Positions 1 to 64,000 of a stretch of 64,000 nucleotides of DNA are shown here, one piece after another. This stretch comes from Paenibacillus sabinae T27 (GTDB taxonomy: Bacteria > Bacillota > Bacilli > Paenibacillales > Paenibacillaceae). The notes under the pieces were generated by a model. That model did not search any database. It had not been told where the DNA came from and worked only from the letters and a program-made list of their open reading frames with translations. The stretch is taken from NCBI RefSeq assembly GCF_000612505.1, contig NZ_CP004078.1, positions 2,829,252 through 2,893,251 on the forward strand, written 5' to 3'. Position numbers and translations under genes: made by a program. Positions within the stretch are counted from its first letter, which is position 1. Every line of letters starts with the position of its first letter.

Positions 1-1
1 G

Positions 2-196
2 TGCCTGATTTGTCCCGACAGCCGGGAGAAAGAAGTCCGGGCTCAGCTGTTTCGCCCTTCCCTTCAGCAGGAGAGCGTCCAGCGCATTTCCTACATCCTG
101 TTTTCCGATCTCCGCTCTGACTGCGACGCCATGTGCAAATACGGCAGCTCCTCCGAGGTTCTCGATCGCATATCCAAAATTTGCGGTAACCTGTAG
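2..196 (+). CDS. C-terminal end of an unidentified protein (5' end outside window)
   Basis: An open frame enters from the left edge and ends at TAG 194-196, giving about 64 residues. Codon choice (many GC-ending codons) fits a real gene, and the opposite frame looks like its shadow. The piece is rich in Ser, Arg and Cys and ends SKICGNL. A resemblance to the tails of replication-relaxation-type proteins crossed my mind but is not strong enough to name it. It converges with the HAD/DeoR pair on the other strand. Confidence 0.5.
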   Translation, partial: CLICPDSREKEVRAQLFRPSLQQESVQRISYILFSDLRSDCDAMCKYGSSSEVLDRISKICGNL

Positions 197-213
197 CAGA
201 ACGTCCCCACAAT

Positions 214-257
214 AAAAAAGGAACGGTCCAAAAGCGGTAATCGCTTTGAACCGTTCC
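214..257 (-). terminator. Intrinsic terminator of the DeoR-HAD operon
   Basis: The arms GGAACGGT (220-227) and ACCGTTCC (250-257), extended inward by a near match, form a long hairpin. Read on the minus strand it is followed by six T (214-219). It lies just past the stop of the HAD gene. Confidence 0.85.
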
Positions 258-269
258 CCGCCACCCGGA

Positions 270-1085
270 TCACCGTCTCGCTTCAAACGTGCGGTTATAG
301 TTGATGATCTGTTCGATCGCCTCGGCTACGGAATTAGTCACATGAGCCGCTTTCTTTTTAACGTCCGAATGTCCGCCTTTCATCGCAAAGCTGTGGTCCG
401 TCAGGGCAAACATGGACAGATCATTGAAAGAATCCCCTATGCATGCGACCTCATTACGGCTCAGTCCCAGCTCCTGCATGATGAACGATAGTCCCGCTCC
501 CTTGCTGACATTTAACGGCATGACATCAAGACAGTCGCTAGCCGAAATGAAGGATTCGATCCGGCCCTCGAACTGATCCTGCAATTCGTCTTTGAGAAGG
601 ATTAACTTGTCAATTTCTCCGAAGAAAGAATACTTGCAGCTTTTGATTGCCCCATTCTTCAAAGCATCCGCCAAATCTCTGCGATCGGAGCAAGCGGTCA
701 ATATCCGCGATTCATAGGGAAGCGTCTCTTCCGACCGATTCTCTGTATAGAAGGAGTCATCCGTGCAGTGGATAAAGCTCACAAAATGCGGATTCCTGGA
801 AGAAAATTGATGAAGTTCGGATGAGACCTCAGGCTCGAAAAAATAGTCACTCACAAGCTCTTTGTCCTTTTTGTAAATGGTTGCGCCATTCTGGCTGACC
901 GTAAAATACCGGCCGTGAAATTCCTGCATGAGCAGCTTGATTTCCGAGTGCATTCTCCCGGACGCGATGCAAAATTCATACCCTTCATGAAACGCAAGCT
1001 TCACCGCATCCCAGTCGCTATCTGTGATTCTGAGCGAATGATTCAGTAATGTGCCGTCCAAATCGGAAACAATCAGCTTAATCAT
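270..1085 (-). CDS. Cof-type HAD superfamily sugar-phosphatase-like hydrolase
   Basis: This 271-residue protein has the Cof/YidA-type haloacid dehalogenase layout. The nucleophile motif is DLDGTLL near residue 8, the second motif is ASGR near 42, and the Mg-binding motif GDSFNDLSMF is near 217. A large C2 cap lies between motifs II and III. Family members dephosphorylate sugar phosphates, FMN or PLP; the substrate cannot be told from sequence. Its start overlaps the end of the upstream DeoR gene by 8 bases, so the two are translationally coupled. DeoR/HAD pairs usually act in sugar-phosphate metabolism, but no transporter or kinase gene is present here to show which sugar. Confidence 0.9.
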   Translation of the reverse strand: MIKLIVSDLDGTLLNHSLRITDSDWDAVKLAFHEGYEFCIASGRMHSEIKLLMQEFHGRYFTVSQNGATIYKKDKELVSDYFFEPEVSSELHQFSSRNPHFVSFIHCTDDSFYTENRSEETLPYESRILTACSDRRDLADALKNGAIKSCKYSFFGEIDKLILLKDELQDQFEGRIESFISASDCLDVMPLNVSKGAGLSFIMQELGLSRNEVACIGDSFNDLSMFALTDHSFAMKGGHSDVKKKAAHVTNSVAEAIEQIINYNRTFEARR

Positions 1086-1857
1086 CGTTATCCTCCTCCG
1101 AGACCGTTAATAATTCCACCTGGAACTCTTTTAGTTTCTCCATCATTTCCTCACTTGGCTTGCGGTCGGTGATCAACAGATCAATGACATCCAGTCCGGC
1201 TATTCTAAAAAACATCGGGTCATCAAACTTGGTGTGATCTGCCAAGACAATCACCTGCTTCGCCCGTTTAATCATTTCCCGCTTGACTACGCCATCCTCC
1301 TCATACGGGTAAGTCAAACCGTCTGAAGTAATTCCGCATGCACCGAGAAACAATTTATCAACCTGGTAATCGGCCAGCTTTTCGATAGTGGATTGCCCAT
1401 ACAGAAAACGGTGCTGATGGTTTAACTCTCCTCCGAGCAGATAGGTCCGGATCGTTTTTCTTCGAGAGAGCACATCCGCGATGTCAATCGAGTTCGTAAC
1501 CACCACAATATGTTCGGATGTAATATTTTCCGCGGCGTACTGAACGGTGGTGGAAGCATCCATCAGAATACAATCGCCTTCTTTGACCAGGGAAGCTGCA
1601 TAAAGTCCGATTTCACGCTTCTCGCTGGATTCTCTGCTTAAGCGTTCTTTATACTCGTAGACCTCCTTGTTTTTTTGGGGTGGCAGGACGGCTCCGCCAT
1701 GCGTACGGAGAACCAGTCCAAGCTCTTCCATCTTAAGCAGATCTCGTCGGGCCGTATCCCTGGACACGTCAAACTGTTGGCAAATTTCCTTGATGTCAAT
1801 TCGTTGGTGCTGGTTTAAGTAATCGGTAATGGCGCTGATCCGTTCTTCTTGAAACAT
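1078..1857 (-). CDS. DeoR/GlpR family transcriptional regulator
   Basis: A 259-residue repressor with an N-terminal DeoR winged helix (about residues 3-57, including DIKEICQQFDVSRDTARRDL) and a C-terminal sugar-phosphate sensor domain. The sensor carries the usual GDCILMDASTT segment, which binds phosphorylated sugars, and LADHTKF near 205. It is the first gene of a two-gene operon with the HAD phosphatase. The upstream 180 bases are AT rich and would hold its own promoter, so autoregulation is likely. The metabolite sensed is unknown. Confidence 0.92.
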   Translation of the reverse strand: MFQEERISAITDYLNQHQRIDIKEICQQFDVSRDTARRDLLKMEELGLVLRTHGGAVLPPQKNKEVYEYKERLSRESSEKREIGLYAASLVKEGDCILMDASTTVQYAAENITSEHIVVVTNSIDIADVLSRRKTIRTYLLGGELNHQHRFLYGQSTIEKLADYQVDKLFLGACGITSDGLTYPYEEDGVVKREMIKRAKQVIVLADHTKFDDPMFFRIAGLDVIDLLITDRKPSEEMMEKLKEFQVELLTVSEEDNDD

Positions 1858-1990
1858 GCTGCATGTCTCCTTACTGATTTCCCCTGTTGTTGTGTAAGTG
1901 ATTGTACAGCATTTATTAAGTCATTACAATTGTTTTTCTTACTTTATGCAACATTTCAGAGTCGGAATTCTTTTCTTACTTCATCCGGAC

Positions 1991-2021
1991 AAAAAAAATC
2001 CGCGCCCGAGGCGCGGATTTC
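1991..2021 (-). terminator. Intrinsic terminator of selO
   Basis: The arms AATCCGCGCC and GGCGCGGATT surround a three-base loop, with eight A on the plus strand (1991-1998) that read as U's on the minus transcript. It lies 15 bases past the selO stop. Confidence 0.88.
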
Positions 2022-2035
2022 AAAGCAAATCTGTA

Positions 2036-3511
2036 TCAGGTACCGCAAAAGGTCCGGTAAGGACAGGCGGTTTCTTCAGGAGGCGCAGCGTATTCCGCCT
2101 GTTCGGGGGAGTCCGCGTAAGGATTTGAGAGTACACCGAGCAGCCGCTCCATCACACTCAAGTCTCCTTGATTAACTGCAGCCTCCAGCGCCTCTTCTAC
2201 TCGATGATTTCGGGGAATTACTGCAGGATTACTGCTTCGCATGAGCTGATGCGAGGAGGCTTTCGGTTCCTCCTGCCTGTCGAGCCTCTTTTGCCACCTC
2301 TCGTGCCACTCCGCATATTCAGCGGCGCCGGACAGAAGCGTATCCTGAGGCTGTTCCAGCGTTAGTGCGCGGAAAGTGTTGGTGTAGTCCGCACGAGCCT
2401 TGTGCATCATGTCAAGAAGATCGTCAATCAGAGCTTCATCCTCCGGCTCTTCGTTAAATAACCCCAGCTTCGCCCTCATGCCCGCAAGCCAGTTCCATTG
2501 AAACATCGTCGAAAAATCTGAAATGGCATCCTCGGCTATTTTTACAGCCTCGTCTTCATCCTCATGCAGCAGCGGCAATAGCGTCTCCGCAAATCTCGCG
2601 AGATTCCACGCGGCAATGGGCGGCTGATTGCCATACGCATAACGGCCATGAAGGTCAATGGAGCTGAATACCGTAGCCGGGTCATACGTATCCATAAAGG
2701 CGCAAGGACCGTAATCAATCGTTTCTCCGCTCAGGGCCATATTGTCAGTGTTCATCACCCCGTGAATAAAGCCGACGAGCTGCCATTTGGCAATCAGCGT
2801 GGCCTGGCGCTTGATGACTTCCCGAAGCAAAGCCAGATATCGGTTCCCACCAGTCTCCACTTCCGGATAATGCCTCTGCAGCGTGTAATCGGCCAGAGCC
2901 TTGAGGTCTCCGGCGGAGCCCCGGCTTGCGGCGAATTGAAAGGTGCCGACGCGCAGATGGCTGGCCGCCACACGGGTCAGAACGGCGCCGGGCAGCACGG
3001 TTTCGCGCATGATGGACTCACCTGTTGTCACAACGGCCAAGCTCCGGGTGGTCGGAATCCCCAGCGCATGCATCGCTTCGCTGATGATAAATTCGCGCAG
3101 CATCGGTCCAAGCGCTGCACGGCCGTCACCTCTGCGGGAGTACGGCGTTCGGCCCGAACCTTTGAGCTGGATATCAAACCGCTCGCCGCCGGGGGTGATC
3201 TGTTCCCCGAGCAGCAGGGCCCGTCCGTCTCCCAGCATGGTAAAATGCCCGAATTGATGGCCTGCATAAGCTTGTGCCAGCGGTTCGGCGCCTTCGGGAA
3301 TCCGGCTGCCGGCAAACACCGCTGCGCCATCGCTGCTTTGGAGCGCCTCAGCGTTTAGCCCGAGCGAGGCAGCCAGCGGACGATTCAGAACGATCAGCTT
3401 CGGCGAATTTACGGGATTCAGGTCTTGTCTGGAAAAAAAAGATTTCGGCAAGCGGGCATAACTATTGTCGAAATTCCATCCCGCTTCCGGGATTCCTGCT
3501 CTCTCAGTCAT
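2036..3511 (-). CDS. selO: Protein adenylyltransferase SelO (YdiU/UPF0061)
   Basis: A 491-residue pseudokinase-fold enzyme that transfers AMP from ATP to Ser, Thr or Tyr of target proteins, linked in other bacteria to redox stress. Family signatures visible are the N-terminal [31 protein letters not shown] and [20 protein letters not shown], which contains the metal-binding Asn/Asp. It ends in TFCGT, the place where some eukaryotic members carry selenocysteine. An upstream in-frame GTG exists at 3562 but lacks a binding site; the ATG at 3511 follows GGTGAT and matches the family start. It is a single-gene unit with its own terminator. Confidence 0.95.
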
Positions 3512-3610
3512 GTTATCACCATCATTTTTTGGATATTTTCTATTTTCGTTCACAACCAGCACGTAACAGCTCGTTTATTGTTTGCTGCCGTGCCATATAT
3601 TATCACACGA

Positions 3611-3637
3611 AAAAAGGGTGCACGAAGCACCCTTTTT
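3611..3637. terminator. Bidirectional terminator
   Basis: AAAAAGGGTGC and GCACCCTTTTT form an 11-bp hairpin with T runs in both directions. On the minus strand it ends the crystallin-like gene. It sits upstream of selO, so it also insulates selO from read-through. Confidence 0.88.
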
Positions 3638-3651
3638 CCGTCATTGCCTGA

Positions 3652-4026
3652 TTATTGTCTGATGATGAGGATGTCACGAGGCGGTCTGCCTGTGCTTTGA
3701 ATCAAAGCAATTTCGGCGTTTGTAAGATTTCGTCCCACTACGACCAGGGAAGATGTGACATTGTTAAAGTTGAAATTTCCCAGGTTCGCCACGCTTTGGC
3801 TTCCGCGGAATACACGGAACGACCCTTGAAAGTTTATTTGCGAGAACAGCACGAGAGTGACTTGAGATCTCTCCACTACATTTCTAAGCCGGAAGCTCGA
3901 GAGAACATTGTCGAACCGAAACGCTCCAAGATCACGAACTGCAACTCCTCCGCGTCTGAAGAGAATCCGGCGAACAGAAAAATTATTACCTGACCAAAGC
4001 GCAAGACGTACATCACTATTAGCCAA
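3652..4026 (-). CDS. Beta-gamma crystallin-type Ca-binding protein, two Greek-key motifs
   Basis: A small protein of about 124 residues with two repeated halves. Each half has an aromatic/Gly-rich strand (LWSGNNFSVRR; LFSQINFQGSFR) followed by a (N/D)(N/D)xx(S/T)S calcium signature: DNVLSS in the first half and NNVTSS in the second. This is the layout of microbial beta-gamma crystallins, which fold into one Ca-binding domain. No signal peptide is visible. The longest frame starts at GTG 4035, but TTG 4026 lies 8 bases after AAAGGAG and is preferred. The C-terminal 25 residues (NLTNAEIALIQ...) fall outside the repeat. Role unknown; cell-surface or spore use is possible. Confidence 0.75.
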   Translation of the reverse strand: MANSDVRLALWSGNNFSVRRILFRRGGVAVRDLGAFRFDNVLSSFRLRNVVERSQVTLVLFSQINFQGSFRVFRGSQSVANLGNFNFNNVTSSLVVVGRNLTNAEIALIQSTGRPPRDILIIRQ

Positions 4027-4162
4027 CTGTATCACTCCTTTTCAAAGGTTGATACAGTATATTAGCAAGTTCATAGAAACGTATAAGGCAAATAGAGCAG
4101 TCCATTCGTTTGTTATTTCCGGTTCCCTGTGCTTTAGCCAATGCCCGGCGTTATTGAAAGAC

Positions 4163-4465
4163 TTAAATCTTGGGGTAATCGACGACAACCACATTTTCCA
4201 ATAGCCCATCCAGCGACTTCACAAACTCCTGATGAATAGGATGCGGTCCATAGGAACGCAGCGACTCCAGATCTTTGAATGTGACCCGCAGACCAAGAGT
4301 GTATCCATGAATATTGTCCGTTTCCTCTGTCACATTGACGCCTGCGCTTAAATCGGTTATCCCCGGGATGCGGTCCCGCAGCGCGAGCAATTGATCGAGC
4401 AGCTCCTGCTGCTTGGCGGGTGTAAGGCCATCATTGAATTTAAAGACGACTAGATGTTCGTACAT
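4163..4465 (-). CDS. Dabb (stress-responsive alpha/beta-barrel) domain protein
   Basis: A 100-residue protein matching the dimeric Dabb ferredoxin-like fold. It has the N-terminal strand MYEHLVVFKF, a central helix (KQQELLDQLLALRDRIP), then GYTLGLRVTFKDLESLRSYGPHPIHQEF with the conserved Y-x-x-H-P-x-H motif. Family members are small cytoplasmic proteins, some ligand-binding and some enzymes. It is a stand-alone gene with an AGGGGGAT binding site. The exact role is not evident. Confidence 0.88.
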   Translation of the reverse strand: MYEHLVVFKFNDGLTPAKQQELLDQLLALRDRIPGITDLSAGVNVTEETDNIHGYTLGLRVTFKDLESLRSYGPHPIHQEFVKSLDGLLENVVVVDYPKI

Positions 4466-4725
4466 TATGCAATCCCCCTATATTATGGTTATCCCCTAAT
4501 GAATCATAAGCAGTTTAATCATATCAGAAATCCTACAATAGGCCTATTTCTAACTCCATGATTCATCTTCACCCATTACCCGTACGTAAAAATGCTTTTA
4601 AGAAACTTGTATGGAACTTGTATGAGTCTTTTTGCCCGTACCAGAATATCTCACTCAACAGTTGATTACTCCATTTTGTTCATCGCGAAAACCGTCAAAT
4701 TTCGAGCGGTTTTCTATAAAATATA

Positions 4726-4753
4726 TTGACAAAAGCTAAGTTGGGAATATATT
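4726..4753 (+). promoter_or_regulatory. Sigma-A-like promoter for the riboswitch operon
   Basis: TTGACA at 4726-4731 and TATATT at 4748-4753 are separated by 16 bases. Transcription would start near 4760, about 40 bases before the aptamer. Confidence 0.6.
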
Positions 4754-4798
4754 GTAAAAGGTGTATACTCGTTGTATTATTCAACAAAACAAACTCTA

Positions 4799-4892
4799 TA
4801 TGGGCAAAATTCTCCGAAAGGGAATGACGCAAAGCCATGGATCTACAGTCTCATTTATTTCATGAGACCATGACAGCCAGGTTGCCGAGGAA
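4799..4892 (+). ncRNA. Cyclic-di-GMP-I (GEMM) riboswitch aptamer
   Basis: The region carries the landmark pieces of the class I cyclic-di-GMP aptamer in order. These are GGGCAAAAT; a hairpin capped by the GAAA tetraloop (4816-4819); the conserved GACGCAAAGCC (4826-4836); a variable hairpin with arms GTCTCAT and ATGAGAC; and ACAGCCAGGTTGCCGA (4873-4888), which contains the tetraloop receptor and the closing strand. It is followed by a terminator and the ThDP enzyme gene, so it should couple expression to cellular cyclic-di-GMP. The 3' piece CAGGTTGCCG can alternatively pair with CAACCGACCTG (4936-4946), the arm that also begins the terminator. If so, ligand binding would favour termination (an OFF switch); this direction is inference. 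Confidence 0.9.
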
Positions 4893-4940
4893 CCGGGATG
4901 CGGTATACAACCAGCGTCCTATGTGGTTATTTGTCAACCG

Positions 4941-4976
4941 ACCTGTGCTCAGTCCTGAGTACAGGTTTTCTATTTT
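4941..4976 (+). terminator. Riboswitch expression-platform terminator
   Basis: ACCTGTGCTCA (4941-4951) pairs with TGAGTACAGGT (4956-4966) with one G-U pair, followed by TTTTCTATTTT. It lies about 50 bases past the aptamer and 80 before the ThDP gene, as expected for transcriptional control. Confidence 0.82.
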
Positions 4977-5055
4977 CTAGTAATTCTGATCTACCAGTTT
5001 CACTTCTAAGGAAAGATAACATTACAAACAATATTTAAATTGTGGGGTGGATCTT

Positions 5056-6690
5056 TTGAAGACAGTCGCAGATTATATGGCGGAGGCATTACGCAACCTC
5101 GGAGTTAAGCATTCTTTTGGCATCATCGGCAAATCCATTTGCCCGATCGTTCTCAAGATGGTCGATTACGGTATTGAATTTATTCCCGGACGACATGAAT
5201 CCAGTTCCGGATTCGAAGCTTCCGGCTATGCCCTCAAAACGGGAAATCTCGCCGTGGCTTTCGGCACATCCGGACCGGGGGGAACCAACCTCATTACCGC
5301 AGCGGCCCACGCCAAAGCCAACAACCTCCCTGTGCTCTTCATTACAGGGCATCAATCCATTAAAGAGCTGGGTATTCCCCAGTGCCAGGATTCTTCCTCA
5401 TATCTCGCCGATTTGGCGGAAATGTTCAGACCCGCAACGCTCTTCAGCAAGCTGGTCGAACGCGGCGATCATTTCAGCACCATTTTTAACCATGCTATTT
5501 CTGTTGCACTGAGCGGCAAACGCGGACCTGTTCATCTATGCATCCCTTTCGATGTGCAGACAGAGCTGCTGGAAGAATGCCGAATCGTTTATCCTGAACG
5601 GGAAACGCTTGTGGATTACGCTAAGGTCAACCGGGTAATTAATGCCATTAACCATTCCAAGAAGCCTCTTATTATTGCCGGCAAGGGCGTGAACCGCTCT
5701 GGCGCACATGAGGAATTGGTTCAATTGGCGGAAACCTTCAATATTCCTGTCGTTACCACTCCCGGCGGCAAAGGCGCCATCGTCTGGGATCATCCGCTGT
5801 ACCACGGTCCGGTCGGTGTCGGCGGCTGCAAACATGGCGATGACTTGATGAATCATAGCGATTTGTATATCGTGCTGGGTTCCCGCCTGAGTGATATGAC
5901 CATCTGCAATCTGAAAGCCGAGAACCATCCGGAGACGCTGATTCAGTTCGATATCGACCCTACCTTTGTAGGCAAAATCCTGAACTCCCATACGATTGCG
6001 GTCGGCGGTGATGTGCGCGATAATCTATCACTGATTTTACAGAGTGTCGACTCCTCTGCGATAACGGAACGGGATACGGAGACCGCCGCTCATTATAAGG
6101 AAGAGCTGCCCGTCCTGTCTAAACTTTCCCTTGCATCGGTAATGAGCACCATGAGCGACCTGATACCGTCTAACAATACGGTTTTTGTGGATGACGGCAG
6201 CCACGGCTTCAACGCCGTGAAATGGTACAACGTGAAGAAGCCGGGAAGCTTTGTCTTCGACGCCTACTTTGCCTGCATGGGCAACGCAATCGGCATGGCG
6301 ATCGGAGCCAAGGTGGCCTCCCCGGAAGAAACAATATTTTGCATTACCGGCGACGGCTGCTTTATGATGCTCGGAACTGAAATAAATACCGCTGTTTGCA
6401 AAAATATCCCGGTGATTTTCATCGTAGTGAACAACATGCAGCTGGACATGGCTTTAAAAGGAATGGAAAAAACTACGGGCAGAATCGACGGAACGCTCTT
6501 TGAAGTCCCAATGGATGCCGTGAAATTTGCCGAATCGCTTGGAGCGACCGGATTCCGGTGCGAGACCCAGGAACAATTTGCAGCGGCTATTAGCGAAGCA
6601 ATAGCTCTAAACCGCGTGGCTGTCATCGAACTATTGACCGATCGCGATGAGGTGCCCCCTACCGCACACCGTGTATTGAATTTGAATTAG
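5056..6690 (+). CDS. ThDP-dependent acetolactate-synthase-like enzyme (decarboxylase/carboligase)
   Basis: A protein of about 544 residues with the three domains of the acetohydroxyacid synthase/pyruvate oxidase family. The N-terminal PYR domain carries the catalytic Glu in GRHESS (near residue 48), the middle domain is FAD/nucleotide-like, and the C-terminal PP domain has the cofactor motif GDG...NNM (about residues 432-463). Such enzymes decarboxylate a 2-keto acid and may join the activated aldehyde to an acceptor. The usual Gln after HE is replaced by Ser. The frame opens at GTG 5047, but TTG 5056 is 5 bases after GGGGTGG and is preferred. It is the first gene after the cyclic-di-GMP riboswitch and is followed 25 bases later by a CMD-like gene. 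Primary ALS is less likely because no small regulatory subunit is nearby. The substrate is unknown. Confidence 0.85.
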   Translation: MKTVADYMAEALRNLGVKHSFGIIGKSICPIVLKMVDYGIEFIPGRHESSSGFEASGYALKTGNLAVAFGTSGPGGTNLITAAAHAKANNLPVLFITGHQSIKELGIPQCQDSSSYLADLAEMFRPATLFSKLVERGDHFSTIFNHAISVALSGKRGPVHLCIPFDVQTELLEECRIVYPERETLVDYAKVNRVINAINHSKKPLIIAGKGVNRSGAHEELVQLAETFNIPVVTTPGGKGAIVWDHPLYHGPVGVGGCKHGDDLMNHSDLYIVLGSRLSDMTICNLKAENHPETLIQFDIDPTFVGKILNSHTIAVGGDVRDNLSLILQSVDSSAITERDTETAAHYKEELPVLSKLSLASVMSTMSDLIPSNNTVFVDDGSHGFNAVKWYNVKKPGSFVFDAYFACMGNAIGMAIGAKVASPEETIFCITGDGCFMMLGTEINTAVCKNIPVIFIVVNNMQLDMALKGMEKTTGRIDGTLFEVPMDAVKFAESLGATGFRCETQEQFAAAISEAIALNRVAVIELLTDRDEVPPTAHRVLNLN

Positions 6691-6715
6691 ATTACTAACG
6701 TCTAGGAGGCTTCTC

Positions 6716-7084
6716 ATGATAGACAACATCAACAGCGGTCTTAAGCATTTCTCCAACCTTTCCGGCGACTATGGAGCCAAAGCGCTCGCTCCGATCAAAG
6801 AGCATTTTCCTGAACTGGCTGAATATATCATGGGCAATGCATATGGGGACGTTTTTCAGCGGACAACCATTGCAGCAGATTGGAAAGAGATCGTCGTGAT
6901 TTCCGCTTTAATTTCGATGGGACAGTTCGATCAGCTCGGCGTTCATTATGTGATGGCGCTCAGCGTTGGCATGACCGTCGATCAGATCAAGGGCATTTTA
7001 TTGCATCTGGTTCCCTGTGTCGGTGCTCCGAGAGTGATTACCGCATTTAATGTGCTCCTCGCAACACTAGAGGAAATCCAATAA
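6716..7084 (+). CDS. Carboxymuconolactone decarboxylase (AhpD-like fold) family protein
   Basis: A 122-residue all-helical protein of the CMD/AhpD fold, shown by WKEIVVISALISMGQFDQLGVH followed by ALSVGMTVDQIKGILLHLVPCVGAPR. The redox CxxC of AhpD itself is absent; only single Cys and His residues are seen. A peroxidase-reductase role is therefore unlikely and a small lyase or structural role is more plausible. It begins after AGGAGG, 25 bases past the ThDP enzyme, and should be co-transcribed with it. Confidence 0.8.
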   Translation: MIDNINSGLKHFSNLSGDYGAKALAPIKEHFPELAEYIMGNAYGDVFQRTTIAADWKEIVVISALISMGQFDQLGVHYVMALSVGMTVDQIKGILLHLVPCVGAPRVITAFNVLLATLEEIQ

Positions 7085-7298
7085 CTATCTCTCCGTCAAA
7101 ATGTTACACAATTCGACTTTTTATTGCATAAATGAGAAATTTATGTTTATAATCAAGTTAAAATATCCCAATGCTAAGGTGATAATGTCGAATCTTGACG
7201 TTAAGAAATAGTTATGAAGGATATTCTCAAGTAACCGGCTGTGTAATACGCAGCCAAAGCGAGACGCTGAACTAATAAACTCTGGGAGAGATGAACAC

Positions 7299-7640
7299 AT
7301 GGGAAAATTTATTTTGAAGACGGATTCCGCCAAAAAAATCGTTAATATCGAACTGGAGGGTACCTTCACCGAAGAAGACGGTCTGAAATCGATCCAGGCC
7401 TATCAAGAAACGATTAATCCTATTACTCCTTCTGAATATCTGCTGGATATTGATTGCAGAAAGCTGAATGTAACCGCTCCTGATGTCGTACCGCTTCTTG
7501 AAGGCTGCTTCTTGATGTTCAAGAAAGACGGCTTCGATAAAGTGAAGCTTACGCTTGAGAGTAACCCTGTTCTCAAAATGCAGTTGGCTCGACTGGGCCG
7601 CAAAGCGGGACTTGAAAACCTGGATATCATCAGCCTGTAA
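7299..7640 (+). CDS. STAS/SpoIIAA-like small protein
   Basis: A 113-residue soluble protein. Its pattern resembles the STAS (anti-sigma antagonist) fold: VNIELEGTFTEEDGLKSIQ, then the core strand EYLLDIDCRKLNVTAPDVVPLL, then a helix and DKVKLTLESNP. The usual phosphorylatable Ser after the core strand is not obvious, so a classic partner-switch role is uncertain. A 214-base gap containing short hairpins (such as GGCTG...CAGCC near 7240) separates it from the CMD gene. The KASIII gene lies downstream on the same strand. Function unknown. Confidence 0.6.
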   Translation: MGKFILKTDSAKKIVNIELEGTFTEEDGLKSIQAYQETINPITPSEYLLDIDCRKLNVTAPDVVPLLEGCFLMFKKDGFDKVKLTLESNPVLKMQLARLGRKAGLENLDIISL

Positions 7641-7674
7641 GACCGGCTGATCTTCCATAGCTGAAGGGTTCTAA

Positions 7675-7819
7675 TGTGCCGCTCACAAAACTTAGCGGAT
7701 GCTTTCGTAGGGAGTTTTGTACGGAGTTGAACCTTGATGTACCGCTCACAAAACTTGGCGGATGCTTTCGAAGCGAGTTTTGTACGAAGTTGAACCTTGA
7801 TGTGCCGCTCACAAAACTT
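7675..7819 (+). repeat. 63-bp tandem repeat, 2.3 copies
   Basis: Copy 1 is 7675-7737, copy 2 is 7738-7800 (about 5 mismatches) and a 19-base third copy is 7801-7819. Each unit holds an inverted repeat ACAAAACT...AGTTTTGT. The length is 21 codons, so all frames stay open through it, which creates misleading ORFs on both strands. It lies between the STAS-like and KASIII genes and ends just before the KASIII ribosome binding site. Confidence 0.92.
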
Positions 7820-7833
7820 TTAGGAGGACTCAT

Positions 7834-8826
7834 ATGGCTGGGATTCGTATTAAGGACATCGATATCTATCATCCAAACAAAAGGATTGGCAATGACTTTT
7901 TCATTCAGCATTTTGACGAAAAAGGCATTGATATTCGTGGACTTCTCGCAGCTCTCGGCCGTGAAAACCGTTACAGCATTGACAATGAGGAAGAGAACTC
8001 CCTGACGATGGCTTTTGAAGCGGCGAGTAATGTTCTGGAGAAGACCGGTCTTACCGGTGCGGATATCGACCTTATCGCTTACGCGAGTCAGACTCCTGAA
8101 TATATCTTTCCTACCAACTCATTAATGATTCACCGGCTGATTAACGGAGCCTCCCATACGATCTGCATCGACAGCAATGCGAACTGCGCCGGAATGACAG
8201 CTGCCTTCGAACAGGTCAGCCGTCAGATGATGGCCAATCCGAGAATCCGCCGTGCTCTGGTCATCGGCTCTGACCATGTTGCGCCGCATGCCGACAAGAA
8301 CGATCCGGTCTACTATGCCAACTTTGGTGACGCGGCTGCAGCAGTCATTCTGGAGCGTGATGAGAATTCGGTTGGCTTCATTGATTCCATCTACCAGACC
8401 GATACTTGTGTCTACGGCAACTCCATGTTCCCAGCTGAAGGTCTGTCGAATGTGGGACGCACCGGCGTGGGCGCCGGAGAGTTCAATGTTAAATTCATTC
8501 CCTTTGACGACTCGATCTGCGTGGACGCCGCTTCGGAGTCCATCAACACCTTGCTAAGCAACAATGAAATCGCACCTGAGTCGATAAAGGTGGCCTGCTT
8601 CTCGCAGCTGTCGCTTCCCAACATTAAGGCGGTATCGGGCAAAACCGGTATCGACTCCGATGCAGCCGTCTACATCGGCGATGAATTTGGCTATACCTCG
8701 ACAAGCAGCCCTTTTATTGCCCTGCACCGGGCTGTAACCACGGGCTTGCTTGAACGCGGAGACAAGCTTCTGTTCTGGACGGTCGGCGCCGGATGGCAAA
8801 ACGTAGCTTTTGTGATGGAATATTAA
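7834..8826 (+). CDS. 3-oxoacyl-ACP synthase III (KASIII)-like protein with altered catalytic triad
   Basis: A 330-residue thiolase-fold protein. The nucleophile is present as Cys118 in DSNANCAGM, and the GDAAAAVIL strand is FabH-like. At the position of the His in HQAN it reads SQLS (near 257-260), and at the GNTS Asn it reads GYTS (near 286-289). With Cys but neither His nor Asn, decarboxylative condensation is unlikely. KASIII relatives that only transfer acyl groups, and those that work beside ThDP enzymes in acyloin-type pathways, give a better model. The start follows TAGGAGG. It is the last gene before a strong terminator. Confidence 0.85.
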   Translation: MAGIRIKDIDIYHPNKRIGNDFFIQHFDEKGIDIRGLLAALGRENRYSIDNEEENSLTMAFEAASNVLEKTGLTGADIDLIAYASQTPEYIFPTNSLMIHRLINGASHTICIDSNANCAGMTAAFEQVSRQMMANPRIRRALVIGSDHVAPHADKNDPVYYANFGDAAAAVILERDENSVGFIDSIYQTDTCVYGNSMFPAEGLSNVGRTGVGAGEFNVKFIPFDDSICVDAASESINTLLSNNEIAPESIKVACFSQLSLPNIKAVSGKTGIDSDAAVYIGDEFGYTSTSSPFIALHRAVTTGLLERGDKLLFWTVGAGWQNVAFVMEY

Positions 8827-8853
8827 GTTACACCATCAATTAAACGGCACGAG

Positions 8854-8893
8854 AACGGCCCGTATGCAAATATCGCATACGGGCCGTTTTTTT
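8854..8893 (+). terminator. Intrinsic terminator of the riboswitch operon
   Basis: A 14-bp perfect stem, AACGGCCCGTATGC / GCATACGGGCCGTT, is followed by a run of seven or more T. Confidence 0.95.
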
Positions 8894-9019
8894 ATGATTA
8901 TTTATCCCATTTTTTCCACAAATAGAGAACTAGCAATGTCAAATTAAGTAACACTTCAAGCTCAATAACACAAAAAACCGCATTAAAATTAATTATTTTA
9001 AATTTTTATGTTATTATTA

Positions 9020-9048
9020 TTGACATTACTTCAAAAGCTAATTATATT
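9020..9048 (+). promoter_or_regulatory. Promoter of the nitrate operon
   Basis: TTGACA (9020-9025) and TATATT (9043-9048) are separated by 17 bases. Transcription would start near 9055, leaving a leader of about 310 bases before narK. Confidence 0.7.
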
Positions 9049-9103
9049 GGCTTTAGAAGATTTATTGGCGACTCAAACAAGCGTCGCTCGGAGCAGAACG
9101 AGT

Positions 9104-9183
9104 CCACCCGCACAACGTTGTGAACGGATGGCTTGATGAACTGCCACTACTTAAAATGAAAGTCAGTCACAATGATGTGGCTG
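9104..9183 (+). promoter_or_regulatory. Candidate ANTAR-type two-hairpin antitermination site
   Basis: Two hairpins with six-base loops are visible. P1 has arms 9104-9113 and 9120-9131, with a two-A bulge and one C-A mismatch, and loop AACGTT. P2 has a seven-bp stem, CAGTCAC / GTGGCTG, at 9164-9183 and loop AATGAT. Both loops have A at position 1 and G at position 4, the signature of RNA targets of ANTAR antiterminators such as NasR and EutV. A terminator follows 12 bases after P2. The 32-base linker is longer than I would expect, and no ANTAR protein is in the window. Confidence 0.6.
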
Positions 9184-9194
9184 CAATGGCAACG

Positions 9195-9248
9195 GGGCCG
9201 ATTAACGAAATCCGCATGAATGCGGGTTCTGTCAGTCGGCCCTTTTTT
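9195..9248 (+). terminator. Leader terminator (attenuator) before narK
   Basis: GGGCCGA (9195-9201) pairs with TCGGCCC (9236-9242), with an inner CCGCA...TGCGG hairpin, followed by TTTTTT. It lies inside the leader, 118 bases before narK, so read-through must be regulated. Confidence 0.85.
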
Positions 9249-9274
9249 GCCTGCACATGACTTTGAAGGAGGCG

Positions 9275-9376
9275 ATGTCACCGAGAAACGAACTGCTGCG
9301 CTCCCTACGCCGCCGCATGTGCCAAATCAAAACTATGGTTAACCAACAAAAGGAGGAAGTTAGAGATGGAAGCTAA
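9275..9376 (+). CDS. Possible 33-residue leader peptide
   Basis: ATG 9275 opens a short frame rich in Arg (SLRRRM) that overlaps the narK start by 11 bases. A perfect AAGGAGG (9266-9272) precedes it but only two bases away, which is too close for normal initiation. It could couple translation to narK or be a remnant. Coding status is uncertain. Confidence 0.3.
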   Translation: MSPRNELLRSLRRRMCQIKTMVNQQKEEVRDGS

Positions 9377-10598
9377 AGGATTTCGTAAGGCCGGTCATTC
9401 CCCGAGTTTATTGTCCGCTTTCCTGTATTTTGATGTAAGCTTTATGATTTGGGTGCTGTGCGGAGCTTTATCGCTCTACATAACCAAGGATTTTGGTCTA
9501 TCGGATACCCAGAAAGCGACTATGGTTGCGATTCCCATCCTGGGCGGATCGGTGTTCCGGATCCCGATGGGAATATTGGCAGACCGCATTGGCTGTAAAA
9601 AAGCGGGCCTCGCCGGAATGGGCCTTACCCTCATCCCTCTTCTCTGGGGTTGGCTCGGCGGAACCAGCCTGCAGCAGATTCATATAATTGGCTTCATGCT
9701 CGGTTTCGCGGGCGCTAGCTTTGCGGTATCGCTCTCCCTGGCCAGCCGCTGGTACCCTCCGCAGTATCAGGGACTCGCGATGGGTATTGCCGGAGCGGGC
9801 AACAGTGGAACGGCGCTGGCTACCTTTTTCGGGCCGCAGATTGCTCAGGCTTACGGGTGGCACAATGTTTTTGGTCTTGCCATGATCCCGCTCATTCTGG
9901 TTATGATCGTGTACGCTATTTTGGTTAAAGACGCTCCGAACGCTCCTGCGCCTAAACCATTGAAGAATTATCTCAGCGTCTTCAAGCATGCGGATACGTG
10001 GTGGTTCTCGATGTTCTACGCGATTACTTTCGGCGGTTTTGTCGGATTCGCCAACTATGCGAGTATCTTCTTCTATGATGTGTACGGCGACAACGCACAT
10101 CCCGGCGGTTTAACCAAAATCCAGGTGGGCTATCTGGTAACTATTACCGTCATTGCAGGTAGCTTCTTCCGGCCTCTCGGCGGATGGATCGCGGACAGAA
10201 TTGGCGGTATGCGCCTCCTCGTTATTTTGTACAGCGTGATTTCCGTATGTGCCTTTGCTATTGCTACCATGCCTTCTTCATTCCTTGTGATGCTTCTTTA
10301 TACCAGCGTAATGATGGCCTGCCTCGGCATGGGGAACGGATCGGTATTCCAGATAATACCTCAGCGCTTCTCCAGTGAAATCGGAGTCATTACGGGAATC
10401 GTCGGCGCCGCCGGAGGTTTGGGAGGATATTTGCTGCCTAAATACATCCTTGGCCCGCTGAAACAATCTACAGGCTCACAGGTCACAGGATTTCTCGTTG
10501 TAGGCTCTATTGTGTTATTGACTACCCTTATTTTCTACGCGGTAACACGTTCCTGGAGAAAAACCTGGGCCAAGGCGGAATCCGGCGTCAATTTCTAA
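9366..10598 (+). CDS. narK: NarK/NasA-type nitrate/nitrite MFS transporter
   Basis: A 410-residue major facilitator protein with hydrophobic segments consistent with 12 membrane helices. The nitrate/nitrite porter signatures are seen as GAGNSGTALATFFGP (near residue 140) and GAAGGLGGYLLPK (near 340). It has the MFS loop GILADRIGCKK and conserved membrane Arg positions. It should import nitrate and possibly export nitrite. The start follows AAAGGAGGAAGTTAGAG. It sits 34 bases before the nitrate reductase gene and behind the attenuated leader, so uptake and reduction are co-regulated. Confidence 0.93.
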   Translation: MEAKGFRKAGHSPSLLSAFLYFDVSFMIWVLCGALSLYITKDFGLSDTQKATMVAIPILGGSVFRIPMGILADRIGCKKAGLAGMGLTLIPLLWGWLGGTSLQQIHIIGFMLGFAGASFAVSLSLASRWYPPQYQGLAMGIAGAGNSGTALATFFGPQIAQAYGWHNVFGLAMIPLILVMIVYAILVKDAPNAPAPKPLKNYLSVFKHADTWWFSMFYAITFGGFVGFANYASIFFYDVYGDNAHPGGLTKIQVGYLVTITVIAGSFFRPLGGWIADRIGGMRLLVILYSVISVCAFAIATMPSSFLVMLLYTSVMMACLGMGNGSVFQIIPQRFSSEIGVITGIVGAAGGLGGYLLPKYILGPLKQSTGSQVTGFLVVGSIVLLTTLIFYAVTRSWRKTWAKAESGVNF

Positions 10599-10632
10599 GA
10601 ATAAAAGAGAACTTCGGTGGGGGTGAACTTTC

Positions 10633-13600
10633 ATGACAACGACAAAAGTAAAAAGTGTCTGCCCCTACTGCGGCGTCGGCTGCGGAATCGTACTTGAAGT
10701 GTCCGGTAACCACGTTGTCAAGCTCACCGGCGATAAAACGCATCCCGCCAACTTCGGCAGATTGTGCACCAAAGGCAGTACGGCCGCCTTGGCTATTACT
10801 GAATCGGGGCGTATGGAATACGCATATATCCGTCAGGAGCGTAAAGCTCCGCCCGTTAAAGCCGGCATAAATGAAGCCATTACCGGTACGGCCAAGCGGC
10901 TGCGCGCCATTCTGGACGAACACGGCCCGGACGCCCTCTCCTTTTATGTCTCGGGTCAAATGTCCCTGGAGGCTCAATACCTGATCAACAAGCTGGCCAA
11001 GGGCTTTATAAGAACGAATAACATCGAATCCAATTCACGCCTTTGTATGGCGAGCGCCGGCAGCGGCTACAAGCTGTCGCTCGGAGCGGATGGGCCTCCA
11101 GGGTCGTATCAGGATATGGATAACACGGATTTATTCTTCGTCATCGGAGCAAATATGGCCGATTGTCATCCGATTCTGTTCCTTCGGCTGATGGACCGGG
11201 TCAAGGCGGGAGCGAAGCTGATTGTCGTCGATCCCCGCAGGACCGCAACCGCAGAGAAAGCACATCTGTTCATGCAGATTAGGCCCGGAACGGACCTTGC
11301 CCTGCTTAACGGACTGCTGCATCTGCTAGTGAAGAACGGCCATACCGACCCGGATTTCATCTCCGAGTTCACTTCGGGCTTTGAGCATATGCCGGAATTC
11401 CTGGAGGATTACACTCCGGACAAGGTGGCCGAAATTACAGGAATCCCTGAGTCGGATATCCGCCAAGCCGCCGAATGGATCGGGAAAGCACCGAATTGGA
11501 TGACCTGCTGGACCATGGGCCTCAATCAGAGCACGCATGGGACCTGGCACACGAATGCCATCTGCAACCTGCATCTCGCTACGGGAGCCATATGCCGCCC
11601 GGGCAGCGGTCCCTTCTCTCTCACCGGCCAGCCGAATGCCATGGGCGGCCGGGAGATGGGATACATGGGGCCGGGCTTGCCCGGTCAGCGCTCCGTCCTT
11701 AGCGAAGCAGACCGCAGATTCATTGAGGAGATGTGGAAGGTTCCTCAAGGCACCCTCCGCAGCGAGGTCGGCACCGGCACAGTGTCCATGTTCGAAAGCA
11801 TGAAATCCGGCGATATCAAAGCCTGCTGGATTATCTGTACGAACCCGGTGGCCACCGTCCCCAACCGGCAGAACGTCATTGCCGGGCTGGAGGCTGCGGA
11901 GCTGGTCATTACACAGGATGCGTTCCTGGATACCGAGACGAACCGTTTCGCGGATATCCTGCTCCCCGGCGCCTTATGGGCCGAGGGTGAAGGCGTGATG
12001 ATTAATTCCGAACGCAACCTGACCTTAATGCGGAAAGCCGTCGATCCACCCGGAGAAGCCCTGCCCGATTGGCAGATCATTGCTTGGGTTGCTTGTGAAA
12101 TGGGCTATTCGGAAGCATTTTCCTATGCGTCCTCGGATGAGGTCTACCGGGAAATCCAGCAGGCATGGAATCCGAAGACCGGTTATGACATCCGGGGAGC
12201 GTCTTATGATAGGCTGCGTGAGACGCCGGTTCAGTGGCCTTGTCCGCCGGATGGCGCAAGCGACCGCAACCCGATCCGCTATCTGAGCGATGAAGCTGTT
12301 GGTACGACTGCGCTTAAAGAGCCTGCGGACAGCAGCGCTCCGCGTATTCTCTTCCCGACTGAAAGCGGCAAAGGGATCTTCTGGGCGCGTCCCTATATGC
12401 CGCCGACGGAATTGCCGGATGGCGAATATCCCTTTGTGCTGAATACCGGCCGTTTGCAGCATCAATGGCATACGCTGACCAAAACGGGTAAAGTTCCAAC
12501 GCTGAACAAATTGAACCCGGGGCCTTTTATTGAGATACACCCGGAGGATGCGGCGATGCTCGACATCAAGGATCAAGATCCGGTTGAAATTCGTTCGAAG
12601 CGCGGGCAGGCCATTCTTCCCGCTTTGGTTTCAGACCGGGTGCGTCGGGGGAACTGCTTCTCCCCCTTCCACTGGAATGATGTGTTCGGAACGAATCTTG
12701 CGGTAAACAATGTAACCAATGATTCGGTGGATTCCCTCTCCCTCCAGCCCGAAATCAAATATTGCTCCGTCTCGTTAGGCAAAGCAGCGGTTCATCCGTC
12801 AGCGGGGCAAGATAAACAGCCTAACGAAATTGAAACCCGGTACCAACCGGACGCTGTAACCGTCAATCCGAAGGAGGCACTGTACATGGCACAACTGGAT
12901 ACGCTTGAAAACGTGTTGGGCCTTCAATCCCCTAAAGCCGTGACACTGGATCTTCATGAGCAAGCCTATCTGTCAGGCTTCATCACCAGTCTGCGCGCCG
13001 GGGATTCGCAATCGGCTTCCGGCATTCCGGTTCTGCCACCCGCTGCCCCGATTGAACCGTTGAAACGCCATTGGGTGGATGGGCTGCTGGCCGGGATGTT
13101 CTCTCGGAGCCCCCTTCAAGGTGAACAGACGATTTCCAGCCTTGAAGCGGCGGCCGCTGCGGGGCCAGAGGCTGCGGGAGGACTTCCTGTTACCATTCTC
13201 TGGGCGTCGCAGACCGGAAACGCGGAAGGTGCTGCTATCTATTGCGCTAAAAAATTACAGGAGTCAGGCTCTAATGTAAGACTCGTCAATATGAACCAAT
13301 ATTCCGTACCGGATCTGGCCGGGGAACGCTTCGTCCTGTTTATTGCGAGCACCTTCGGAGCGGGAGATCCTCCGGACAACGGAGCAAGCTTTTTCCAATC
13401 CCTGCAAGCAGATAATGCATCCCGTTTGACCAAGCTGCGCTATGCCGTTCTCGCCTTAGGCGATTCGAGTTACGATCAGTTTTGCGGATTTGGACGGAAT
13501 CTGGACACTCGTCTGGCCGAGCTTGGCGCGGAGCGGCTTATGGACTGCATGCATTGTGATACGGATTATGAGGAGCAGGTTGACACGTGGTTAGATACAG

Positions 13601-14844
13601 CTTCTGTAATTTTATCCGAGTATGCTGACGGCCCGGAGGGACCGTTGTCATCGGCAGGCGCCGCTTCAGTGACGGTTCAGGCTGCAGGATCCGGTACGTC
13701 TCCCCTTGCTGCGGAACCCGCAGGATATCACCGGAATCGCCCGATTCAGTCACGCATCCTGTTTAATCGCAGGCTAAATAAAGAGGATTCCGAAAAAGAA
13801 ACCCGTCACTACGCTTTCGATCTCCGAAATACCGGTCTTCGGTATGAAGCAGGTGACGCACTGGGTGTATGGCCGACCAATTGTCCCGAGCTTGTTGCCG
13901 AGCTGCTGCGTACACTCAATTTGGAACCGTCCACCCCGGTTACGGTTAAAGGACAGGGAGAATTGCCGATTGGCAAGGCGCTGCTCCACCACTTCGAGAT
14001 TGCCCGTATTCATCCGGAAATGCTCCGGTTTATCCGGGACCTTTCACTCAGCGAACGGCTGAATGAACTGCTTCAAAGTGAAAACCAGACAACCCTGAAA
14101 GATTGGCTGTGGGGGCGCCAGCTGATCGATGTCCTCAAGGAATTTCCGGTATCGATCAGCGCGGCGGAGTTTACCGGGCGGCTAAAGCCTTTGCAGCCCC
14201 GTCTCTACTCGATTTCATCGAGTCCAAAAGCAAATCCGGATGAGGTCCATATCACGGTTTCCACCTTGCGTTACGATTACATGGGCAACCCCCGAAAAGG
14301 CGTATGCTCCACCTTTCTTGCCGACCTCGCCACGATGGATACGGAAATTCCGATTTTCATTCAGAAAAACGGGCATTTCTGCCCGCCGACGAATCCGGAC
14401 GCGCCGATGATCATGGTCGGACCAGGTACCGGAATCGCTCCATTCCGCGGCTTCCTGCAGGAGCGCCGGGCGACCGGGGCCAAGGGCAAGAATTGGCTGA
14501 TCTTCGGCGAACAGCGTGAGGATTGCGATTTTTACTTCAGAGATGAACTCGAAGCTTTCATGAAGGAAGGCTTTCTGCATCGCTTGGACACCGCTTTTTC
14601 CCGCGACCAGGCTGATAAAATCTATGTCCAGCACCGCATGCTGGAGCATGGTGCGGAGCTCTGGGCATGGCTTCAGGAAGGCGCTCACTTCTATGTGTGC
14701 GGAGATGCCACTCAAATGGCCAAGGAAGTCGATGAAGCGCTGAGAGCCGTTATTCAGCAGCATGGCGGGATGAGCGCAGATGAAGCAAAACATTATGTGC
14801 ATGAGATGTCGCTGGGCAAGCGGTATCAGCGGGATGTTTATTAA
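10633..14844 (+). CDS. Assimilatory nitrate reductase fused to CysJ-like diflavin reductase
   Basis: A 1403-residue fusion. Residues 1 to about 730 are a bis-MGD molybdenum reductase of the NasA/NapA family, with 4Fe-4S cysteines C10, C13, C17 and C45 and the likely Mo ligand Cys138 in SRLCMASAG. Residues from about 852 to 995 are an FMN flavodoxin domain (WASQTGNAEGAA). The rest is an FAD/NADPH reductase with RLYSISSSP and GPGTGIAPFRG, ending KRYQRDVY exactly like CysJ. Electrons should pass NADPH to FAD to FMN to Fe-S to Mo, reducing nitrate to nitrite in the cytoplasm without a separate NasB. An internal start (ATG 12886) may also release the flavoprotein part. It is co-transcribed with narK. 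No nitrite reductase gene is in the window. Confidence 0.93.
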   Translation: MTTTKVKSVCPYCGVGCGIVLEVSGNHVVKLTGDKTHPANFGRLCTKGSTAALAITESGRMEYAYIRQERKAPPVKAGINEAITGTAKRLRAILDEHGPDALSFYVSGQMSLEAQYLINKLAKGFIRTNNIESNSRLCMASAGSGYKLSLGADGPPGSYQDMDNTDLFFVIGANMADCHPILFLRLMDRVKAGAKLIVVDPRRTATAEKAHLFMQIRPGTDLALLNGLLHLLVKNGHTDPDFISEFTSGFEHMPEFLEDYTPDKVAEITGIPESDIRQAAEWIGKAPNWMTCWTMGLNQSTHGTWHTNAICNLHLATGAICRPGSGPFSLTGQPNAMGGREMGYMGPGLPGQRSVLSEADRRFIEEMWKVPQGTLRSEVGTGTVSMFESMKSGDIKACWIICTNPVATVPNRQNVIAGLEAAELVITQDAFLDTETNRFADILLPGALWAEGEGVMINSERNLTLMRKAVDPPGEALPDWQIIAWVACEMGYSEAFSYASSDEVYREIQQAWNPKTGYDIRGASYDRLRETPVQWPCPPDGASDRNPIRYLSDEAVGTTALKEPADSSAPRILFPTESGKGIFWARPYMPPTELPDGEYPFVLNTGRLQHQWHTLTKTGKVPTLNKLNPGPFIEIHPEDAAMLDIKDQDPVEIRSKRGQAILPALVSDRVRRGNCFSPFHWNDVFGTNLAVNNVTNDSVDSLSLQPEIKYCSVSLGKAAVHPSAGQDKQPNEIETRYQPDAVTVNPKEALYMAQLDTLENVLGLQSPKAVTLDLHEQAYLSGFITSLRAGDSQSASGIPVLPPAAPIEPLKRHWVDGLLAGMFSRSPLQGEQTISSLEAAAAAGPEAAGGLPVTILWASQTGNAEGAAIYCAKKLQESGSNVRLVNMNQYSVPDLAGERFVLFIASTFGAGDPPDNGASFFQSLQADNASRLTKLRYAVLALGDSSYDQFCGFGRNLDTRLAELGAERLMDCMHCDTDYEEQVDTWLDTASVILSEYADGPEGPLSSAGAASVTVQAAGSGTSPLAAEPAGYHRNRPIQSRILFNRRLNKEDSEKETRHYAFDLRNTGLRYEAGDALGVWPTNCPELVAELLRTLNLEPSTPVTVKGQGELPIGKALLHHFEIARIHPEMLRFIRDLSLSERLNELLQSENQTTLKDWLWGRQLIDVLKEFPVSISAAEFTGRLKPLQPRLYSISSSPKANPDEVHITVSTLRYDYMGNPRKGVCSTFLADLATMDTEIPIFIQKNGHFCPPTNPDAPMIMVGPGTGIAPFRGFLQERRATGAKGKNWLIFGEQREDCDFYFRDELEAFMKEGFLHRLDTAFSRDQADKIYVQHRMLEHGAELWAWLQEGAHFYVCGDATQMAKEVDEALRAVIQQHGGMSADEAKHYVHEMSLGKRYQRDVY
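12871..12888 (+). promoter_or_regulatory. Internal ribosome binding site and ATG inside the nitrate reductase fusion
   Basis: AAGGAGG (12871-12877), an 8-base spacer and ATG 12886-12888 lie in frame at codon 752. The position is the exact N-terminus expected of a CysJ-like protein (MAQLDTLENV..., then the SGF segment matching SGY in the cysJ gene at 58930). It would make a protein of about 652 residues. Confidence 0.6.
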
Positions 14845-14870
14845 TAAAGGTTCCATTTCTACAGCAAATA

Positions 14871-14898
14871 AAAGACCGTTCCCCTAACGGTCTTTTAT
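14871..14898 (+). terminator. Intrinsic terminator of the nitrate operon
   Basis: AAAGACCGTT and AACGGTCTTT flank a five-base loop, followed by T-rich sequence, 27 bases past the stop. Confidence 0.9.
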
Positions 14899-14979
14899 TG
14901 CTGCTCGGAATGTGCGAAAATCAATCTAGCACAGATCACAGAACCGGATTATTAAACGATGATTTTTATTTCAATTTTA

Positions 14980-15008
14980 TTGACTAAACAGTCCGAAAAG
15001 TGTATGAT
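14980..15008 (+). promoter_or_regulatory. tetR promoter with likely autoregulatory operator
   Basis: TTGACT (14980-14985) and TATGAT (15003-15008) are 17 bases apart. The -35 box lies inside the inverted repeat GACT-AAAC-AGTC (14982-14993), a plausible operator for the TetR protein encoded just downstream. Confidence 0.65.
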
Positions 15009-15032
15009 AACACCTGAAAGGAAGTGTAAAGT

Positions 15033-15620
15033 ATGGCAAGAAGCAAGGAGTTTGATACGACTCTCGTGCTGCATAAAGCTATGGAAGTATTCGGACACTA
15101 CGGTTATGAGGGGACCTCCCTTCAAAATTTGCTCGACGGTTTAGGGATTGCCCGCCAGAGTCTGTACGATACGTATGGAACCAAAAGGGACCTTTTCGTC
15201 TCGGCTGTCAAATATTATGTTAATGATAAATCGGCGGCAGTCATCTCCTATCTGGAGCGTTCAGATTCGGCGAAACAAGCCATTGCCGACATTTTTCACG
15301 AAATTGTTGCCGTTCTGCAGGATGAACATCGCCGCAATGAATGTTTCATTTTGTATAGCGCCATTGATCAAATTCCTCACGATCCGGAAATCGCGGCTTT
15401 CTTCAAGCTTGATATGGAACGTCTGGAACGAGCCTTCTACGACGCTTTGGTTCGGGCCCGGGAACAAGGTGAACTAAGCGAACGTCATGATGACCTGCTC
15501 GGACTTGCCCGCTATTTGTACCATTCACGGTATGCGTTAACCCAAGCGGCTAAAATGACCGGCAACCCGCAGGTGTTGGACCAGATAGCGGCTTTCACCC
15601 TCTCAGCGCTTGATAAATAA
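15033..15620 (+). CDS. TetR/AcrR family transcriptional regulator
   Basis: A 195-residue repressor with an N-terminal helix-turn-helix (about residues 5-50, including GYEGTSLQNLLDGLGIARQSLYDTYGTKRDLF). The C-terminal ligand domain is of the TetR_C type seen in regulators of small oxidoreductases. It has a good AAAGGAAG ribosome binding site. Regulators of this type normally stand before the gene they control. Here only a short remnant with a similar operator follows, so the target may have been lost. Confidence 0.9.
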   Translation: MARSKEFDTTLVLHKAMEVFGHYGYEGTSLQNLLDGLGIARQSLYDTYGTKRDLFVSAVKYYVNDKSAAVISYLERSDSAKQAIADIFHEIVAVLQDEHRRNECFILYSAIDQIPHDPEIAAFFKLDMERLERAFYDALVRAREQGELSERHDDLLGLARYLYHSRYALTQAAKMTGNPQVLDQIAAFTLSALDK

Positions 15621-15650
15621 TGAAGCTTCCTAAAGAGGCTTCATTTTTAT
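15621..15650 (+). terminator. Terminator of tetR
   Basis: TGAAGCTTC and GAGGCTTCA pair with one G-U, followed by TTTTTATTTT. Confidence 0.8.
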
Positions 15651-15663
15651 TTTAAATATTTTT

Positions 15664-15740
15664 GATCAAATAGTCTATAAAAGAAAATCAAGGAGTGAAT
15701 AATGTTCGGTGAAAATAAAGTATTAGACTGGAGTCGTTGA
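15664..15740 (+). pseudogene. Remnant of a TetR-controlled gene: operator-like site plus 12-codon stub
   Basis: GATCAAATAGTC (15664-15675) matches 9 of 12 bases of the tetR operator. It is followed by AAGGAGTG and ATG 15702, opening MFGENKVLDWSR and then TGA. The stub runs directly into a member of the AAAATAAAGT-TAGACTG repeat. This looks like the start of a former target gene replaced by repeat sequence. Confidence 0.4.
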
Positions 15741-15853
15741 TTTAACGCGGTTTTTGAATTGAAGAATCGTCAGCTATTGAAAAATAAGCTTTAGACTGAT
15801 CCATCAAAATAAGCAGCGGCGGAACAAGACTTGATAAATAAAGTCTTAGACTG
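15711..15853 (+). repeat. Three dispersed copies of a roughly 20-bp repeat
   Basis: Copies at 15711-15730, 15779-15798 and 15833-15853 share the pattern GAAAATAAAGTNTTAGACTG. The third lies in an imperfect hairpin (CAGCGGC...GCCGCTG, about 15813-15860). The same motif is found in reverse, in tandem, at 21783-21864. Just after it, CCCGTTAGCTCAACGAA (15881-15897) belongs to the second dispersed repeat family of this region. No other feature is seen in 15741-15909. Confidence 0.8.
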
Positions 15854-15909
15854 CCGCTGTTGTCTTTAAACTAACGTTTCCCGTTAGCTCAACGAAATCC
15901 CTAACCGTA

Positions 15910-17103
15910 TCATTGATTTGGAGATTTCTTAACGAATAAATCCTTGTCCTCTTTCAGATCAAACAACTTAATTTTCAATCCAATACACAAAAATGCAATC
16001 AGCAGAAACAATATTCCGCTCCACGTAATTTGATGTGTTCCCATATGGGATAGAAACCATCCGCCTAGTGCGGTGCCGAGTGTGACGCCCAGATTTGCGA
16101 AGGAGACAAATAAGCTGTTAGCAAACTCAGGTGCTTCACGGGCCTCCGAGGTTAGCCATGTTTGGCTTATAATGAGACCGCCGGTAAAGACGGCTCCCCA
16201 TACCAGTACGATGGCAATCATCGGAATGGAGTAACGTCCAAGACAAAATATCAGCAAATACATACCGACAAGCACAATGGGATAAAACACGGTGGTTTTG
16301 ACCATGTCCTTACTTAAATATTTTGCCGTTTGCAGATTCCCAATTATGCCGCTGACGCCAAAAAGAACGAGCATAAAACTGACGGTTTCACCATTCATAC
16401 CTGTCACCGTCTTGAGATACTCTGCAAAATAGGAATAGACAGAATATAAAGCCGCCAGGATGAAGCAAGCCGTAGTAACGTTAAGCCATAGCTGCGGCTT
16501 TGCTAATATACGTAATTGTCGGCCATAGGTCAATTTACCTTGTACGGGTAATGACGGAACGAACGCAGCAATTCCGAACAAAGCTAGCGTATTTATTCCG
16601 GAAGAAAATAAAAAAGCGGCTTCAAGTGAAAACTGATCCCCAATAAACGATGTAACCGGAATGCCTAGTACCATCCCGACCGTTAACCCCATAAAAACTT
16701 TGGCCACTGCGTTGGTACTTTGTTCTTTTGGAACCGAGCTGGCGGCTGCTGCAAATGCAACAGAAAAATAAACTGGATGAAGAACAGCAGGCAGCAGTCT
16801 AGACAGTAATAAGGCAGTAAAGGTTGGGGCAAAGGCGGAAATCAGATTAGAAATGGCGAAAACAGCAAGTACCCCGGACAAAATTTTTTTTCGGTTAATA
16901 CCAGAAAATAAAAGAGTCATAAACGGACCAGAAAGGGCAATGATCAAAGCAAACATGCTAACGAGCAAACCTGCTTGAGAAGCACTGATTTGGAAGCGCT
17001 CAGAAATTTGAGGCAAAATCCCCACTACACCAAACTCCGTATTGACAATACCGAATACGCCAAGAGCGATAAGGAAGGTGAAGAAAGACTTATTCGTTTG
17101 CAA
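15910..17103 (-). CDS. MFS efflux transporter (DHA1-like)
   Basis: A 397-residue membrane protein with about 12 hydrophobic segments and the short-loop layout of the DHA1 drug/sugar efflux family (YdhP/AraJ-like). The N-terminal segment FGIVNTEFGVVGILPQIS is typical of proton-driven exporters. It starts at TTG 17103 after AAAGGATG. A MerR gene lies just upstream on the same strand, and a TATAC...GTATA repeat stands in between. This suggests drug-inducible expression; the substrate is unknown. Confidence 0.88.
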   Translation of the reverse strand: MQTNKSFFTFLIALGVFGIVNTEFGVVGILPQISERFQISASQAGLLVSMFALIIALSGPFMTLLFSGINRKKILSGVLAVFAISNLISAFAPTFTALLLSRLLPAVLHPVYFSVAFAAAASSVPKEQSTNAVAKVFMGLTVGMVLGIPVTSFIGDQFSLEAAFLFSSGINTLALFGIAAFVPSLPVQGKLTYGRQLRILAKPQLWLNVTTACFILAALYSVYSYFAEYLKTVTGMNGETVSFMLVLFGVSGIIGNLQTAKYLSKDMVKTTVFYPIVLVGMYLLIFCLGRYSIPMIAIVLVWGAVFTGGLIISQTWLTSEAREAPEFANSLFVSFANLGVTLGTALGGWFLSHMGTHQITWSGILFLLIAFLCIGLKIKLFDLKEDKDLFVKKSPNQ

Positions 17104-17138
17104 TTGATTTCATCCTTTCGATTGTGAAAATATTATAC

Positions 17139-17154
17139 TATACGTATGTGTATA
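17139..17154 (-). promoter_or_regulatory. Inverted repeat between merR and the MFS gene
   Basis: TATAC-GTATGT-GTATA, next to a TATAAT-like box on the minus strand, is a plausible MerR operator controlling the efflux gene. Confidence 0.5.
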
Positions 17155-17223
17155 CTCTGTTTTAGTGTAAAGCCAACCCCAAATGCTAAATAGAAGTTAG
17201 CTTCTTCATATTTTGTCAGGGTA

Positions 17224-17643
17224 TTATTCAGCTGAACGGTCTGTTGGTTGTTCATTTAACTTTTGCTTTAATGCGTGCCTGTTCTCCAATTCCTTGTAAG
17301 TAGTAATTTTTTCTGCTAGTAAATGAAGATTAGTCTGAAGTTCCATGAGGGCTTTTTGAACTTCTGAGTAATGTTCTTCTAGAAGAATTCTTCTTGCAGT
17401 GAGAGTTGGATCTCCTTTCCTTTTAAGTTCCGCAATTTCGAGCATATTGGTTAATGTCATTCCGGTAGCTTTAAGACGATTAATAAACTCGATCCAAGTT
17501 ACGTCTTCAGAAGTAAAGCAACGATGTCCATGTTCATTACGATCAATGGAAGTTAGGAGACCTATTTGCTCATAATAACGAAGCGTATGGACACTAAGAC
17601 CTGTAAGGGCGGCGACTTGCCGAATGGTTAGTGAGTTATTCAT
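17224..17643 (-). CDS. MerR family transcriptional regulator
   Basis: A 139-residue activator with the N-terminal MerR winged helix (TIRQVAALTGLSVHTLRYYEQIGLL), including the conserved RYYE, and a long dimerisation coiled coil (about residues 75-120). There is no Cys-rich metal site, so organic effectors are more likely than metals. The frame opens further upstream (17712), but ATG 17643 matches the family start. It lies 120 bases before the MFS gene it probably controls. Confidence 0.9.
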   Translation of the reverse strand: MNNSLTIRQVAALTGLSVHTLRYYEQIGLLTSIDRNEHGHRCFTSEDVTWIEFINRLKATGMTLTNMLEIAELKRKGDPTLTARRILLEEHYSEVQKALMELQTNLHLLAEKITTYKELENRHALKQKLNEQPTDRSAE

Positions 17644-17712
17644 GATCCCAGTATATCCCTTCGAGTAAACTCGAACGCAAGATTTTTTTGGGGGGCCGAT
17701 TTTCATTAACAC

Positions 17713-17745
17713 GAAAAAAGGCAGCTGATTGTTGGCCCAGCTGCC
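17713..17745 (-). terminator. Terminator downstream of the P-loop gene
   Basis: GGCAGCTG (17720-17727) and CAGCTGCC (17738-17745) form a hairpin, followed on the minus strand by six T. Confidence 0.82.
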
Positions 17746-17768
17746 TCCGTTACATCCCCAAGGGCATT

Positions 17769-17860
17769 ATTGCAGTAAACTGCCCTTTAGCGCAACGAAG
17801 GAAGCTGATCATTTAGACCGGCTTCCTTCGTTATAGGTTGAGCTATTGTTTCCCGTTAGT
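17769..17860. repeat. 92-bp palindromic repeat, copy A
   Basis: It matches copy B (18498-18589) in about 88 of 92 positions and in the same orientation. Inside, ACGAAGGAAGC pairs with GCTTCCTTCGT, and TAGCGCAAC nearly pairs with GTTGAGCTA, giving a long hairpin. The ends read CTGCCCTTTAGC and GTTTCCCGTTAGT. The two copies flank the P-loop gene. Confidence 0.92.
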
Positions 17861-17874
17861 GTAAGAAAATATCG

Positions 17875-18432
17875 TTATAAGGCGAATCTGTTCTTAATGA
17901 TTTCGGCAACTTCACGAGCGGTGATTTTCGTATTGTTTATTCTAATATATTTTTCTTTTTTAATTTCTCCATCTAACGAGTTCAATCGGTGTTGCTCCAT
18001 TGTCCGTTTTAGGTCCTGTTCAGAGCGTGCGATATCTCTCTTTGTTGGTTTATGTTCAAGCCTATGAGGAGTCTTGTTACGCTCTATTCTCTCCTCAAGA
18101 TCAGCTTCAAGCTCAACAAAATAGACTTCCGCGCCTTTATCCTCAAATATTTTACAAATTTTTTCGACGTAATCCCAATCATCCTGCAAATCGAATCCCC
18201 ATACATAAGTGAATATCATTCCGTATATATCACTGATCGCGGCAGCTTCAAATATGTCCTGACGAAATTTATTAACTAATCCCCACATTTCACGACTGAA
18301 GCCAAAATAGGGAGCCAGCAATTCAATCGTCATATGGTTATGGAACAACTTTAAATCAGTTATCTTTTCCAGTTCATGCCCAACTGTCATTTTTCCCACT
18401 GCCTGCGGACCAAATATCAAAACAAACTTCAC
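17875..18432 (-). CDS. P-loop NTPase/kinase-like protein
   Basis: A 185-residue protein with a Walker A loop GPQAVGKMT (residues 8-16; Met replaces the usual Ser or Thr before the final T), LFHNHMTIELL, and a late LERKTPHRL-like lid segment rich in Arg (EERIERNKTPHRLEHKP). It resembles shikimate/gluconate-kinase-like AAA_33 proteins of unknown substrate. It starts at GTG 18432 after GGTGAT. It is flanked by the two 92-bp direct repeats and is low in GC, so recent arrival as a small cassette is possible. Confidence 0.7.
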   Translation of the reverse strand: MKFVLIFGPQAVGKMTVGHELEKITDLKLFHNHMTIELLAPYFGFSREMWGLVNKFRQDIFEAAAISDIYGMIFTYVWGFDLQDDWDYVEKICKIFEDKGAEVYFVELEADLEERIERNKTPHRLEHKPTKRDIARSEQDLKRTMEQHRLNSLDGEIKKEKYIRINNTKITAREVAEIIKNRFAL

Positions 18433-18497
18433 GATATCACCACTTTGGAAAGTATTTCAATTATAGTACCACATTTTGTAACCAAGATGGGAGGTCT

Positions 18498-18589
18498 ATT
18501 GCACAAATCTGCCCTTTAGCGCAACGAAGGAAGCTGATCATTTAGACCGGCTTCCTTCGTTATAGGTTGAGCTATTGTTTCCCATTAGT
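18498..18589. repeat. 92-bp palindromic repeat, copy B
   Basis: Direct repeat of 17769-17860 at a fixed offset of 729 bases, with the same internal hairpin. It lies between the cupin gene and the P-loop gene start. Confidence 0.92.
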
Positions 18590-18650
18590 TGAATCATTAG
18601 CTAAGGATCGAATCAAAATCAGTATAATTATTTCACTGATGAGCGTTTCA

Positions 18651-19013
18651 TCAAATTCGTTGAGGAATCGAAACGGTTCGTTCATTCACCACATTTCCCG
18701 TGTTTAGAGTAGTTTTTGGTTCGATTAATAGTAAATGGACCTCTTCTTCAGCAATTGGCTGATGTTCAACTCCTTTAGGTATAATAACAAACTCCCCTTC
18801 GTTAACAGCTATTTCACCGTCTCTTAAACGGATTAGTAGTCTCCCTTTCCATACGAAGAACATTTCGTCCTCGTGATCATGGTGATGCCAAATGAATTCA
18901 CCCTTGATCTTTGCCATTTTTACGTATGAATCGTTCAACTCTCCGCCTATTCGGGGATTCCAATAATCAATTATTTGCAAAAATTTATCTTGTACATTGA
19001 CCTTCGAAATCAT
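18651..19013 (-). CDS. Cupin domain protein
   Basis: A 120-residue single-domain cupin. Motif 1 is HHHDHEDEMFFVWKG with two His and one Glu as metal ligands (about residues 43-50). Motif 2 is EFVIIPKGVEHQP with the third His (near 83). The family includes sugar isomerase-like and dioxygenase-like members; the substrate is unknown. It has a strong GAGGAGGG ribosome binding site. It is divergent from the LysR gene, with a shared inverted repeat between them, so the LysR protein is its likely regulator. Confidence 0.88.
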   Translation of the reverse strand: MISKVNVQDKFLQIIDYWNPRIGGELNDSYVKMAKIKGEFIWHHHDHEDEMFFVWKGRLLIRLRDGEIAVNEGEFVIIPKGVEHQPIAEEEVHLLLIEPKTTLNTGNVVNERTVSIPQRI

Positions 19014-19168
19014 GAGATTCCCTCCTCATTATTGGTAACGTGTGCTGCATTTTGCCCCGGCTAGAATCTCCTTTTTCCCCATTCACCTCCTCATCATCAG
19101 ATAACGAGATACTCAATCACTTGGTTTTGGTGTAAATCCCTCTTATTCACTAAGTTTACATACTGCTA

Positions 19169-19221
19169 TGCATCACGTAAAATTAAAAAATAGTGTATAG
19201 ATAATCAAATTTTGTGATGCA
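19169..19221. promoter_or_regulatory. Inverted repeat in the cupin/lysR divergent promoter
   Basis: TGCATCAC (19169-19176) and GTGATGCA (19214-19221) form a perfect 8-bp inverted repeat with arms about 45 bases apart, fitting two LysR half-sites. Confidence 0.5.
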
Positions 19222-19238
19222 AAAAGGAGAGAGTTGTT

Positions 19239-20102
19239 TTGGACATTAGATCTTTGGAGGTGTTTAAGGCAGTAGCAATTGAACAAAGCATTACAAAAGC
19301 TGCTGAGAAATTGAATTATGTACAGTCCAACGTTACTGCACGAATACAACGTCTTGAGCAAGAGTTAGGCGTTCCTCTGTTATATCGATATCATAAGAAG
19401 GTATCCTTAACGCCTGCAGGACGTGAACTGTTGCCGCATGTAAACAAGTTGCTTTACGATTTCGAGGAAGCGATTGAGGCAGTTAAGCTTTCTTCTGCCC
19501 CGCGGGGAACTTTGCGCATTGGAGCTATGGAGTCAACTGCTTCTACACGATTGCCATTGATTTTTACACAATATCACAAGAAATTTCCACCAGTAGAATT
19601 AAGCTTATATATGGCACCTACTGTAGATCAGGTTAGTACCATTCTCAAATATAAGGTAGACGGCGCATTTGTGGATGGGCCAATTCTTCATCCGGAAATT
19701 GTTGAATACCCTGTCTTTGAAGAATCTCTAGTTTTGATTACAAGCTACTCTCCGGAACCATTCCAATTAGAATTGATTTTACATGAACCACTGCTTTCGT
19801 CATTCGCGCATTGCATCTATTTGGGACGTTGGCAGCGATGGCTAGAGGACAATGGCTATGCTCCTATGAAGGTGATGGAATATGGCACTCTAGAGGGTGT
19901 CCTTAAATGCGTTGAAAACGGGTTAGGAGTCACCGTCTTACCAATATCTATGGTTGAATCACGGATGCAGGGAAGACTTAACTGTCATCCATTACCGGAA
20001 CCGTACAGAACAGTGCCCACTGTGTTTATAAGGCGTCGTGACTCGTACATGACCAGTGCTCTCTCACGATTTATGGAGCTGGTGGGCATAACTAATCTGT
20101 GA
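19239..20102 (+). CDS. LysR family transcriptional regulator
   Basis: A 287-residue regulator with an N-terminal winged helix (VFKAVAIEQSITKAAEKLNYVQSNVTARIQRLE) and a C-terminal periplasmic-binding-type effector domain. It starts at TTG 19239 after AAAGGAGAG. It is divergent from the cupin gene with an inverted repeat in between. The effector and the rest of the regulon are unknown. Confidence 0.92.
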   Translation: MDIRSLEVFKAVAIEQSITKAAEKLNYVQSNVTARIQRLEQELGVPLLYRYHKKVSLTPAGRELLPHVNKLLYDFEEAIEAVKLSSAPRGTLRIGAMESTASTRLPLIFTQYHKKFPPVELSLYMAPTVDQVSTILKYKVDGAFVDGPILHPEIVEYPVFEESLVLITSYSPEPFQLELILHEPLLSSFAHCIYLGRWQRWLEDNGYAPMKVMEYGTLEGVLKCVENGLGVTVLPISMVESRMQGRLNCHPLPEPYRTVPTVFIRRRDSYMTSALSRFMELVGITNL

Positions 20103-20336
20103 TTTGTTGCTATTTGCCAACTTAGAGTATTATTCGTAGGTATAATGACTTGTCCCAGAATTTCCTTTAATTTTTATCTTTATCTTAGAAAATGGAAGTG
20201 ATTGATGAACCCAATGATACTATCTTCTTCATGCATTACTTCATTCCACTTCATTATCCATCACCTATATTTGAACAGATTTAAACAATGAATAATGCAT
20301 ATAAACCATATATTACTATGGTAAGTCACTAAAGAT

Positions 20337-20469
20337 AACTGCCCGATAGCTTAACCGTTATTAATGATAAGGTTCCCCGCGCTGTCTGTAACGGCAAGTT
20401 TTAGGGCCATCCTTTTGTGGGATGGCCCTTTCATTTTTCTCATTATGTTGAACTATGTTCCCCGTTAAC
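20337..20469. repeat. Dispersed repeat of the CTGCCC/CCCGTTA family with internal terminator
   Basis: It starts AACTGCCCGATAGCTTAAC and ends GTTGAACTATGTTCCCCGTTAAC, close to the ends of the 92-bp repeats, but with a different middle. The middle holds a strong hairpin AGGGCCATCC / GGATGGCCCT (20403-20429) followed by TTTCATTTTT. That hairpin may end the lysR transcript. The rest of the 20103-20563 gap shows no gene. Confidence 0.65.
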
Positions 20470-20492
20470 GAGCCGCCAACATAAAAAACAGA

Positions 20493-20517
20493 GCATCTGA
20501 GGTCGCGCCTCAGATGC
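20493..20517. terminator. Bidirectional terminator after yidC
   Basis: GCATCTGAGG and CCTCAGATGC flank a five-base loop, with A-rich sequence on the left and TTGTTTTT on the right. Confidence 0.85.
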
Positions 20518-20563
20518 CTTGTTTTTAGTATTGTTTTATGACTGGTTCCATTTTATAAATCTT

Positions 20564-21394
20564 CTACATCGGTAGGTAGGTTTTACTCTCTCCATTTGGC
20601 TTCGTGTATATTTTATTGAGTATGATCGTTTGCACGATAATGAATATACCACCAACCGCCCAATATAATGGTAACGCGGCGGGCATCTCAAAAGAAAAGA
20701 CACCCATCATGATCGGTGACAACAATCCGATGAAAGCCATTTGGTTATTTTGATTTTGCTGATACTGCGCTGAAACGGATTGAGACACGCGGAACTGAAC
20801 GTAATACACCGCAGCGGCAATAAGCGGCAAAATCATATCTGTTTTCCCCAAGCTAAACCACAGAAAATCGTGAGCTGCAATCTCTGGGGTACGACGAATG
20901 GCGTAGTAAAATGCGAGGGTGATCGGCCATTGGAGAAGCATCGGTAAACACCCCATGTTTAAGGGATTAAATTGATGCTTCTGGTAGAGTTGCATCATCT
21001 CGACTTGCTGTTGTTTTTTTGCATCCGTACTGACGTCGTTCTTATACTTCTCCTTAAGTGCAGTTAACTCTGGCTGGAGGACGGCCATCTTTTCTTTCAT
21101 GTCCATTTGTTTCTTGGTTTGATTCATCATGAGCGGCATGATCGCAAGTCTGATGATGAAAGTCATCAGCACGATCGATAATCCGTAGTTTCCGTGAAAT
21201 GCATTCGCGAAGAATTTGATCAAGATCGAAAATGGATAAATAAAAAAGTGGTTAAATATCCCTGATGAATCGGCATTAATCGAGTTTGATTGGGATGCTG
21301 TCGAACACCCGCTGAGCAAAATGATCGGAATAACTCCAATCAACATGACGAGAATGGGCTTGGCCCATTTTTGGAGCAACAAAATCTTTTTCAT
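20564..21394 (-). CDS. yidC: Membrane protein insertase YidC/Oxa1 (SpoIIIJ/YqjG type)
   Basis: A 276-residue lipoprotein insertase. It has a type II signal with lipobox LLSGC (near residues 24-28), a periplasmic segment and the five-helix Oxa1 core, including YGLSIVLMTFIIRLAIMPL with the conserved groove Arg. The cytoplasmic loop is QTKKQMDMKEKM...LKEKY, followed by PLNMGCLPMLLQWPI. It inserts membrane proteins alone or with SecYEG. The longer frame to 21457 is rejected because ATG 21394 follows AGGGAGG. That binding site can be hidden by a hairpin that overlaps the preceding small gene, which resembles mifM, the sensor controlling yidC2 in Bacillus subtilis. Confidence 0.95.
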   Translation of the reverse strand: MKKILLLQKWAKPILVMLIGVIPIILLSGCSTASQSNSINADSSGIFNHFFIYPFSILIKFFANAFHGNYGLSIVLMTFIIRLAIMPLMMNQTKKQMDMKEKMAVLQPELTALKEKYKNDVSTDAKKQQQVEMMQLYQKHQFNPLNMGCLPMLLQWPITLAFYYAIRRTPEIAAHDFLWFSLGKTDMILPLIAAAVYYVQFRVSQSVSAQYQQNQNNQMAFIGLLSPIMMGVFSFEMPAALPLYWAVGGIFIIVQTIILNKIYTKPNGESKTYLPM

Positions 21395-21400
21395 CGTTGT

Positions 21401-21440
21401 CCTCCCTAATTGAAAGTATGGAATTTCAATGTGGGGAAGG
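21401..21440 (-). promoter_or_regulatory. Hairpin hiding the yidC ribosome binding site
   Basis: In the minus-strand RNA, ATTGAAA pairs with TTTCAAT (7 bp, plus positions 21424-21430 and 21409-21415). Further out, CCTTCCC (21434-21440) pairs with the Shine-Dalgarno GGGAGG (21401-21406). The 5' arm lies in the last codons of the upstream small gene, so a ribosome stalled there would open the hairpin. Confidence 0.7.
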
Positions 21441-21656
21441 ACCATTGTCGTCTTCATCAGGTGCTTCTCTTCGTCTGGCGATACGTACTATCCACCGCTG
21501 AATGCTGTTGGGTTGCGACAGTCTAACAGCCACAAACCAAGTTGAACCGGCTGCAGCAATTTTATGACCCCTGTGTATCTCTTGTAAAGAAAAATAGGTG
21601 AATGGAAGAAACACTAAGGAAGAGATGAGAGCGATCGAGAATGCCAATTGGACCAA
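21426..21656 (-). CDS. MifM-like arrest-peptide sensor upstream of yidC
   Basis: A peptide of about 76 residues. One N-terminal membrane segment (QLAFSIALISSLVFLPFTYF) is followed by a basic stretch and the C-terminal series SIQRWIVRIARRREAPDEDDNG. As I recall the MifM arrest region, it has the spaced pattern R-I-x-x-W-I followed by D-E-E-D-A-G; here I, W-I, D-E-D-D and G occupy equivalent places. MifM stalls the ribosome unless YidC inserts its membrane segment, and stalling exposes the yidC2 binding site. The stop lies 31 bases before yidC. The start is unclear: TTG 21656 has weak GGAG spacing, while an in-frame CTG at 21674 lies 9 bases after CGGAGG. Confidence 0.65.
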   Translation of the reverse strand: MVQLAFSIALISSLVFLPFTYFSLQEIHRGHKIAAAGSTWFVAVRLSQPNSIQRWIVRIARRREAPDEDDNGPSPH

Positions 21657-21782
21657 GTCATAAAAATGCTCCAGTCAAGTTCACCTCCGCATGAGCCATA
21701 TTGGAAAAATTTGAATAATGATTATACGTTAGAAAAAATGTGTGGTTTCACTAACCTGCCCGTTAGCTTAATGAAGCATCGT

Positions 21783-21864
21783 CAGTCTAATACTTTATTT
21801 TCTCAGTCTACAACTTTATTTGCCTAGTCTAACACTTTATTTTTCAGTCTAGAACTTTATTTTC
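21783..21864 (-). repeat. 21-bp tandem repeat, four copies
   Basis: Copies start at 21783, 21804, 21825 and 21845. They share the pattern CAGTCTANNACTTTATTTTC on the plus strand, the reverse complement of the single copies near 15.7-15.85 kb. Immediately before, CTGCCCGTTAGCTTAATGAA (21757-21776) starts another member of the dispersed repeat family. Confidence 0.9.
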
Positions 21865-21875
21865 TTTTGACAAAT

Positions 21876-21921
21876 AATGATCTCATTCTCCACAAACCCG
21901 TGGATGTTGAGATCATTTTTG
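21876..21921 (+). terminator. Strong terminator-like hairpin with no gene before it
   Basis: AATGATCTCA...TGAGATCATT, with inner TCCAC/GTGGA, is followed by TTTTT. No plus-strand gene precedes it within 1.7 kb, so it may end a lost gene or a small RNA. The remaining gap to 22110 shows only AT-rich promoter-like sequence. Confidence 0.6.
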
Positions 21922-22110
21922 CGTAAAACCCGGTCTAATACGGACAATTTTGGCGATGCTATAAATGTGCTGACGATTTATTTTAAGCTTCCGAATCATA
22001 GGACTAGTGACTTATTTCTTAATTACTTTATTTATTTTAGTAATTATAGTTTGAAAATTATCTATATATAAGTTATATTATTAACAAACAAACATAAAGG
22101 AGTGTTACAT

Positions 22111-22746
22111 ATGTCTACTGTTCTCTATATAACCGCCCACCCGCATGATCACCATACTTCCTACTCGCTGGCTGTCGGTGAAGAATTTATCGAAGCCTAC
22201 CGGGAAGCACATCCAGGCGATGAGGTGATCCGTCTCGACTTGTACAAGCTGTCCGTCCCTCATATCGATGCCGACGTATTCAGCGGTTGGGGCAAGCTTG
22301 CTTCCGGCACTTCTTTCGATCAGCTGTCCGACGCCGAGAAAGCCAAAGTCGGACGCCTGAGTGAAATCGTTGATCAATATGTCGCCGCCGATAAATATGT
22401 ATTTGTTTCACCAATGTGGAATTTTTCGTTCCCACCGGTTTTAAAGGCCTATATTGACGCTGTTTGCGTCGCCGGCAAATCCTTCAAATATACCGAGCAA
22501 GGCATCATTGGCTTGCTGACGGACAAAAAGGCAATCCACATTCAAGCAAGCGGCGGCGTCTATTCGGAAGGCCCTGCAGCTGGTTTCGAAAGCGGCCACA
22601 GCTATTTGGCAAAAATCATGCAATTCCATGGCGTGCCGTCCTTTGACGGGATTTTTGTTGAAGGCATGGCCGCAAAGCCGGACCAAGCTCAATCGATTAA
22701 AGAAGCAGCGATCGAAAAAGCCAAAGAGGCGGCTAAATCGTTCTAA
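22111..22746 (+). CDS. azoR: FMN-dependent NADH azoreductase (AzoR family)
   Basis: A 211-residue flavodoxin-fold quinone/azo reductase. Signatures are [21 protein letters not shown] at the FMN phosphate site, [20 protein letters not shown] (the PMWNF motif) and the [11 protein letters not shown] loop. It reduces quinones and azo compounds with NADH as a dimer in the cytoplasm and often protects against thiol or quinone stress. ATG 22111 is chosen over the in-frame GTG at 22102, which lies too close to AAAGGAG. It is a single-gene unit. Confidence 0.95.
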
Positions 22747-22775
22747 AATGATTCCAGAGTTGTAACTTCATAAAG

Positions 22776-22805
22776 GGGGGGCTGAGATGTTCAGCTCCTC
22801 TTTTT
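22776..22805 (+). terminator. Terminator of azoR
   Basis: GGGGGCTGA pairs with TCAGCTCCTC using G-U pairs, followed by TTTTT. Confidence 0.75.
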
Positions 22806-22909
22806 CTGTTGGCTTAAAATTGGGTTATCTTCTCCTGTCCATTCGCCTAGTCAATTAATGCCCCGGGTCATATACTGTGATGTATTCTAAAACAGAGGAG
22901 GAATTCCAA

Positions 22910-23038
22910 ATGGGCTACGGCTGTGTTGGTGGAGAAGACAAAGGACCTGGATATGTAAATCCTTTGTTTACATCTACGGCTACAATTTTGGTTCTCTACA
23001 TTCTCCTGGTCATCGTTTTGAAAACTTGCTGGATCTAA
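22910..23038 (+). CDS. YjcZ-like small membrane protein
   Basis: A 42-residue frame starting MGYGCVGG and ending in one hydrophobic helix, TATILVLYILLVIVLKTCWI. It resembles the YjcZ/YhcZ group of tiny Gly-rich sporulation membrane peptides of Bacilli, though its middle (EDKGPGYVNPLF) is longer than usual. AGAGGAGG stands 9 bases before the ATG, and a strong terminator follows. Function unknown. Confidence 0.75.
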   Translation: MGYGCVGGEDKGPGYVNPLFTSTATILVLYILLVIVLKTCWI

Positions 23039-23059
23039 GTCATCTTTAACGGTTGTCAG

Positions 23060-23108
23060 TCCCGCCGGAGCATGAGATTTCATGCCCGGCGGGATCTGAA
23101 TTTTTATG
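23060..23108 (+). terminator. Terminator of the small membrane protein gene
   Basis: TCCCGCCGG (23060-23068) pairs with CCGGCGGGA (23086-23094), with an inner GCATGA/TCATGC, followed by ATTTTTAT. Confidence 0.85.
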
Positions 23109-23163
23109 ACAACGCGTCGGCTGCGGCAAGGGATACATAGGTTGAATACTGCTTCATTCGGAG

Positions 23164-24459
23164 TCAGACCGAGAAGCTTTTATTTGTTTGAAGCACCCGC
23201 AGAACCTCCAGCAAGATGACATTCAGGCTGATCCACACCCCGCCAAAGACATAGCCAGCCGCAACGTCGCTCGGGAATTGGACTTTAAAATAAATCCGGC
23301 TGATCCCTACCAGGAGAGCGACAAGTATGACGGCGAACACGGCCGAGATTCGGACGAGATTATTACTATAATGACGGAGCAGCAAAAAAGCGGAAAAGCC
23401 GCACACGCTGATCGAAGTCAAGGTTTCTTCACTAGGGAAGGTGTTGAAAATGGGATAACCGGCCGCAACCGGACCCGGACGATGAAAAAGCAGGCGCAGC
23501 CCTTCATCCAGCGCTTCCCCGGCGACAACAACCCAGAACAAGAAGAACAGCTCCAGCAGCTTTTGCCGGGCACTAAGCATAATCCATACCGCCGTTATGG
23601 CGATGAGCGGCCCGTACAGGTAGACCGTACCCAGAAGGGCAAAGATGTTCATAAGGTTCTGCCAATCGGGGCCAAACACCGAGAGAACGATGTAAGAAGC
23701 AACCTCGTCGAATTGGTTAAACTCCCGCGCCAGAAAATCCTGGATGAGACCCAGCATCAAGGACACAAACAGCACAAAGGCGGCAAATGAGGACAGCACC
23801 AGAAATCTGACCTTGCCGAGCGAATGGAAGCGCCGAACTGCTAGCGCAAGCCAGTCCATAAGCACCGCCAGCATGCGCTGTCTATACTTCCGGACCACAT
23901 AGATCAGCACGGTCAGCAAAGCCGAACCGATCCCGAACAGGATCATATAGCGGTTCACGGTTTGGTGATAAGCCTCCCATTTCGGGCCCAGCACCCTGCC
24001 AAGCGAAATGAACAAGCTGACCCAGAAAATGGCGCCGGAATACGCGTAAATTGCATATTTTCGAAAAGGCATACGGGTTACCCCGCAAAAATACCCTGTA
24101 ATGTGTCTGACCCCGGGTATAAAATAGGCGAAGAACAACAGCTTGTCTCCATATTTCTCAAACCACACATTCATTTTCAGAAGCTGCTCTTCACCCAGAT
24201 GGACGCGATCCCCGTATTTGTGGACGAAGGGCTGTCCAAGCCTGTAGCCGATCCAGTAAGAAAGCGTAATGCCTGCGGTTACACCGGCACTTGCGGACAA
24301 GATGCTTAATGGCCCGTTCAATTTCCCTTCAAAGACAAATAATCCCGTGTAGCTCATTAACATTTCGCCCGGAAGAGGAAGTGCGAGCATCTCAAGTAAT
24401 AAGGCAATAATTATGACTCCGTAGCCATACTGTTCAAGCCACACGGTAACTGTGTTCAT
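23164..24459 (-). CDS. DedA (VTT) domain fused to a degenerate PAP2 phosphatase domain
   Basis: A 431-residue membrane protein. Residues 1 to about 200 are a DedA/VTT domain with the LPLPGEMLMSYTG re-entrant segment and FAYFIPGVRHITGYFCGV. Residues from about 215 on are PAP2-like with FHRPGP, FPSEETL and SRIYFKVQFPSDV. In active PAP2 enzymes the second motif is PSGH and the third has His before the last Asp; here they are PSEE and Gln. Phosphatase activity is therefore doubtful. DedA proteins move undecaprenyl phosphate or other lipids across the membrane. It lies downstream of uppP, separated by a terminator. Confidence 0.85.
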   Translation of the reverse strand: MNTVTVWLEQYGYGVIIIALLLEMLALPLPGEMLMSYTGLFVFEGKLNGPLSILSASAGVTAGITLSYWIGYRLGQPFVHKYGDRVHLGEEQLLKMNVWFEKYGDKLLFFAYFIPGVRHITGYFCGVTRMPFRKYAIYAYSGAIFWVSLFISLGRVLGPKWEAYHQTVNRYMILFGIGSALLTVLIYVVRKYRQRMLAVLMDWLALAVRRFHSLGKVRFLVLSSFAAFVLFVSLMLGLIQDFLAREFNQFDEVASYIVLSVFGPDWQNLMNIFALLGTVYLYGPLIAITAVWIMLSARQKLLELFFLFWVVVAGEALDEGLRLLFHRPGPVAAGYPIFNTFPSEETLTSISVCGFSAFLLLRHYSNNLVRISAVFAVILVALLVGISRIYFKVQFPSDVAAGYVFGGVWISLNVILLEVLRVLQTNKSFSV

Positions 24460-24508
24460 TGGAACCCCTCCTCCTTAGTAGTCTAAACATGCCGGGTAGA
24501 AATACGCA

Positions 24509-24563
24509 AAAAAGAATGGTAACGGGATTCAGAGTGTCTCCGACCCGCTACCCATTCTTTTGT
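24509..24563 (-). terminator. Terminator between uppP and the DedA-PAP2 gene
   Basis: Long arms (AAAGAATGGTAACGGG, CCCGCTACCCATTCTTT) with two interruptions; T-rich in the minus direction. Confidence 0.8.
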
Positions 24564-24566
24564 TGT

Positions 24567-25385
24567 CTATTGTGCCAGCAAATAAATCAGGAAAATCGCG
24601 GCCAGCGCAAACCGGTAATAGGCAAATGGCGCCAGCTTCAGCTTTTCCAGCAGCTTCAGGAAGGTGATCACAGCCAATAGCGCGACTACGAAAGCTACGA
24701 GAAATCCGGTGATGAAGAAGCCGGCGTCGGCTGCGGTTAGCGTCTGGTAGCTCTTCAGCAATTCATACCCGCTCGCGGCTATCATCATCGGGATGGCGAC
24801 CAGGAACGAAAAATTCGTTGCGGCCTCATAGCTCGCTCCCGTCAGCAAGCCCCCGGCAATGGTCGCTCCGGATCGGGAAAATCCCGGCCACAGGGACAAG
24901 CACTGGAAGAGACCGATTGTGAACGCCTGCCTGTACGACAGCTGATCGATGCTCTCCGCCCGTACCGGAGCCTGTCTCATTTGACCTACCAGCATGAAAA
25001 TCCCTCCCAGTACAAGCCCCGCGAGAACGGTATAGGGTGAGAACAGGTAAGTCTTGATGAAGGAGTGCAGGATGCACCCTAACAGCATCGCCGGTATGCA
25101 GGCAAGGATGATATGTAGAAGGTTCAGTTTCGGCCTCTCCTTCCCGGCTTCATGTCCGGATGGAATCTTCATCAGACCCAGCAAGCCCAGAATACGCCGC
25201 CAATAAATGACGGCTACCGCCAGAATCGCTCCGAGCTGGATGATGATTTCGAAAGTGTCGGCTTTTTCTCCGGTGAATCCGAGAAGCGCTCCGCTCAAAA
25301 TAAGATGGCCAGTGGATGATACCGGCAGGAACTCGGTGAGCCCCTCTACAATTCCCTGAATGATTGCAATAAAGTAATCGTGCAT
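24567..25385 (-). CDS. uppP: Undecaprenyl-diphosphatase UppP (BacA)
   Basis: A 272-residue membrane enzyme that dephosphorylates undecaprenyl diphosphate so that the lipid carrier can be reused for cell wall synthesis; extra copies give bacitracin resistance. It has the N-terminal motif GIVEGLTEFLPVSSTGHLIL with catalytic Glu/Ser/His and the second motif PGFSRSGATIAGGL. Length and helix pattern are normal. AGGAGG precedes the ATG. It follows the UgtP/LtaA-like pair on the same strand. Confidence 0.97.
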   Translation of the reverse strand: MHDYFIAIIQGIVEGLTEFLPVSSTGHLILSGALLGFTGEKADTFEIIIQLGAILAVAVIYWRRILGLLGLMKIPSGHEAGKERPKLNLLHIILACIPAMLLGCILHSFIKTYLFSPYTVLAGLVLGGIFMLVGQMRQAPVRAESIDQLSYRQAFTIGLFQCLSLWPGFSRSGATIAGGLLTGASYEAATNFSFLVAIPMMIAASGYELLKSYQTLTAADAGFFITGFLVAFVVALLAVITFLKLLEKLKLAPFAYYRFALAAIFLIYLLAQ

Positions 25386-25490
25386 ATCTGCGGCGCCCTC
25401 CTTCGTCTTTCTTGTTTGATGATCATTCCTTTCACTATTCAGCCTAAGCGATAATCCTAAATTCCTCGTGAAGAGACTATTAAATAAATC

Positions 25491-26708
25491 TTAACTGCTC
25501 GATATCATGGATTTGCTTGCAGACCTTTCTTTGGGCGCGAACAACCGGGACGGTGACAGCAGATAGACCACACTGATCAATCCGAACATACTTGCGCTGA
25601 CCTGAAACGGCAGCAGTTCGTTCCCTGCGCTTGCCAGCCACCCTCCAATCAGGGGACCGATAACGACTCCCAGCCCTTCAATGGAGAACAGCAGGCCCCA
25701 GCTTGTTCCAACGGAGTCTTCAGGAATATAGCAGGCCATCAAAGCGTTCCAGGACGGCAATAACGCCGCATACGCACAACCGAGAAGAAGTGAGAATCCC
25801 ATTGCCCCGGTGAAGGAGCTGATTGAGGTCAGTCCGAATAAGGCCGCTGAAAAAATACCGAAGCCAATCACCAGAAACCATCTGCCTCCGATATGATCGA
25901 ACCATTTGCCCATTGGGACAAGAAGCGCAATTACACCGGCTCCGCCCATCAGCAATACGATGGATAGCTGGGAATGCGAAAGGCCCACATGCTTGACCGC
26001 AAAGCTTGTTAAAAATGGCGCCAAGATGCCGCCTGCTGTCGTCTGCAGCACCATGCCGGGCACAAGGAAGCCGCCCTTCTTCACTTTGTCCCATAAAGCG
26101 GCCAACTGCTGGTTAACGGTGAGCTCCGGGCGTTTAACCGGCGCTATGTCATCAAGCGTAAGGGCAGCGGCCATTATCCAGCCGGCGGCAAAAAACAAGC
26201 CGATGATAAACAGCGAAATGGACAAGCCCCAGCCCATAACCAGATTAAGGGTGACCGGACCCAGTCCGAGGCCCGCCATCCAGTAGGCATATAAGATTCC
26301 AGACTGCTGCGCGCGGTTTTCTTCCCGGATTTGGCTCATACAGATAATCCAGATCGGGGAGAACCCGGCTCCGAGGCAGGCTGAAGCGGCAAGGAGAACC
26401 CATGCGTCATGAGTGGTTGCCATAAGCAGCAGACCGACCAGACTGAGGGCGAAGCCGCCATGAAGCACCTTTCGGGCCGAGAACCGGTCCAGTAAATAAC
26501 CGGTAAAGCCTTTGATCAGGCTGTCGGTCAAATAGTGAACGGACACCGCAATTCCGACGATGGAGGAGGACAGTCCCCCTCCCTCCAGGGCATATGCAGG
26601 CAAATAAGCGACGAGAAAGGCTCCTCTGACCCATTCCATGAAAAAGAGGACAACCGCAAGACGGGTGAAGGATTGCCGTGGCACTTCCACCGTATTAGAG
26701 ATATCCAT
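25491..26708 (-). CDS. MFS transporter, LtaA-like
   Basis: A 405-residue 12-helix major facilitator with the loop GYLLDRFSARKVL. Its position directly after, and overlapping by 14 bases, a UgtP-type glycosyltransferase gene mirrors the ypfP-ltaA pair of Staphylococcus aureus, where LtaA flips the diglucosyl-diacylglycerol anchor of lipoteichoic acid. The assignment rests mostly on context; it could instead be a drug exporter. A proton-driven lipid flippase is the favoured model. Confidence 0.7.
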   Translation of the reverse strand: MDISNTVEVPRQSFTRLAVVLFFMEWVRGAFLVAYLPAYALEGGGLSSSIVGIAVSVHYLTDSLIKGFTGYLLDRFSARKVLHGGFALSLVGLLLMATTHDAWVLLAASACLGAGFSPIWIICMSQIREENRAQQSGILYAYWMAGLGLGPVTLNLVMGWGLSISLFIIGLFFAAGWIMAAALTLDDIAPVKRPELTVNQQLAALWDKVKKGGFLVPGMVLQTTAGGILAPFLTSFAVKHVGLSHSQLSIVLLMGGAGVIALLVPMGKWFDHIGGRWFLVIGFGIFSAALFGLTSISSFTGAMGFSLLLGCAYAALLPSWNALMACYIPEDSVGTSWGLLFSIEGLGVVIGPLIGGWLASAGNELLPFQVSASMFGLISVVYLLSPSRLFAPKERSASKSMISSS

Positions 26709-27879
26709 GGACGGTCTTCACCTTCCCTTCGGCGATATTGAACTTCTGCTGCCCGGCAGCGGGCTGCTTATGCTCCAGAGCATCCAGTATTTCGGAGACG
26801 ATGAACCCGGCGGACGATTTCCGTGAAAAAGCCTTCATTCGGCGAATCCGTTCCCACCGGTAGGACGGTTTCTCCAATTGACGAAGACAAGCGATGAGCT
26901 GTTCCTCGTCCCGCGCGGTATCAATGATGCTATGCCGGGACAGCCACTCGGCATTGCCTGCCTCCTGTCCGGGCAGAGGACGGTAGACAATGACCGGAAG
27001 GGATTGGGCGATCGCTTCGGTAAGCGTGATTCCCCCGGCTTTCGTCAGCAGGCAAGTTGATACGCTCATCAGCTCCTGCATTTCTTCCGTATAACCAAGC
27101 AGATGGACACGCTTGTTCTCGCGATACAATCCTTCCATGTCGGATCGCAGCTTATGATTATTTCCGCAGAGCACGATTAAATCGAATTCGGATTCCGTAA
27201 TGATGCTCTTGATTAATTTGCTGATATCGGCCAAGACGCCGTAAGCGCCGGCCGCAAGGAGAACATAACGCCTGGTGCCGTTTAATCCATGCTTGTGCAG
27301 CAGCCGTTCACGATCCTGCCATGTTTCAAAAGCAGGGCGGATCGGAATCCCGCTGACAACGGCCGCGTCTTCGGCAACTCCTTCCGCCAGCAGTGACTGC
27401 TTCATGCTTTCCGTTGCGACAAAGTACTTCATCGTGTTCGGATGGAGCCATCTTCCGTGGAGAACATAATCCGTCATAACAGTAAATACCGGCACTCCGC
27501 TCACGGCCTCCCCGCCAATTTCGGCAGCAGCCAGATAAGGAAACGTATGAATAATGACATCCGGCCGCATCGCGTCCAGAATCTTCCGCACCTTTCGTTT
27601 GCCGAGGGAATGCAGCAGTCTGCCTAAGCCGCGGCCCGGCTTTATCCCGCTTGTCTTCGTGTACATTAAGCCATACAGAGCTTGAGCGAGTGCCGCGCGG
27701 TTTAAATAGAATCTCCTTGAAAGCTCATTCAGTCTTGGATGGACTTCCGCAAAGAGGTCAACGGTGTGGACCCGATGGATCCCTCTGGATTTGAAAGACT
27801 GTTCAATCGCTTCAGATACCTTGACATGACCGTCTCCAAACGCAGAGGTCACAATCAGCACTACAGGGTTTGGGTTCAT
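26695..27879 (-). CDS. UgtP/MGDG-synthase-type glycosyltransferase
   Basis: A 394-residue MurG-like (GT28) enzyme. It has the N-terminal MGDG_synth motif SAFGDGHVKVSEAIEQSF, FPYLAAAEIGG and DYVLHGRWLHPNT. The sugar-nucleotide site in the C-terminal half is LTKAGGITLTEAIAQSLPVIVYRPLPGQEAGNAEWL. It should add glucose from UDP-glucose to diacylglycerol, making the glycolipid anchor of lipoteichoic acid at the inner membrane face. AAAGGAG precedes ATG 27879. The last 25 residues are a low-similarity tail. It overlaps the LtaA-like gene. Confidence 0.88.
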   Translation of the reverse strand: MNPNPVVLIVTSAFGDGHVKVSEAIEQSFKSRGIHRVHTVDLFAEVHPRLNELSRRFYLNRAALAQALYGLMYTKTSGIKPGRGLGRLLHSLGKRKVRKILDAMRPDVIIHTFPYLAAAEIGGEAVSGVPVFTVMTDYVLHGRWLHPNTMKYFVATESMKQSLLAEGVAEDAAVVSGIPIRPAFETWQDRERLLHKHGLNGTRRYVLLAAGAYGVLADISKLIKSIITESEFDLIVLCGNNHKLRSDMEGLYRENKRVHLLGYTEEMQELMSVSTCLLTKAGGITLTEAIAQSLPVIVYRPLPGQEAGNAEWLSRHSIIDTARDEEQLIACLRQLEKPSYRWERIRRMKAFSRKSSAGFIVSEILDALEHKQPAAGQQKFNIAEGKVKTVHGYL

Positions 27880-27968
27880 AAGAAAGCTCCTTTGTTATCT
27901 TCACTCTCCCTAACTCTAACCCCCAATCGTAAAAGGACGGTGAAAGATTCTTAATTAAATATTAAAAT

Positions 27969-28004
27969 AGCCAAAACATAAATCGGCGGATTTATGCTTT
28001 GGCT
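27969..28004 (-). terminator. Terminator of the DedA-kinase-regulator operon
   Basis: AGCCAAAACATAAATC and GATTTATGCTTTGGCT form a 16-bp stem with one mismatch, then ATTTTAATATTT on the minus strand. Confidence 0.78.
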
Positions 28005-28021
28005 TGGGTTAAGCGTATTTT

Positions 28022-28711
28022 TCAGGACCGGAAGCGGTACCCGGCGCCCCACAGGGTTTCGATATATACCGGATTTGCCGAGTCCACTTCAATTTTTTCG
28101 CGGAGCTTGCGGATATGCACGGTTACCGTCTGGGTATCCCCGAACGAATCCACGCCCCATAATCGCTCGAAGAGCTGATCCTTGCTGAATACCCGGTTGG
28201 GATGCAAGGCCAAAAAATACAGCAGGTCGAATTCCTTCGTGGTCAGCGTTACCTCCCGGTCCCTCACAAATGCGCGGCGGCTGTCCGGGTCAAGCCGGAT
28301 CTCCCTGACCTCCAGCTCATTGGTGGAGGATCTGCGTCCCTTCAGACGGTCATACCGGGCAAGATGGGCCTTCACTCTCGCTACAAGCTCCGCGGGCTTG
28401 AAGGGCTTAGTAATATAATCATCCGCTCCGAGCCCGAGGCCCCGGATGATGTCAATGTCCTCGCGTCTTGCGGTGACCATCAGGACGGGGATATCCAGCT
28501 CTTCGCGGATTTTTTTGCAGACCTCGAATCCGTTCAGTTTGGGCAGCATAACATCCAGCACGATCAATTCAAATTTGCCGGTAAGGCTCAGCTCCAGCCC
28601 TTCTTCTCCATCCACGGCGATTTCGGTCCGGTATCCACTCATCTCCAAATAATCCCGCTGCAGCTCGGCAATCGAAGGCTCGTCTTCAACAATCAGTATC
28701 GTTCGCTCCAT
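28022..28711 (-). CDS. OmpR/PhoB family response regulator
   Basis: A 229-residue regulator with a receiver domain (acidic pocket EDE at 10-12, phosphoacceptor Asp53 in VLDVMLP, Lys in TKPF) and a C-terminal winged helix (LTTKEFDLLYFLALHPNRVFS ... TVTVHIRKLREKIE). Its start lies inside the end of the kinase gene (26-base overlap), so the pair is coupled, with the kinase first. A terminator separates it from the UgtP gene, whose promoter it may control. Confidence 0.95.
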   Translation of the reverse strand: MERTILIVEDEPSIAELQRDYLEMSGYRTEIAVDGEEGLELSLTGKFELIVLDVMLPKLNGFEVCKKIREELDIPVLMVTARREDIDIIRGLGLGADDYITKPFKPAELVARVKAHLARYDRLKGRRSSTNELEVREIRLDPDSRRAFVRDREVTLTTKEFDLLYFLALHPNRVFSKDQLFERLWGVDSFGDTQTVTVHIRKLREKIEVDSANPVYIETLWGAGYRFRS

Positions 28712-30173
28712 GTTCCGGCGCCCCCTTCTCTATCGATAACACAATGTAAACGGTCGTTCCAGCGCCCTCCTCGCTCTCCGCATAGATTTCTCCCCCGTGG
28801 CCCGCGATGATCTGCTTGGCAATGGCAAGCCCCAGACCGCTGCCTCCCGTGTTCGTATTTCTCGACTGCTCCGCGCGGTAGAACCGGTCAAAAATAAACG
28901 GGGCCGATTCCGGCGAAATCCCAGGACCGTTATCTCCGATGGCAAGAATGAAACGCCCGGCTTCCAGACGGGTATTGACCGTTATTTTCTTCTCCGGTTT
29001 ATCCATATATTTCAGGCTGTTCTGAATAATGTTGCCAAGCACCCGTTTAAACGAATCGCGGTCCACCGATACCCAGGCTTCTTCCCTACTATCCATTTCG
29101 ATTTGCAGCTGCACGCCCTTCTTCTCCAGCTCGATCTCCAGCTCCTCCGCCCAATCCGCCAAAAACGGGAAAATCGGCACGGTTTCGAAGGAAAAGGGAT
29201 GCTTCTGCATATCCAGCTTGGAGTACAGAAACAGCTCGTCAATCAACCTGTCCATTTCTCCCGCCTTCGCAGCAATGGTGCGCATGTACTTCTCGTTTTT
29301 TTCGGGTGAGTTGGCCACGCCTTCCAATATTCCGTCAACATAGCCTTTAATCGCTGTAATGGGTGTCTTCAGATCATGGGAGATGTTCGTAATCAATTCC
29401 TTGCGGTTATCCTCATATTGCTGCTGCAGCTGTATGGAATCCTGGAGCCGGGATCTCATTTTCTCGAAGGCTATTCCCAGCTGTCCCAGCTCGTCTTTAC
29501 TGTTGATATTGACCCGGAAGTTCAAGTTGCCATCGGCCACCAGCTTCGTTGCTCTTCGCAGTTCAAGCAATGGGCGGATTATGCTCCTCGACATATAGGA
29601 AGTCAGCAGGACATGTGTCAACAGAAGCACGACCAGTGCGGACAGGAACAAGATGGGAAAGAAAGTTCTGACAAAGTGAACCAAAGGATCAAGCTTGGTC
29701 AGCAAAAAAAGGCTTACGGGCTTGCCGTCAGCGGTCAGCAAATCAAATTGGGCAACCTTGTACCAATCATTGTTATATTTTGTCCGGTAGGGCTCGTACT
29801 CTTCTCCCGCCTCTGTGAAAGCAGGCAGTTCATCGATGAAATCCGGTTTCTTCAAAAGATCGTCTGAAGCGTACAGCACGGTATTGCCGGAACGGATATA
29901 GATGGTTGTATTCTTTTGGAGCATGTCTGCGGAAAAATTCTTCAGGAACCCGTTGTCCGTTAGTAAATCCGGATTTTGCAGAAAGGTGTGTTTAATTAGA
30001 TTGCGGGTGTCGCTCTCTTCCATTCCTTCGAATTTACTTTCGTAGGTGCTCTTCAGACTCTGGACATCCCCGTGGTACACTACGGTCAGCAGCAAGGCGG
30101 TAGCGACAAGCAGAAGCATAGGGATTACAAGCATGGCCGCATAGGACAGCAGAAATTTCAAACGAATGGACAT
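28686..30173 (-). CDS. Sensor histidine kinase
   Basis: A 495-residue membrane kinase. It has a membrane segment (about 8-31), an extracellular sensor of about 135 residues, a second segment (about 170-195) and a HAMP linker. The H-box is NISHDLKTPIT (His near 266). The ATP domain has N-box NIIQNSLKYM, G1 DNGPGI and G2 GSGLGLA. It pairs with the response regulator that overlaps its end. It lies just after a DedA gene and before lipid-carrier genes, so an envelope signal is likely. Confidence 0.95.
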   Translation of the reverse strand: MSIRLKFLLSYAAMLVIPMLLLVATALLLTVVYHGDVQSLKSTYESKFEGMEESDTRNLIKHTFLQNPDLLTDNGFLKNFSADMLQKNTTIYIRSGNTVLYASDDLLKKPDFIDELPAFTEAGEEYEPYRTKYNNDWYKVAQFDLLTADGKPVSLFLLTKLDPLVHFVRTFFPILFLSALVVLLLTHVLLTSYMSRSIIRPLLELRRATKLVADGNLNFRVNINSKDELGQLGIAFEKMRSRLQDSIQLQQQYEDNRKELITNISHDLKTPITAIKGYVDGILEGVANSPEKNEKYMRTIAAKAGEMDRLIDELFLYSKLDMQKHPFSFETVPIFPFLADWAEELEIELEKKGVQLQIEMDSREEAWVSVDRDSFKRVLGNIIQNSLKYMDKPEKKITVNTRLEAGRFILAIGDNGPGISPESAPFIFDRFYRAEQSRNTNTGGSGLGLAIAKQIIAGHGGEIYAESEEGAGTTVYIVLSIEKGAPEHGANDTDC

Positions 30174-30220
30174 CTTTGCTCAATCTCCCCGCCTCTTGAA
30201 TTCCAAATGGCTAATAACGG

Positions 30221-30835
30221 TTAAACCGTCCGTTCCTTTCTTCTCCGTACCAGCCACCATACGAGGAGCAGCAGAACGGCTGCGCAGACCGCATAACTGA
30301 CCGGACGGAGGTACTGCTCCACTATACTCCAGTTTCCGCCCAGTTTGTAGCCTATGTAGACAAGGGCCAGATCCCACGGGATGCAGCCAAGTAAGGTGAA
30401 CACGGCAAATCTCCACATCTTCATTCCCGCAATACCCGCCGGAAAGGAGATAAAGGTGCGAATGAAGGGCAGCATCCGGGTAAACAAAACCGTGCTCTCT
30501 CCATAACGGGCGAACCATCGCTCCGCTTGCTCCAGATGATGCGCATTGAACAGGATGTATTTTCCGTACCTCTCCAGCAATCGCCTTCCTCCGGTCGCTC
30601 CAACATAATAAGCGATCAGCGAGCCGATGAGATTTCCGATTACCCCTGCGGCAACTACTCCTGCAAAAGAAAGCGAGCCTCGGGCAGCCAGCCAACCGCC
30701 GCTAAGCATAATAACCTCGCTGGGAATCGGAATACAGGCGCTCTCCAGAATCATCCCGATCCATATCCCCCATATTCCCATCGTATTTACCAAATGAAGC
30801 GCCGTCTCGGATATCCAGGCCAGGAACTGGTGCAT
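30221..30835 (-). CDS. DedA family membrane protein
   Basis: A 204-residue VTT/DedA protein with the signature SACIPIPSEVIMLSGGWLA (re-entrant helix with conserved Glu), GNLIGSLIAYYVG and FTRMLPFIRTFISFPAGIAGM (conserved Arg residues). Members of this family transport undecaprenyl phosphate and help keep proton motive force and antimicrobial-peptide resistance. GAGGAGTGAGG precedes the ATG. It is the first gene of the operon with the two-component system (47-base gap). Confidence 0.92.
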   Translation of the reverse strand: MHQFLAWISETALHLVNTMGIWGIWIGMILESACIPIPSEVIMLSGGWLAARGSLSFAGVVAAGVIGNLIGSLIAYYVGATGGRRLLERYGKYILFNAHHLEQAERWFARYGESTVLFTRMLPFIRTFISFPAGIAGMKMWRFAVFTLLGCIPWDLALVYIGYKLGGNWSIVEQYLRPVSYAVCAAVLLLLVWWLVRRRKERTV

Positions 30836-31032
30836 CTACCTCACTCCTCTCCGTCATATATTCCAATTTTACAGCTAATGTATAAACTGACTCTGAATCA
30901 ATTCTTAACGATTTATTAATTTATCGGAGCTTGGGCCGCCATGAATCCGGGGCGTCTTCATACATTCCACATAATTTTTATATACAATTGGCCTCGAAGT
31001 TAATCCATCTACTACTGGGGGAAAATCAAACA

Positions 31033-31518
31033 ATGAGCATGACGCACTACATGTCCCTGCTTGCGGACAACCAACCATGGAATTTGATTATATTCATGGC
31101 CATTCCCGTGATCTTTGCCGAGACGATTACGGTAACCGAATTCTTTATTCTCTTCGGCAAAAACACGCATGGCGCGCTCAGAAGCTTTAATCGGATCTGC
31201 AGCATCCTGGCCGGACTGTACTTCACAGGAGTTTTTGTATACTTGTTCCCTACCGCGTTTATCCCGCTAACCGTAAATGGCGAATGGCATACCTGGGTGG
31301 ACGTTGTCGCGGTCAGCTTCTACTTGAGCGGCGTGTTCTTCTTACTTCCTCTCGCCCTTCTGGATCTTGGCATTATCGCCCGGAACCGTTCCGCAGAAGG
31401 AAAAATGAAGCTTCACTTTATTCTCGTAAGCGGATTCCTCGTAGTAGCTCACGTCGCAATGATCTTCGGAATGATTAACCCGGAAATCATGGGGGGAATG
31501 GCCGGAATGAAGCATTAA
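31033..31518 (+). CDS. Uncharacterised four-helix membrane protein
   Basis: A 161-residue protein with four hydrophobic segments (about 12-35, 50-72, 85-112 and 124-150) and a Met/His-rich tail, GMINPEIMGGMAGMKH, that could bind copper or another metal. Conserved-looking acidic and aromatic residues lie in the first helix (IFAETITVTEFFILFG). The frame opens at 30931, but ATG 31033 follows GGGGGA. It is divergent from the DedA operon and followed by a strong terminator. I recognise the family only as a permease-like domain of unknown function. Confidence 0.75.
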   Translation: MSMTHYMSLLADNQPWNLIIFMAIPVIFAETITVTEFFILFGKNTHGALRSFNRICSILAGLYFTGVFVYLFPTAFIPLTVNGEWHTWVDVVAVSFYLSGVFFLLPLALLDLGIIARNRSAEGKMKLHFILVSGFLVVAHVAMIFGMINPEIMGGMAGMKH

Positions 31519-31535
31519 TCGGGTTGAAATAGAAA

Positions 31536-31568
31536 AGACTTCGGAGCTTGGCTCCGAAGTCTTCTTTA
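31536..31568 (+). terminator. Terminator of the four-helix protein gene
   Basis: AGACTTCGGAGC and GCTCCGAAGTCT flank a three-base loop, then TCTTTATT. A second small hairpin (AACAACAT/ATGTTGTT, 31594-31613) lies just downstream with T's on its minus side. Confidence 0.88.
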
Positions 31569-31638
31569 TTATTGGGGCTTAAAAATATAAAAAAACAACA
31601 TTCACATGTTGTTTGCCTGTTTTAGATAGTATTTAACT

Positions 31639-31666
31639 AAAGGGTCGTGTCCTCGACCTTTATAAT
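31639..31666 (+). promoter_or_regulatory. ABC operon promoter region with inverted repeat
   Basis: AAAGGGTCG-TGTC-CTCGACCTTT (imperfect inverted repeat) abuts TATAAT (31661-31666). No good -35 box is seen, so an activator or operator function for the repeat is possible. Confidence 0.45.
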
Positions 31667-31762
31667 ATTAGTATAAACGAAAGAAAAACATAAGTCTATT
31701 CTTTTTTGGTAATTTCCGCTATATTTTTTGTGCTGCAAAATAACGTTGACGGAGGTGCTGAA

Positions 31763-32752
31763 TTGGGAAACCCTATTATCACATTGGAAGGAATAGGCAA
31801 AACCTTTAAAGTGGCCAAACGGGCCGCCGGGGTACGGGAAGCTGCCAAAGCTCTATTTTACCGGAAGCATACATTCGTGGAAGCGCTCAAAGATATCTCC
31901 TTCTCGATCCGCGAGGGTGAAATCGCCGGGTACATCGGTCCGAACGGAGCCGGAAAATCGACGACAATCAAAGTGATGTGCGGGGTTCTTGTTCCGGACG
32001 AAGGTGAGTGCCGGGTGATGAGCTACACTCCCTGGAAGAGCCGGACGGCCTACGTCGGCCAGATCGGCGTCGTCTTCGGACAGCGCTCCCAGCTCTGGTG
32101 GGATGTGCCGGTCATCGATTCCTTCGAGCTGCTGCGGGACATTTATAAGGTGCCCGAAACCCGGTACCGCAAAAATCTCGCCATGCTCACGGAGACGCTG
32201 GCGCTGTCCGAGCTGATCCATGTCCCGGTCCGGCAGCTCAGCCTTGGACAGCGGATGCGCTGCGAGATCGCGGCTTCACTCCTCCACGATCCCCGCATTC
32301 TTTTTCTCGATGAGCCGACTATCGGTCTGGACGCCGCCAGCAAAATCGCCGTTCGCCAGTTCATCAAGACCATTCACAAGGAAAAGGGCATTACCGTCAT
32401 TCTTACGACCCACGACATGAACGATATTGAGGCGCTTGCGGAGAGGATTTTGATGATTGGTAAAGGCTCTCTTCTGTACGACGGGTCTCTGGACGAGCTT
32501 CGCGGCAGGTTCGGAAGCAGCCGGACCCTTACCGTAGATTACCGGGACTGTTCTCTTCCCGTCGATATTCCCGGCGCAGTGCGCCATTCCTGGTCACCGC
32601 AGCAAGCTGTATACAGCTTTGATAACGGGAAAATCAGCCTCGCGGATATCCTTGCACGGCTATCGGAGCAGGCCGAAATTCTCGATGTGGCGGTGGACTC
32701 CAAATCGGTCGACGAGCTGATTTTACAGCTCTACAAGGAGCATCAGATATGA
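31763..32752 (+). CDS. ABC transporter ATP-binding protein (ABC-2 exporter)
   Basis: A 329-residue ATPase with Walker A GPNGAGKST, Q-loop GQIGVVFGQRSQLWWD, signature LSLGQRMR, Walker B RILFLDEPTIGLD, and a C-terminal extension of about 90 residues. The VFGQRSQLWWD form is typical of the subfamily that works with PF06182-type permeases. TTG 31763, 7 bases after GGAGG, is preferred to the upstream in-frame ATG. It overlaps the first permease gene by four bases (ATGA). Confidence 0.93.
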   Translation: MGNPIITLEGIGKTFKVAKRAAGVREAAKALFYRKHTFVEALKDISFSIREGEIAGYIGPNGAGKSTTIKVMCGVLVPDEGECRVMSYTPWKSRTAYVGQIGVVFGQRSQLWWDVPVIDSFELLRDIYKVPETRYRKNLAMLTETLALSELIHVPVRQLSLGQRMRCEIAASLLHDPRILFLDEPTIGLDAASKIAVRQFIKTIHKEKGITVILTTHDMNDIEALAERILMIGKGSLLYDGSLDELRGRFGSSRTLTVDYRDCSLPVDIPGAVRHSWSPQQAVYSFDNGKISLADILARLSEQAEILDVAVDSKSVDELILQLYKEHQI

Positions 32753-33552
32753 AGATGTATCTGTCTGTCGCCAAGCTCCGCTTCGTTACGAACCTTCAAT
32801 ACCGCACCGCCGCTTTCGCCGGGATCGTGACCCAGCTTTTTTTCGGCTTCATCTTCATCATGGTATATGTCGCCTTCTACAGCCGCAGCAGCGCTGCGCC
32901 GCCCATGAGCTTGCAGGAAGTGGTCACCTACATATGGCTCCAGCAGATGTTTCTTGGCCTCATTGCGCTTTATTTCCGCGACCCGGATATCTTCGAGCTG
33001 ATCACCGGCGGCAATATCGCTTACGAGCTGTGCCGTCCCTGCGGGATATACGGCTTCTGGTTCACCAAGGTTCTGGCGACACGCGTCTCGGGCGTCGTGC
33101 TTCGCTGCTTCCCGGTCCTGTTGATCGTGCTGCTTCTCCCTGAACCCTACGGGATGAGTCTGCCTCCGGGTATCGGGGCTTTTCTGCTGTTTCTGCTGTC
33201 CCTGTTCCTGGGTCTGCTCATGGTCTGCGCCATTTCGCTGCTGATTTACATTTCCATCTTCTGGACGATGTCGCCAGCCGGCTCCATCCTGATGGTCGCA
33301 GCGGCGGGGGAGTTTCTGGCGGGGATGATTCTGCCGATTCCATTAATGCCGGGCTGGATGCAGCAGCTTGCCAATCTTCTGCCCTTCCGGTGGACGGTGG
33401 ATTTCCCCTTCCGGGTATATACGGGAAATATTCCTGTAGAAGAAGCGCTAATGGGTAATTTAGTTCAACTATTCTGGCTGGCGCTGTTGATCGGCCTCGG
33501 GCTGCTGCTCATCAGCCGGGCGCTGCGGCGAGTCGTCGTGCAAGGAGGTTAA
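32749..33552 (+). CDS. ABC-2 family permease (first subunit)
   Basis: A 267-residue membrane protein with six hydrophobic segments and features of the ABC2_membrane_6 family, such as NLQYRTAAFAGIVTQLFFGF, NIAYELCRPCGIYGFWFTK and LLPFRWTVDFPFRVYTG. It starts by ATGA overlap with the ATPase gene. With the next gene it should form a heterodimeric export channel; the cargo is unknown. Confidence 0.9.
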   Translation: MKMYLSVAKLRFVTNLQYRTAAFAGIVTQLFFGFIFIMVYVAFYSRSSAAPPMSLQEVVTYIWLQQMFLGLIALYFRDPDIFELITGGNIAYELCRPCGIYGFWFTKVLATRVSGVVLRCFPVLLIVLLLPEPYGMSLPPGIGAFLLFLLSLFLGLLMVCAISLLIYISIFWTMSPAGSILMVAAAGEFLAGMILPIPLMPGWMQQLANLLPFRWTVDFPFRVYTGNIPVEEALMGNLVQLFWLALLIGLGLLLISRALRRVVVQGG

Positions 33553-33556
33553 CCAA

Positions 33557-34339
33557 ATGCTTCTCTATTTCAAGTATCTGTCGATTCTGTTCCGCTCCCA
33601 GATGCAATACCGGACGTCCTTCTGGCTGCTGACTTTCGGGCAACTTCTCCTCCCTTTTGCGGTCTTTGCCGGATTGTACTTTCTTTTCTCCCGGTTCGGG
33701 GAGCTTCAGGGCTGGAGCTTCTTTGAAGCGGCGCTCTGCTTCGGCGTCATTCACATGGCCTTCTCTCTGAGCGAATGCTTTGTCCGGGGATTCGACATGT
33801 TCTCCTCCCTCGTGGTGAGCGGGGAGTTCGACCGCCTGCTGGTGCGCCCGCGAAGCACAGTCGTCCAGGTGCTGGGAAGCAAATTCGAGTTCACCCGCTT
33901 CGGACGGCTCGTGCAAAGCGCCGCTGTGCTGGGGTGGGCCCTCAGGAACCTGCCGATTGCCTGGACGCCTCTGAAGGCGCTGACCCTGCTGATGATGGTC
34001 GCGGGCGGCATCCTCATTTTTTCAGGTATCTTCATCCTGAACGCAACTTTATGTTTCTGGACGGTTCAGGGGCTTGAGGTAGGCAATGTGCTAACCGATG
34101 GCGGCCGGGAAATGGCGCAGTATCCGTTGAACATCTATCATAAGCGGGTCACGCTCTTCTTCACCTTCATCATTCCGTTTGGCTGCGTCAGCTATCTGCC
34201 TCTGCTCTTTCTCCTGGGCCGGGCGGAAGGACATGGCCTCCTCTATGCGCTGCTGCCTTTGACCAGTATTCTGTTTCTTCTTCCCTGCCTGGCTGTATGG
34301 CAAATCGGCGTTCGCCATTACCGCTCCACGGGTTCCTAA
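33557..34339 (+). CDS. ABC-2 family permease (second subunit)
   Basis: A 260-residue six-helix membrane protein of the same family, with MQYRTSFWLLTFGQLLLPFAVF, GEFDRLLVRPRSTVVQVLGS and YPLNIYHKRVTLFFTFIIPFGCVSYLP. It lies four bases after the first permease, behind AAGGAGG, and ends the three-gene operon. Pairs of unequal permeases with one ATPase are normal for this family. Confidence 0.9.
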   Translation: MLLYFKYLSILFRSQMQYRTSFWLLTFGQLLLPFAVFAGLYFLFSRFGELQGWSFFEAALCFGVIHMAFSLSECFVRGFDMFSSLVVSGEFDRLLVRPRSTVVQVLGSKFEFTRFGRLVQSAAVLGWALRNLPIAWTPLKALTLLMMVAGGILIFSGIFILNATLCFWTVQGLEVGNVLTDGGREMAQYPLNIYHKRVTLFFTFIIPFGCVSYLPLLFLLGRAEGHGLLYALLPLTSILFLLPCLAVWQIGVRHYRSTGS

Positions 34340-34347
34340 AGCAAGCA

Positions 34348-34395
34348 CAGCCCGCTTCCTCCGGCTCTTGCCGGGAATGCGGGCTGCTGTTCTAT
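34348..34395 (+). terminator. Terminator of the ABC operon
   Basis: CAGCCCGC...GCGGGCTG with an inner CCGG hairpin, then a T-rich tail that runs into the end of the convergent phosphodiesterase gene. Confidence 0.65.
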
Positions 34396-36008
34396 TTATC
34401 GCCGGCCAACCGCAGAATCCAGTCTTTCAAATCGACGATTCGCAGTGACTTCGGCTGCACATCCGTTCCGGTCACAATTAAAGGAACAATGGAATCCACC
34501 TCATGCAGCGATCCGTGCGCTCCACCTCCCCGATGGCTGGGAGAGCTCTCGCCGGCCAGCTCGTATCCCGGTTTCACGGTGACGACAATATATCGCCCTT
34601 CATGAGAATGAAGCCCGCCGTAAAGCCGTGCGAGAATATCCGGGTATCTTCCGTATGTGATCCGATGTCCGCGGAGCGAAAGATCTGCGAGGCCGGCATC
34701 GCCTGAGAGCGACCATTTTTGCCCGTATTCATCCGAATAAGGTCCACCCTTGCGATAAGTTAATACCGTGCTGCCATTTCCTCCGCGTGTAAGCGCAACG
34801 GATTGATCCTGCTTAACCGCTATGATGTCGAGCCTTGCTTCAGATTGCAGACTCTTAACGACCTCGGGAAGCTTAAGCTCTGGCGAAATGGCGTAAATGT
34901 AGGCCATTCTTTCGTTGGCGGCGATGACGATCTGGTCGTCTTGTCCTACAGTTCGTTCAAGCTCGGCTATGCGGTAACCGTGAAGAAGCGGGCGCAGATC
35001 TACTTTGGACTGTTCCCGATCATCCAGCACATCGCTTTGAGCGCTGTCCCCCAGAATAATCCACTTGGTGGTTCTAACCGCCTCCTCCCATGAGCCATAC
35101 GCATTCAGAATGTCCTGCAGCGCCCGGTCGGCCTTTTCGATGCCTTTAGTCGCCATGGAGCCTTGTCGGTGATGGACACTGTCGTTTCCCGGAAAATATC
35201 CAATCGTTACGTCCGGAAGCTTCCCATTCTTTACGAGATAAGCGATGTCCCGGCCTGTGAATCTGTCATTCATCCCATATTTTTCCCATGCGGCTGTGTG
35301 GTTGTCATTTTCCGGGTTGATATGCGCGAATGCGGCAAGCGAAAACAGCTCCGGAGTAGTAATTGGATAATGATCCGGCAGCCTTGTGGTGTTCGCCATC
35401 GCTGGGGGTACGCGCAGCTTGCGTTCCTTTGTTCCTCTGAAAATGACTGCGTTGACCGAAGCCGAATGCTTGCCCTTCTTGGCCAGTTCCTCATGAATGG
35501 TCTTCACTTTCTTGCTTAATTGAACCTGATTCATCTGATAGACGCTGTCCGTCAATACTTGCAGCTGATCAATCTTTAAAGCTTCCTTCGGTCCATTACC
35601 GTAAAAGATCATCCGCTTTTCCCGGTCGCTGTACCATACCAACCCTGGAACATGATGCTTATCCGCGTATTCCCCCGTCAACAAGGTGCTGTCAATCGTT
35701 ACGGACATGGTAGGAAATGAACTTACCATTTCAGGAAAATACCGCCCGTGCTCCATCAGGTATTTCAGTGCGGGTGCCTTGCCTTGTTTCACAGCTTCCT
35801 GCAGCGGCTTGTCCATCAAGGAATCAATGATAATGACGACGACCGGCTTGCCACTCACTGCCTTAGCCTTAAACTCCGGTTCGGACTGCATTCCAGCGTT
35901 CGTTCCCGGGAACAACCGGCATCCGGCAAGAGACATCGTCAATGCCAAAGCGATTGCCATCAAAACCGATATTTTTTTCCCTCGCGTTATTCCATCCGAT
36001 CTTCCCAT
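34392..36008 (-). CDS. Alkaline-phosphatase-superfamily phosphodiesterase lipoprotein
   Basis: A 538-residue lipoprotein (signal helix, lipobox SLAGC near residues 26-30) of the nucleotide pyrophosphatase/phosphodiesterase type. Visible metal and nucleophile sites are IIIDS (near 60), FPTMSVTID with nucleophile Thr (near 100), PGNDSVHH and GAHGSLHEVDSIVP near the end. The usual second Asp-His motif, SDHGQSDV, reads GDSAQSDV, losing one metal His. It acts outside the membrane, probably on phosphodiesters; reduced or altered activity is possible. It stands alone and converges with the ABC operon. Confidence 0.82.
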   Translation of the reverse strand: MGRSDGITRGKKISVLMAIALALTMSLAGCRLFPGTNAGMQSEPEFKAKAVSGKPVVVIIIDSLMDKPLQEAVKQGKAPALKYLMEHGRYFPEMVSSFPTMSVTIDSTLLTGEYADKHHVPGLVWYSDREKRMIFYGNGPKEALKIDQLQVLTDSVYQMNQVQLSKKVKTIHEELAKKGKHSASVNAVIFRGTKERKLRVPPAMANTTRLPDHYPITTPELFSLAAFAHINPENDNHTAAWEKYGMNDRFTGRDIAYLVKNGKLPDVTIGYFPGNDSVHHRQGSMATKGIEKADRALQDILNAYGSWEEAVRTTKWIILGDSAQSDVLDDREQSKVDLRPLLHGYRIAELERTVGQDDQIVIAANERMAYIYAISPELKLPEVVKSLQSEARLDIIAVKQDQSVALTRGGNGSTVLTYRKGGPYSDEYGQKWSLSGDAGLADLSLRGHRITYGRYPDILARLYGGLHSHEGRYIVVTVKPGYELAGESSPSHRGGGAHGSLHEVDSIVPLIVTGTDVQPKSLRIVDLKDWILRLAGDK

Positions 36009-36159
36009 TCTCCCTTTAACACCTCATTCTCTATGTCGAATAGAGATAAAGATGCCCATTTCAGGATGAAATTATGTAAAATTTTATTGAATTTTTTTCA
36101 GACAGGTGGGTTAGATTACTTTTCATTGACTTCAAAATCAGGAAAGAAGGTGGCTCCTT

Positions 36160-36753
36160 ATGAATACTTCGTCTTCACCCCTGCTTTATCATCGGCTGGT
36201 TCGTCCGAAATGGTTTACCAAAAAATATATACATGATCAAATTACAACCCGATTCACTTTCAACGATAAAATTGTGCTTGACTTTGGTTCAGGGACCGGG
36301 GCTAATTGTTCGATGTTTCAGCCCATTCATTATATTGGCATCGATCCCGATGAGAAACGCATTCATTACGCGAGAAGGCAATATCCCAATCACAAATTTC
36401 ACGTGCTCGAACATGGAAAGCTACCTGTAGATGACGGATCTGTCGATTACATACTGATCGTCGCAGTTCTGCACCATATTTCATCCGAAGAAATTGCAGA
36501 GTATATGAAGGAATTTAAACGGATTTTAAAACCGGATGGAAGCTTCATCGTTATGGAACCATGCATATGCAAGAAGAAACCGGTAAGCAATTGGTTTATG
36601 AATTTCTATGACGATGGAGACAATATCCGCAGTGAAGAAGAATACATTCAATTGTTTCGGAAGAATGAATTTGCTTCGCAGGTAATCAACCGCTTTCGAA
36701 AAGGGTTCTTCTATAATGAGTTATTCTTCACTGCCAATCCAAGTTCAACCTGA
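36160..36753 (+). CDS. Class I SAM-dependent methyltransferase
   Basis: A 197-residue Rossmann methyltransferase. Motif I is VLDFGSGTGANCSMF, motif II is YIGIDPDEKRI, and VDYILIVAVLHHIS and LKPDGSFIVME follow. Substrate unknown. GAAGGTGG precedes the ATG. The cardiolipin synthase gene starts 18 bases later, so the two are probably co-transcribed and a lipid substrate is conceivable. Confidence 0.88.
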   Translation: MNTSSSPLLYHRLVRPKWFTKKYIHDQITTRFTFNDKIVLDFGSGTGANCSMFQPIHYIGIDPDEKRIHYARRQYPNHKFHVLEHGKLPVDDGSVDYILIVAVLHHISSEEIAEYMKEFKRILKPDGSFIVMEPCICKKKPVSNWFMNFYDDGDNIRSEEEYIQLFRKNEFASQVINRFRKGFFYNELFFTANPSST

Positions 36754-36771
36754 TAAGGAGAGATTGAACCG

Positions 36772-38187
36772 TTGATTTGGATCATTGCGGCCCTCCTGCT
36801 GTTTATTCTCCAAATTGCATTCGTTATTTTCTTTGAGTACCAACGTCCGAGCAAAGCGATAGTATGGCTTATCGTCTTGCATCTCATTCCGGTCATCGGT
36901 TTCCTGCTCTATGTATTTGTTGCAAAAGAATACATGTGTTTCCCCGCTCTTTCGCAGAAAGAAAGCAGCCAGTGGAACCGCATAAAGGCAGACCTCATTG
37001 AGCGGTGCCGACAGCGGGTTCTGAACAATACCCATGAAGAGACCGTTTGCCATGACGATCAACTGCACGCATTATTAAGCGGCTTTTCTGCCGCCCCCAT
37101 TACCGCCTGCAACGAGACGACTGTGTTTAGTGAAGGAGAAAGCGCCTTTGAAGCGATGCTGAGTTCGATTGCCGCATCCGAGCATCACATCCATGTTGAG
37201 TTTTACATTATCCGCGACGACCGGCTGGGTACCCGGTTTGAGCAATTACTGATCCGGAAAGCGCAAGAAGGGCTACATGTGCGGCTGTTATTTGACGGGA
37301 TCGGCAGCCGTCGGTTAGGAAAGGCCTATTTGAAAAAGCTCAGGAACGCTGGGGTGGAAGCGGGATGCTTTTTTCCTCTGCTGCCCTCTTTCATGAATAA
37401 ACGGCTCAATTACCGGAATCATCGTAAAATCGTAGTGGTGGACGGTAAATCCGGTTATTTTGGCGGCTTGAATATTGGGGATGAATACTTGGGGAAAGAT
37501 CCGAAATTCGGCTATTGGCGGGACACTCATTTCAGCATAAAAGGGGATGCGGTGATCTGGCTCCAAGATGCTTTTTTAACCGATTGGCACCGGGTTACGG
37601 GGGAAATCATAACCGATCCCCTCTACTATCCGATCCAGGAATGCCGAGGTAAGGAGCTTGTCCAAGTCGTAAAAAGCGGCCCGGACGAGCCGATTCTAGA
37701 GCTCATCTTCTCTCTTATCGTCAGGGCGAAGAAGCGGATTTGGATTGAGACCCCCTATTTTATTCTCGAACCCGGTGTCTTATTGGCTCTAAAAACGGCA
37801 GCCCTCAGCGGAGTCGACGTTCGCGTCATTATACCGGGCGTGCCTGACAAGAACCTGGTTTATACCGCCACGTTGTCCTATGTTCAGGAATTGCTGCGGG
37901 CAGGGGTCCGGTTTTACAGCTACCAAAAAGGGTTCATTCATGCCAAAGTGATCATTTCCGACGACCTGGCGTTCTCCGGCAGCGCAAATATGGATATACG
38001 CAGCTTTTGCAGCCAATTTGAAATCAATGCGCTCTTTTATGATGGGACAGTCGTTGACCGTCTGATGCAGGATTTTTACCGGGACCGTGGCGACAGTAAG
38101 GAGATCTTGCAGTCGAAATTCGAGAACCAAAGCGGGTTTCAAAAATTGACCTCTGTTTTCGCCCGGCTGCTGTCGCCGTTATTCTAG
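36772..38187 (+). CDS. cls: Cardiolipin synthase (phospholipase D family)
   Basis: A 471-residue membrane enzyme with two N-terminal helices and two HKD motifs, HRKIVVVDGKSGYFGG (near 219) and HAKVIISDDLAFSGSANMD (near 395). It condenses two phosphatidylglycerols to cardiolipin and glycerol. It starts at TTG 36772 after AAGGAGAG. Its stop overlaps the stop of the convergent Nudix gene by four bases through the shared CTAG. Confidence 0.95.
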   Translation: MIWIIAALLLFILQIAFVIFFEYQRPSKAIVWLIVLHLIPVIGFLLYVFVAKEYMCFPALSQKESSQWNRIKADLIERCRQRVLNNTHEETVCHDDQLHALLSGFSAAPITACNETTVFSEGESAFEAMLSSIAASEHHIHVEFYIIRDDRLGTRFEQLLIRKAQEGLHVRLLFDGIGSRRLGKAYLKKLRNAGVEAGCFFPLLPSFMNKRLNYRNHRKIVVVDGKSGYFGGLNIGDEYLGKDPKFGYWRDTHFSIKGDAVIWLQDAFLTDWHRVTGEIITDPLYYPIQECRGKELVQVVKSGPDEPILELIFSLIVRAKKRIWIETPYFILEPGVLLALKTAALSGVDVRVIIPGVPDKNLVYTATLSYVQELLRAGVRFYSYQKGFIHAKVIISDDLAFSGSANMDIRSFCSQFEINALFYDGTVVDRLMQDFYRDRGDSKEILQSKFENQSGFQKLTSVFARLLSPLF

Positions 38188-38585
38188 ATAAGCAGTCCTT
38201 GCTCATGCAGTCTATCAAATACCATTTGGGCTGCGGCCGATACCTTTACCCGGTCCTCATAGGTTAGCCAGGCCAATTCCTCGATTTCAGAAGCCGCCGT
38301 GAGCTTGCCCTCGTATTCCGCGCTGTAGCAAGCCATTTTGACCATTGTTCCTTCCGTTTTGCCATGGGCTTTCGCTTCAAACGTTCCCATGAACAAGACG
38401 GTTTCGGGCTTAATGCGGACGGATAGCTCTTCTTCAATTTCCCTCTGCAGCGTATCGGCATCACTCTCACCGGGCTCCCTTTTTCCGCCGGGCAAATAAT
38501 AGATCTCTTTGCCTTTGGAACGGGCGCATAACAGCCGGCCTTCACGAAGGCAGATCCAGGCGATTTTATCGATTGAAGCTGTCAT
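38184..38585 (-). CDS. Nudix hydrolase
   Basis: A 133-residue pyrophosphohydrolase with the Nudix box GGKREPGESDADTLQREIEEEL (about residues 35-56; all catalytic Glu present). It cleaves a nucleoside-diphosphate-linked compound, identity unknown. Its start overlaps the end of the upstream YdcZ gene by four bases (ATGA), so it belongs to that operon. Confidence 0.93.
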   Translation of the reverse strand: MTASIDKIAWICLREGRLLCARSKGKEIYYLPGGKREPGESDADTLQREIEEELSVRIKPETVLFMGTFEAKAHGKTEGTMVKMACYSAEYEGKLTAASEIEELAWLTYEDRVKVSAAAQMVFDRLHEQGLLI

Positions 38586-39037
38586 GCGGTTTCCTCCCTG
38601 CGCTTCCCACTTAATTTAAATACCAAAATACCGCTGACAATGACCAGCACTCCGATGAACTGTTGAAAAGTGAAAGGGACCTTTCTCAGCCCTAACCAGC
38701 CCTGCGAATCCCATAACAAGGCGCTGCCCAGCTGGGAGATCAGAACGATGGAAACCGCGTACGTTGGACCAAGCTGCCGGATTCCAAGAGTTAGACAGAT
38801 GACCACACCCACCCCGATAGAGCCACTGATCCAGTACCACGGCTTCATGTTGATCAGGTTAAACAGCTGGCCCCCTTCAAATATCAAGCCAAAGATCAAA
38901 GAAGCCGCAAAGCCCATTCCCAGCACCAGCGTCGTTGTCGTCCAAGATCCGGTACGTTCGTTAACCTTCGTGTTAAAAATATTTTGCAAACTGACCATCG
39001 AACCTGCGGCAAGCGCCAATAAAAGGCCCTGAATCAT
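38582..39037 (-). CDS. YdcZ (DUF606) family small DMT transporter
   Basis: A 151-residue five-helix membrane protein: ALAAGSMVSLQNIFNTKVNERTGSW, ISGSIGVGVVICLTLGIRQLGPTYAVSIVLISQLGSALLWDSQGWLG. This half-size drug/metabolite transporter family acts as dimers. Another member lies two genes upstream at 39810, so a heterodimer is likely. Between them is a Crp/Fnr regulator. Confidence 0.9.
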   Translation of the reverse strand: MIQGLLLALAAGSMVSLQNIFNTKVNERTGSWTTTTLVLGMGFAASLIFGLIFEGGQLFNLINMKPWYWISGSIGVGVVICLTLGIRQLGPTYAVSIVLISQLGSALLWDSQGWLGLRKVPFTFQQFIGVLVIVSGILVFKLSGKRREETA

Positions 39038-39049
39038 TAGTTTTCGCTC

Positions 39050-39748
39050 CTATTCGTAAATATTTTGGCCGGCCAGCGTGCTGAGCCTTTCCTTGTCTTT
39101 AATGACAATAAATCCTTTGCTGCGTTCGACCAGACCTTCCGCGGACAGTTTTTGGATAACCCGATTAAGATGCCGGTAGCTGGTGCCGATCCAATTCGCC
39201 ACATCGTTCAATCTGGACGTGCTCAGCTGTCCCTGAAATTCGGCGTCGGATTCATCATAGGAAACGGACAGCAGGTAGCTGGCCAAGCGCACCTCGACCG
39301 GATGCAGAATGTTTAAGCTTAAAAAGTTGGATTTCGTATAGAACTTCCGGGTGATGACCTTCAGCAAGAAGTTTAGCAGCGGAGCATAATCGGCCGCGTG
39401 TTTTTGTAAATAGCGGTATGGGACGCCGATCATTTGAACGGGAGACACCGCCTCCACCGTATTTATGATGGGAATATCCTGGATATATTCGATATCGCCG
39501 ATGACCTCAAGCGGGGTTTTGAAGGAGATAATCAGCGTCTTGCCCTCGGCCGAAGTGGTGTAGACCTTGATCTTTCCCTTGACCAGCACATACAGGTATT
39601 CGGAAGGTTCCCCTTGGGAACAGATCCACTCCCCTTGTTCAAAATGGTACAGAGACAAATGCGGCAGCAGCGGTTTATTGAACACGCTCTCCAGTTGATA
39701 ATCCTGCAAAAAAGCATTCAGCCGCGCACGATCCGGCACTTCTTTCAT
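39050..39748 (-). CDS. Crp/Fnr family transcriptional regulator (YeiL-like)
   Basis: A 232-residue regulator with an N-terminal cyclic-nucleotide-binding beta-roll (HFEQGEWICSQGEPSEYLYVLVKGKIKVY) and a C-terminal Crp-type winged helix (STSRLNDVANWIGTSYRHLNRVIQKLSAEGLV). There is no N-terminal Cys cluster, so it is not an Fe-S FNR. It lies between the two YdcZ genes on the same strand and probably controls them. Confidence 0.92.
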   Translation of the reverse strand: MKEVPDRARLNAFLQDYQLESVFNKPLLPHLSLYHFEQGEWICSQGEPSEYLYVLVKGKIKVYTTSAEGKTLIISFKTPLEVIGDIEYIQDIPIINTVEAVSPVQMIGVPYRYLQKHAADYAPLLNFLLKVITRKFYTKSNFLSLNILHPVEVRLASYLLSVSYDESDAEFQGQLSTSRLNDVANWIGTSYRHLNRVIQKLSAEGLVERSKGFIVIKDKERLSTLAGQNIYE

Positions 39749-39809
39749 GATATTGTGTCACCTCTGCTTCCTTCCCGTACATCCATTGCCATGCGGCGTT
39801 ATCATCTTA

Positions 39810-40235
39810 TCAAAATTTAAGGATGATTACACCGGCTACCATCAATCCCAGGCCAATGAACTGCGGCAGCTTCATTCTCCGCTTCATCACACTGAACCAA
39901 CCGTTCGAATCGATCAGAAAGGTCAGGCACAGCTGGGCAATCAACAAAGCGGATATCGTAAACGTAACTCCCACTTGGCGAATCGCCGTGACCTCGCTAA
40001 AAATAATGACTGCCGCGAACGCTCCGCCGATCAGATACAGCGGTTTGACCTGTTTTAGCCCCCGCCGGTTTCCGTCCCGGACAACGAGCAGGATCAATAA
40101 GGCCATCAGGAATCCGGTTAACTGGGTAACCGTCGCCGCCTGCCATGTCCCGATATCCTGGCTTATCCTTGAATTGGCCACTCCCTGCAGCGTAATAAAG
40201 GCTCCGGCCAAAAATGCAAATAACAGCCCTCTCAT
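39810..40235 (-). CDS. YdcZ (DUF606) family small DMT transporter (second subunit)
   Basis: A 141-residue five-helix protein similar in layout to the gene at 38582: LAGAFITLQGVANSRISQDIGTW, RQVGVTFTISALLIAQLCLTFLIDSNGWF. The frame opens much earlier, but ATG 40235, preceded by AGGAGAGG, matches its partner. It is the first gene of the YdcZ-Crp-YdcZ-Nudix group. Confidence 0.9.
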   Translation of the reverse strand: MRGLLFAFLAGAFITLQGVANSRISQDIGTWQAATVTQLTGFLMALLILLVVRDGNRRGLKQVKPLYLIGGAFAAVIIFSEVTAIRQVGVTFTISALLIAQLCLTFLIDSNGWFSVMKRRMKLPQFIGLGLMVAGVIILKF

Positions 40236-40340
40236 GGTTATTACCTCTCCTCTGATGTTAGCTCTGATCCTAATTAAAGAATATCTCCGATTTTTTGGGA
40301 AGGACATATGTCCTAAACGCCTGAAGTCTGGGAGAGAGTG

Positions 40341-40375
40341 AAAAAGCCATGAACCCCATTGAAGGGGTCCATGGC
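40341..40375 (-). terminator. Terminator of the heme operon
   Basis: GCCATGAACCCC and GGGGTCCATGGC form a stem with one mismatch, followed by TTTTT on the minus strand. Confidence 0.88.
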
Positions 40376-40389
40376 CTGCGTGTTGCGCT

Positions 40390-40791
40390 TTAACCGGGGT
40401 GAACGACCGCATCGAGATCGTCCTTGGACGGCTGCTGATGAGGATTGAACACTTCCACGTACACACGAGTCGGAATGCAGATAATCTGCTGATACGGCTT
40501 CGAAATAAAGCCCATGTCAAGCGCGATCCGCTTCGGCGCGTCCGAGTAGATCATCTGAATTCCATAGTCGAATACTTTAAGCGTATTATGCCCGAAGCTC
40601 GTTTTGATGTCGATGATCTGCTCTTTATCCGTCAAGGGTACATTCTTGTACAGCTTGCCGTTCACGGTAATTCGGGCCATTAATTCCCCCGGCTGGTATG
40701 GACTATGATCCATCTGGAGCCATTTGAACCCGTATATTGCACCGGCAATCAGCAGTCCCAGCAAAATGATGTATAGATCTCCGCGTTTCAT
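40390..40791 (-). CDS. NusG domain II-containing membrane-anchored protein
   Basis: A 133-residue protein with one N-terminal membrane anchor (IILLGLLIAGAIYGF) and an outside NusG-II-type beta domain (ITVNGKLYKNVPL...MGFISKPYQQIICIPTRVYVEV). The Cys pair often seen in this family (PC..iC) is reduced to one Cys. Such genes often sit beside heme or electron-transfer genes. It is the last gene of the Ahb/NirJ operon, 22 bases after ahbAB. Function unknown. Confidence 0.75.
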   Translation of the reverse strand: MKRGDLYIILLGLLIAGAIYGFKWLQMDHSPYQPGELMARITVNGKLYKNVPLTDKEQIIDIKTSFGHNTLKVFDYGIQMIYSDAPKRIALDMGFISKPYQQIICIPTRVYVEVFNPHQQPSKDDLDAVVHPG

Positions 40792-40813
40792 TATTGGGAT
40801 TACCTCGCCTTTC

Positions 40814-41803
40814 TCAGATAGAGAAACTCGTCTTCTTCAATTCCTCCGTGCTGAAGAGGATGTCAAACTCCGAAATGCCTTCCTGCTGTGCAAAATGCTC
40901 CGCGATTCTCCGAACGAACACTTCATTCGGACCATGGATCATCGCGTACAGATTATACGGCCAATCGGGATGCGCCCGGCGCTTGTAGCAGTGACTGACC
41001 TCCGCATAGCCGGCCAGCCGTTGTCCGGCCTGCGGAATCCGCTCCTCGGGGAGCACACTGGCAAACAGCCCATTGGCGGTAAATCCGGCTTCCCGGTGCC
41101 TGAGGACGGCACCGATTCTTTTTAAAGCGCCGCTCGCTTGAAGCGCCTGCAATCGCCGGAACAGCTCTTTCAGGCCTAAACAGGACCTGCGAGCGATATC
41201 GCTGTACGGCTCTGGCACCAGCGGCAGATCGCCCTGCAGCTCACGGATCAGCTGCCAATCCGTACTCTCTAATTCCTGATGCTCCATAGGGATGCTTAGC
41301 GATTCTGGCCTAGCCTTACCGGACGCCGAAGCCGATGATTCCGTCGTTTCTTCCATATTGAGAAACACCTTGAGCTTAAACACCTGCTCGGCGGGAAACT
41401 CGTACAGCTTCGGCCGGCCCGCCGCTTCGCGAATCGGTTCAAGAATCGCCTCCCGTTCCGCTGCGGTTCGGGCGGTCAGTGTGAACCACATATTGAGCCA
41501 GCCATCCCGGCGGTAATTATGGGTAACGCCTTTGAAGCTGTTGACAACAGCCGCTGCCTGATAATAACGGGCTTCCTCCACCCTCATCGCATACAAGCAG
41601 CCCTTGTACCCGAGCCTGGCCGGATTAAACACCCCGCCAATCCGCCGGATGTATCCTTCATTCTTCAGTCTCTCCAGCTTATGGAGCACCTCTTCCTGCC
41701 GCAATTCCAGCTCTTCCGCAATAAGCCTCCAGGGGTGGCTCACCAAAGGAAGCTCGATTTGCAGCCGGTTCAGCAGCTTTCGGTCCTTCACATCCAGTTC
41801 CAA
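40814..41803 (-). CDS. ahbAB: Siroheme decarboxylase, AhbA-AhbB (NirDL) fusion
   Basis: A 329-residue protein made of two similar Lrp/AsnC-like halves. The first (about 1-155) holds a helix-turn-helix-like start and THNYRRDGWLNMWFT. The second (about 180-329) holds SHCYKRRAHPDWPYNLYAMIHG. The His and Arg residues in these segments match the active region of siroheme decarboxylase, which removes two carboxyls from siroheme to give 12,18-didecarboxysiroheme. Halves are often separate (AhbA, AhbB). It starts at TTG 41803 after GGGAGGGAG. The Lrp-like folds could mislead an annotator to call it a regulator. Confidence 0.82.
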   Translation of the reverse strand: MELDVKDRKLLNRLQIELPLVSHPWRLIAEELELRQEEVLHKLERLKNEGYIRRIGGVFNPARLGYKGCLYAMRVEEARYYQAAAVVNSFKGVTHNYRRDGWLNMWFTLTARTAAEREAILEPIREAAGRPKLYEFPAEQVFKLKVFLNMEETTESSASASGKARPESLSIPMEHQELESTDWQLIRELQGDLPLVPEPYSDIARRSCLGLKELFRRLQALQASGALKRIGAVLRHREAGFTANGLFASVLPEERIPQAGQRLAGYAEVSHCYKRRAHPDWPYNLYAMIHGPNEVFVRRIAEHFAQQEGISEFDILFSTEELKKTSFSI

Positions 41804-41821
41804 AGCTTCTCCCTCCCCGCT

Positions 41822-42871
41822 CTACAGCAGCGCCGCCGTTCGTTTGTAGCACCAAGGCTCTTCGGCCATGAAATTGCCCCCGCTGTAATAATACGACCGG
41901 GCGCGGCATCCGCCGCAAATCTTGACGTCGGGGCAGGAGCCGCATGCTCCCTCGTATTCCTTGAAGTTCCTCAAGTTTTGGAATACCGGACTGTCCCTCC
42001 ATATTTCATCAAAGGGCTGTTCACGGACATTCCCGACCTTGACCGGCAGATAAGGGCAAATATGGACTTCGCCATTGGGCAAAACTGAGCAGTAGGCGAC
42101 CCCCGCGAGGCAGCCGCGCGTATAGCGCAGTTCGAGGCCCATGCTTTTGGCCAGCGGCATGAACTGAGGAGCGCATGTCGGCTTGATTTCAAGCGCCGAA
42201 GATTGCTGCTTGGCCAGAACGCTGCGCAGAACGGAATAATAGCGCTCCTGCTTCAATCCTTCCTCCTCGATGTTAACGGCCCGTCCGGTCGGAACGAGAA
42301 AGAACGGGTGTAGGGAGGCGACATTCAGCTCCTCAGCCAGCTGCGCGACCTGGTCGAAATCGTCCATATTGCCTGTGGTCAGCGTCATATTGATCTGCAC
42401 CCGCAACCCGGCTTCTCGGGCGTAACGGATGCCTTGCACCGCCTGCTGCCAGCCCTCGGGCGCGTTACGGAACCGGTTATGGTACTCCGGCGTGGCGCTG
42501 TCGATGCTGATGGCGATTCCTCCGAGGCCGGCCTTCTTGAGCTCGGCAGCTTTGGCGGCGGTCAGCAGGGTGCCATTGCTGCCGAGCGCCGGGCGAAGAC
42601 CGATTTGCGAAGCGTAAGCTACCAATTCATTCAGATCTTCGCGGACCAGCGGCTCGCCTCCGCTCAGGATAAGGAGCCGGAAACCGGCTGCCTTGACCTG
42701 ATCAATAAGTCGCCGTCCTTCTTCCGTCGTCAGGTCATCATCGACAGGCGAAGCCGGCCCGGAATCGCGATAGCAGTGTTCACAGTACAAATTGCATCGT
42801 TTGGTCACATTCCAGGATACTAGCATCGTCGCTAAAAGCCTCCTTGCATTGATAGGATTCAAGTCTTCCAA
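41822..42871 (-). CDS. ahbD: Radical SAM heme-pathway enzyme, AhbD/NirJ2-like
   Basis: A 349-residue radical SAM protein with CNLYCEHC (three cluster Cys), LSGGEPL and SIDSATPEYHNRFR. The C-terminal SPASM-like region has further cysteines (CPYLP, CGSCPDVKICGGC, EPWCYK). AhbD converts two propionates of Fe-coproporphyrin III to vinyls, giving heme b. TTG 42871 is weakly supported; ATG 42826 follows AAGGAGG by 12 bases and is an alternative. It lies between ahbC and ahbAB, so the pathway role is well supported by context. Confidence 0.8.
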   Translation of the reverse strand: MEDLNPINARRLLATMLVSWNVTKRCNLYCEHCYRDSGPASPVDDDLTTEEGRRLIDQVKAAGFRLLILSGGEPLVREDLNELVAYASQIGLRPALGSNGTLLTAAKAAELKKAGLGGIAISIDSATPEYHNRFRNAPEGWQQAVQGIRYAREAGLRVQINMTLTTGNMDDFDQVAQLAEELNVASLHPFFLVPTGRAVNIEEEGLKQERYYSVLRSVLAKQQSSALEIKPTCAPQFMPLAKSMGLELRYTRGCLAGVAYCSVLPNGEVHICPYLPVKVGNVREQPFDEIWRDSPVFQNLRNFKEYEGACGSCPDVKICGGCRARSYYYSGGNFMAEEPWCYKRTAALL

Positions 42872-42887
42872 TGCGATAACTATTTCC

Positions 42888-44060
42888 TTATACGATTCCT
42901 ATTTCACGGTCGGTTAAATAACAGGACGGGTCCTCCGCCCAGAAATCCCCGCTGACCGAGGCGCGGGCACGGAAATTGCCGTTGCAGATATCCAGCCATT
43001 GGCATTCCCGGCAGCGACCTTTCAAGAGCGGCTTCCGGTCGCGCAGCCCCGCCATGACCGGGTGCGCCGCCTCACGCCAGATTTCGCTGAACGTTTGCGT
43101 GCGGATGCTGCCGACCTTAATATCCCTGGTGAATTGGTCGGGATAGACATTGCCGTGCCAATCGACGCAGCCGAACGCTATGCCGGACCGGTTGCCTCCG
43201 TTCCGCCGGAGCAGCTCAAGCAGCTCTGCTGCGCGCTCGGGCTCGCGCTCCAGCATCCATTGATACAAATACACGCCGTCCGCATGGTTGTCGACGGTGA
43301 GCAGCTCCACCTGTTTGCCCTTCCGGTGCAAATCCAGCGTTTTGGCCATAATCCGCTTTAAAGCGTCGCGCGACTGCTCGTGGGTCACATCCTCCTTCTG
43401 GAGAGCGCTTCCGCGGCCGGAGTAGACAAGATGATAGAAGCAGGCCCGGGGGATATTTTCCCGCTCGATTAAATCAAGGACTCCATCCAGGTCGCCGTAT
43501 GTATGCTTGCTGATCGTAAACCGAACACCTACCTTTTGGCCGATGGACAGACAGTTGCGGATACCGCTGAGCGCCTGTTCGAACGAGCCTTTGCGTCCCC
43601 GGAAAGCATCGTGCCGTTCCTCAAGTCCGTCGAGACTGACTCCGACATAGCCGACCCCCGCTTCTTTCAGCTTAAGCGCGGTGTCTTGAGTAATAAGCGT
43701 GCCGTTCGTGGAAATCACCGGCCGAAGCCCCTTGCCCGCCGCATAAGAAATCAACTCAAAAATATCCTTCCGGATCAGAGGCTCGCCGCCCGAAAACAGC
43801 AGGACAGGCACATGGAACGCGGCCAGATCTTCAATAAACCGCTTCGCTTCCTCCGTTGTCATTTCATCCGGGTCATGAGCCGGACAGGCATTGGCGTAGC
43901 AATGCTTGCAGCTCAGGTTGCAGGCCCTTGTCATATTCCAGACGACGACCGGCCCTCTCCCTGCGGATACGCCATGCGGTCTGGTTCCCTGATTGATTGC
44001 GTAGCGCAGATCATCCCCTTCTCCCTTCATACCCGTCAGCAGTTTCGATAAATTAATCAT
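42888..44060 (-). CDS. ahbC: Radical SAM heme-pathway enzyme, AhbC/NirJ1-like
   Basis: A 390-residue radical SAM protein with CNLSCKHCYANAC, FSGGEPLIRKD and SLDGLEERHDAFRG. The C-terminal cluster region has CVDWHGNVYPDQF and CRECQWLDICNGNFRARA. AhbC removes the acetate side chains of 12,18-didecarboxysiroheme to form Fe-coproporphyrin III; NirJ of heme d1 synthesis is the close relative. ATG 44060 after GAGGGGCC is preferred to the frame start at 44093. First gene of the operon. Confidence 0.82.
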   Translation of the reverse strand: MINLSKLLTGMKGEGDDLRYAINQGTRPHGVSAGRGPVVVWNMTRACNLSCKHCYANACPAHDPDEMTTEEAKRFIEDLAAFHVPVLLFSGGEPLIRKDIFELISYAAGKGLRPVISTNGTLITQDTALKLKEAGVGYVGVSLDGLEERHDAFRGRKGSFEQALSGIRNCLSIGQKVGVRFTISKHTYGDLDGVLDLIERENIPRACFYHLVYSGRGSALQKEDVTHEQSRDALKRIMAKTLDLHRKGKQVELLTVDNHADGVYLYQWMLEREPERAAELLELLRRNGGNRSGIAFGCVDWHGNVYPDQFTRDIKVGSIRTQTFSEIWREAAHPVMAGLRDRKPLLKGRCRECQWLDICNGNFRARASVSGDFWAEDPSCYLTDREIGIV

Positions 44061-44181
44061 GGAAGGCCCCTCGTTTCTCTGGATAATATTCAATCCTATC
44101 TATGATACCTGACCTGGAGGATTGGAGATATGCGCTTTTTTCTTGATCGTGCAAGGTATTAATGCTAATTCTATTTATCTC

Positions 44182-44211
44182 AAAAAGAAAAAGCCCGCAA
44201 AACCGCGGGCT
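44182..44211 (-). terminator. Terminator of the small toxin-like gene
   Basis: AGCCCGC and GCGGGCT, followed by a T-rich run on the minus strand, 20 bases past the stop. Confidence 0.85.
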
Positions 44212-44230
44212 ATTATAATGGGCTGCATCG

Positions 44231-44311
44231 TTATGAATTTTTCTTGCCAAGAGCCAATTCTATAATCATAACGACAAGAACGAGCAATGAAATGAGCTGT
44301 TCCAGACTCAT
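44231..44311 (-). CDS. 26-residue holin-like (type I toxin-like) membrane peptide
   Basis: ATG 44311 opens MSLEQLISLLVLVVMIIELALGKKNS. This is one hydrophobic helix with a charged end, like the putative holin-like toxins of Bacilli (BsrG/TxpA relatives). GGAGG stands 8 bases upstream and a terminator 20 bases downstream. In such systems an antisense RNA overlaps the 3' end; an antisense promoter was not identified. It lies between the LtaS-like gene and the heme operon. Confidence 0.6.
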   Translation of the reverse strand: MSLEQLISLLVLVVMIIELALGKKNS

Positions 44312-44459
44312 TACGTCCGCCTCCATTCCCTTTAAAGGATGGCTGTTCGGACGGTTTTCCTCTCCCAAGGACAATCGCTGCGTTCCCCCATACAACAAAC
44401 TATGAGACGGCTCCTGCAGTTATTCGGATTATTAAGCCAACTGGTTATGCTGAATCTCC

Positions 44460-46268
44460 TTATTTAAACAGCATATCCTTCGAGTAGTTCTCTCCTTCAA
44501 GCATGTCGTATTGCACCATCCGGTAATCGTCCAGCAGCTTCTGCTGCGCGGCAGTCAGCCCGGTGACAACGCCGGTGCGCCCGATCAGGACATTTTTGCT
44601 CAATCCTGGAAGCTCCGCTTTAACCTGTTCCAGCAGCTTATAGTACGCCGGAAGCCTCTGCCCCGTCAGTTCAAAGATCGTCGGCCCGATGAAAGCAGGA
44701 CTGATCGTCCCCAAAGGCTGCTTGCCGATATCAAAATTGGCCATAACCATCAGCTTCGTTTCATGCTTCATTCTGGGATTGGCGTCCCAGCCCGCCTGCG
44801 TATAGATGTCCGCCGACAGAGCTGGAAGATGATCACCCCAAAATACGACTATCGTCGGCCGTTTGATCGACTTCAGCTCCTGATCCAGGTAGGCCAGCGC
44901 CTCGTCGGTCAGCTTCGTATCCTGAACATACGTTTCCAGTTCATCCTTCCGCTCCGGCTTCACCCCGTTAACCGTAATCGTATTCGGCCCATTCGAGCCT
45001 TTGTTGAACGGAAAATGATTCTGCATCGTTACGAGGTGCAGGAACGTCGGCTGACCGGAGCTCTGAAGCTCGTGCACAGCCTCCTTCACGGCCGCCATAT
45101 CTGAAACGTAACCGTCCGGCGTGATCCGCTCGGCTCCGTTCATCTCCTGCTGGGTCGTGAATTGATCGAAACCGATCACCGGATAAACCTTGTTCCGGTT
45201 GTAGAACGTTCCATCGAAAGGATGAACCGCCAGCGACCGGTACCCCCGTTCCTTCAAAATGCTGACGATGGAAGGCAGCGAGGACATTTTGACAATGCGC
45301 TGCTGGTAAGGAATGGAACCGTCTTTCAGAAAATACATCGACTGGCCTGTCAGCGCCTCAAATTCGATATTGGCCGTATTTCCCCCGAACTCGGGAGACA
45401 GCAGGTAGCCGGACGGCGTATTTTTCTCCTCCCCATGGATGAATTTCAAAGGATCTTCGCTGAAGGTATAAGAAGGAAGCCTCGTTGGGTCGAAAAAAGC
45501 TTCGTCCATCATGTACATGATGTTAGGAGTATCAGAAGGCGCAGCGTTCGAGCCGATATCCGGCAGCGCGCCGTATTTCTGGGCGATTTGAGCGATCGCT
45601 TCTCTGCTGTATCCGTCCGGTTTATCCATCAGATTCTGCTTCAGATTGCCTGTAAAAGCAAACAAAAAACCGTTCTGACTATAGTTCACCTTCTGGTTCC
45701 AGTAAATATTCTGATATTTGATGGACGTCGCAAGCGTCGTCTGACCGTCAACCATCAGGATAAATCCGGTAATCACGACAGCCGAAAGAACGGTAAACAC
45801 CGCCCTCAGCGGCAAGCCGATCTTAACCTTGGGCAGCTTGCGCAGCAAATAGATTAAACCCGCAACAAGAACAACAGCTAGCACTAGCGCAAGCGGTGAG
45901 ACCATGCCCTTGGTGATCTTGCCCATCTCCTGAGCATTCTTGACCAGCATCAAATCCCACGGAAACAGCGGTTCTCCGGTCGTTGACAGCTTCTTGTAAT
46001 CGGCAAAGCCCAATATGGCGCAGGCTAGAAAGGCGATCAGGGAACCCGCATACCCGTTCGGAATAACTGCCGCAAAGACAAGCAGCACGAAGAAAAAGAA
46101 CAGACTTCCGAACACATACAGCCAATAGAATTGCGATATCCAATTCAGAACGCTTATAGCATTCATGCCAAACGAAGCGGCCTGTATGATAAAATTCAGG
46201 ATAAATCCGCCGATCAAAAATGACAGCAGCATAATTCCCAGACGTTTGCCGGGTTTAAAATGGCGCAA
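44460..46268 (-). CDS. LTA synthase family (LtaS/YfnI-like) sulfatase-fold enzyme
   Basis: A 602-residue protein with five N-terminal membrane segments (to about residue 175) and a large outside sulfatase-like domain. Metal and catalytic residues are visible in YMMDEAFFDPT, in GGNTANIEFEALTG (Thr as nucleophile), in HLVTMQNHFPF and in FWGDHLPAL. LTA synthases polymerise glycerol phosphate from phosphatidylglycerol onto a glycolipid anchor; the UgtP/LtaA-like pair at 25-28 kb would supply that anchor. Stand-alone gene. It could also be a primase-type or a stress paralogue. Confidence 0.88.
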   Translation of the reverse strand: MRHFKPGKRLGIMLLSFLIGGFILNFIIQAASFGMNAISVLNWISQFYWLYVFGSLFFFFVLLVFAAVIPNGYAGSLIAFLACAILGFADYKKLSTTGEPLFPWDLMLVKNAQEMGKITKGMVSPLALVLAVVLVAGLIYLLRKLPKVKIGLPLRAVFTVLSAVVITGFILMVDGQTTLATSIKYQNIYWNQKVNYSQNGFLFAFTGNLKQNLMDKPDGYSREAIAQIAQKYGALPDIGSNAAPSDTPNIMYMMDEAFFDPTRLPSYTFSEDPLKFIHGEEKNTPSGYLLSPEFGGNTANIEFEALTGQSMYFLKDGSIPYQQRIVKMSSLPSIVSILKERGYRSLAVHPFDGTFYNRNKVYPVIGFDQFTTQQEMNGAERITPDGYVSDMAAVKEAVHELQSSGQPTFLHLVTMQNHFPFNKGSNGPNTITVNGVKPERKDELETYVQDTKLTDEALAYLDQELKSIKRPTIVVFWGDHLPALSADIYTQAGWDANPRMKHETKLMVMANFDIGKQPLGTISPAFIGPTIFELTGQRLPAYYKLLEQVKAELPGLSKNVLIGRTGVVTGLTAAQQKLLDDYRMVQYDMLEGENYSKDMLFK

Positions 46269-46417
46269 CTTGACCCTCTCCTTATTGATTCTAAGCAGTC
46301 AGTATACGCCACTTTTCTTAAAAAGAACTTAAAATTAACAAAAAAACCATACTCGGATAACACTACCCGAACATGGCTATGAATATAAACTATCAAACCC
46401 CAAAATGCGCCAAATTA

Positions 46418-47740
46418 TTATCCCCATTTGCTTAACAGGGCATTAACCTTTCGTACAATCGACGATTCCTCGACCGTAAATAGCCGCCCGTCTCCAACCA
46501 CGATTTTTCCGTCGACCACTACATCTTTAATCGCGGTTGGCTGAAGGGAATAGACGATATGGTTGAACAGCTCGGTGGCCGGCGAGAGAGATAGGTCGTT
46601 CAGGTCCACAGATACAAAATCCGCACGATAGCCCGGAGTTATCTCCCCGACCGGAAGCCGCAGCAGCTCACCGCCGGCTTTGGTCCCCATATGAAAAACC
46701 TGCCTGGCGTTTATACAGGTGCCGTCCAGCCGGGTCACTTTTTGGAGCAGAGAGCACATTCTCATCTCCTCAAACACGCTGATCCGGTTATTGCTGCACG
46801 CCCCGTCCGTGCCGAGGCCCACCCTCACCCCCGCCGCCAGCAGGCCGGGTATGTTCGTGACGCCGTCGGACAAGAACATATTGCTGGAAGGACAGTAGGC
46901 TAATCCCGTGCGCTTTTGTCCAAGCAGCCGGATCTCGGAGTCCTCCAGCCAGACCAGATGGACCGCGATCATCCGCTCATCCACAACGCCCAATTTATCG
47001 AGATAATGAACTGTCCGCAGTCCATGTTTTGCAAGGGTCTCTTCCACCTCAAACGGCTCCTCGGCCACATGGATATGAAAAGGCGTATCCAGCTCCTGCG
47101 CGAGCCTGTGCCCGGCCTGGATCATCTCGGGCGAAGCCGCGTGAGGGCTATGAGGCGCGGGATGAACAGTCAACATCGGGTCCCCCTGATATTTGACAGC
47201 CAGCTTCCGTGTACGCTTCACCGCATCCGGCACCGTCTCCCGGTAGCTTGCGGGTGCTCCGTTCCAATCGTACATCGTCCTTGCCAACACGATCCGGATG
47301 CCCAAATCCTTGGCCGCCCGGATCACGGCTTCATCCCTGGCATTCCCGCCGTCATGCACGTAGAAGAAATCGCTGACCGTCGTCACCCCGTATTTGAGCA
47401 TTTCGCCAAAGGCAAACAGCGCGCCGATGTAAATCGCTTCCTCATCCAGGAGAGGGGTGTATTTGTACAAGGCCTGATCTCTCCATTCCAGAAAAGGCCG
47501 ATCCGCCGCGATCCCCCGCAGCAGGCTCTGAAAGGAATGGTTGTGGGCGTTGACCGTGCCCGGCAGGATGGCCTTTCCCGTCCAGTCGAAGGTCGGTGTA
47601 CGGCTGTATTTCCGCTCCAGCAGGGATTGTTCCCCCGTCTCTACAATTCGGCCGTCTTCCACCAGAATGGCCCTGTTCTGCTGGAACCTTCCGCCTTCAT
47701 AGACCTGGTCCGCTTTGAAGAGCTGCCTCAACGCCCTCAT
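46418..47740 (-). CDS. HutF-like amidohydrolase (formimidoylglutamate deiminase candidate)
   Basis: A 440-residue TIM-barrel amidohydrolase of the TRZ/ATZ-HutF group. Metal ligands are in NAHNHSFQSLLRG (HxH), in FHIHVAEEP and in LGTDGACSNNR. FQ after the HxH motif is shared with HutF, which turns N-formimidoyl-L-glutamate into N-formyl-L-glutamate and ammonia. It is the last gene of the hut operon and overlaps the M20 gene by ATGA. Context and motifs favour HutF; a guanine- or chlorohydrolase-like activity is the main alternative. Confidence 0.75.
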   Translation of the reverse strand: MRALRQLFKADQVYEGGRFQQNRAILVEDGRIVETGEQSLLERKYSRTPTFDWTGKAILPGTVNAHNHSFQSLLRGIAADRPFLEWRDQALYKYTPLLDEEAIYIGALFAFGEMLKYGVTTVSDFFYVHDGGNARDEAVIRAAKDLGIRIVLARTMYDWNGAPASYRETVPDAVKRTRKLAVKYQGDPMLTVHPAPHSPHAASPEMIQAGHRLAQELDTPFHIHVAEEPFEVEETLAKHGLRTVHYLDKLGVVDERMIAVHLVWLEDSEIRLLGQKRTGLAYCPSSNMFLSDGVTNIPGLLAAGVRVGLGTDGACSNNRISVFEEMRMCSLLQKVTRLDGTCINARQVFHMGTKAGGELLRLPVGEITPGYRADFVSVDLNDLSLSPATELFNHIVYSLQPTAIKDVVVDGKIVVGDGRLFTVEESSIVRKVNALLSKWG

Positions 47741-49005
47741 CCTTTCGCATCCAAGATGATATCCAGATCCAGCAGCGTATACAGCAGCACATTGGCCGCC
47801 TGTTCGATATCCTCCATGCGGCTTTCCTCATCCGGGCAGTGGCTCTTTCCGCCTATGCTCGGAACGAAGAGCATTCCGCTGCGGGTAACTGAAGCCAGAT
47901 GAGCGGCGTCATGACCGGCCATGCTTCCGAGATGCTGCGAGGGGATCTCAAGCATATCGGCCATCCGGTCCATCACTTCTATAACGCTCTGGTCCATTGG
48001 CGCCGGAGGCTGATTCAGAATGACTTTTCGGGTCACCGCAACCCGCCGCCGTTGACCCGATAATTCGAGCCGGCTGCTCCATTCGTCTACGACAGTCTGG
48101 AGCTGCGCCGCAGTCTCCCCGCGGAACTCCGCAAGAAAGCGGACTTCCCCCGGAATAATGTTCGGAGCGTTCGGAAGGAGCCGAAACTGCCCGACTGTTC
48201 CGACGACTTCGGCTGCGGGAAACGTTCTGCAGATGTCCTCGGCGGCCAAAATCATTTCCGCGGCCGCGGTCAGCGCGTCGCAGCGGTCGTCCATAAGCGT
48301 CGTTCCCGCATGGTTGGCTTCCCCGTGCACCGTGACCTCCTCGCGGTAAATGCCGGTAATGGCCGTTACAATGCCAACCGGAATGCCTTGGCCGATCAGC
48401 CGTTTACCCTGCTCGATATGCACTTCAACGAAGACGCCTGCCTCTTCCTTCGATATCAGTGCATGGCTCAAGCATTCCAAGCTTCCTCCCGCCTCTTCCA
48501 AGGCTTCCGTCAGCCGCTTCCCTTCCCCGTTCACCGCCCCCTCGATTTGTTCCCGCGTCAGTTTGCCCGTAACGGCCCGGCTGCCAAAGGTGGACAACCC
48601 GAACGGATTCGGCTCCTCCGCGCTGAACGATACCAGTTCAAATGGATGCCGGGTAACGATACCCTTGTCGTTCAGCGTCCTTAACACCTCAAGCGCCATC
48701 AAGACCCCGAGCGCTCCGTCATATCGGCCTCCATTTGGGACGGTGTCGATATGCGAGCCGCAGATGATAGACGGAAGCTCCGGGTGCTCGCCATCCCTTC
48801 TTCCCCAGATGTTGGCCGCTCCGTCAACCCGTACGCCAAAGCCTTCATCGGCAAGAGCGGCCTTGAGCCATCCCCGGGCTTCCAGTTCGGCGGGAGTAAA
48901 GGCGGTCCGGTCCAGACCTCCCTGCCCGTTTCTTCCGTAGACGGCCAGCTCATGGATGCTGTGCTCCAGTCTGTCCCGGTTAATCCGCAGGCTCGTTTCG
49001 ATCAA
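47737..49005 (-). CDS. M20 family hydrolase (L-carbamoylase/allantoate amidohydrolase type)
   Basis: A peptidase-M20 enzyme of about 422 residues. The di-metal site is GSHIDTVPNGGRYDGALG, SAEEPNPFG and EVHIEQGKRL, and the dimerisation domain has GEANHAGTTLM. Relatives hydrolyse N-carbamoyl, allantoate or N-formyl amino acids. In this operon it follows HutI and precedes a HutF-like enzyme, so N-formylglutamate deformylation, in place of HutG, is a sensible hypothesis. TTG 49005 follows AGGGGG by 8 bases and is preferred to GTG 49014. It overlaps hutI by 26 bases. Confidence 0.85.
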   Translation of the reverse strand: MIETSLRINRDRLEHSIHELAVYGRNGQGGLDRTAFTPAELEARGWLKAALADEGFGVRVDGAANIWGRRDGEHPELPSIICGSHIDTVPNGGRYDGALGVLMALEVLRTLNDKGIVTRHPFELVSFSAEEPNPFGLSTFGSRAVTGKLTREQIEGAVNGEGKRLTEALEEAGGSLECLSHALISKEEAGVFVEVHIEQGKRLIGQGIPVGIVTAITGIYREEVTVHGEANHAGTTLMDDRCDALTAAAEMILAAEDICRTFPAAEVVGTVGQFRLLPNAPNIIPGEVRFLAEFRGETAAQLQTVVDEWSSRLELSGQRRRVAVTRKVILNQPPAPMDQSVIEVMDRMADMLEIPSQHLGSMAGHDAAHLASVTRSGMLFVPSIGGKSHCPDEESRMEDIEQAANVLLYTLLDLDIILDAKG

Positions 49006-50275
49006 CGAGGACACCCCCTTTTACAACCGTTCTTCCATTCTTGATCACCGTATGCACCAGGTTCATTCCGTAATAATATTGAAGCTGGCGGTAATTGGAG
49101 ACATCGAACAAGACCAGATCGCCACGCTTTCCGGTCTCGATACTGCCGATTTCATTCCCCCGGCCGATCGCATGAGCCGCATTAATCGTACTTGCGACCA
49201 GAACCTCGGCGGGGGTCATCCTCATCGTCAGACACGCCGCATTCATGATGAAGGGCATGGAAACGGTCGGGGAGGAGCCCGGATTGCAGTCGGTGGACAG
49301 AGCGACAGCCACTCCCCCATCGATCATGCTTCGCGCGTCGGCCGCTCGTTCCATAAGGAACAGCGCCGTTCCGGGAAGCAGCACGGCAATGGTACCGGAC
49401 TTCGCCAAGGCGCGAATCCCTTCCTCCGAAGTCTTCAGCAAATGCTCGGCTGAGACGGCTTCGAGCTTCGCGGCAAGCTCCGCTCCGCCGAAATTCTTCG
49501 CGATTTCATCGGCATGGATTTTCAGCTTAAAGCCGAGTCTTTCAGCCGCCTCCAGAATCCTCCCGGACTCTGCGATATCGAAGACCCCCTGTTCGCAGAA
49601 CACATCGCAGTATTCGGCCAGCCCGCGCTCGGCGACAGCCGGAAGCATTTCCTCGATCACCAGATTCACATAGCTCTCCGGATGACTTCGGTATTCTTCG
49701 GGAACCGCATGGGCTCCCATGAATGTAGGGACCACATCGATGGGATGGCGGCGATCAAGCTCCCGCGCCGCTCGCAGCTGCTTTAGCTCATCCTTTACCG
49801 TCAGACCGTAGCCGCTCTTGGCCTCAATCGTGGTGACGCCGTGAAGCAGGAAACGATCAAGCCGGGTCAAGGCTTGCCGGATCAGCTCCTCCTCGGAAGC
49901 CTCCCTTGTACTCCGGGCCGTATTCAAAATGCCTCCGCCCCGCTGCAGAATGTCGGTATACTTCTCCCCCTGAAGACGAAGCTCCAGCTCATTTTCCCGG
50001 CTTCCGGCATACACGACATGAGTATGGGGATCGACTAGCCCGGGCGCAACGACCTTGCCGGAGGCGTCAATCACTTCTACCTCGCCCCGTCTTGTGCCCA
50101 GAAATTGCGCTGCCAGCGCATCCGAACCGGCGAAGACAATGATTCCGTCCTCGATCACAACGCTTCCGTCCGCAATGATCCCAAGCATCGACATGCCCTT
50201 GCCCGTTCTAGGGCCATGTCCGGTGTCCATGCAAAGAAGCTGGGAAGCGGATTTAACGTATGTCAATTTCCCCAT
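48980..50275 (-). CDS. hutI: Imidazolonepropionase
   Basis: A 431-residue amidohydrolase that opens imidazolone propionate to N-formimidoyl-L-glutamate. Metal and substrate sites are in APGLVDPHTHVVYAG, EAKSGYGL, HADEI and LSTDCNPGSSPT. AAAGGAGG precedes ATG 50275; an earlier in-frame start at 50371 overlaps hutU and has no binding site. It lies 13 bases after hutU. Confidence 0.97.
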   Translation of the reverse strand: MGKLTYVKSASQLLCMDTGHGPRTGKGMSMLGIIADGSVVIEDGIIVFAGSDALAAQFLGTRRGEVEVIDASGKVVAPGLVDPHTHVVYAGSRENELELRLQGEKYTDILQRGGGILNTARSTREASEEELIRQALTRLDRFLLHGVTTIEAKSGYGLTVKDELKQLRAARELDRRHPIDVVPTFMGAHAVPEEYRSHPESYVNLVIEEMLPAVAERGLAEYCDVFCEQGVFDIAESGRILEAAERLGFKLKIHADEIAKNFGGAELAAKLEAVSAEHLLKTSEEGIRALAKSGTIAVLLPGTALFLMERAADARSMIDGGVAVALSTDCNPGSSPTVSMPFIMNAACLTMRMTPAEVLVASTINAAHAIGRGNEIGSIETGKRGDLVLFDVSNYRQLQYYYGMNLVHTVIKNGRTVVKGGVLVDRNEPAD

Positions 50276-50288
50276 ATTCCGACCTCCT

Positions 50289-51947
50289 TTACGGCAATCC
50301 CGGGATTTGAATTCCCTTGTTCCTCGCGGTCTCCACGGCAAGCTCATACCCGGCATCCGCATGACGGACAACGCCCATGCCGGGATCGGTCGTCAGTACG
50401 CGCTCCAGCCGCCTGCCGGCATCCTCCGTCCCGTCCGCAACGACAACCATTCCCGCGTGCAGCGAATACCCCATGCCGACCCCGCCGCCGTGATGCACCG
50501 ACACCCAGCTCGCACCGGCGGCGGTATTGACAAGGGCATTCAGGATCGGCCAGTCGGCAACGGCATCGCTGCCGTCCTTCATCCGCTCGGTCTCCCGGTT
50601 GGGGGAGGCCACCGACCCGGCGTCGAGGTGATCCCGGCCGATGACGATCGGCGCGCTCAGCTCACCGGATGCCACCATATCGTTGATGATCTTCCCGAAG
50701 CGGGCGCGCTCACCGTAACCGAGCCAGCAGATGCGGGCCGGCAGCCCCTGAAACGCCACCTTCTCGCGCGCCAGCCGAATCCATTTGCACAGCCCTTCGT
50801 TACCTGCAAATTCGCGCAAGATCACTTCATCCGTCTTGTAAATATCCTCTGGGTCGCCAGACAGCGCCACCCAGCGGAACGGTCCTTTTCCCTCGCAAAA
50901 TTGCGGCCGGATATAAGCCGGAACGAATCCCGGAAAAGCAAATGCATCCTTAACACCCTCATCGAAGGCAGCTTGACGGATGTTATTGCCATAATCGAAG
51001 GTGATGGCCCCCTGCCGTTTCATTTCGAGCATGGCCCGCACATGAATGGCGATGGAGGATTTGGCCTGCCGGATGTACTGCTCCGGGCAGCTGTTCCTCA
51101 GCAAGCTCCCTGCTTCAAGCGTCAACCCTGCCGGCAAATAGCCGTTGAGCGGATCATGCGCCGAGGTCTGGTCAGTAACAATGTCGGGAATAAAGCCCCG
51201 GCGGATCATCTCCGGCAGCACCTCCGCGGCATTGCCCACGAGTCCGATGGAAAGGGGCCGCTTGCGCCCCTTCGCTTCTGCGGCCAAGGCAAGCGCGTCG
51301 TCAAGATCCTCCGCCAGCCGGTCGCAGAAGCGGGTTCCGATTCTTTTTAAAATCCGGGTCTTGTCTACGTCTATGCCGATTACGACGCCATCATTCATCG
51401 TAACGGCGAGTGGCTGGGCTCCTCCCATGCCGCCCATACCGGCTGTCACCGTGATCGTCCCCTTCAAAGTGCCCCCGAAATGCTGCCTTGCTAATTCTGC
51501 AAACGTTTCGTAGGTCCCCTGAAGAATCCCCTGCGTACCGATATAGATCCAGCTTCCGGCGGTCATCTGGCCGTACATCATCAGCCCTTTTTTATCGAGT
51601 TCATGAAAGGTGTCCCAGTTGGCCCAGGCTGGCACCAGATTGGAGTTCGCCAGCAGCACGCGGGGCGAGTCCTTGGTCGTCCTGAAAATCGCTACAGGCT
51701 TCCCCGACTGAATCAGCAGCGTTTCGTCCTCTTCAAGCTCCTTTAGAGAGGAAACGATCCGGTCAAACGCCTCCCAGCTGCGGGCCGCCCGGCCGATGCC
51801 GCCATAAACAACGAGCTGTTCCGGATGCTCCGCTACCTCAGGGTCCAGGTTGTTCATCAGCATTCGTAAGGCGGCCTCCTGCACCCAGCCCTTGGTGTTC
51901 AGTTTCGTGCCGCGCGGAGCGCGGATAATACGCCCATGATCCGGCAT
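50289..51947 (-). CDS. hutU: Urocanate hydratase
   Basis: A 552-residue NAD-dependent enzyme that hydrates urocanate to imidazolone propionate. Family-wide segments visible are [54 protein letters not shown], the NAD loop [14 protein letters not shown] and [14 protein letters not shown] with the conserved active-site Cys region near 410. The ATG directly follows the hutH stop (TGA then ATG), so the two are tightly coupled. Confidence 0.98.
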
Positions 51948-53450
51948 TCAAAATCCCCCTTCCATGCCCCAGTCCTGCGTCTTCATACTCAGCACCAGCC
52001 GCTCGATATCTCCGCTCATCGAACGGTCTTCCGTTAAGGGAGGCACGACCGAACGAATCAGGCCAAGCAGCTTTCGGGTTGCCGGAGCGAGCCGTTCAGC
52101 CCCACGGATTTCCACGGCCTGAGCCGCGCAGATCGCCTCAATCGCCAATACCTTGTAGCCGTTGCCGACGATGAGGGCCGCGTGCCTCGCCGCCGTCGTA
52201 CCCATGCTGACATGGTCCTCCTGATTCGCTGACGAAGGAATGGAATCCACGCTGGAGGGATGCGCCAGCGTTTTGTTCTCCGAGACGAGGGAGGCCGCGA
52301 CATATTGGGCGATCATCATGCCGGACTGCAGGCCCGGATCGGGGCTCAGGAAGGCCGGCAGGTCGTTTAGCTGCGGATTCACGAGCCGTTCGATCCGGCG
52401 CTCGGAGATGCTGGCGATTTCGGCCATGCCAATGCCGAGGAAATCCATCGCGAAGGCAATGGGCTGGCCGTGGAAGTTGCCGCCTGATACCACCTCACCG
52501 GTATCCGGGAACACGAGCGGATTATCCGTTGCCGAATTGATCTCGATGAGCAGCTTCTCCCTCACGTAGGCAAGCACCTGCCGAACCGCACCGTGCACCT
52601 GGGGAATGCACCTAAGGGAATACGCGTCCTGGGTACGGATTTCTCCCTGCGCGGTTGTAAGCGCGCTGCCGTTCAGCATGTCAAGAATGCGCCCGGCGAC
52701 AAGCCGCTGCTCCGGGTAAGGCCTTACCAGATGGGAACCGGGCGCGAAGACGTCGGTTATTCCTCTCAGCGCTTCAAGCGTCAGGGCCGCAACGCCGTCC
52801 GCAAGGGCGGCAAGACGGCCGGCCTCCAGATAGGCCATCACTCCGATCGCCGTCATCGCCTGCGTGCCGTTGATTAACGCAAGCCCTTCCTTGGCCCGCA
52901 GTCTGATCGGCGTAAGGCCGCCCCGGCGCAGCGCCTCGGAGCCGGATATCCGCTCCCCTTGCACCAGCGCTTCTCCTTCTCCCACAAGCACGAGCGCCAA
53001 ATGCGAGAGCGGCGCCAGATCGCCGCTTGCTCCAAGCGAGCCCTGGGAGGGGATGACCGGGGTGATTCCGCCGTTCAGCATATCGATAAGCAGCTGCAGT
53101 GCGTTCGCCGTAATGCCGGAGTAGCCTTTGGCCAGAGCGTTGGCTCTTAGCAGCAGCATCGTTCGGACCGTATCCGGGGGCAGCGGCTCTCCGACGGCGC
53201 AGGCGTGGCTGCGGATCAGGTTGAGCTGCAGCTTCTCTGCATCTTTGGGCGAAATGACGGTATCGCTGAATTTCCCGAAACCTGTCGTTACCCCGTACAC
53301 GCTTCGTCCCTGCTTTACAATAGAATCAATTATCGCTCTGGATTGGTTGACCTTGACCCGGGCCTCATCGCTAATCTTCACCTTGTCTCCGGAGAATATC
53401 GCGCCGGCGACCTGTTTCAGCGTCAGGCTGTCTCCGTCGAGTTGTATCAC
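51948..53450 (-). CDS. hutH: Histidine ammonia-lyase
   Basis: A 500-residue MIO enzyme that removes ammonia from L-histidine to form urocanate. The Ala-Ser-Gly that cyclises to the cofactor is in GSLGASGDLAPLSH. YGVTTGFGKF near the N-terminus and QEDHVSMGTTAARHA near 405 are also typical. It starts at GTG 53450 after GAAGGAGGGG. It is the first gene of the hut operon. A hairpin with a T run lies only about 35 bases upstream, which suggests attenuation control. Confidence 0.98.
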   Translation of the reverse strand: MIQLDGDSLTLKQVAGAIFSGDKVKISDEARVKVNQSRAIIDSIVKQGRSVYGVTTGFGKFSDTVISPKDAEKLQLNLIRSHACAVGEPLPPDTVRTMLLLRANALAKGYSGITANALQLLIDMLNGGITPVIPSQGSLGASGDLAPLSHLALVLVGEGEALVQGERISGSEALRRGGLTPIRLRAKEGLALINGTQAMTAIGVMAYLEAGRLAALADGVAALTLEALRGITDVFAPGSHLVRPYPEQRLVAGRILDMLNGSALTTAQGEIRTQDAYSLRCIPQVHGAVRQVLAYVREKLLIEINSATDNPLVFPDTGEVVSGGNFHGQPIAFAMDFLGIGMAEIASISERRIERLVNPQLNDLPAFLSPDPGLQSGMMIAQYVAASLVSENKTLAHPSSVDSIPSSANQEDHVSMGTTAARHAALIVGNGYKVLAIEAICAAQAVEIRGAERLAPATRKLLGLIRSVVPPLTEDRSMSGDIERLVLSMKTQDWGMEGGF

Positions 53451-53484
53451 CGGAACCCCTCCTTCTCATTGCCACACAGGTAAA

Positions 53485-53535
53485 AAGACAAAAAGGGCTA
53501 TGCCCGGGAAGCGAAATTTCCAGGCATAGCCCTGA
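53485..53535 (-). terminator. Terminator/attenuator hairpin between hisC and hutH
   Basis: AGGGCTATGCC (53494-53504) pairs with GGCATAGCCCT (53523-53533), with CCTGGAAA/TTCCCGG-like extension inside, followed by TTTTTGTCTTTTT on the minus strand. It is too close to hutH for a promoter to fit between, so hut transcripts must pass it. Confidence 0.82.
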
Positions 53536-53687
53536 ATGGACGGTTAATTTTGAGCCGTACAGCCTCTTCTTTGATTTGACCGTTTCATCCGGCTCCACCC
53601 TTCCTGTGGCAACCCTGTGCAAGCGGCTTAAATCGTTGTAATGAGACTATATGTATAAGCGGCGGCGGATATTCAACCGGTCACAGG

Positions 53688-54752
53688 TTATTTTTTGAGC
53701 ACAATGTCTTCCAGCGCCCGGCAAAGGGCCTCCATTTCTTCATCCGTCCCGATACTGATTCGCAAATAATTGTCGATTCTGGGCTTGGCAAAATAACGGA
53801 CGATGATATCCCGCTGCCGGAGGGCATCGAATAGATCGGCGGCTGGAATCCCGGGATGCGTCGCAAAAATAAAATTCGCCCGCGAGTCAACCACCTCGAA
53901 CTGCAATTCCCGCAGCGCGCTGACCGTATGCTCCCGTGTCTCGATAATCCGGCGCACATTTCGTTCAAACGTTGCCGTATCACGAAGGGACTGCTCCCCG
54001 CCGACCTGGGCAATGGCATCCAGGGTGTAGGAGTTGATGCTGTTCTTCACCCGGTTCAGGCCTTCGATCAGTTCGCTCTGCCCCAGAGCCAGTCCAATGC
54101 GCAGCCCGGCAAGCGAACGCGACTTGGAAAACGTATGGACGACAAGCAGATTCGGATAATCCGGAATCAACGGCACGCAGGATTCGCCGCCGAAATCGAT
54201 GTACGCTTCGTCAATAATGACGACTTTATCCAGATTATGCTCAAGAATTTGCCGGATACGGTCAACGGGGGTGAATTTGCCAGTTGGCGCATTCGGATTG
54301 GCGAGCAGAACGCCGCCGTTAGGCCCAAAGAAAGATTCCAGCGGGATGTCGAAATGCTCGTCCAACGGGATTTTTTCATAGGAGATTTCAAATAGTCTGG
54401 CATACACTTCATAGAAGCTGTAAGTAATATCGGGGAAAACAATCGTCTCTCCCGGGTTGAAAAAAGCCTTGAAGCAAAAAGCCAAAATTTCGTCCGATCC
54501 ATTGCCGGCAAAAATATTCTCTATCGGCAGGCCATAATAGTCGGCGGCGGCTTGCCGGAGTCCCGCGCATTCCGGGTCGGGGTACAGCTTGAGCCGTCCG
54601 GAGACGGCGGCTTTCATTGCATCCAGCACCTGATCTGACGGCGGGTAGGGATTCTCGTTCGTGTTCAGCTTGATAACCTTTCTGGCTCCCGGCTGCTCAC
54701 CAGGTACATAGGGTGTAATGCCTTTTACCGTTTCACTCCAAAATTTACTCAT
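53688..54752 (-). CDS. hisC: Histidinol-phosphate aminotransferase (or related aromatic/HisC-type)
   Basis: A 354-residue PLP class II aminotransferase. The PLP Lys is in HTFSKSRSLAGLRIG (near 216). LNTNENPYPPS at the start, FAGNGSDEILAF and NPNAPTG are HisC signatures, and Arg residues near the C-terminus bind substrate phosphate. It transfers an amino group to imidazole acetol phosphate in histidine synthesis. The rest of the his operon is not in the window. Its position ahead of hut genes could let one transcript carry both synthesis and degradation. Confidence 0.92.
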   Translation of the reverse strand: MSKFWSETVKGITPYVPGEQPGARKVIKLNTNENPYPPSDQVLDAMKAAVSGRLKLYPDPECAGLRQAAADYYGLPIENIFAGNGSDEILAFCFKAFFNPGETIVFPDITYSFYEVYARLFEISYEKIPLDEHFDIPLESFFGPNGGVLLANPNAPTGKFTPVDRIRQILEHNLDKVVIIDEAYIDFGGESCVPLIPDYPNLLVVHTFSKSRSLAGLRIGLALGQSELIEGLNRVKNSINSYTLDAIAQVGGEQSLRDTATFERNVRRIIETREHTVSALRELQFEVVDSRANFIFATHPGIPAADLFDALRQRDIIVRYFAKPRIDNYLRISIGTDEEMEALCRALEDIVLKK

Positions 54753-54921
54753 GCCCGCGCTCCTTTTTCAGCATCTAATTCGCTCACTTTACGGTTTCGA
54801 TTGTACATGCTCTGCTCCTCCATCACCTAGTGTGATCGTTTATCCAAAATGCCGTATGATATAGTTAGATCATATTTTATGCTAGGAATGCGGTCAACAA
54901 AGACCGAAACCGGAGGCGAGT

Positions 54922-55482
54922 ATGAGACATGAATTTGTAACGCTGACGCATTGGGACGACGGGTACTGGAGAGCAGCCGGTCCGATCTACCGGGAAGCTT
55001 TCCCCAGCGGGGCGAAACCGGAGGGGCTGCTGCGAAGCATGCTGGAAAAGGGAGTCGCGGTCATGCATGTTCTCATGAATGGGGACGAAGCGCAAGCGAT
55101 GGCTGTGACGGGACTGGCCGGGTCCGCGCCGGACATCAAGCTGATTATTGATTACATGGCCGTCCGGGCAGATTTGCGGGGTAAAGGCATCGGAAGAGTA
55201 TTTCTTGGCAAAATCCGGGACTGGGCCGTCAAGGCGCACAGCGTCTCGGCGATTATTATTGAGGTAGAGGCCGGCGATACGGCGGCGCATGCCGAGCGGT
55301 TTCACTTCTGGGAGCGCTGCGGCTTCATCAAGACCGCGTATGTTCATCAATACATTTGGGTTCCGGAGCCGTACACGGCAATGCTGCTGCCGCTAAATCC
55401 CGAAGTGGTAGTCACGGACGACGGCCGTTCGCTTTTCCGGTATATCGAATCTTTTCACAAACGGGCCTATCGCCGGGGATAG
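54922..55482 (+). CDS. GNAT family N-acetyltransferase
   Basis: A 186-residue acetyltransferase. The acetyl-CoA loop is RADLRGKGIGRVFLGKIRDWA (the RxxGxG/A motif at about 89-94), and IIIEVEAGDTAAHAERFHFWERCGF is the following strand-helix. Substrate unknown. GGAGG precedes the ATG. It is divergent from hisC. Confidence 0.88.
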   Translation: MRHEFVTLTHWDDGYWRAAGPIYREAFPSGAKPEGLLRSMLEKGVAVMHVLMNGDEAQAMAVTGLAGSAPDIKLIIDYMAVRADLRGKGIGRVFLGKIRDWAVKAHSVSAIIIEVEAGDTAAHAERFHFWERCGFIKTAYVHQYIWVPEPYTAMLLPLNPEVVVTDDGRSLFRYIESFHKRAYRRG

Positions 55483-55544
55483 CTATACCGCTACATAAGT
55501 ACATAAGGAAAAGAAAAGCACCGATTGGTACCCTTTTGATCTAC

Positions 55545-55577
55545 AAAAAACAAGCTCTGCGGCTAACGCCGCAGAGC
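55545..55577 (-). terminator. Hairpin terminator after the YpfJ gene region
   Basis: GCTCTGCGGC and GCCGCAGAGC flank TAAC; on the minus strand TTGTTTTTTG follows. The 290 bases between it and the ypfJ stop (55578-55866) hold only doubtful frames and no clear gene. Confidence 0.8.
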
Positions 55578-55866
55578 ATTAATGGTGAGAAGTGAACGTT
55601 CTATGCGAATACCCTCTTGCTAGGGTAATTTCCCTGAAATCCATTTACGAAGAATCGACCTTCGCAAAGATCTTCTTCTGCCTTTCAGATAGTACATGGG
55701 TGAATCAACTACCTTTCGGAATTACACACTTCATGTCTTTCCAGCCGACAATTGATACCTTCCACTTCCCACCTGCTTATTATTACCCGAAATGGAGCCT
55801 GCCGAAACCGTCCCGGCATGTTTAATGAAAGTTATGCCAACCCAAGATTCCTTGTTTTCACAGGAC

Positions 55867-56706
55867 CTACAGCGAGCCTGCGGCAAAGGTGTCTCCGCCC
55901 TCAAGGGTCCCCGACTCAAACCCTTTATTGAACCACGTCTTCCTCTGCTCCGAAGTGCCGTGCGTGAAGGTTTCCGGTACGGCGTAGCCTCTGGCCTTCT
56001 CCTGCAAAGTATCATCGCCCACAGCGCTTGCCGCGTTCAGGGCCTCGTCAATGTCCCCCGCTTCGAGCAAATTCTTGTCCTGTGCGTAATGCGCCCAGAC
56101 GCCGGCCAAGTAATCCGCCTGCAGCTCGAACCGAACCTGATACGCGTTGTCCTGCTGCATACGGGAAGCGTATTTATCCGTAGTGCCGAGCAGCGTCTGC
56201 ACATGGTGTCCAACCTCATGGGCAATGACATAAGCCATCGCAAAGTCACCGGGAGCCTGGAACCTCTGCTGAAGCTCGTCATAGAAGCTTAAATCGATAT
56301 ACAACTTATGGTCGCCCGGACAATAGAACGGCCCTACCGCCGAGCTTGAGGTGCCGCAGGCCGATTGAACGCTGTCCGTATATAAGACAAGCTTCGGATT
56401 TTCATACGTAAGCCCTTTCTGTCTGAATACTTCAGACCAGACATCCTCCGTATCGGCGAGAACAACAGATACAAACTTTGCCAGCTCCTGCTCCTGCTCG
56501 GACGGCTGGTATTCGCCGGAGGTTTGAGTGCTGGTTGTGGTCGTCGTGATGCTGTCCAGGATATCGCCAGGATTCCCGCCGAGCAGCGTGATGATCAGAT
56601 ATATGATAATCCCGCCTACTCCAAGCCCTCCGCCGATAACCGCCTTGCCTCCCATGCCTCTGCGGTCTTCAACGTTCGAGCTTCCTCTTCTCCCCTGCCA
56701 CTTCAT
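55867..56706 (-). CDS. ypfJ: YpfJ-type putative neutral zinc metallopeptidase
   Basis: A 279-residue protein with a short N-terminal segment MKWQGRRGSSNVEDRRGMGG, one membrane helix (about 24-42, GGGLGVGGIIIYLIITLLGG), a Thr-rich linker and an outside zincin-like domain. The domain holds YVIAHEVGHHVQ (HExxH) and QADYLAGVWAHY (third ligand Asp/Glu). Family substrate unknown. ATG 56706 after AAGGAG is chosen over the frame start at 56838. Stand-alone gene. Confidence 0.92.
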   Translation of the reverse strand: MKWQGRRGSSNVEDRRGMGGKAVIGGGLGVGGIIIYLIITLLGGNPGDILDSITTTTTSTQTSGEYQPSEQEQELAKFVSVVLADTEDVWSEVFRQKGLTYENPKLVLYTDSVQSACGTSSSAVGPFYCPGDHKLYIDLSFYDELQQRFQAPGDFAMAYVIAHEVGHHVQTLLGTTDKYASRMQQDNAYQVRFELQADYLAGVWAHYAQDKNLLEAGDIDEALNAASAVGDDTLQEKARGYAVPETFTHGTSEQRKTWFNKGFESGTLEGGDTFAAGSL

Positions 56707-56845
56707 TTGCGTCATCTCCTTCCGCTGGTGTTGTAGACCTCTCGGGCTGCATGTCTTATGTAAAACTGGAAAATTTGCATCCATGCTGGACACTATATAA
56801 GCTGAACTTAAGATTTTCCTATCAGATACCAGTCGCAACTACGAG

Positions 56846-56958
56846 GAACGTTTGGACTTCCGGCCGCTGTTGTCTCCAGATTTCTCGATTAACCGCTCTT
56901 CGCAGTTGAAATCCGGAGACAAAGGCGATCGCTATCGCTCCTACAGTTCCAAACTTCC
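56846..56958. repeat. Nested palindromic element of about 110 bp
   Basis: The outer arms GGAACGTTTGGA (56845-56856) and TCCAAACTTCC (56948-56958) and the inner arms TTGTCTCCAGATTT (56870-56883) and AAATCCGGAGACAA (56909-56922, one mismatch) are both inverted repeats. The flanks are AT rich and no gene fits. It looks like a small non-autonomous repeat. Confidence 0.7.
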
Positions 56959-57090
56959 CCTTCGTTACTCCTTGCACTGATTACATTTTTCAAGTTCATC
57001 TTATATAGTGATTACCCGGAATCAGCAGATTCCGTCACATTTTCAATATACAAATTTTATCCTTTGGAGAAATGTGGTGAAATAAAACGA

Positions 57091-57116
57091 AGGGCTCCCT
57101 GAGCGGGAAGCCCTTG
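57091..57116 (-). terminator. Terminator of the cysJI operon
   Basis: AAGGGCTCCC and GGGAAGCCCTT form a stem with a one-base bulge; on the minus strand CGTTTTATTT follows, 55 bases past the cysI stop. Confidence 0.75.
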
Positions 57117-57170
57117 TCAATATATTTTTAATTGGGAAGAAGTCGCATCGGTTTCGGATTCTATCTGCGG

Positions 57171-58892
57171 TTAGGCATGGAAATCCCGGCCGTCCAGCAC
57201 TGCCGGAACGTAGCCAGCGCGGATGACGAAATCGCCGAAATGCTCGCCGCTCTCCCGTTCCTTCGCATACCGGTTGAAGATCGGCCCCAGTGTCCCCAGA
57301 ATCTCGGTTTCTCCGATATTCTCTTTGTACAGCTTGCTCAGCCGGTCGCCGGTAAAGCTGCCGCCCAAATACATATTGTATTTGCCCGGAGCCTTGCCGA
57401 TGAATGCCAGCTCCGCCAGCGCCGGGCGGGCGCAGCCGTTCGGGCAGCCGGTCATGCGGATAACGATGTCCTCGTCGCGGAGTCCGGCTTCTTCCAGCAT
57501 CAGATCAAGTTTGTCCAGCAGCTCCGGCAGATAGCGCTCGGACTCGGCCATGGCCAGGCCACAGGTCGGAAGCGCCACGCAGGCCATCGAATTCCGGCGC
57601 AGCGCCGAGTATTGAATACCGTCGGTCAATCCGTATTCCTTGATCAGACCTTCGATTTTCTTCTTATTACGGCTCGTAATGCCGCCGATGATCAGGTTCT
57701 GGTTGGCCGTCAGACGGAAGTCGCCCGTATGAACCTTGGCGATTTCGCGCAGGCCCGTCATCAGCGGATAGCCGTCCTCATCCTTGATCCGGCCGTTCTG
57801 GATGAAGAGCGTGAAATGCCATTTGCCGTCGCTCCCCTTGACCCAGCCGTAACGGTCGCCGTTATGGTCAAACTTGAAAGGACGCGCATCCTGCAGCGCC
57901 CAGCCGAGGCGCTCGGTCAGCTCGCCGGTGAACCAATCGAGGCCCCGGTCGTCAAGTGTATATTTGAAACGGGCATGCTTGCGGACGGCGCGGTCGCCGT
58001 AATCCCGCTGGATGGTAACCGTCTTCTCGGCCACGTCGATCAGCTGCTCCGGCGTAATGAAGCCAATGACCTTGGCAAGCTGCGGGTAGGTCTTCGGATC
58101 GCCGTGGGTCATGCCCATGCCGCCGCCTACGCTTACGTTGAAGCCTGCAAGGCGGCCGTCTTCGATAATCGCGATAAGGCCCAGATCCTGAGAGAACACA
58201 TCCACATCATTGGATGGGGGAACGGCAATCCCGATCTTGAACTTGCGCGGCAGATAGACTGGACCGTAAATCGGCTCCTGCTCGGTACCATCCAAGCTGT
58301 CGACGACCTTTTCGCCGTCCAGCCAGATTTCGTAATACGCTTTCGAACGCGGATCGAGATGATCACTGACCTTGCTCGCCAATTCGTAGACCTCCGAGTG
58401 GATCTCCGATTGGTACGGATTCGGGTTGCACATGACGTTGCGGTTCACGTCGCCGCAGGCGGCAAGCGTGCTCAGCAGCGAATCGTTGACTTCCTGAATC
58501 GTCTTTTTCAGATTCCATTTGATGACGCCGTGAAGCTGGAAAGACTGCCGGGTCGTCAAACGGATGGTGCCGTTGCCGTATTTATGGGAAACCCGGTCCA
58601 TCATCAGCCATTGATCGGGTGTAACGACCCCGCCGGCCGCGCGGACGCGGAGCATGAATTGGTAAGCCGGCTCCAGTTTCGATTTGGCCCGCTCAGCCCG
58701 GAGGTCACGGTCATCCTGCATGTAGCTGCCGTGATGCTTCATCAGGCGGTTATCGTCCTCGGGAATGGAGCCTGTGAGGGGATCGGCCAACGTCTCCGTG
58801 AGGCTTCCCCGCAAATAATTACTTCTGCGCTTGATATCCTCCACATCGCTGTGGGGAGCGTCATGCGGCGGATATTTTTCGTAAACTGCCAT
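57171..58892 (-). CDS. cysI: Sulfite reductase hemoprotein beta subunit
   Basis: A 573-residue protein that reduces sulfite to sulfide at a siroheme-4Fe4S centre. The cluster Cys are in [15 protein letters not shown] and [10 protein letters not shown]. Ferredoxin-like repeats and substrate Arg/Lys residues are in [11 protein letters not shown] and MCNPNPY. Length is normal. It is the second gene of the cysJ-cysI operon, 37 bases after cysJ. It depends on siroheme, which is also the start of the Ahb pathway encoded at 40.8-44 kb. Confidence 0.97.
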
Positions 58893-58929
58893 GTTGCTCT
58901 ACTCCTCTCGGCGATTGATTGTTGCGGGC

Positions 58930-60762
58930 TTAATATACATCGCGCTGGTAACGTTTTTGCTGCTGCATCTGGGTCAAATATTCGGCGGCTGCCTCCGGGC
59001 TGAGTCCGCCCTCCTGCTCGAGAATCGCGGCAAGCGCCTTGTGGACGTCATGCGCCATTTTCTTCTCGTCGCCGCATACATATACCACGGCGCCTTCCTG
59101 CAGCCACAGGTACAGTTCGCTTGCTTTCTCCAGCATGCGGTGCTGGACGTAGACTTTCTTGTCGGTATCCCGGGAGAATGCGACATCCATCCGGGTCAGC
59201 ACGCCTTCCTTGAGCCAGCGCTGCCATTCAACCTGGTACAGGAAGTCAGTTGAGAAATGCTGGTCGCCATAGAACAGCCATGTCTTGCCTTGCGCCCCGG
59301 TCTCCTCACGCTCTCCAAGAAAAGCGCGGAAAGGAGCGACGCCCGTTCCCGGTCCGATCATGATTACCGGCGCGTCCGGGTTCTCCGGAAGCTTGAAGTT
59401 CGAATTACTCTGAATGAACAACGGCAGCTTGTCTCCCGGCTGAATCCGTTCCGCCAGCTGGACGGAGCAGACGCCGTAGCGGTCTCTTCCACGGGTCTCG
59501 TAGCGTACGGCGCGGACCGTGATATGGACCTCGTCCGGGTACGCTTCTGGACTGCTGGAAATGGAATACAGCCGTGCAGGAAGCTTCCGCAGAATCTTCA
59601 CGAAATTGGCTGCCGGGATGCCGGTCAGGGCATAATCCTGCACGAGATCAAGCAAATCCCGGTCTTCGGCATACGCCCGAAGCTCCTGCTCGCGGCCCGG
59701 CGCCAGCAGCTCCTTCAGCCCGCTTTCGGGCGCCAGAGCGGCCGCCTGCTCAAGCAGCGGCTTGGTCAGCACCGTGATTTCATAGTGGCGGAGGAGCGCT
59801 TCGCGAAGCGGAAGCTCGCCGCTTTTGCCCGCCGGTACCGGCTCTTCCGGTTTCCAGCCCGCAGCCTGGATCAGTTCTTCGACAAGCCGCGGATGATTCT
59901 CGGGATACACCCCGAGGCTGTCGCCCGGCTCATATTTCAGATTGGAGCCTTCCAAGGAAAGCTCGAGATGACGGGTTTCGCGGTCCGAACCGCGCCCGTT
60001 GAGGTTCAGATTCTCCAGCACCTCGGCGTAGAACGGATTGCTTCTCGAATATTCCGATTCGGTTCCGGTCTCTGCGAGGACGGCCCCGGCGTTGCCGGCC
60101 GCATGAATCGAGGTTCCTTCTTCAAGGGCGGCAATAACGGCGTTCATCCACTCCGCGGCCGGCTCTTCGAAATCGACGTCGCAATCGGTCCGGGGAACGA
60201 TGCGCTTGCCTCCCAGCTCCTCCAGGCGCACATCGAAATCCCTGCCTGTCTTGCAGAAGAATTCATAGGACATATCCCCAAGCGCCAACACGGAGTAACG
60301 CAGCGAGGACAGCTCCGGCGCCCGCTTGCTGTGCAGGAATTCATAGAAGGAAATCGCATTGTCCGGCGGCTCCCCTTCACCGTGGGTGCTTACCAGAACA
60401 AGAAGGTTCTCGACCTTCTTAAGCGTATTCGGTTTGAAATCGCTCATTGCGGATAGAACGACCTTGAATCCAAGCTCCTCCAGTCTATTGGCGAATTTCT
60501 TCGCCAGTCTGCGGGCGTTATCCGTCTGTGATCCGAAGAGCACGGTTACATCCTTCGTTACCGCGCTCACAGGCGCAGACAGAGCCTGTACATTCACAGC
60601 CGGAACCGCTCCGGCGGAAGGCGCGAGGGCCGCAGCCCCAAGTGCTGTCAGATACCCGCTGAGCCACACCCGCTGGCCTTCCGAAAGGGTTGGCAGAAGA
60701 CGGTTCAGCAGCTCCGCCTGCTCCTGATTAAACGGACTATTCGTTACTTGAAGTTCCAACAA
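58930..60762 (-). CDS. cysJ: Sulfite reductase flavoprotein alpha subunit
   Basis: A 610-residue diflavin reductase. The flavodoxin domain (about 70-215) has VLFGSQTDNARRLA. The FAD domain has RLYSISSSPEAYPDEVH. The NADPH part has GPGTGVAPFRAF and WLFYGDQH, and the end is QQKRYQRDVY. It passes electrons from NADPH to CysI. It starts at one of two adjacent TTG codons (60762 or 60759) after GGGTGG. It is closely similar in its last 350 residues to the C-terminal half of the nitrate reductase fusion at 10633. Confidence 0.97.
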   Translation of the reverse strand: MLELQVTNSPFNQEQAELLNRLLPTLSEGQRVWLSGYLTALGAAALAPSAGAVPAVNVQALSAPVSAVTKDVTVLFGSQTDNARRLAKKFANRLEELGFKVVLSAMSDFKPNTLKKVENLLVLVSTHGEGEPPDNAISFYEFLHSKRAPELSSLRYSVLALGDMSYEFFCKTGRDFDVRLEELGGKRIVPRTDCDVDFEEPAAEWMNAVIAALEEGTSIHAAGNAGAVLAETGTESEYSRSNPFYAEVLENLNLNGRGSDRETRHLELSLEGSNLKYEPGDSLGVYPENHPRLVEELIQAAGWKPEEPVPAGKSGELPLREALLRHYEITVLTKPLLEQAAALAPESGLKELLAPGREQELRAYAEDRDLLDLVQDYALTGIPAANFVKILRKLPARLYSISSSPEAYPDEVHITVRAVRYETRGRDRYGVCSVQLAERIQPGDKLPLFIQSNSNFKLPENPDAPVIMIGPGTGVAPFRAFLGEREETGAQGKTWLFYGDQHFSTDFLYQVEWQRWLKEGVLTRMDVAFSRDTDKKVYVQHRMLEKASELYLWLQEGAVVYVCGDEKKMAHDVHKALAAILEQEGGLSPEAAAEYLTQMQQQKRYQRDVY

Positions 60763-60785
60763 TATCCACCCGCCTCATGTTCATC

Positions 60786-60822
60786 TTAATAAATTCCAAG
60801 TATCTTTATCTCAATTAGTATA
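60786..60822 (-). promoter_or_regulatory. Candidate CymR-like site at the cysJ promoter
   Basis: On the minus strand, TATACT (60817-60822) could be a -10 box. It is followed by GATAAAGATACTTGGAATTT, resembling the right half of CymR (cysteine repressor) sites. No good -35 box is seen, and the match is from memory. Confidence 0.3.
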
Positions 60823-60939
60823 TCCCTCTTTAGAACCTATCATAGTAGGTGAGACAGGTCAATTATTATCATTTTATAGCTTTTATCAGTTATAGTTATA
60901 AACGAACGGTTGTTTATACAGAGAACTGGGGGTAATGTT

Positions 60940-62397
60940 TTGCTGACAACATCCAAATGGCTCAAAGCCGCCTACGGCCTGCTCGTAACAGCCGTGATCG
61001 TGGCTATGTTTCCGAAGTATTCTTATAATGATCCGGATACCTTCTGGCACATCGAGCTCGGGCAGTATATGATTCGGAACCATACCGTGCTGCATCACGC
61101 CATACATACTTTTTACGGGGACAGACTGCCCTATATTCCGCATGAATTCGGGTTTCAGATTGCCGCTGCGGGTCTGTATATGGCGTTCGGCTGGCCCGGA
61201 GTTTATCTGCTGACGGCATTCTGTCTGTTTCTGTTAATTCTCGGGCTGCTGCAGATGGCCAAAATTTCGCGCAGGGAGCTGGGCTTCAAGGAGGATCATC
61301 CGTTTCTTCTGCCTTTTGTGCTGCTGATTTCGGTGTGGATTTACTACAACTACTTCAAGGGCCGGCCGCAGATGGTTTCGTCGTGGATGATTGTCTGGTT
61401 CTTTGTGTATTTGCGAAGGTTCCAGATGCGTCCACTGCTTAAACCGGCGGCTGCCATGCTCGCCCTCTCGCTAGGAATCGCCAATTTTCATGCTGGGGTC
61501 TGGCTTGTTATCGTTGTATTCACGGGAATGTCCTTCCTCGAAGCCTGGATTGCGCGGAAACTGGATAGACGGCGCGTGTTTGTTTTTGCCGGGGTGGTTC
61601 TGGCCGGTCTCCCCAATCCGGGGGGCATCAAGAGCCTGCTGTACATATTGACGGTTAGCAAAAATAACTTCAACATGCTGATCAACGAATGGCAGCCGAT
61701 CGCGTTTGGCAAATGGGATACGTCGGCCATGACGCTGCTGCTGCTGTTTTTTGCCCTGACCCTCCCCTTCTCGCTGTACCGGAAGCCGTTCCGGTTCTTT
61801 CTGATGCTGGGAATTATGTATCTTGGTGTATCCAACTTTAAGCAGAACCTGTTCATGTGGCTGTTCATTCCGTATTTCGCCGGGGCGTTCTTTGAAGCTT
61901 TTCCCTGGATGCGGAAGGCCGATCTTCGGTTAAAGCCATGGATAATCAAGACCGCGCTTGCAGGAGGCCTGCTCATCAACTGCATCCTCAATTTTGCTTC
62001 CCCTCCCGCTGTGAGCGCCCGCAGCTATCCCGTCGACGAGATGGCATATATTTTAAAATATCATACGGGAACCGCGCGTCCGAAAGTGCTGGCGCCCTAC
62101 GGGTCCTCCGGCTATGTGATGTACCGGGGAGGCGACGTTCTGTGCGACGGCAGGCAGGACCCTTTCATCACCCGCGAATCGCTCGGCGCATACGGCTGGA
62201 CCGCATTCGAGCGGTCGATGTACGGCTTCTCTGACGCATTGCCGGACATTGCGGCCTACGACAAGCCCGAATACATCATTGTCCGCAGCAACGCTTCCAC
62301 ACGTCTGTTCGAGGGTTGGCGAAAAGCCTTCGGCGAGCCGGTCTACCGGGGGCGCTTCGGCAGTGTGTTCTTCTATGACGGCGGCAAAAAAACGTAA
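60940..62397 (+). CDS. Polytopic membrane protein, GT-C glycosyltransferase-like
   Basis: A 485-residue protein with about nine hydrophobic segments and a C-terminal soluble end (from about 400). The first loop has SYNDPDTFWHIELGQYM, an acidic, Asp-rich loop after helix 1 as in GT-C sugar transferases (PMT/ArnT group). HEFGFQ and FHAGVW add further conserved-looking residues. The C-terminal DGRQDPFIT...YIIVRS segment resembles the lumenal ends of such enzymes. TTG 60940 after GGGGGTAATG is chosen. No neighbouring glycan genes; substrate unknown. Confidence 0.6.
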   Translation: MLTTSKWLKAAYGLLVTAVIVAMFPKYSYNDPDTFWHIELGQYMIRNHTVLHHAIHTFYGDRLPYIPHEFGFQIAAAGLYMAFGWPGVYLLTAFCLFLLILGLLQMAKISRRELGFKEDHPFLLPFVLLISVWIYYNYFKGRPQMVSSWMIVWFFVYLRRFQMRPLLKPAAAMLALSLGIANFHAGVWLVIVVFTGMSFLEAWIARKLDRRRVFVFAGVVLAGLPNPGGIKSLLYILTVSKNNFNMLINEWQPIAFGKWDTSAMTLLLLFFALTLPFSLYRKPFRFFLMLGIMYLGVSNFKQNLFMWLFIPYFAGAFFEAFPWMRKADLRLKPWIIKTALAGGLLINCILNFASPPAVSARSYPVDEMAYILKYHTGTARPKVLAPYGSSGYVMYRGGDVLCDGRQDPFITRESLGAYGWTAFERSMYGFSDALPDIAAYDKPEYIIVRSNASTRLFEGWRKAFGEPVYRGRFGSVFFYDGGKKT

Positions 62398-62448
62398 ACG
62401 GACAGCCTCTCACCCGCATCATCCCCTATACCACACGGTTGGGTAATA

Positions 62449-62492
62449 AAACGGCTTGGCCCTCTCTCATTCGGAGAAGAGCCAAGCCGTTT
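62449..62492. terminator. Bidirectional terminator
   Basis: AAACGGCTTGGC and GCCAAGCCGTTT form a 12-bp stem between two convergent genes. T-rich tails lie on both sides. Confidence 0.85.
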
Positions 62493-62496
62493 AAGT

Positions 62497-63900
62497 TTAG
62501 TTCGTCAACAGGGGGAGGTGAAGCGTTACCGTCGTCCCTTCGCCCGGCTCGCTTGCGATAGTGATTGCACCGCCGTGTGCCCGCATAAGCCGTTCCGCAA
62601 TGGCCAGCCCAAGGCCCGTTCCTCCCTGCGCCCGGCTTCGCGATTTGTCCGCTCTGTAAAAACGCTGGAACACATGCGGCAGATCCTCATCCGGAATCCC
62701 GATCCCTCGGTCACTGACCGAAATGCCGACGCTTCCGCCGATCACCGCAGCTGAAACGGTTATTTCCTTGCGCTCCGCGGAATATTTGACGGCATTGTCC
62801 AGCACGATGAGCAGCACCTGCTCCAGAAGATGATGCTTCATGTTAACCTTGGCTCCAGCAGCCGGATCAAGCCTGCGCTGAAACACGAACTCGGGATACA
62901 GCAGCTCGAAATTTTGGACGGCATAGTTAACCGTATCAATCACCGGCGTTGCGGAAAATTCGCCGTCGCTCCGCAAAGCTTCTGCGCGGGTAAGCTCCAG
63001 CAAATCGTTGACGATGTTCTTTAGCCGGCCAAGCTCCTGTACCGAGACCTGAAGCGACTCCTCCAAAATATCCGGATTATTTTTGCCCCAACGGTTCAGC
63101 AGCGAGATATGCCCCTCGATAATAGAGATCGGCGTCCTTAGCTCGTGAGAGGCGTCCGCGACAAACTGCTGCTGGTTATGAAACGCCTGCTCCAATTGGT
63201 TCATCAGTTCATTGAAGACATTGGCAAGGTTGCCGAGCTCGTCTTTGCCGTTGGAAACGGCTACCCGCTCCTGCAGACCTTTGCGCTTGATGTTGTTCAT
63301 CGTGACCGTCAATTCGCGGATCGAGCCCAGCAGCTTGCGGGACAAGAAGATTCCGCCCAACCCGCTGAGCAGGAACGCTCCGAGGAACCCCGCCAGCATG
63401 ACAGCCAGCAGCATCCGGCTCAGCTTGTCCGAGTTCTCCAGATTATTCACAATCTCGATCGTTCCAGTAAAGGATGCCGTACCAACCGGTCTGCGAATGA
63501 CCAACAGATGGTCATCGCCGTGCCACGCGGTAACAGATGTGGTGCTGTATGCCTGTCTTGGAGTGATCCAATCTTCCGGCAGATTGTCGGAGACCGTCAG
63601 GACGGGAGTGCCATGTCTGTCCAAAATCCGGATCATCTGATTCCTCGAGTTCAGGCTTTCAATGAACGGCCGAATGCTTCGGACGGACGACTCCTTCACC
63701 TGCTCAATTTCGAAATAGCTGCTGATTTCCTCCGCGCTCTTCAGCGCAGCGCTCTCGGTCTGAGCGAACATCCAATTGTTGATGACGATGTACTGAATCG
63801 CGTTGTAAGCAATAAATAAAATACACATTAAAGCTGCCGCCCATAATGTCATTTTCCAGCGGATGGACAGCCGGGACAGCCCGTTTCTCAGCCTGCTCAT
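62497..63900 (-). CDS. Sensor histidine kinase (second two-component system)
   Basis: A 467-residue kinase with two membrane segments (about 18-40 and 162-187), an outside domain of about 120 residues and a HAMP domain. The H-box is DASHELRTPIS (His near 248). N-box VLDNAVKYS, G1 DRGIGI and G2 GTGLGLA are present. It is CssS/YkoH-like in layout. It starts by ATGA overlap with the response regulator gene, so the pair is coupled. The signal is unknown. Confidence 0.94.
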   Translation of the reverse strand: MSRLRNGLSRLSIRWKMTLWAAALMCILFIAYNAIQYIVINNWMFAQTESAALKSAEEISSYFEIEQVKESSVRSIRPFIESLNSRNQMIRILDRHGTPVLTVSDNLPEDWITPRQAYSTTSVTAWHGDDHLLVIRRPVGTASFTGTIEIVNNLENSDKLSRMLLAVMLAGFLGAFLLSGLGGIFLSRKLLGSIRELTVTMNNIKRKGLQERVAVSNGKDELGNLANVFNELMNQLEQAFHNQQQFVADASHELRTPISIIEGHISLLNRWGKNNPDILEESLQVSVQELGRLKNIVNDLLELTRAEALRSDGEFSATPVIDTVNYAVQNFELLYPEFVFQRRLDPAAGAKVNMKHHLLEQVLLIVLDNAVKYSAERKEITVSAAVIGGSVGISVSDRGIGIPDEDLPHVFQRFYRADKSRSRAQGGTGLGLAIAERLMRAHGGAITIASEPGEGTTVTLHLPLLTN

Positions 63901-64000
63901 TTCCGCATCACGTAGCCGAGGCCGCGCAGCGTCTGGATCAGGCTCGGTTTACCCTGCTCATCGATTTTGTTCCGGATATAGCTGATATAGACATCGACCG
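63897..64000 (-). CDS. OmpR-family response regulator, C-terminal end only
   Basis: The frame runs off the right edge. The visible 33 residues, VDVYISYIRNKIDEQGKPSL then LRGLGYVMRK, are the wing and last strand of an OmpR-type DNA-binding domain. It ends in an ATGA overlap with the kinase gene, so it is the first gene of that operon. Confidence 0.9.
   Translation of the reverse strand, partial: VDVYISYIRNKIDEQGKPSLIQTLRGLGYVMRK

Follow-up and report, generated by a model that had tools for sequence, protein, structure and literature searches.

We find that the secondary yidC gene (yidC2) of Paenibacillus sabinae T27, located in a 64,000-nucleotide stretch of its genome (henceforth the window), is in all likelihood preceded by a leader of the MifM family, which has a predicted CTG start and probably arrests its own ribosome at a run of acidic residues; this would open a hairpin predicted to mask the ribosome-binding site of yidC2. 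The arrest, its YidC-dependent release and the induction of yidC2 would follow the precedent of MifM from Bacillus subtilis. The leader lacks the Met-Asn pair of that protein, and carries instead a basic-acidic core that is shared by most of its relatives.

Gene organization of the yidC2 locus

The leader is encoded on the minus strand by 82 codons, which run from the CTG at 21674-21672, its likely start, to the TGA at 21428-21426, as delineated by sequence, coding selection and HMM searches. A Shine-Dalgarno (SD) sequence, GGAGG (21684..21688, minus strand), stands 9 nt 5' of the CTG and is retained in most relatives. On the same strand, yidC2 (20564..21394) codes for a secondary YidC/Oxa1 insertase of 276 residues recognized by the Pfam model PF02096 (146 bits, E 1.3e-42), and 31 nt separate the leader TGA from its ATG (21394). 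These coordinates, the hydropathy of the leader and the PF02096 match bear out an earlier note, made from the sequence, which had described a small frame with one membrane helix ending 31 bases before yidC. The genome, a single contig of 5.27 Mb, has two yidC copies, of which the other is SpoIIIJ-like, lies directly 3' of rnpA and is without a leader frame; the leader profile matches its own genome just once. On sequence grounds, the layout, with a small frame directly 5' of the secondary yidC and the primary spoIIIJ elsewhere, is as in B. subtilis, where a housekeeping insertase is accompanied by a second one preceded by a leader. Searches with the leader returned no model above cut-off in Pfam and NCBIfam and nothing useful among PDB sequences, while the two Rfam matches in the region 20400-22400 were both under their gathering scores; a promoter scan gave 7 promoter-like sites, with 5.6 expected.

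Two further elements lie upstream of the leader. Just 5' of it, at window positions 21778-21862, are four direct repeats with a spacing of about 21 bp and the core ATAAAGTNNTAGACT on the minus strand. Exact copies of this core number 12 across the genome, where its reversal occurs 3 times, and further copies are located at C1:2751016-2752026 and in the window at 15715 and 15838; the 3.8-kb loci of the seven close relatives examined have no exact copy. An imperfect 21-nt inverted repeat (window 21873-21920), between the leader and a divergent gene for a flavodoxin-fold reductase (22114-22746), may serve as either a terminator or an operator.

The predicted arrest core

The predicted arrest region, recognized from sequence and conservation, comprises residues I58-Q-R-W61-I62-V-R-I-A-R-R-R-E-A-P-D-E-D-D76 (21447..21503, minus strand). 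It ends in the acidic run D73-E74-D75-D76 (21447..21458, minus strand), which profile alignment and the core pattern identify as the counterpart of the DEED of MifM. The tail thereby has the I-x-x-W-I and D-E-D-D-x-G already pointed out from the letters, in the form of I58-x-x-W61-I62 and D73-E-D-D-N-G. According to the account of stalling in PMC4423224, MifM in B. subtilis requires R69-I70, W73-I74, M80-N81 and the acidic run. The Ile, the Trp-Ile and the acidic run of this B. subtilis-type motif are present in the window leader (I58, W61-I62, D73-D76), whereas Arg69 and Met80-Asn81 of MifM are replaced by Ser57 and a basic-acidic stretch, with R-R-R-E-A-P in place of R-M-N-S-P-V-N. If the CTG is the start, D73-D76 also fall near residues 70-100, the range within which the acidic run is sought in the screen described in PMC10987492.

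This basic-acidic core, of the type R-[RK]-[KR]-[ED]-x-P-acid, was detected in 111 of the 118 regions inspected upstream of yidC (88 from Paenibacillaceae and 30 from Bacillales), that is, in 85 of the 88 Paenibacillaceae regions drawn from both our genus and our wider family samples (the exceptions being G049, G009 and G062) and in 26 of the 30 Bacillales loci. A Trp occurs within the 14 residues preceding the core in 100 of the 111 matches, and a Pro within the core in 105. We counted Met-Asn independently of the core pattern, since the latter cannot match it: among the 88 Paenibacillaceae regions and 35 additional loci, Met-Asn follows the Trp ahead of the acids only in L182-L184, three loci of the B. 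subtilis group, with Met-Lys seen in G341 and G839. The earlier note had read the arrest sequence of the window as a diverged one lacking Met-Asn; the lack of Met-Asn stands, but a core found in 111 of 118 regions is no stray divergence. Rather, on comparison of these sequences, it is the experimentally studied Met-Asn motif that looks like the exception.

The predicted SD-hiding hairpin and the proposed position of an arrested ribosome

Folding and comparison predict a hairpin on the minus strand with its 5' arm, GUCCUUCC, within the last leader codons (21435..21442), an inner stem-loop AUUGAAA...UUUCAAU of 7 bp in the window (21409..21430), and a 3' arm, GGGAGGAC, which contains the yidC2 SD (21399..21406). 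In the minimum-energy fold, GUCCUUCC forms a stem with GGGAGGAC, as does AUUGAAA with UUUCAAU, reproducing the SD-pairing structure initially proposed from the sequence. Taken by itself, the energy of this hairpin is unremarkable (z -0.94, with 37 of 200 shuffles folding equally well); hence, we dropped single-sequence fold energy as evidence and used comparison instead. As for access to the ribosome-binding site, 3 of 40 junction shuffles make that of the window equally hard to open, and only 24 of 40 rows have 2 or fewer such shuffles among their 40.

Across 30 distinct junctions of the window type, the window included, 97.7% of the stem cells pair, against 31-61% when the stem is slid. This alignment (A3) holds 30 of 40 rows, counts the outer 5 bp of the inner stem, and excludes six duplicates of entered rows along with four from Cohnella (G157, G185, G247, G278), which have a relocated 5' arm and were folded one by one. 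Covariation in the window type is restricted to one pair changed on both sides, in 3 cells, a pair count reached by 131 of 500 shuffles and a cell count reached by 1 of 500; this is in part because the SD itself can hardly vary.

Many leaders of other Paenibacillaceae (among L062-L100, e.g. L064) overlap the yidC2 start and have the SD inside the leader, with a Cys conserved beyond the acidic run (in the 37 rows that matched), and represent an alternative layout of the same device. Their counterpart arms, UCCUCGUUUGU and ACAAACGAGGA, pair in 89.6% of the cells over 35 junctions, versus 37-65% when slid (alignment A5, holding 35 of 46 rows and excluding six window-type rows, G069, G071 and three rows identical to G100). 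Here, 7 of 11 pairs have changed on both sides, in 23 cells as against a shuffled mean of 4.5, with none of 500 shuffles, which do not keep relatedness, reaching 23. By these alignments, the predicted stem-loop that sequesters the yidC2 SD is conserved, and it covaries in the overlap-type relatives.

According to the cited account of MifM stalling (PMC4423224), the first stall occurs when the P site is occupied by the fourth acidic residue, D89. Its counterpart in the window leader is D76 (21449-21447), and a ribosome with this codon in the P site, its footprint taken as 16 nt from the first P-codon base, is computed to cover 21449-21434, and with it the whole 5' arm (21442-21435). Over 40 rows, the median computed cost of opening the SD is 10.4 kcal/mol for the free RNA and falls to 7.3, 4.9 and 4.4 kcal/mol with the third, fourth and fifth acidic codon in the P site; junction shuffles cost 6.4 kcal/mol. 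The corresponding values for the window are 9.3 (free) and 9.5, 5.1 and 5.0 kcal/mol, and those for the overlap type (41 rows) 9.4 (free), 8.6 at the fourth residue, which is almost no relief, and 3.9 kcal/mol at the fifth. Partial relief of the SD begins, in both layouts, about where the acidic run ends.

These figures bear on where along the core the ribosome would halt. An arrest at E-A-P or A-P-D, akin to that of the R-A-P-P peptides, with the acidic run kept for another end, would account for the proline in the core of 105 of the 111 leaders. However, with Pro72 (21461-21459) in the P site the ribosome edge would be at 21446, short of the hairpin arm at 21442, and the opening cost falls only from the fourth residue in the window type or the fifth in the overlap type. 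We consider such an arrest site unlikely and favor one at the acidic run. The tunnel of the host ribosome is consistent with stalling of the MifM kind: the tip of its own uL22, KRFRPRAMGRAS, retains Phe85 and Met90, both of which are tied to MifM stalling in B. subtilis, with Met90 deciding MifM specificity, according to the passages on uL22 in PMC4423224.

Relationship to MifM

In direct profile-profile comparison of the close relatives with the B. subtilis-group MifM, hhalign places WI on WI and DEDD on DEED with a probability of 1.85 and an E-value of 0.027, which is not significant alone; a diverse profile of 15 rows raises the probability to 31 (E 5e-4). We searched 299 Bacilli genomes with the leader profile and fetched 12 of the matching places. 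At E<0.005 there were six matches outside the family, each of which lies 5' of a yidC frame, as recognized by eye (the frame being interrupted in G417). By the same visual inspection, the weaker matches in G365, G448, G364 and G431 have no yidC frame. The widened 15-row profile matched 66 of 249 genomes of the order to which G404 belongs, and in the 30 best loci from these 66 genomes yidC is next in every case; four of these loci (G465, G595, G404, G507) had themselves contributed rows to the profile. An automated call found yidC downstream in 33 of 38 loci; it missed L162 and L166, which are near contig ends, and the three true negatives are weak matches of the MifM profile (L187-L189). The weak matches in G341 and G839 (E 0.003) turned out to be genes also retrieved by the MifM profile, with E-values of 1e-35 and 3e-34.

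HMMs built without any MifM sequence provide a complementary line of evidence. One made from the 111 leaders retrieves all eight MifM proteins at E-values of 8e-5 to 4e-3, above each of 715 decoys (515 window ORFs and 200 shuffled MifM sequences; best 0.77), and one made from the 85 Paenibacillaceae leaders still ranks the eight first, albeit by a narrower margin (E 0.0017 to 0.11; best decoy 0.39). In the reverse direction, the MifM profile had no match at any known leader in 60 relatives. Homology to MifM is supported in this manner by HMMs and linked searches, with direct comparisons being weak, and we take the leader to belong by descent to the MifM family on sequence statistics that are moderate rather than overwhelming. 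Aligning the peptide with MifM homologues and with the peptides before yidC in related genomes, as the earlier note had proposed, brought out both the family relation and a conserved leader, and its description of a MifM-like sensor with an SD-hiding hairpin is, given the profile searches and the MifM-free HMMs, still the best reading.

A stalling leader unrelated to MifM, which acquired its W-I and acids by convergence as in the case of the clostridial CliM, would fit the non-significant hhalign of the close set and the absence of key B. subtilis residues, and has precedents in the unrelated arrest peptides that precede yidC, at least as these are described in the relevant parts of PMC13183943 (CliM) and PMC7897499 (ApcA). 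Against this stand the linked profile searches and the MifM-free HMMs, which retrieve MifM above all decoys, the equivalence in gene position, topology and acidic end, and the existence of intermediates such as RITTWISKVIRMKRSSNDDEDHS. We accordingly view convergence as improbable and retain descent from a common ancestor with MifM as the preferred explanation.

Selection on the leader peptide and its start codon

Of 41 leaders found for the coding test, 38 were kept, three being dropped for a stop or for want of an acidic residue at position 6. Over these 38, pN/pS is 0.42 in the frame versus 1.02 and 1.00 in the other two, and for codons 56-75 it is 0.26 versus 2.00 and 0.80; by these substitution patterns, the leader frame is under protein-level selection. 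Sixteen diverse leaders have D6, S19, R60, W61, R68 and D73 as invariant residues. The tails of G050 and G248 are altered by an indel after the acidic run, with the hairpin letters retained and the frame intact up to that run; because the tails differ and the hairpin letters stay, selection seems to act on the peptide up to the acidic run and on the RNA beyond it.

The same two loci enter into the question of whether there is any arrest at all. The leader might merely couple translation, or the hairpin act on its own, perhaps in the manner of a thermometer or brake, and both the good conservation of the hairpin and its persistence in G050 and G248 in spite of their frameshifted tails would agree with this. 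Nevertheless, a plain coupling leader needs no conserved core, and the strong constraint on codons 56-75, the invariant R, W and D, and the keeping of the frame up to the acidic run in G050 and G248 therefore speak against it; we regard a device without arrest as having little chance of being correct. A chance open frame in an ordinary spacer, for which the CTG as codon 1 and the failure of Pfam and NCBIfam models might be cited, is refuted by the in-frame pN/pS and by conservation with in-frame selection across Paenibacillus and Cohnella, and can be set aside with near certainty.

In the 42 rows in which the aligned codon 1 of the leader could be placed (it was unplaceable in 5 further rows), it is CTG in 32, ATG in 6, GTG in 3 and TTG in 1, with the CTG of G157 being doubtful on account of a GTG three codons earlier. 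An in-frame stop abuts the CTG on its 5' side in 19 of the 32 CTG rows, including the window, so that an upstream start is impossible in these, and 11 more have just two open codons ahead of it. Among 32 database relatives, 8 are 76-residue proteins with a start at codon 7 or its equivalent, six codons later. As start codons interchange at one aligned position, the CTG would appear to initiate, and the leader likely starts at this conserved CTG. A literature search on CTG starts in bacterial leader peptides found nothing related.

Downstream of the start, the leader has a single hydrophobic segment at residues 7-25 (21600..21656, minus strand), placed as a transmembrane helix by hydropathy and charge, with a Kyte-Doolittle score of 2.15, compared to 2.24 for MifM under the same scoring. 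A charge of -2 on its N side and of +1 in the 15 residues following it predict an N-out/C-in orientation, with a soluble tail of more than 30 residues.

Phyletic distribution

The leader precedes yidC2 in Paenibacillus (11 named loci) and Cohnella (4 named loci). Each of 61 genomes of the genus has a yidC that is 34-39% identical to that of the window and was taken as the SpoIIIJ type. A full-length yidC2 orthologue is present in 18 of the 61, one of them (G007) with an internal TAG, and the leader lies ahead of all 18; most genomes of this sample are without a full yidC2. There are only pieces of the gene in G048, G049, G009 and G033, and a short weak match in G019. The split copies in G048 and G049 are also preceded by the leader, and no intact leader accompanies the second partial copy in G046 or the piece in G009. 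Among 295 genomes of the wider family, yidC2 matches at E 1e-80 or better occur in 81.

We also observed leader frames that remain intact beside split, truncated or interrupted yidC2 genes in G048 (L021), G049 (L022, L101) and G007 (L011), with only a leader fragment in G009 (L023). In this distribution, yidC2 seems dispensable. Frames with other basic and acidic ends precede the secondary yidC in L130-L132 (G458, G428, G395) and L124 (G425), and are possibly further diverged leaders.

Proposed mechanism and comparison with known YidC monitors

We propose that, as the leader is translated, its N-terminal helix would emerge from the ribosome. With ample YidC capacity, the helix, as in MifM, would insert N-out/C-in and pull the chain, cancelling the arrest, upon which the ribosome would terminate, the hairpin re-form and yidC2 expression stay low. 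When YidC capacity falls, the core W-I-x-R-x-x-R-R-R-E-A-P-D-E-D-D would hold the ribosome with D76 or a following codon in the P site, and the arrested ribosome, covering the 5' arm, would allow yidC2 to be translated and the insertase supply to be raised. Counting against this MifM-type reading are the absence of R69 and M80-N81, which are needed in B. subtilis, the weak direct similarity, an SD cost that is still a median 4.9 kcal/mol at the fourth acidic codon, and the relatives in which yidC2 is broken or missing.

The leader and MifM (YqzJ, the leader of yidC2/yqjG in B. subtilis) are alike in their position before a secondary yidC, a helix with an acidic N side, W-I and an acidic run at nearly equal spacing, an SD-hiding stem-loop, a permissive uL22 and detectable homology. 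They differ in the likely CTG start of the window leader, in its lack of R69 and Met-Asn with R-R-R-E-A-P instead, in length (82 versus 95 residues) and in the spacer between helix and acids (51 versus 59 residues). The MifM cluster of Fujiwara et al. 2024 likewise comprises leaders of Firmicutes yidC genes with a localization signal and an acidic patch, and the sections of that paper dealing with the screen give 572 MifM-type sequences sorted from 592 Firmicutes genomes (PMC10987492). The acidic run of the 76-residue database relatives, at 67-70, sits at the edge of the 70-100 range given there. Along with MifM, a proven YidC monitor is CliM (uC_KYxIW) of the Clostridia, which also precedes yidC and has an SD-masking stem-loop, but differs in its K-Y-x-I-W motif, its independence from an acidic run and its arrest mechanism, as characterized in the pertinent parts of PMC13183943. 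ApcA of the actinobacteria is likewise a leader before a secondary yidC, but has an R-A-P-G arrest sequence and, in the portion of PMC7897499 concerned with it, no SD-sequestering hairpin predicted by its authors.

The earlier note had further suggested that the same feedback operates here outside Bacillus: a MifM-type leader is indeed supported, but it is not new in kind, as the relevant text of PMC10987492 already indicates. Our searches for literature on MifM in Paenibacillus or on conserved MifM in Bacillales found none, supplementary lists not being covered, and those on Paenibacillus and arrest peptides returned nothing related. Hence, with the kind already known, what is new, as far as the literature was searched and supplements aside, is that the usual form of the core has no Met-Asn, that the CTG is conserved, and that the SD-hiding hairpin is kept whether or not the leader overlaps yidC.

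Implications

These observations lead us to a broader proposal, for and against which we see the case as evenly poised: Met-Asn may be a local oddity of B. subtilis MifM, and the general YidC-monitor code of the Bacilli, namely W-[IL], a few residues, R-[RK]-[KR]-[ED]-x-P and an acidic run, may arrest without it. In Paenibacillus, the sensor would then be initiated at a conserved near-cognate CTG, and the leader would end ahead of the yidC start in some lineages and extend across it in others, with the SD-hiding hairpin preserved throughout. Mechanistic knowledge of MifM is based on the B. subtilis sequence, for which the cryo-EM structure, in the description found in PMC4423224, has Asn81 contacting Arg66 of uL4. 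If the common core lacks Met-Asn, this contact cannot hold generally, and it becomes possible to test for a second, widespread mode of stalling within the same tunnel. Moreover, the conserved CTG and the hairpin geometry predict a stall once the P site has reached the fourth residue of the acidic run or a later one, and leader screens that trust annotated starts can misplace or overlook peptides of this sort.
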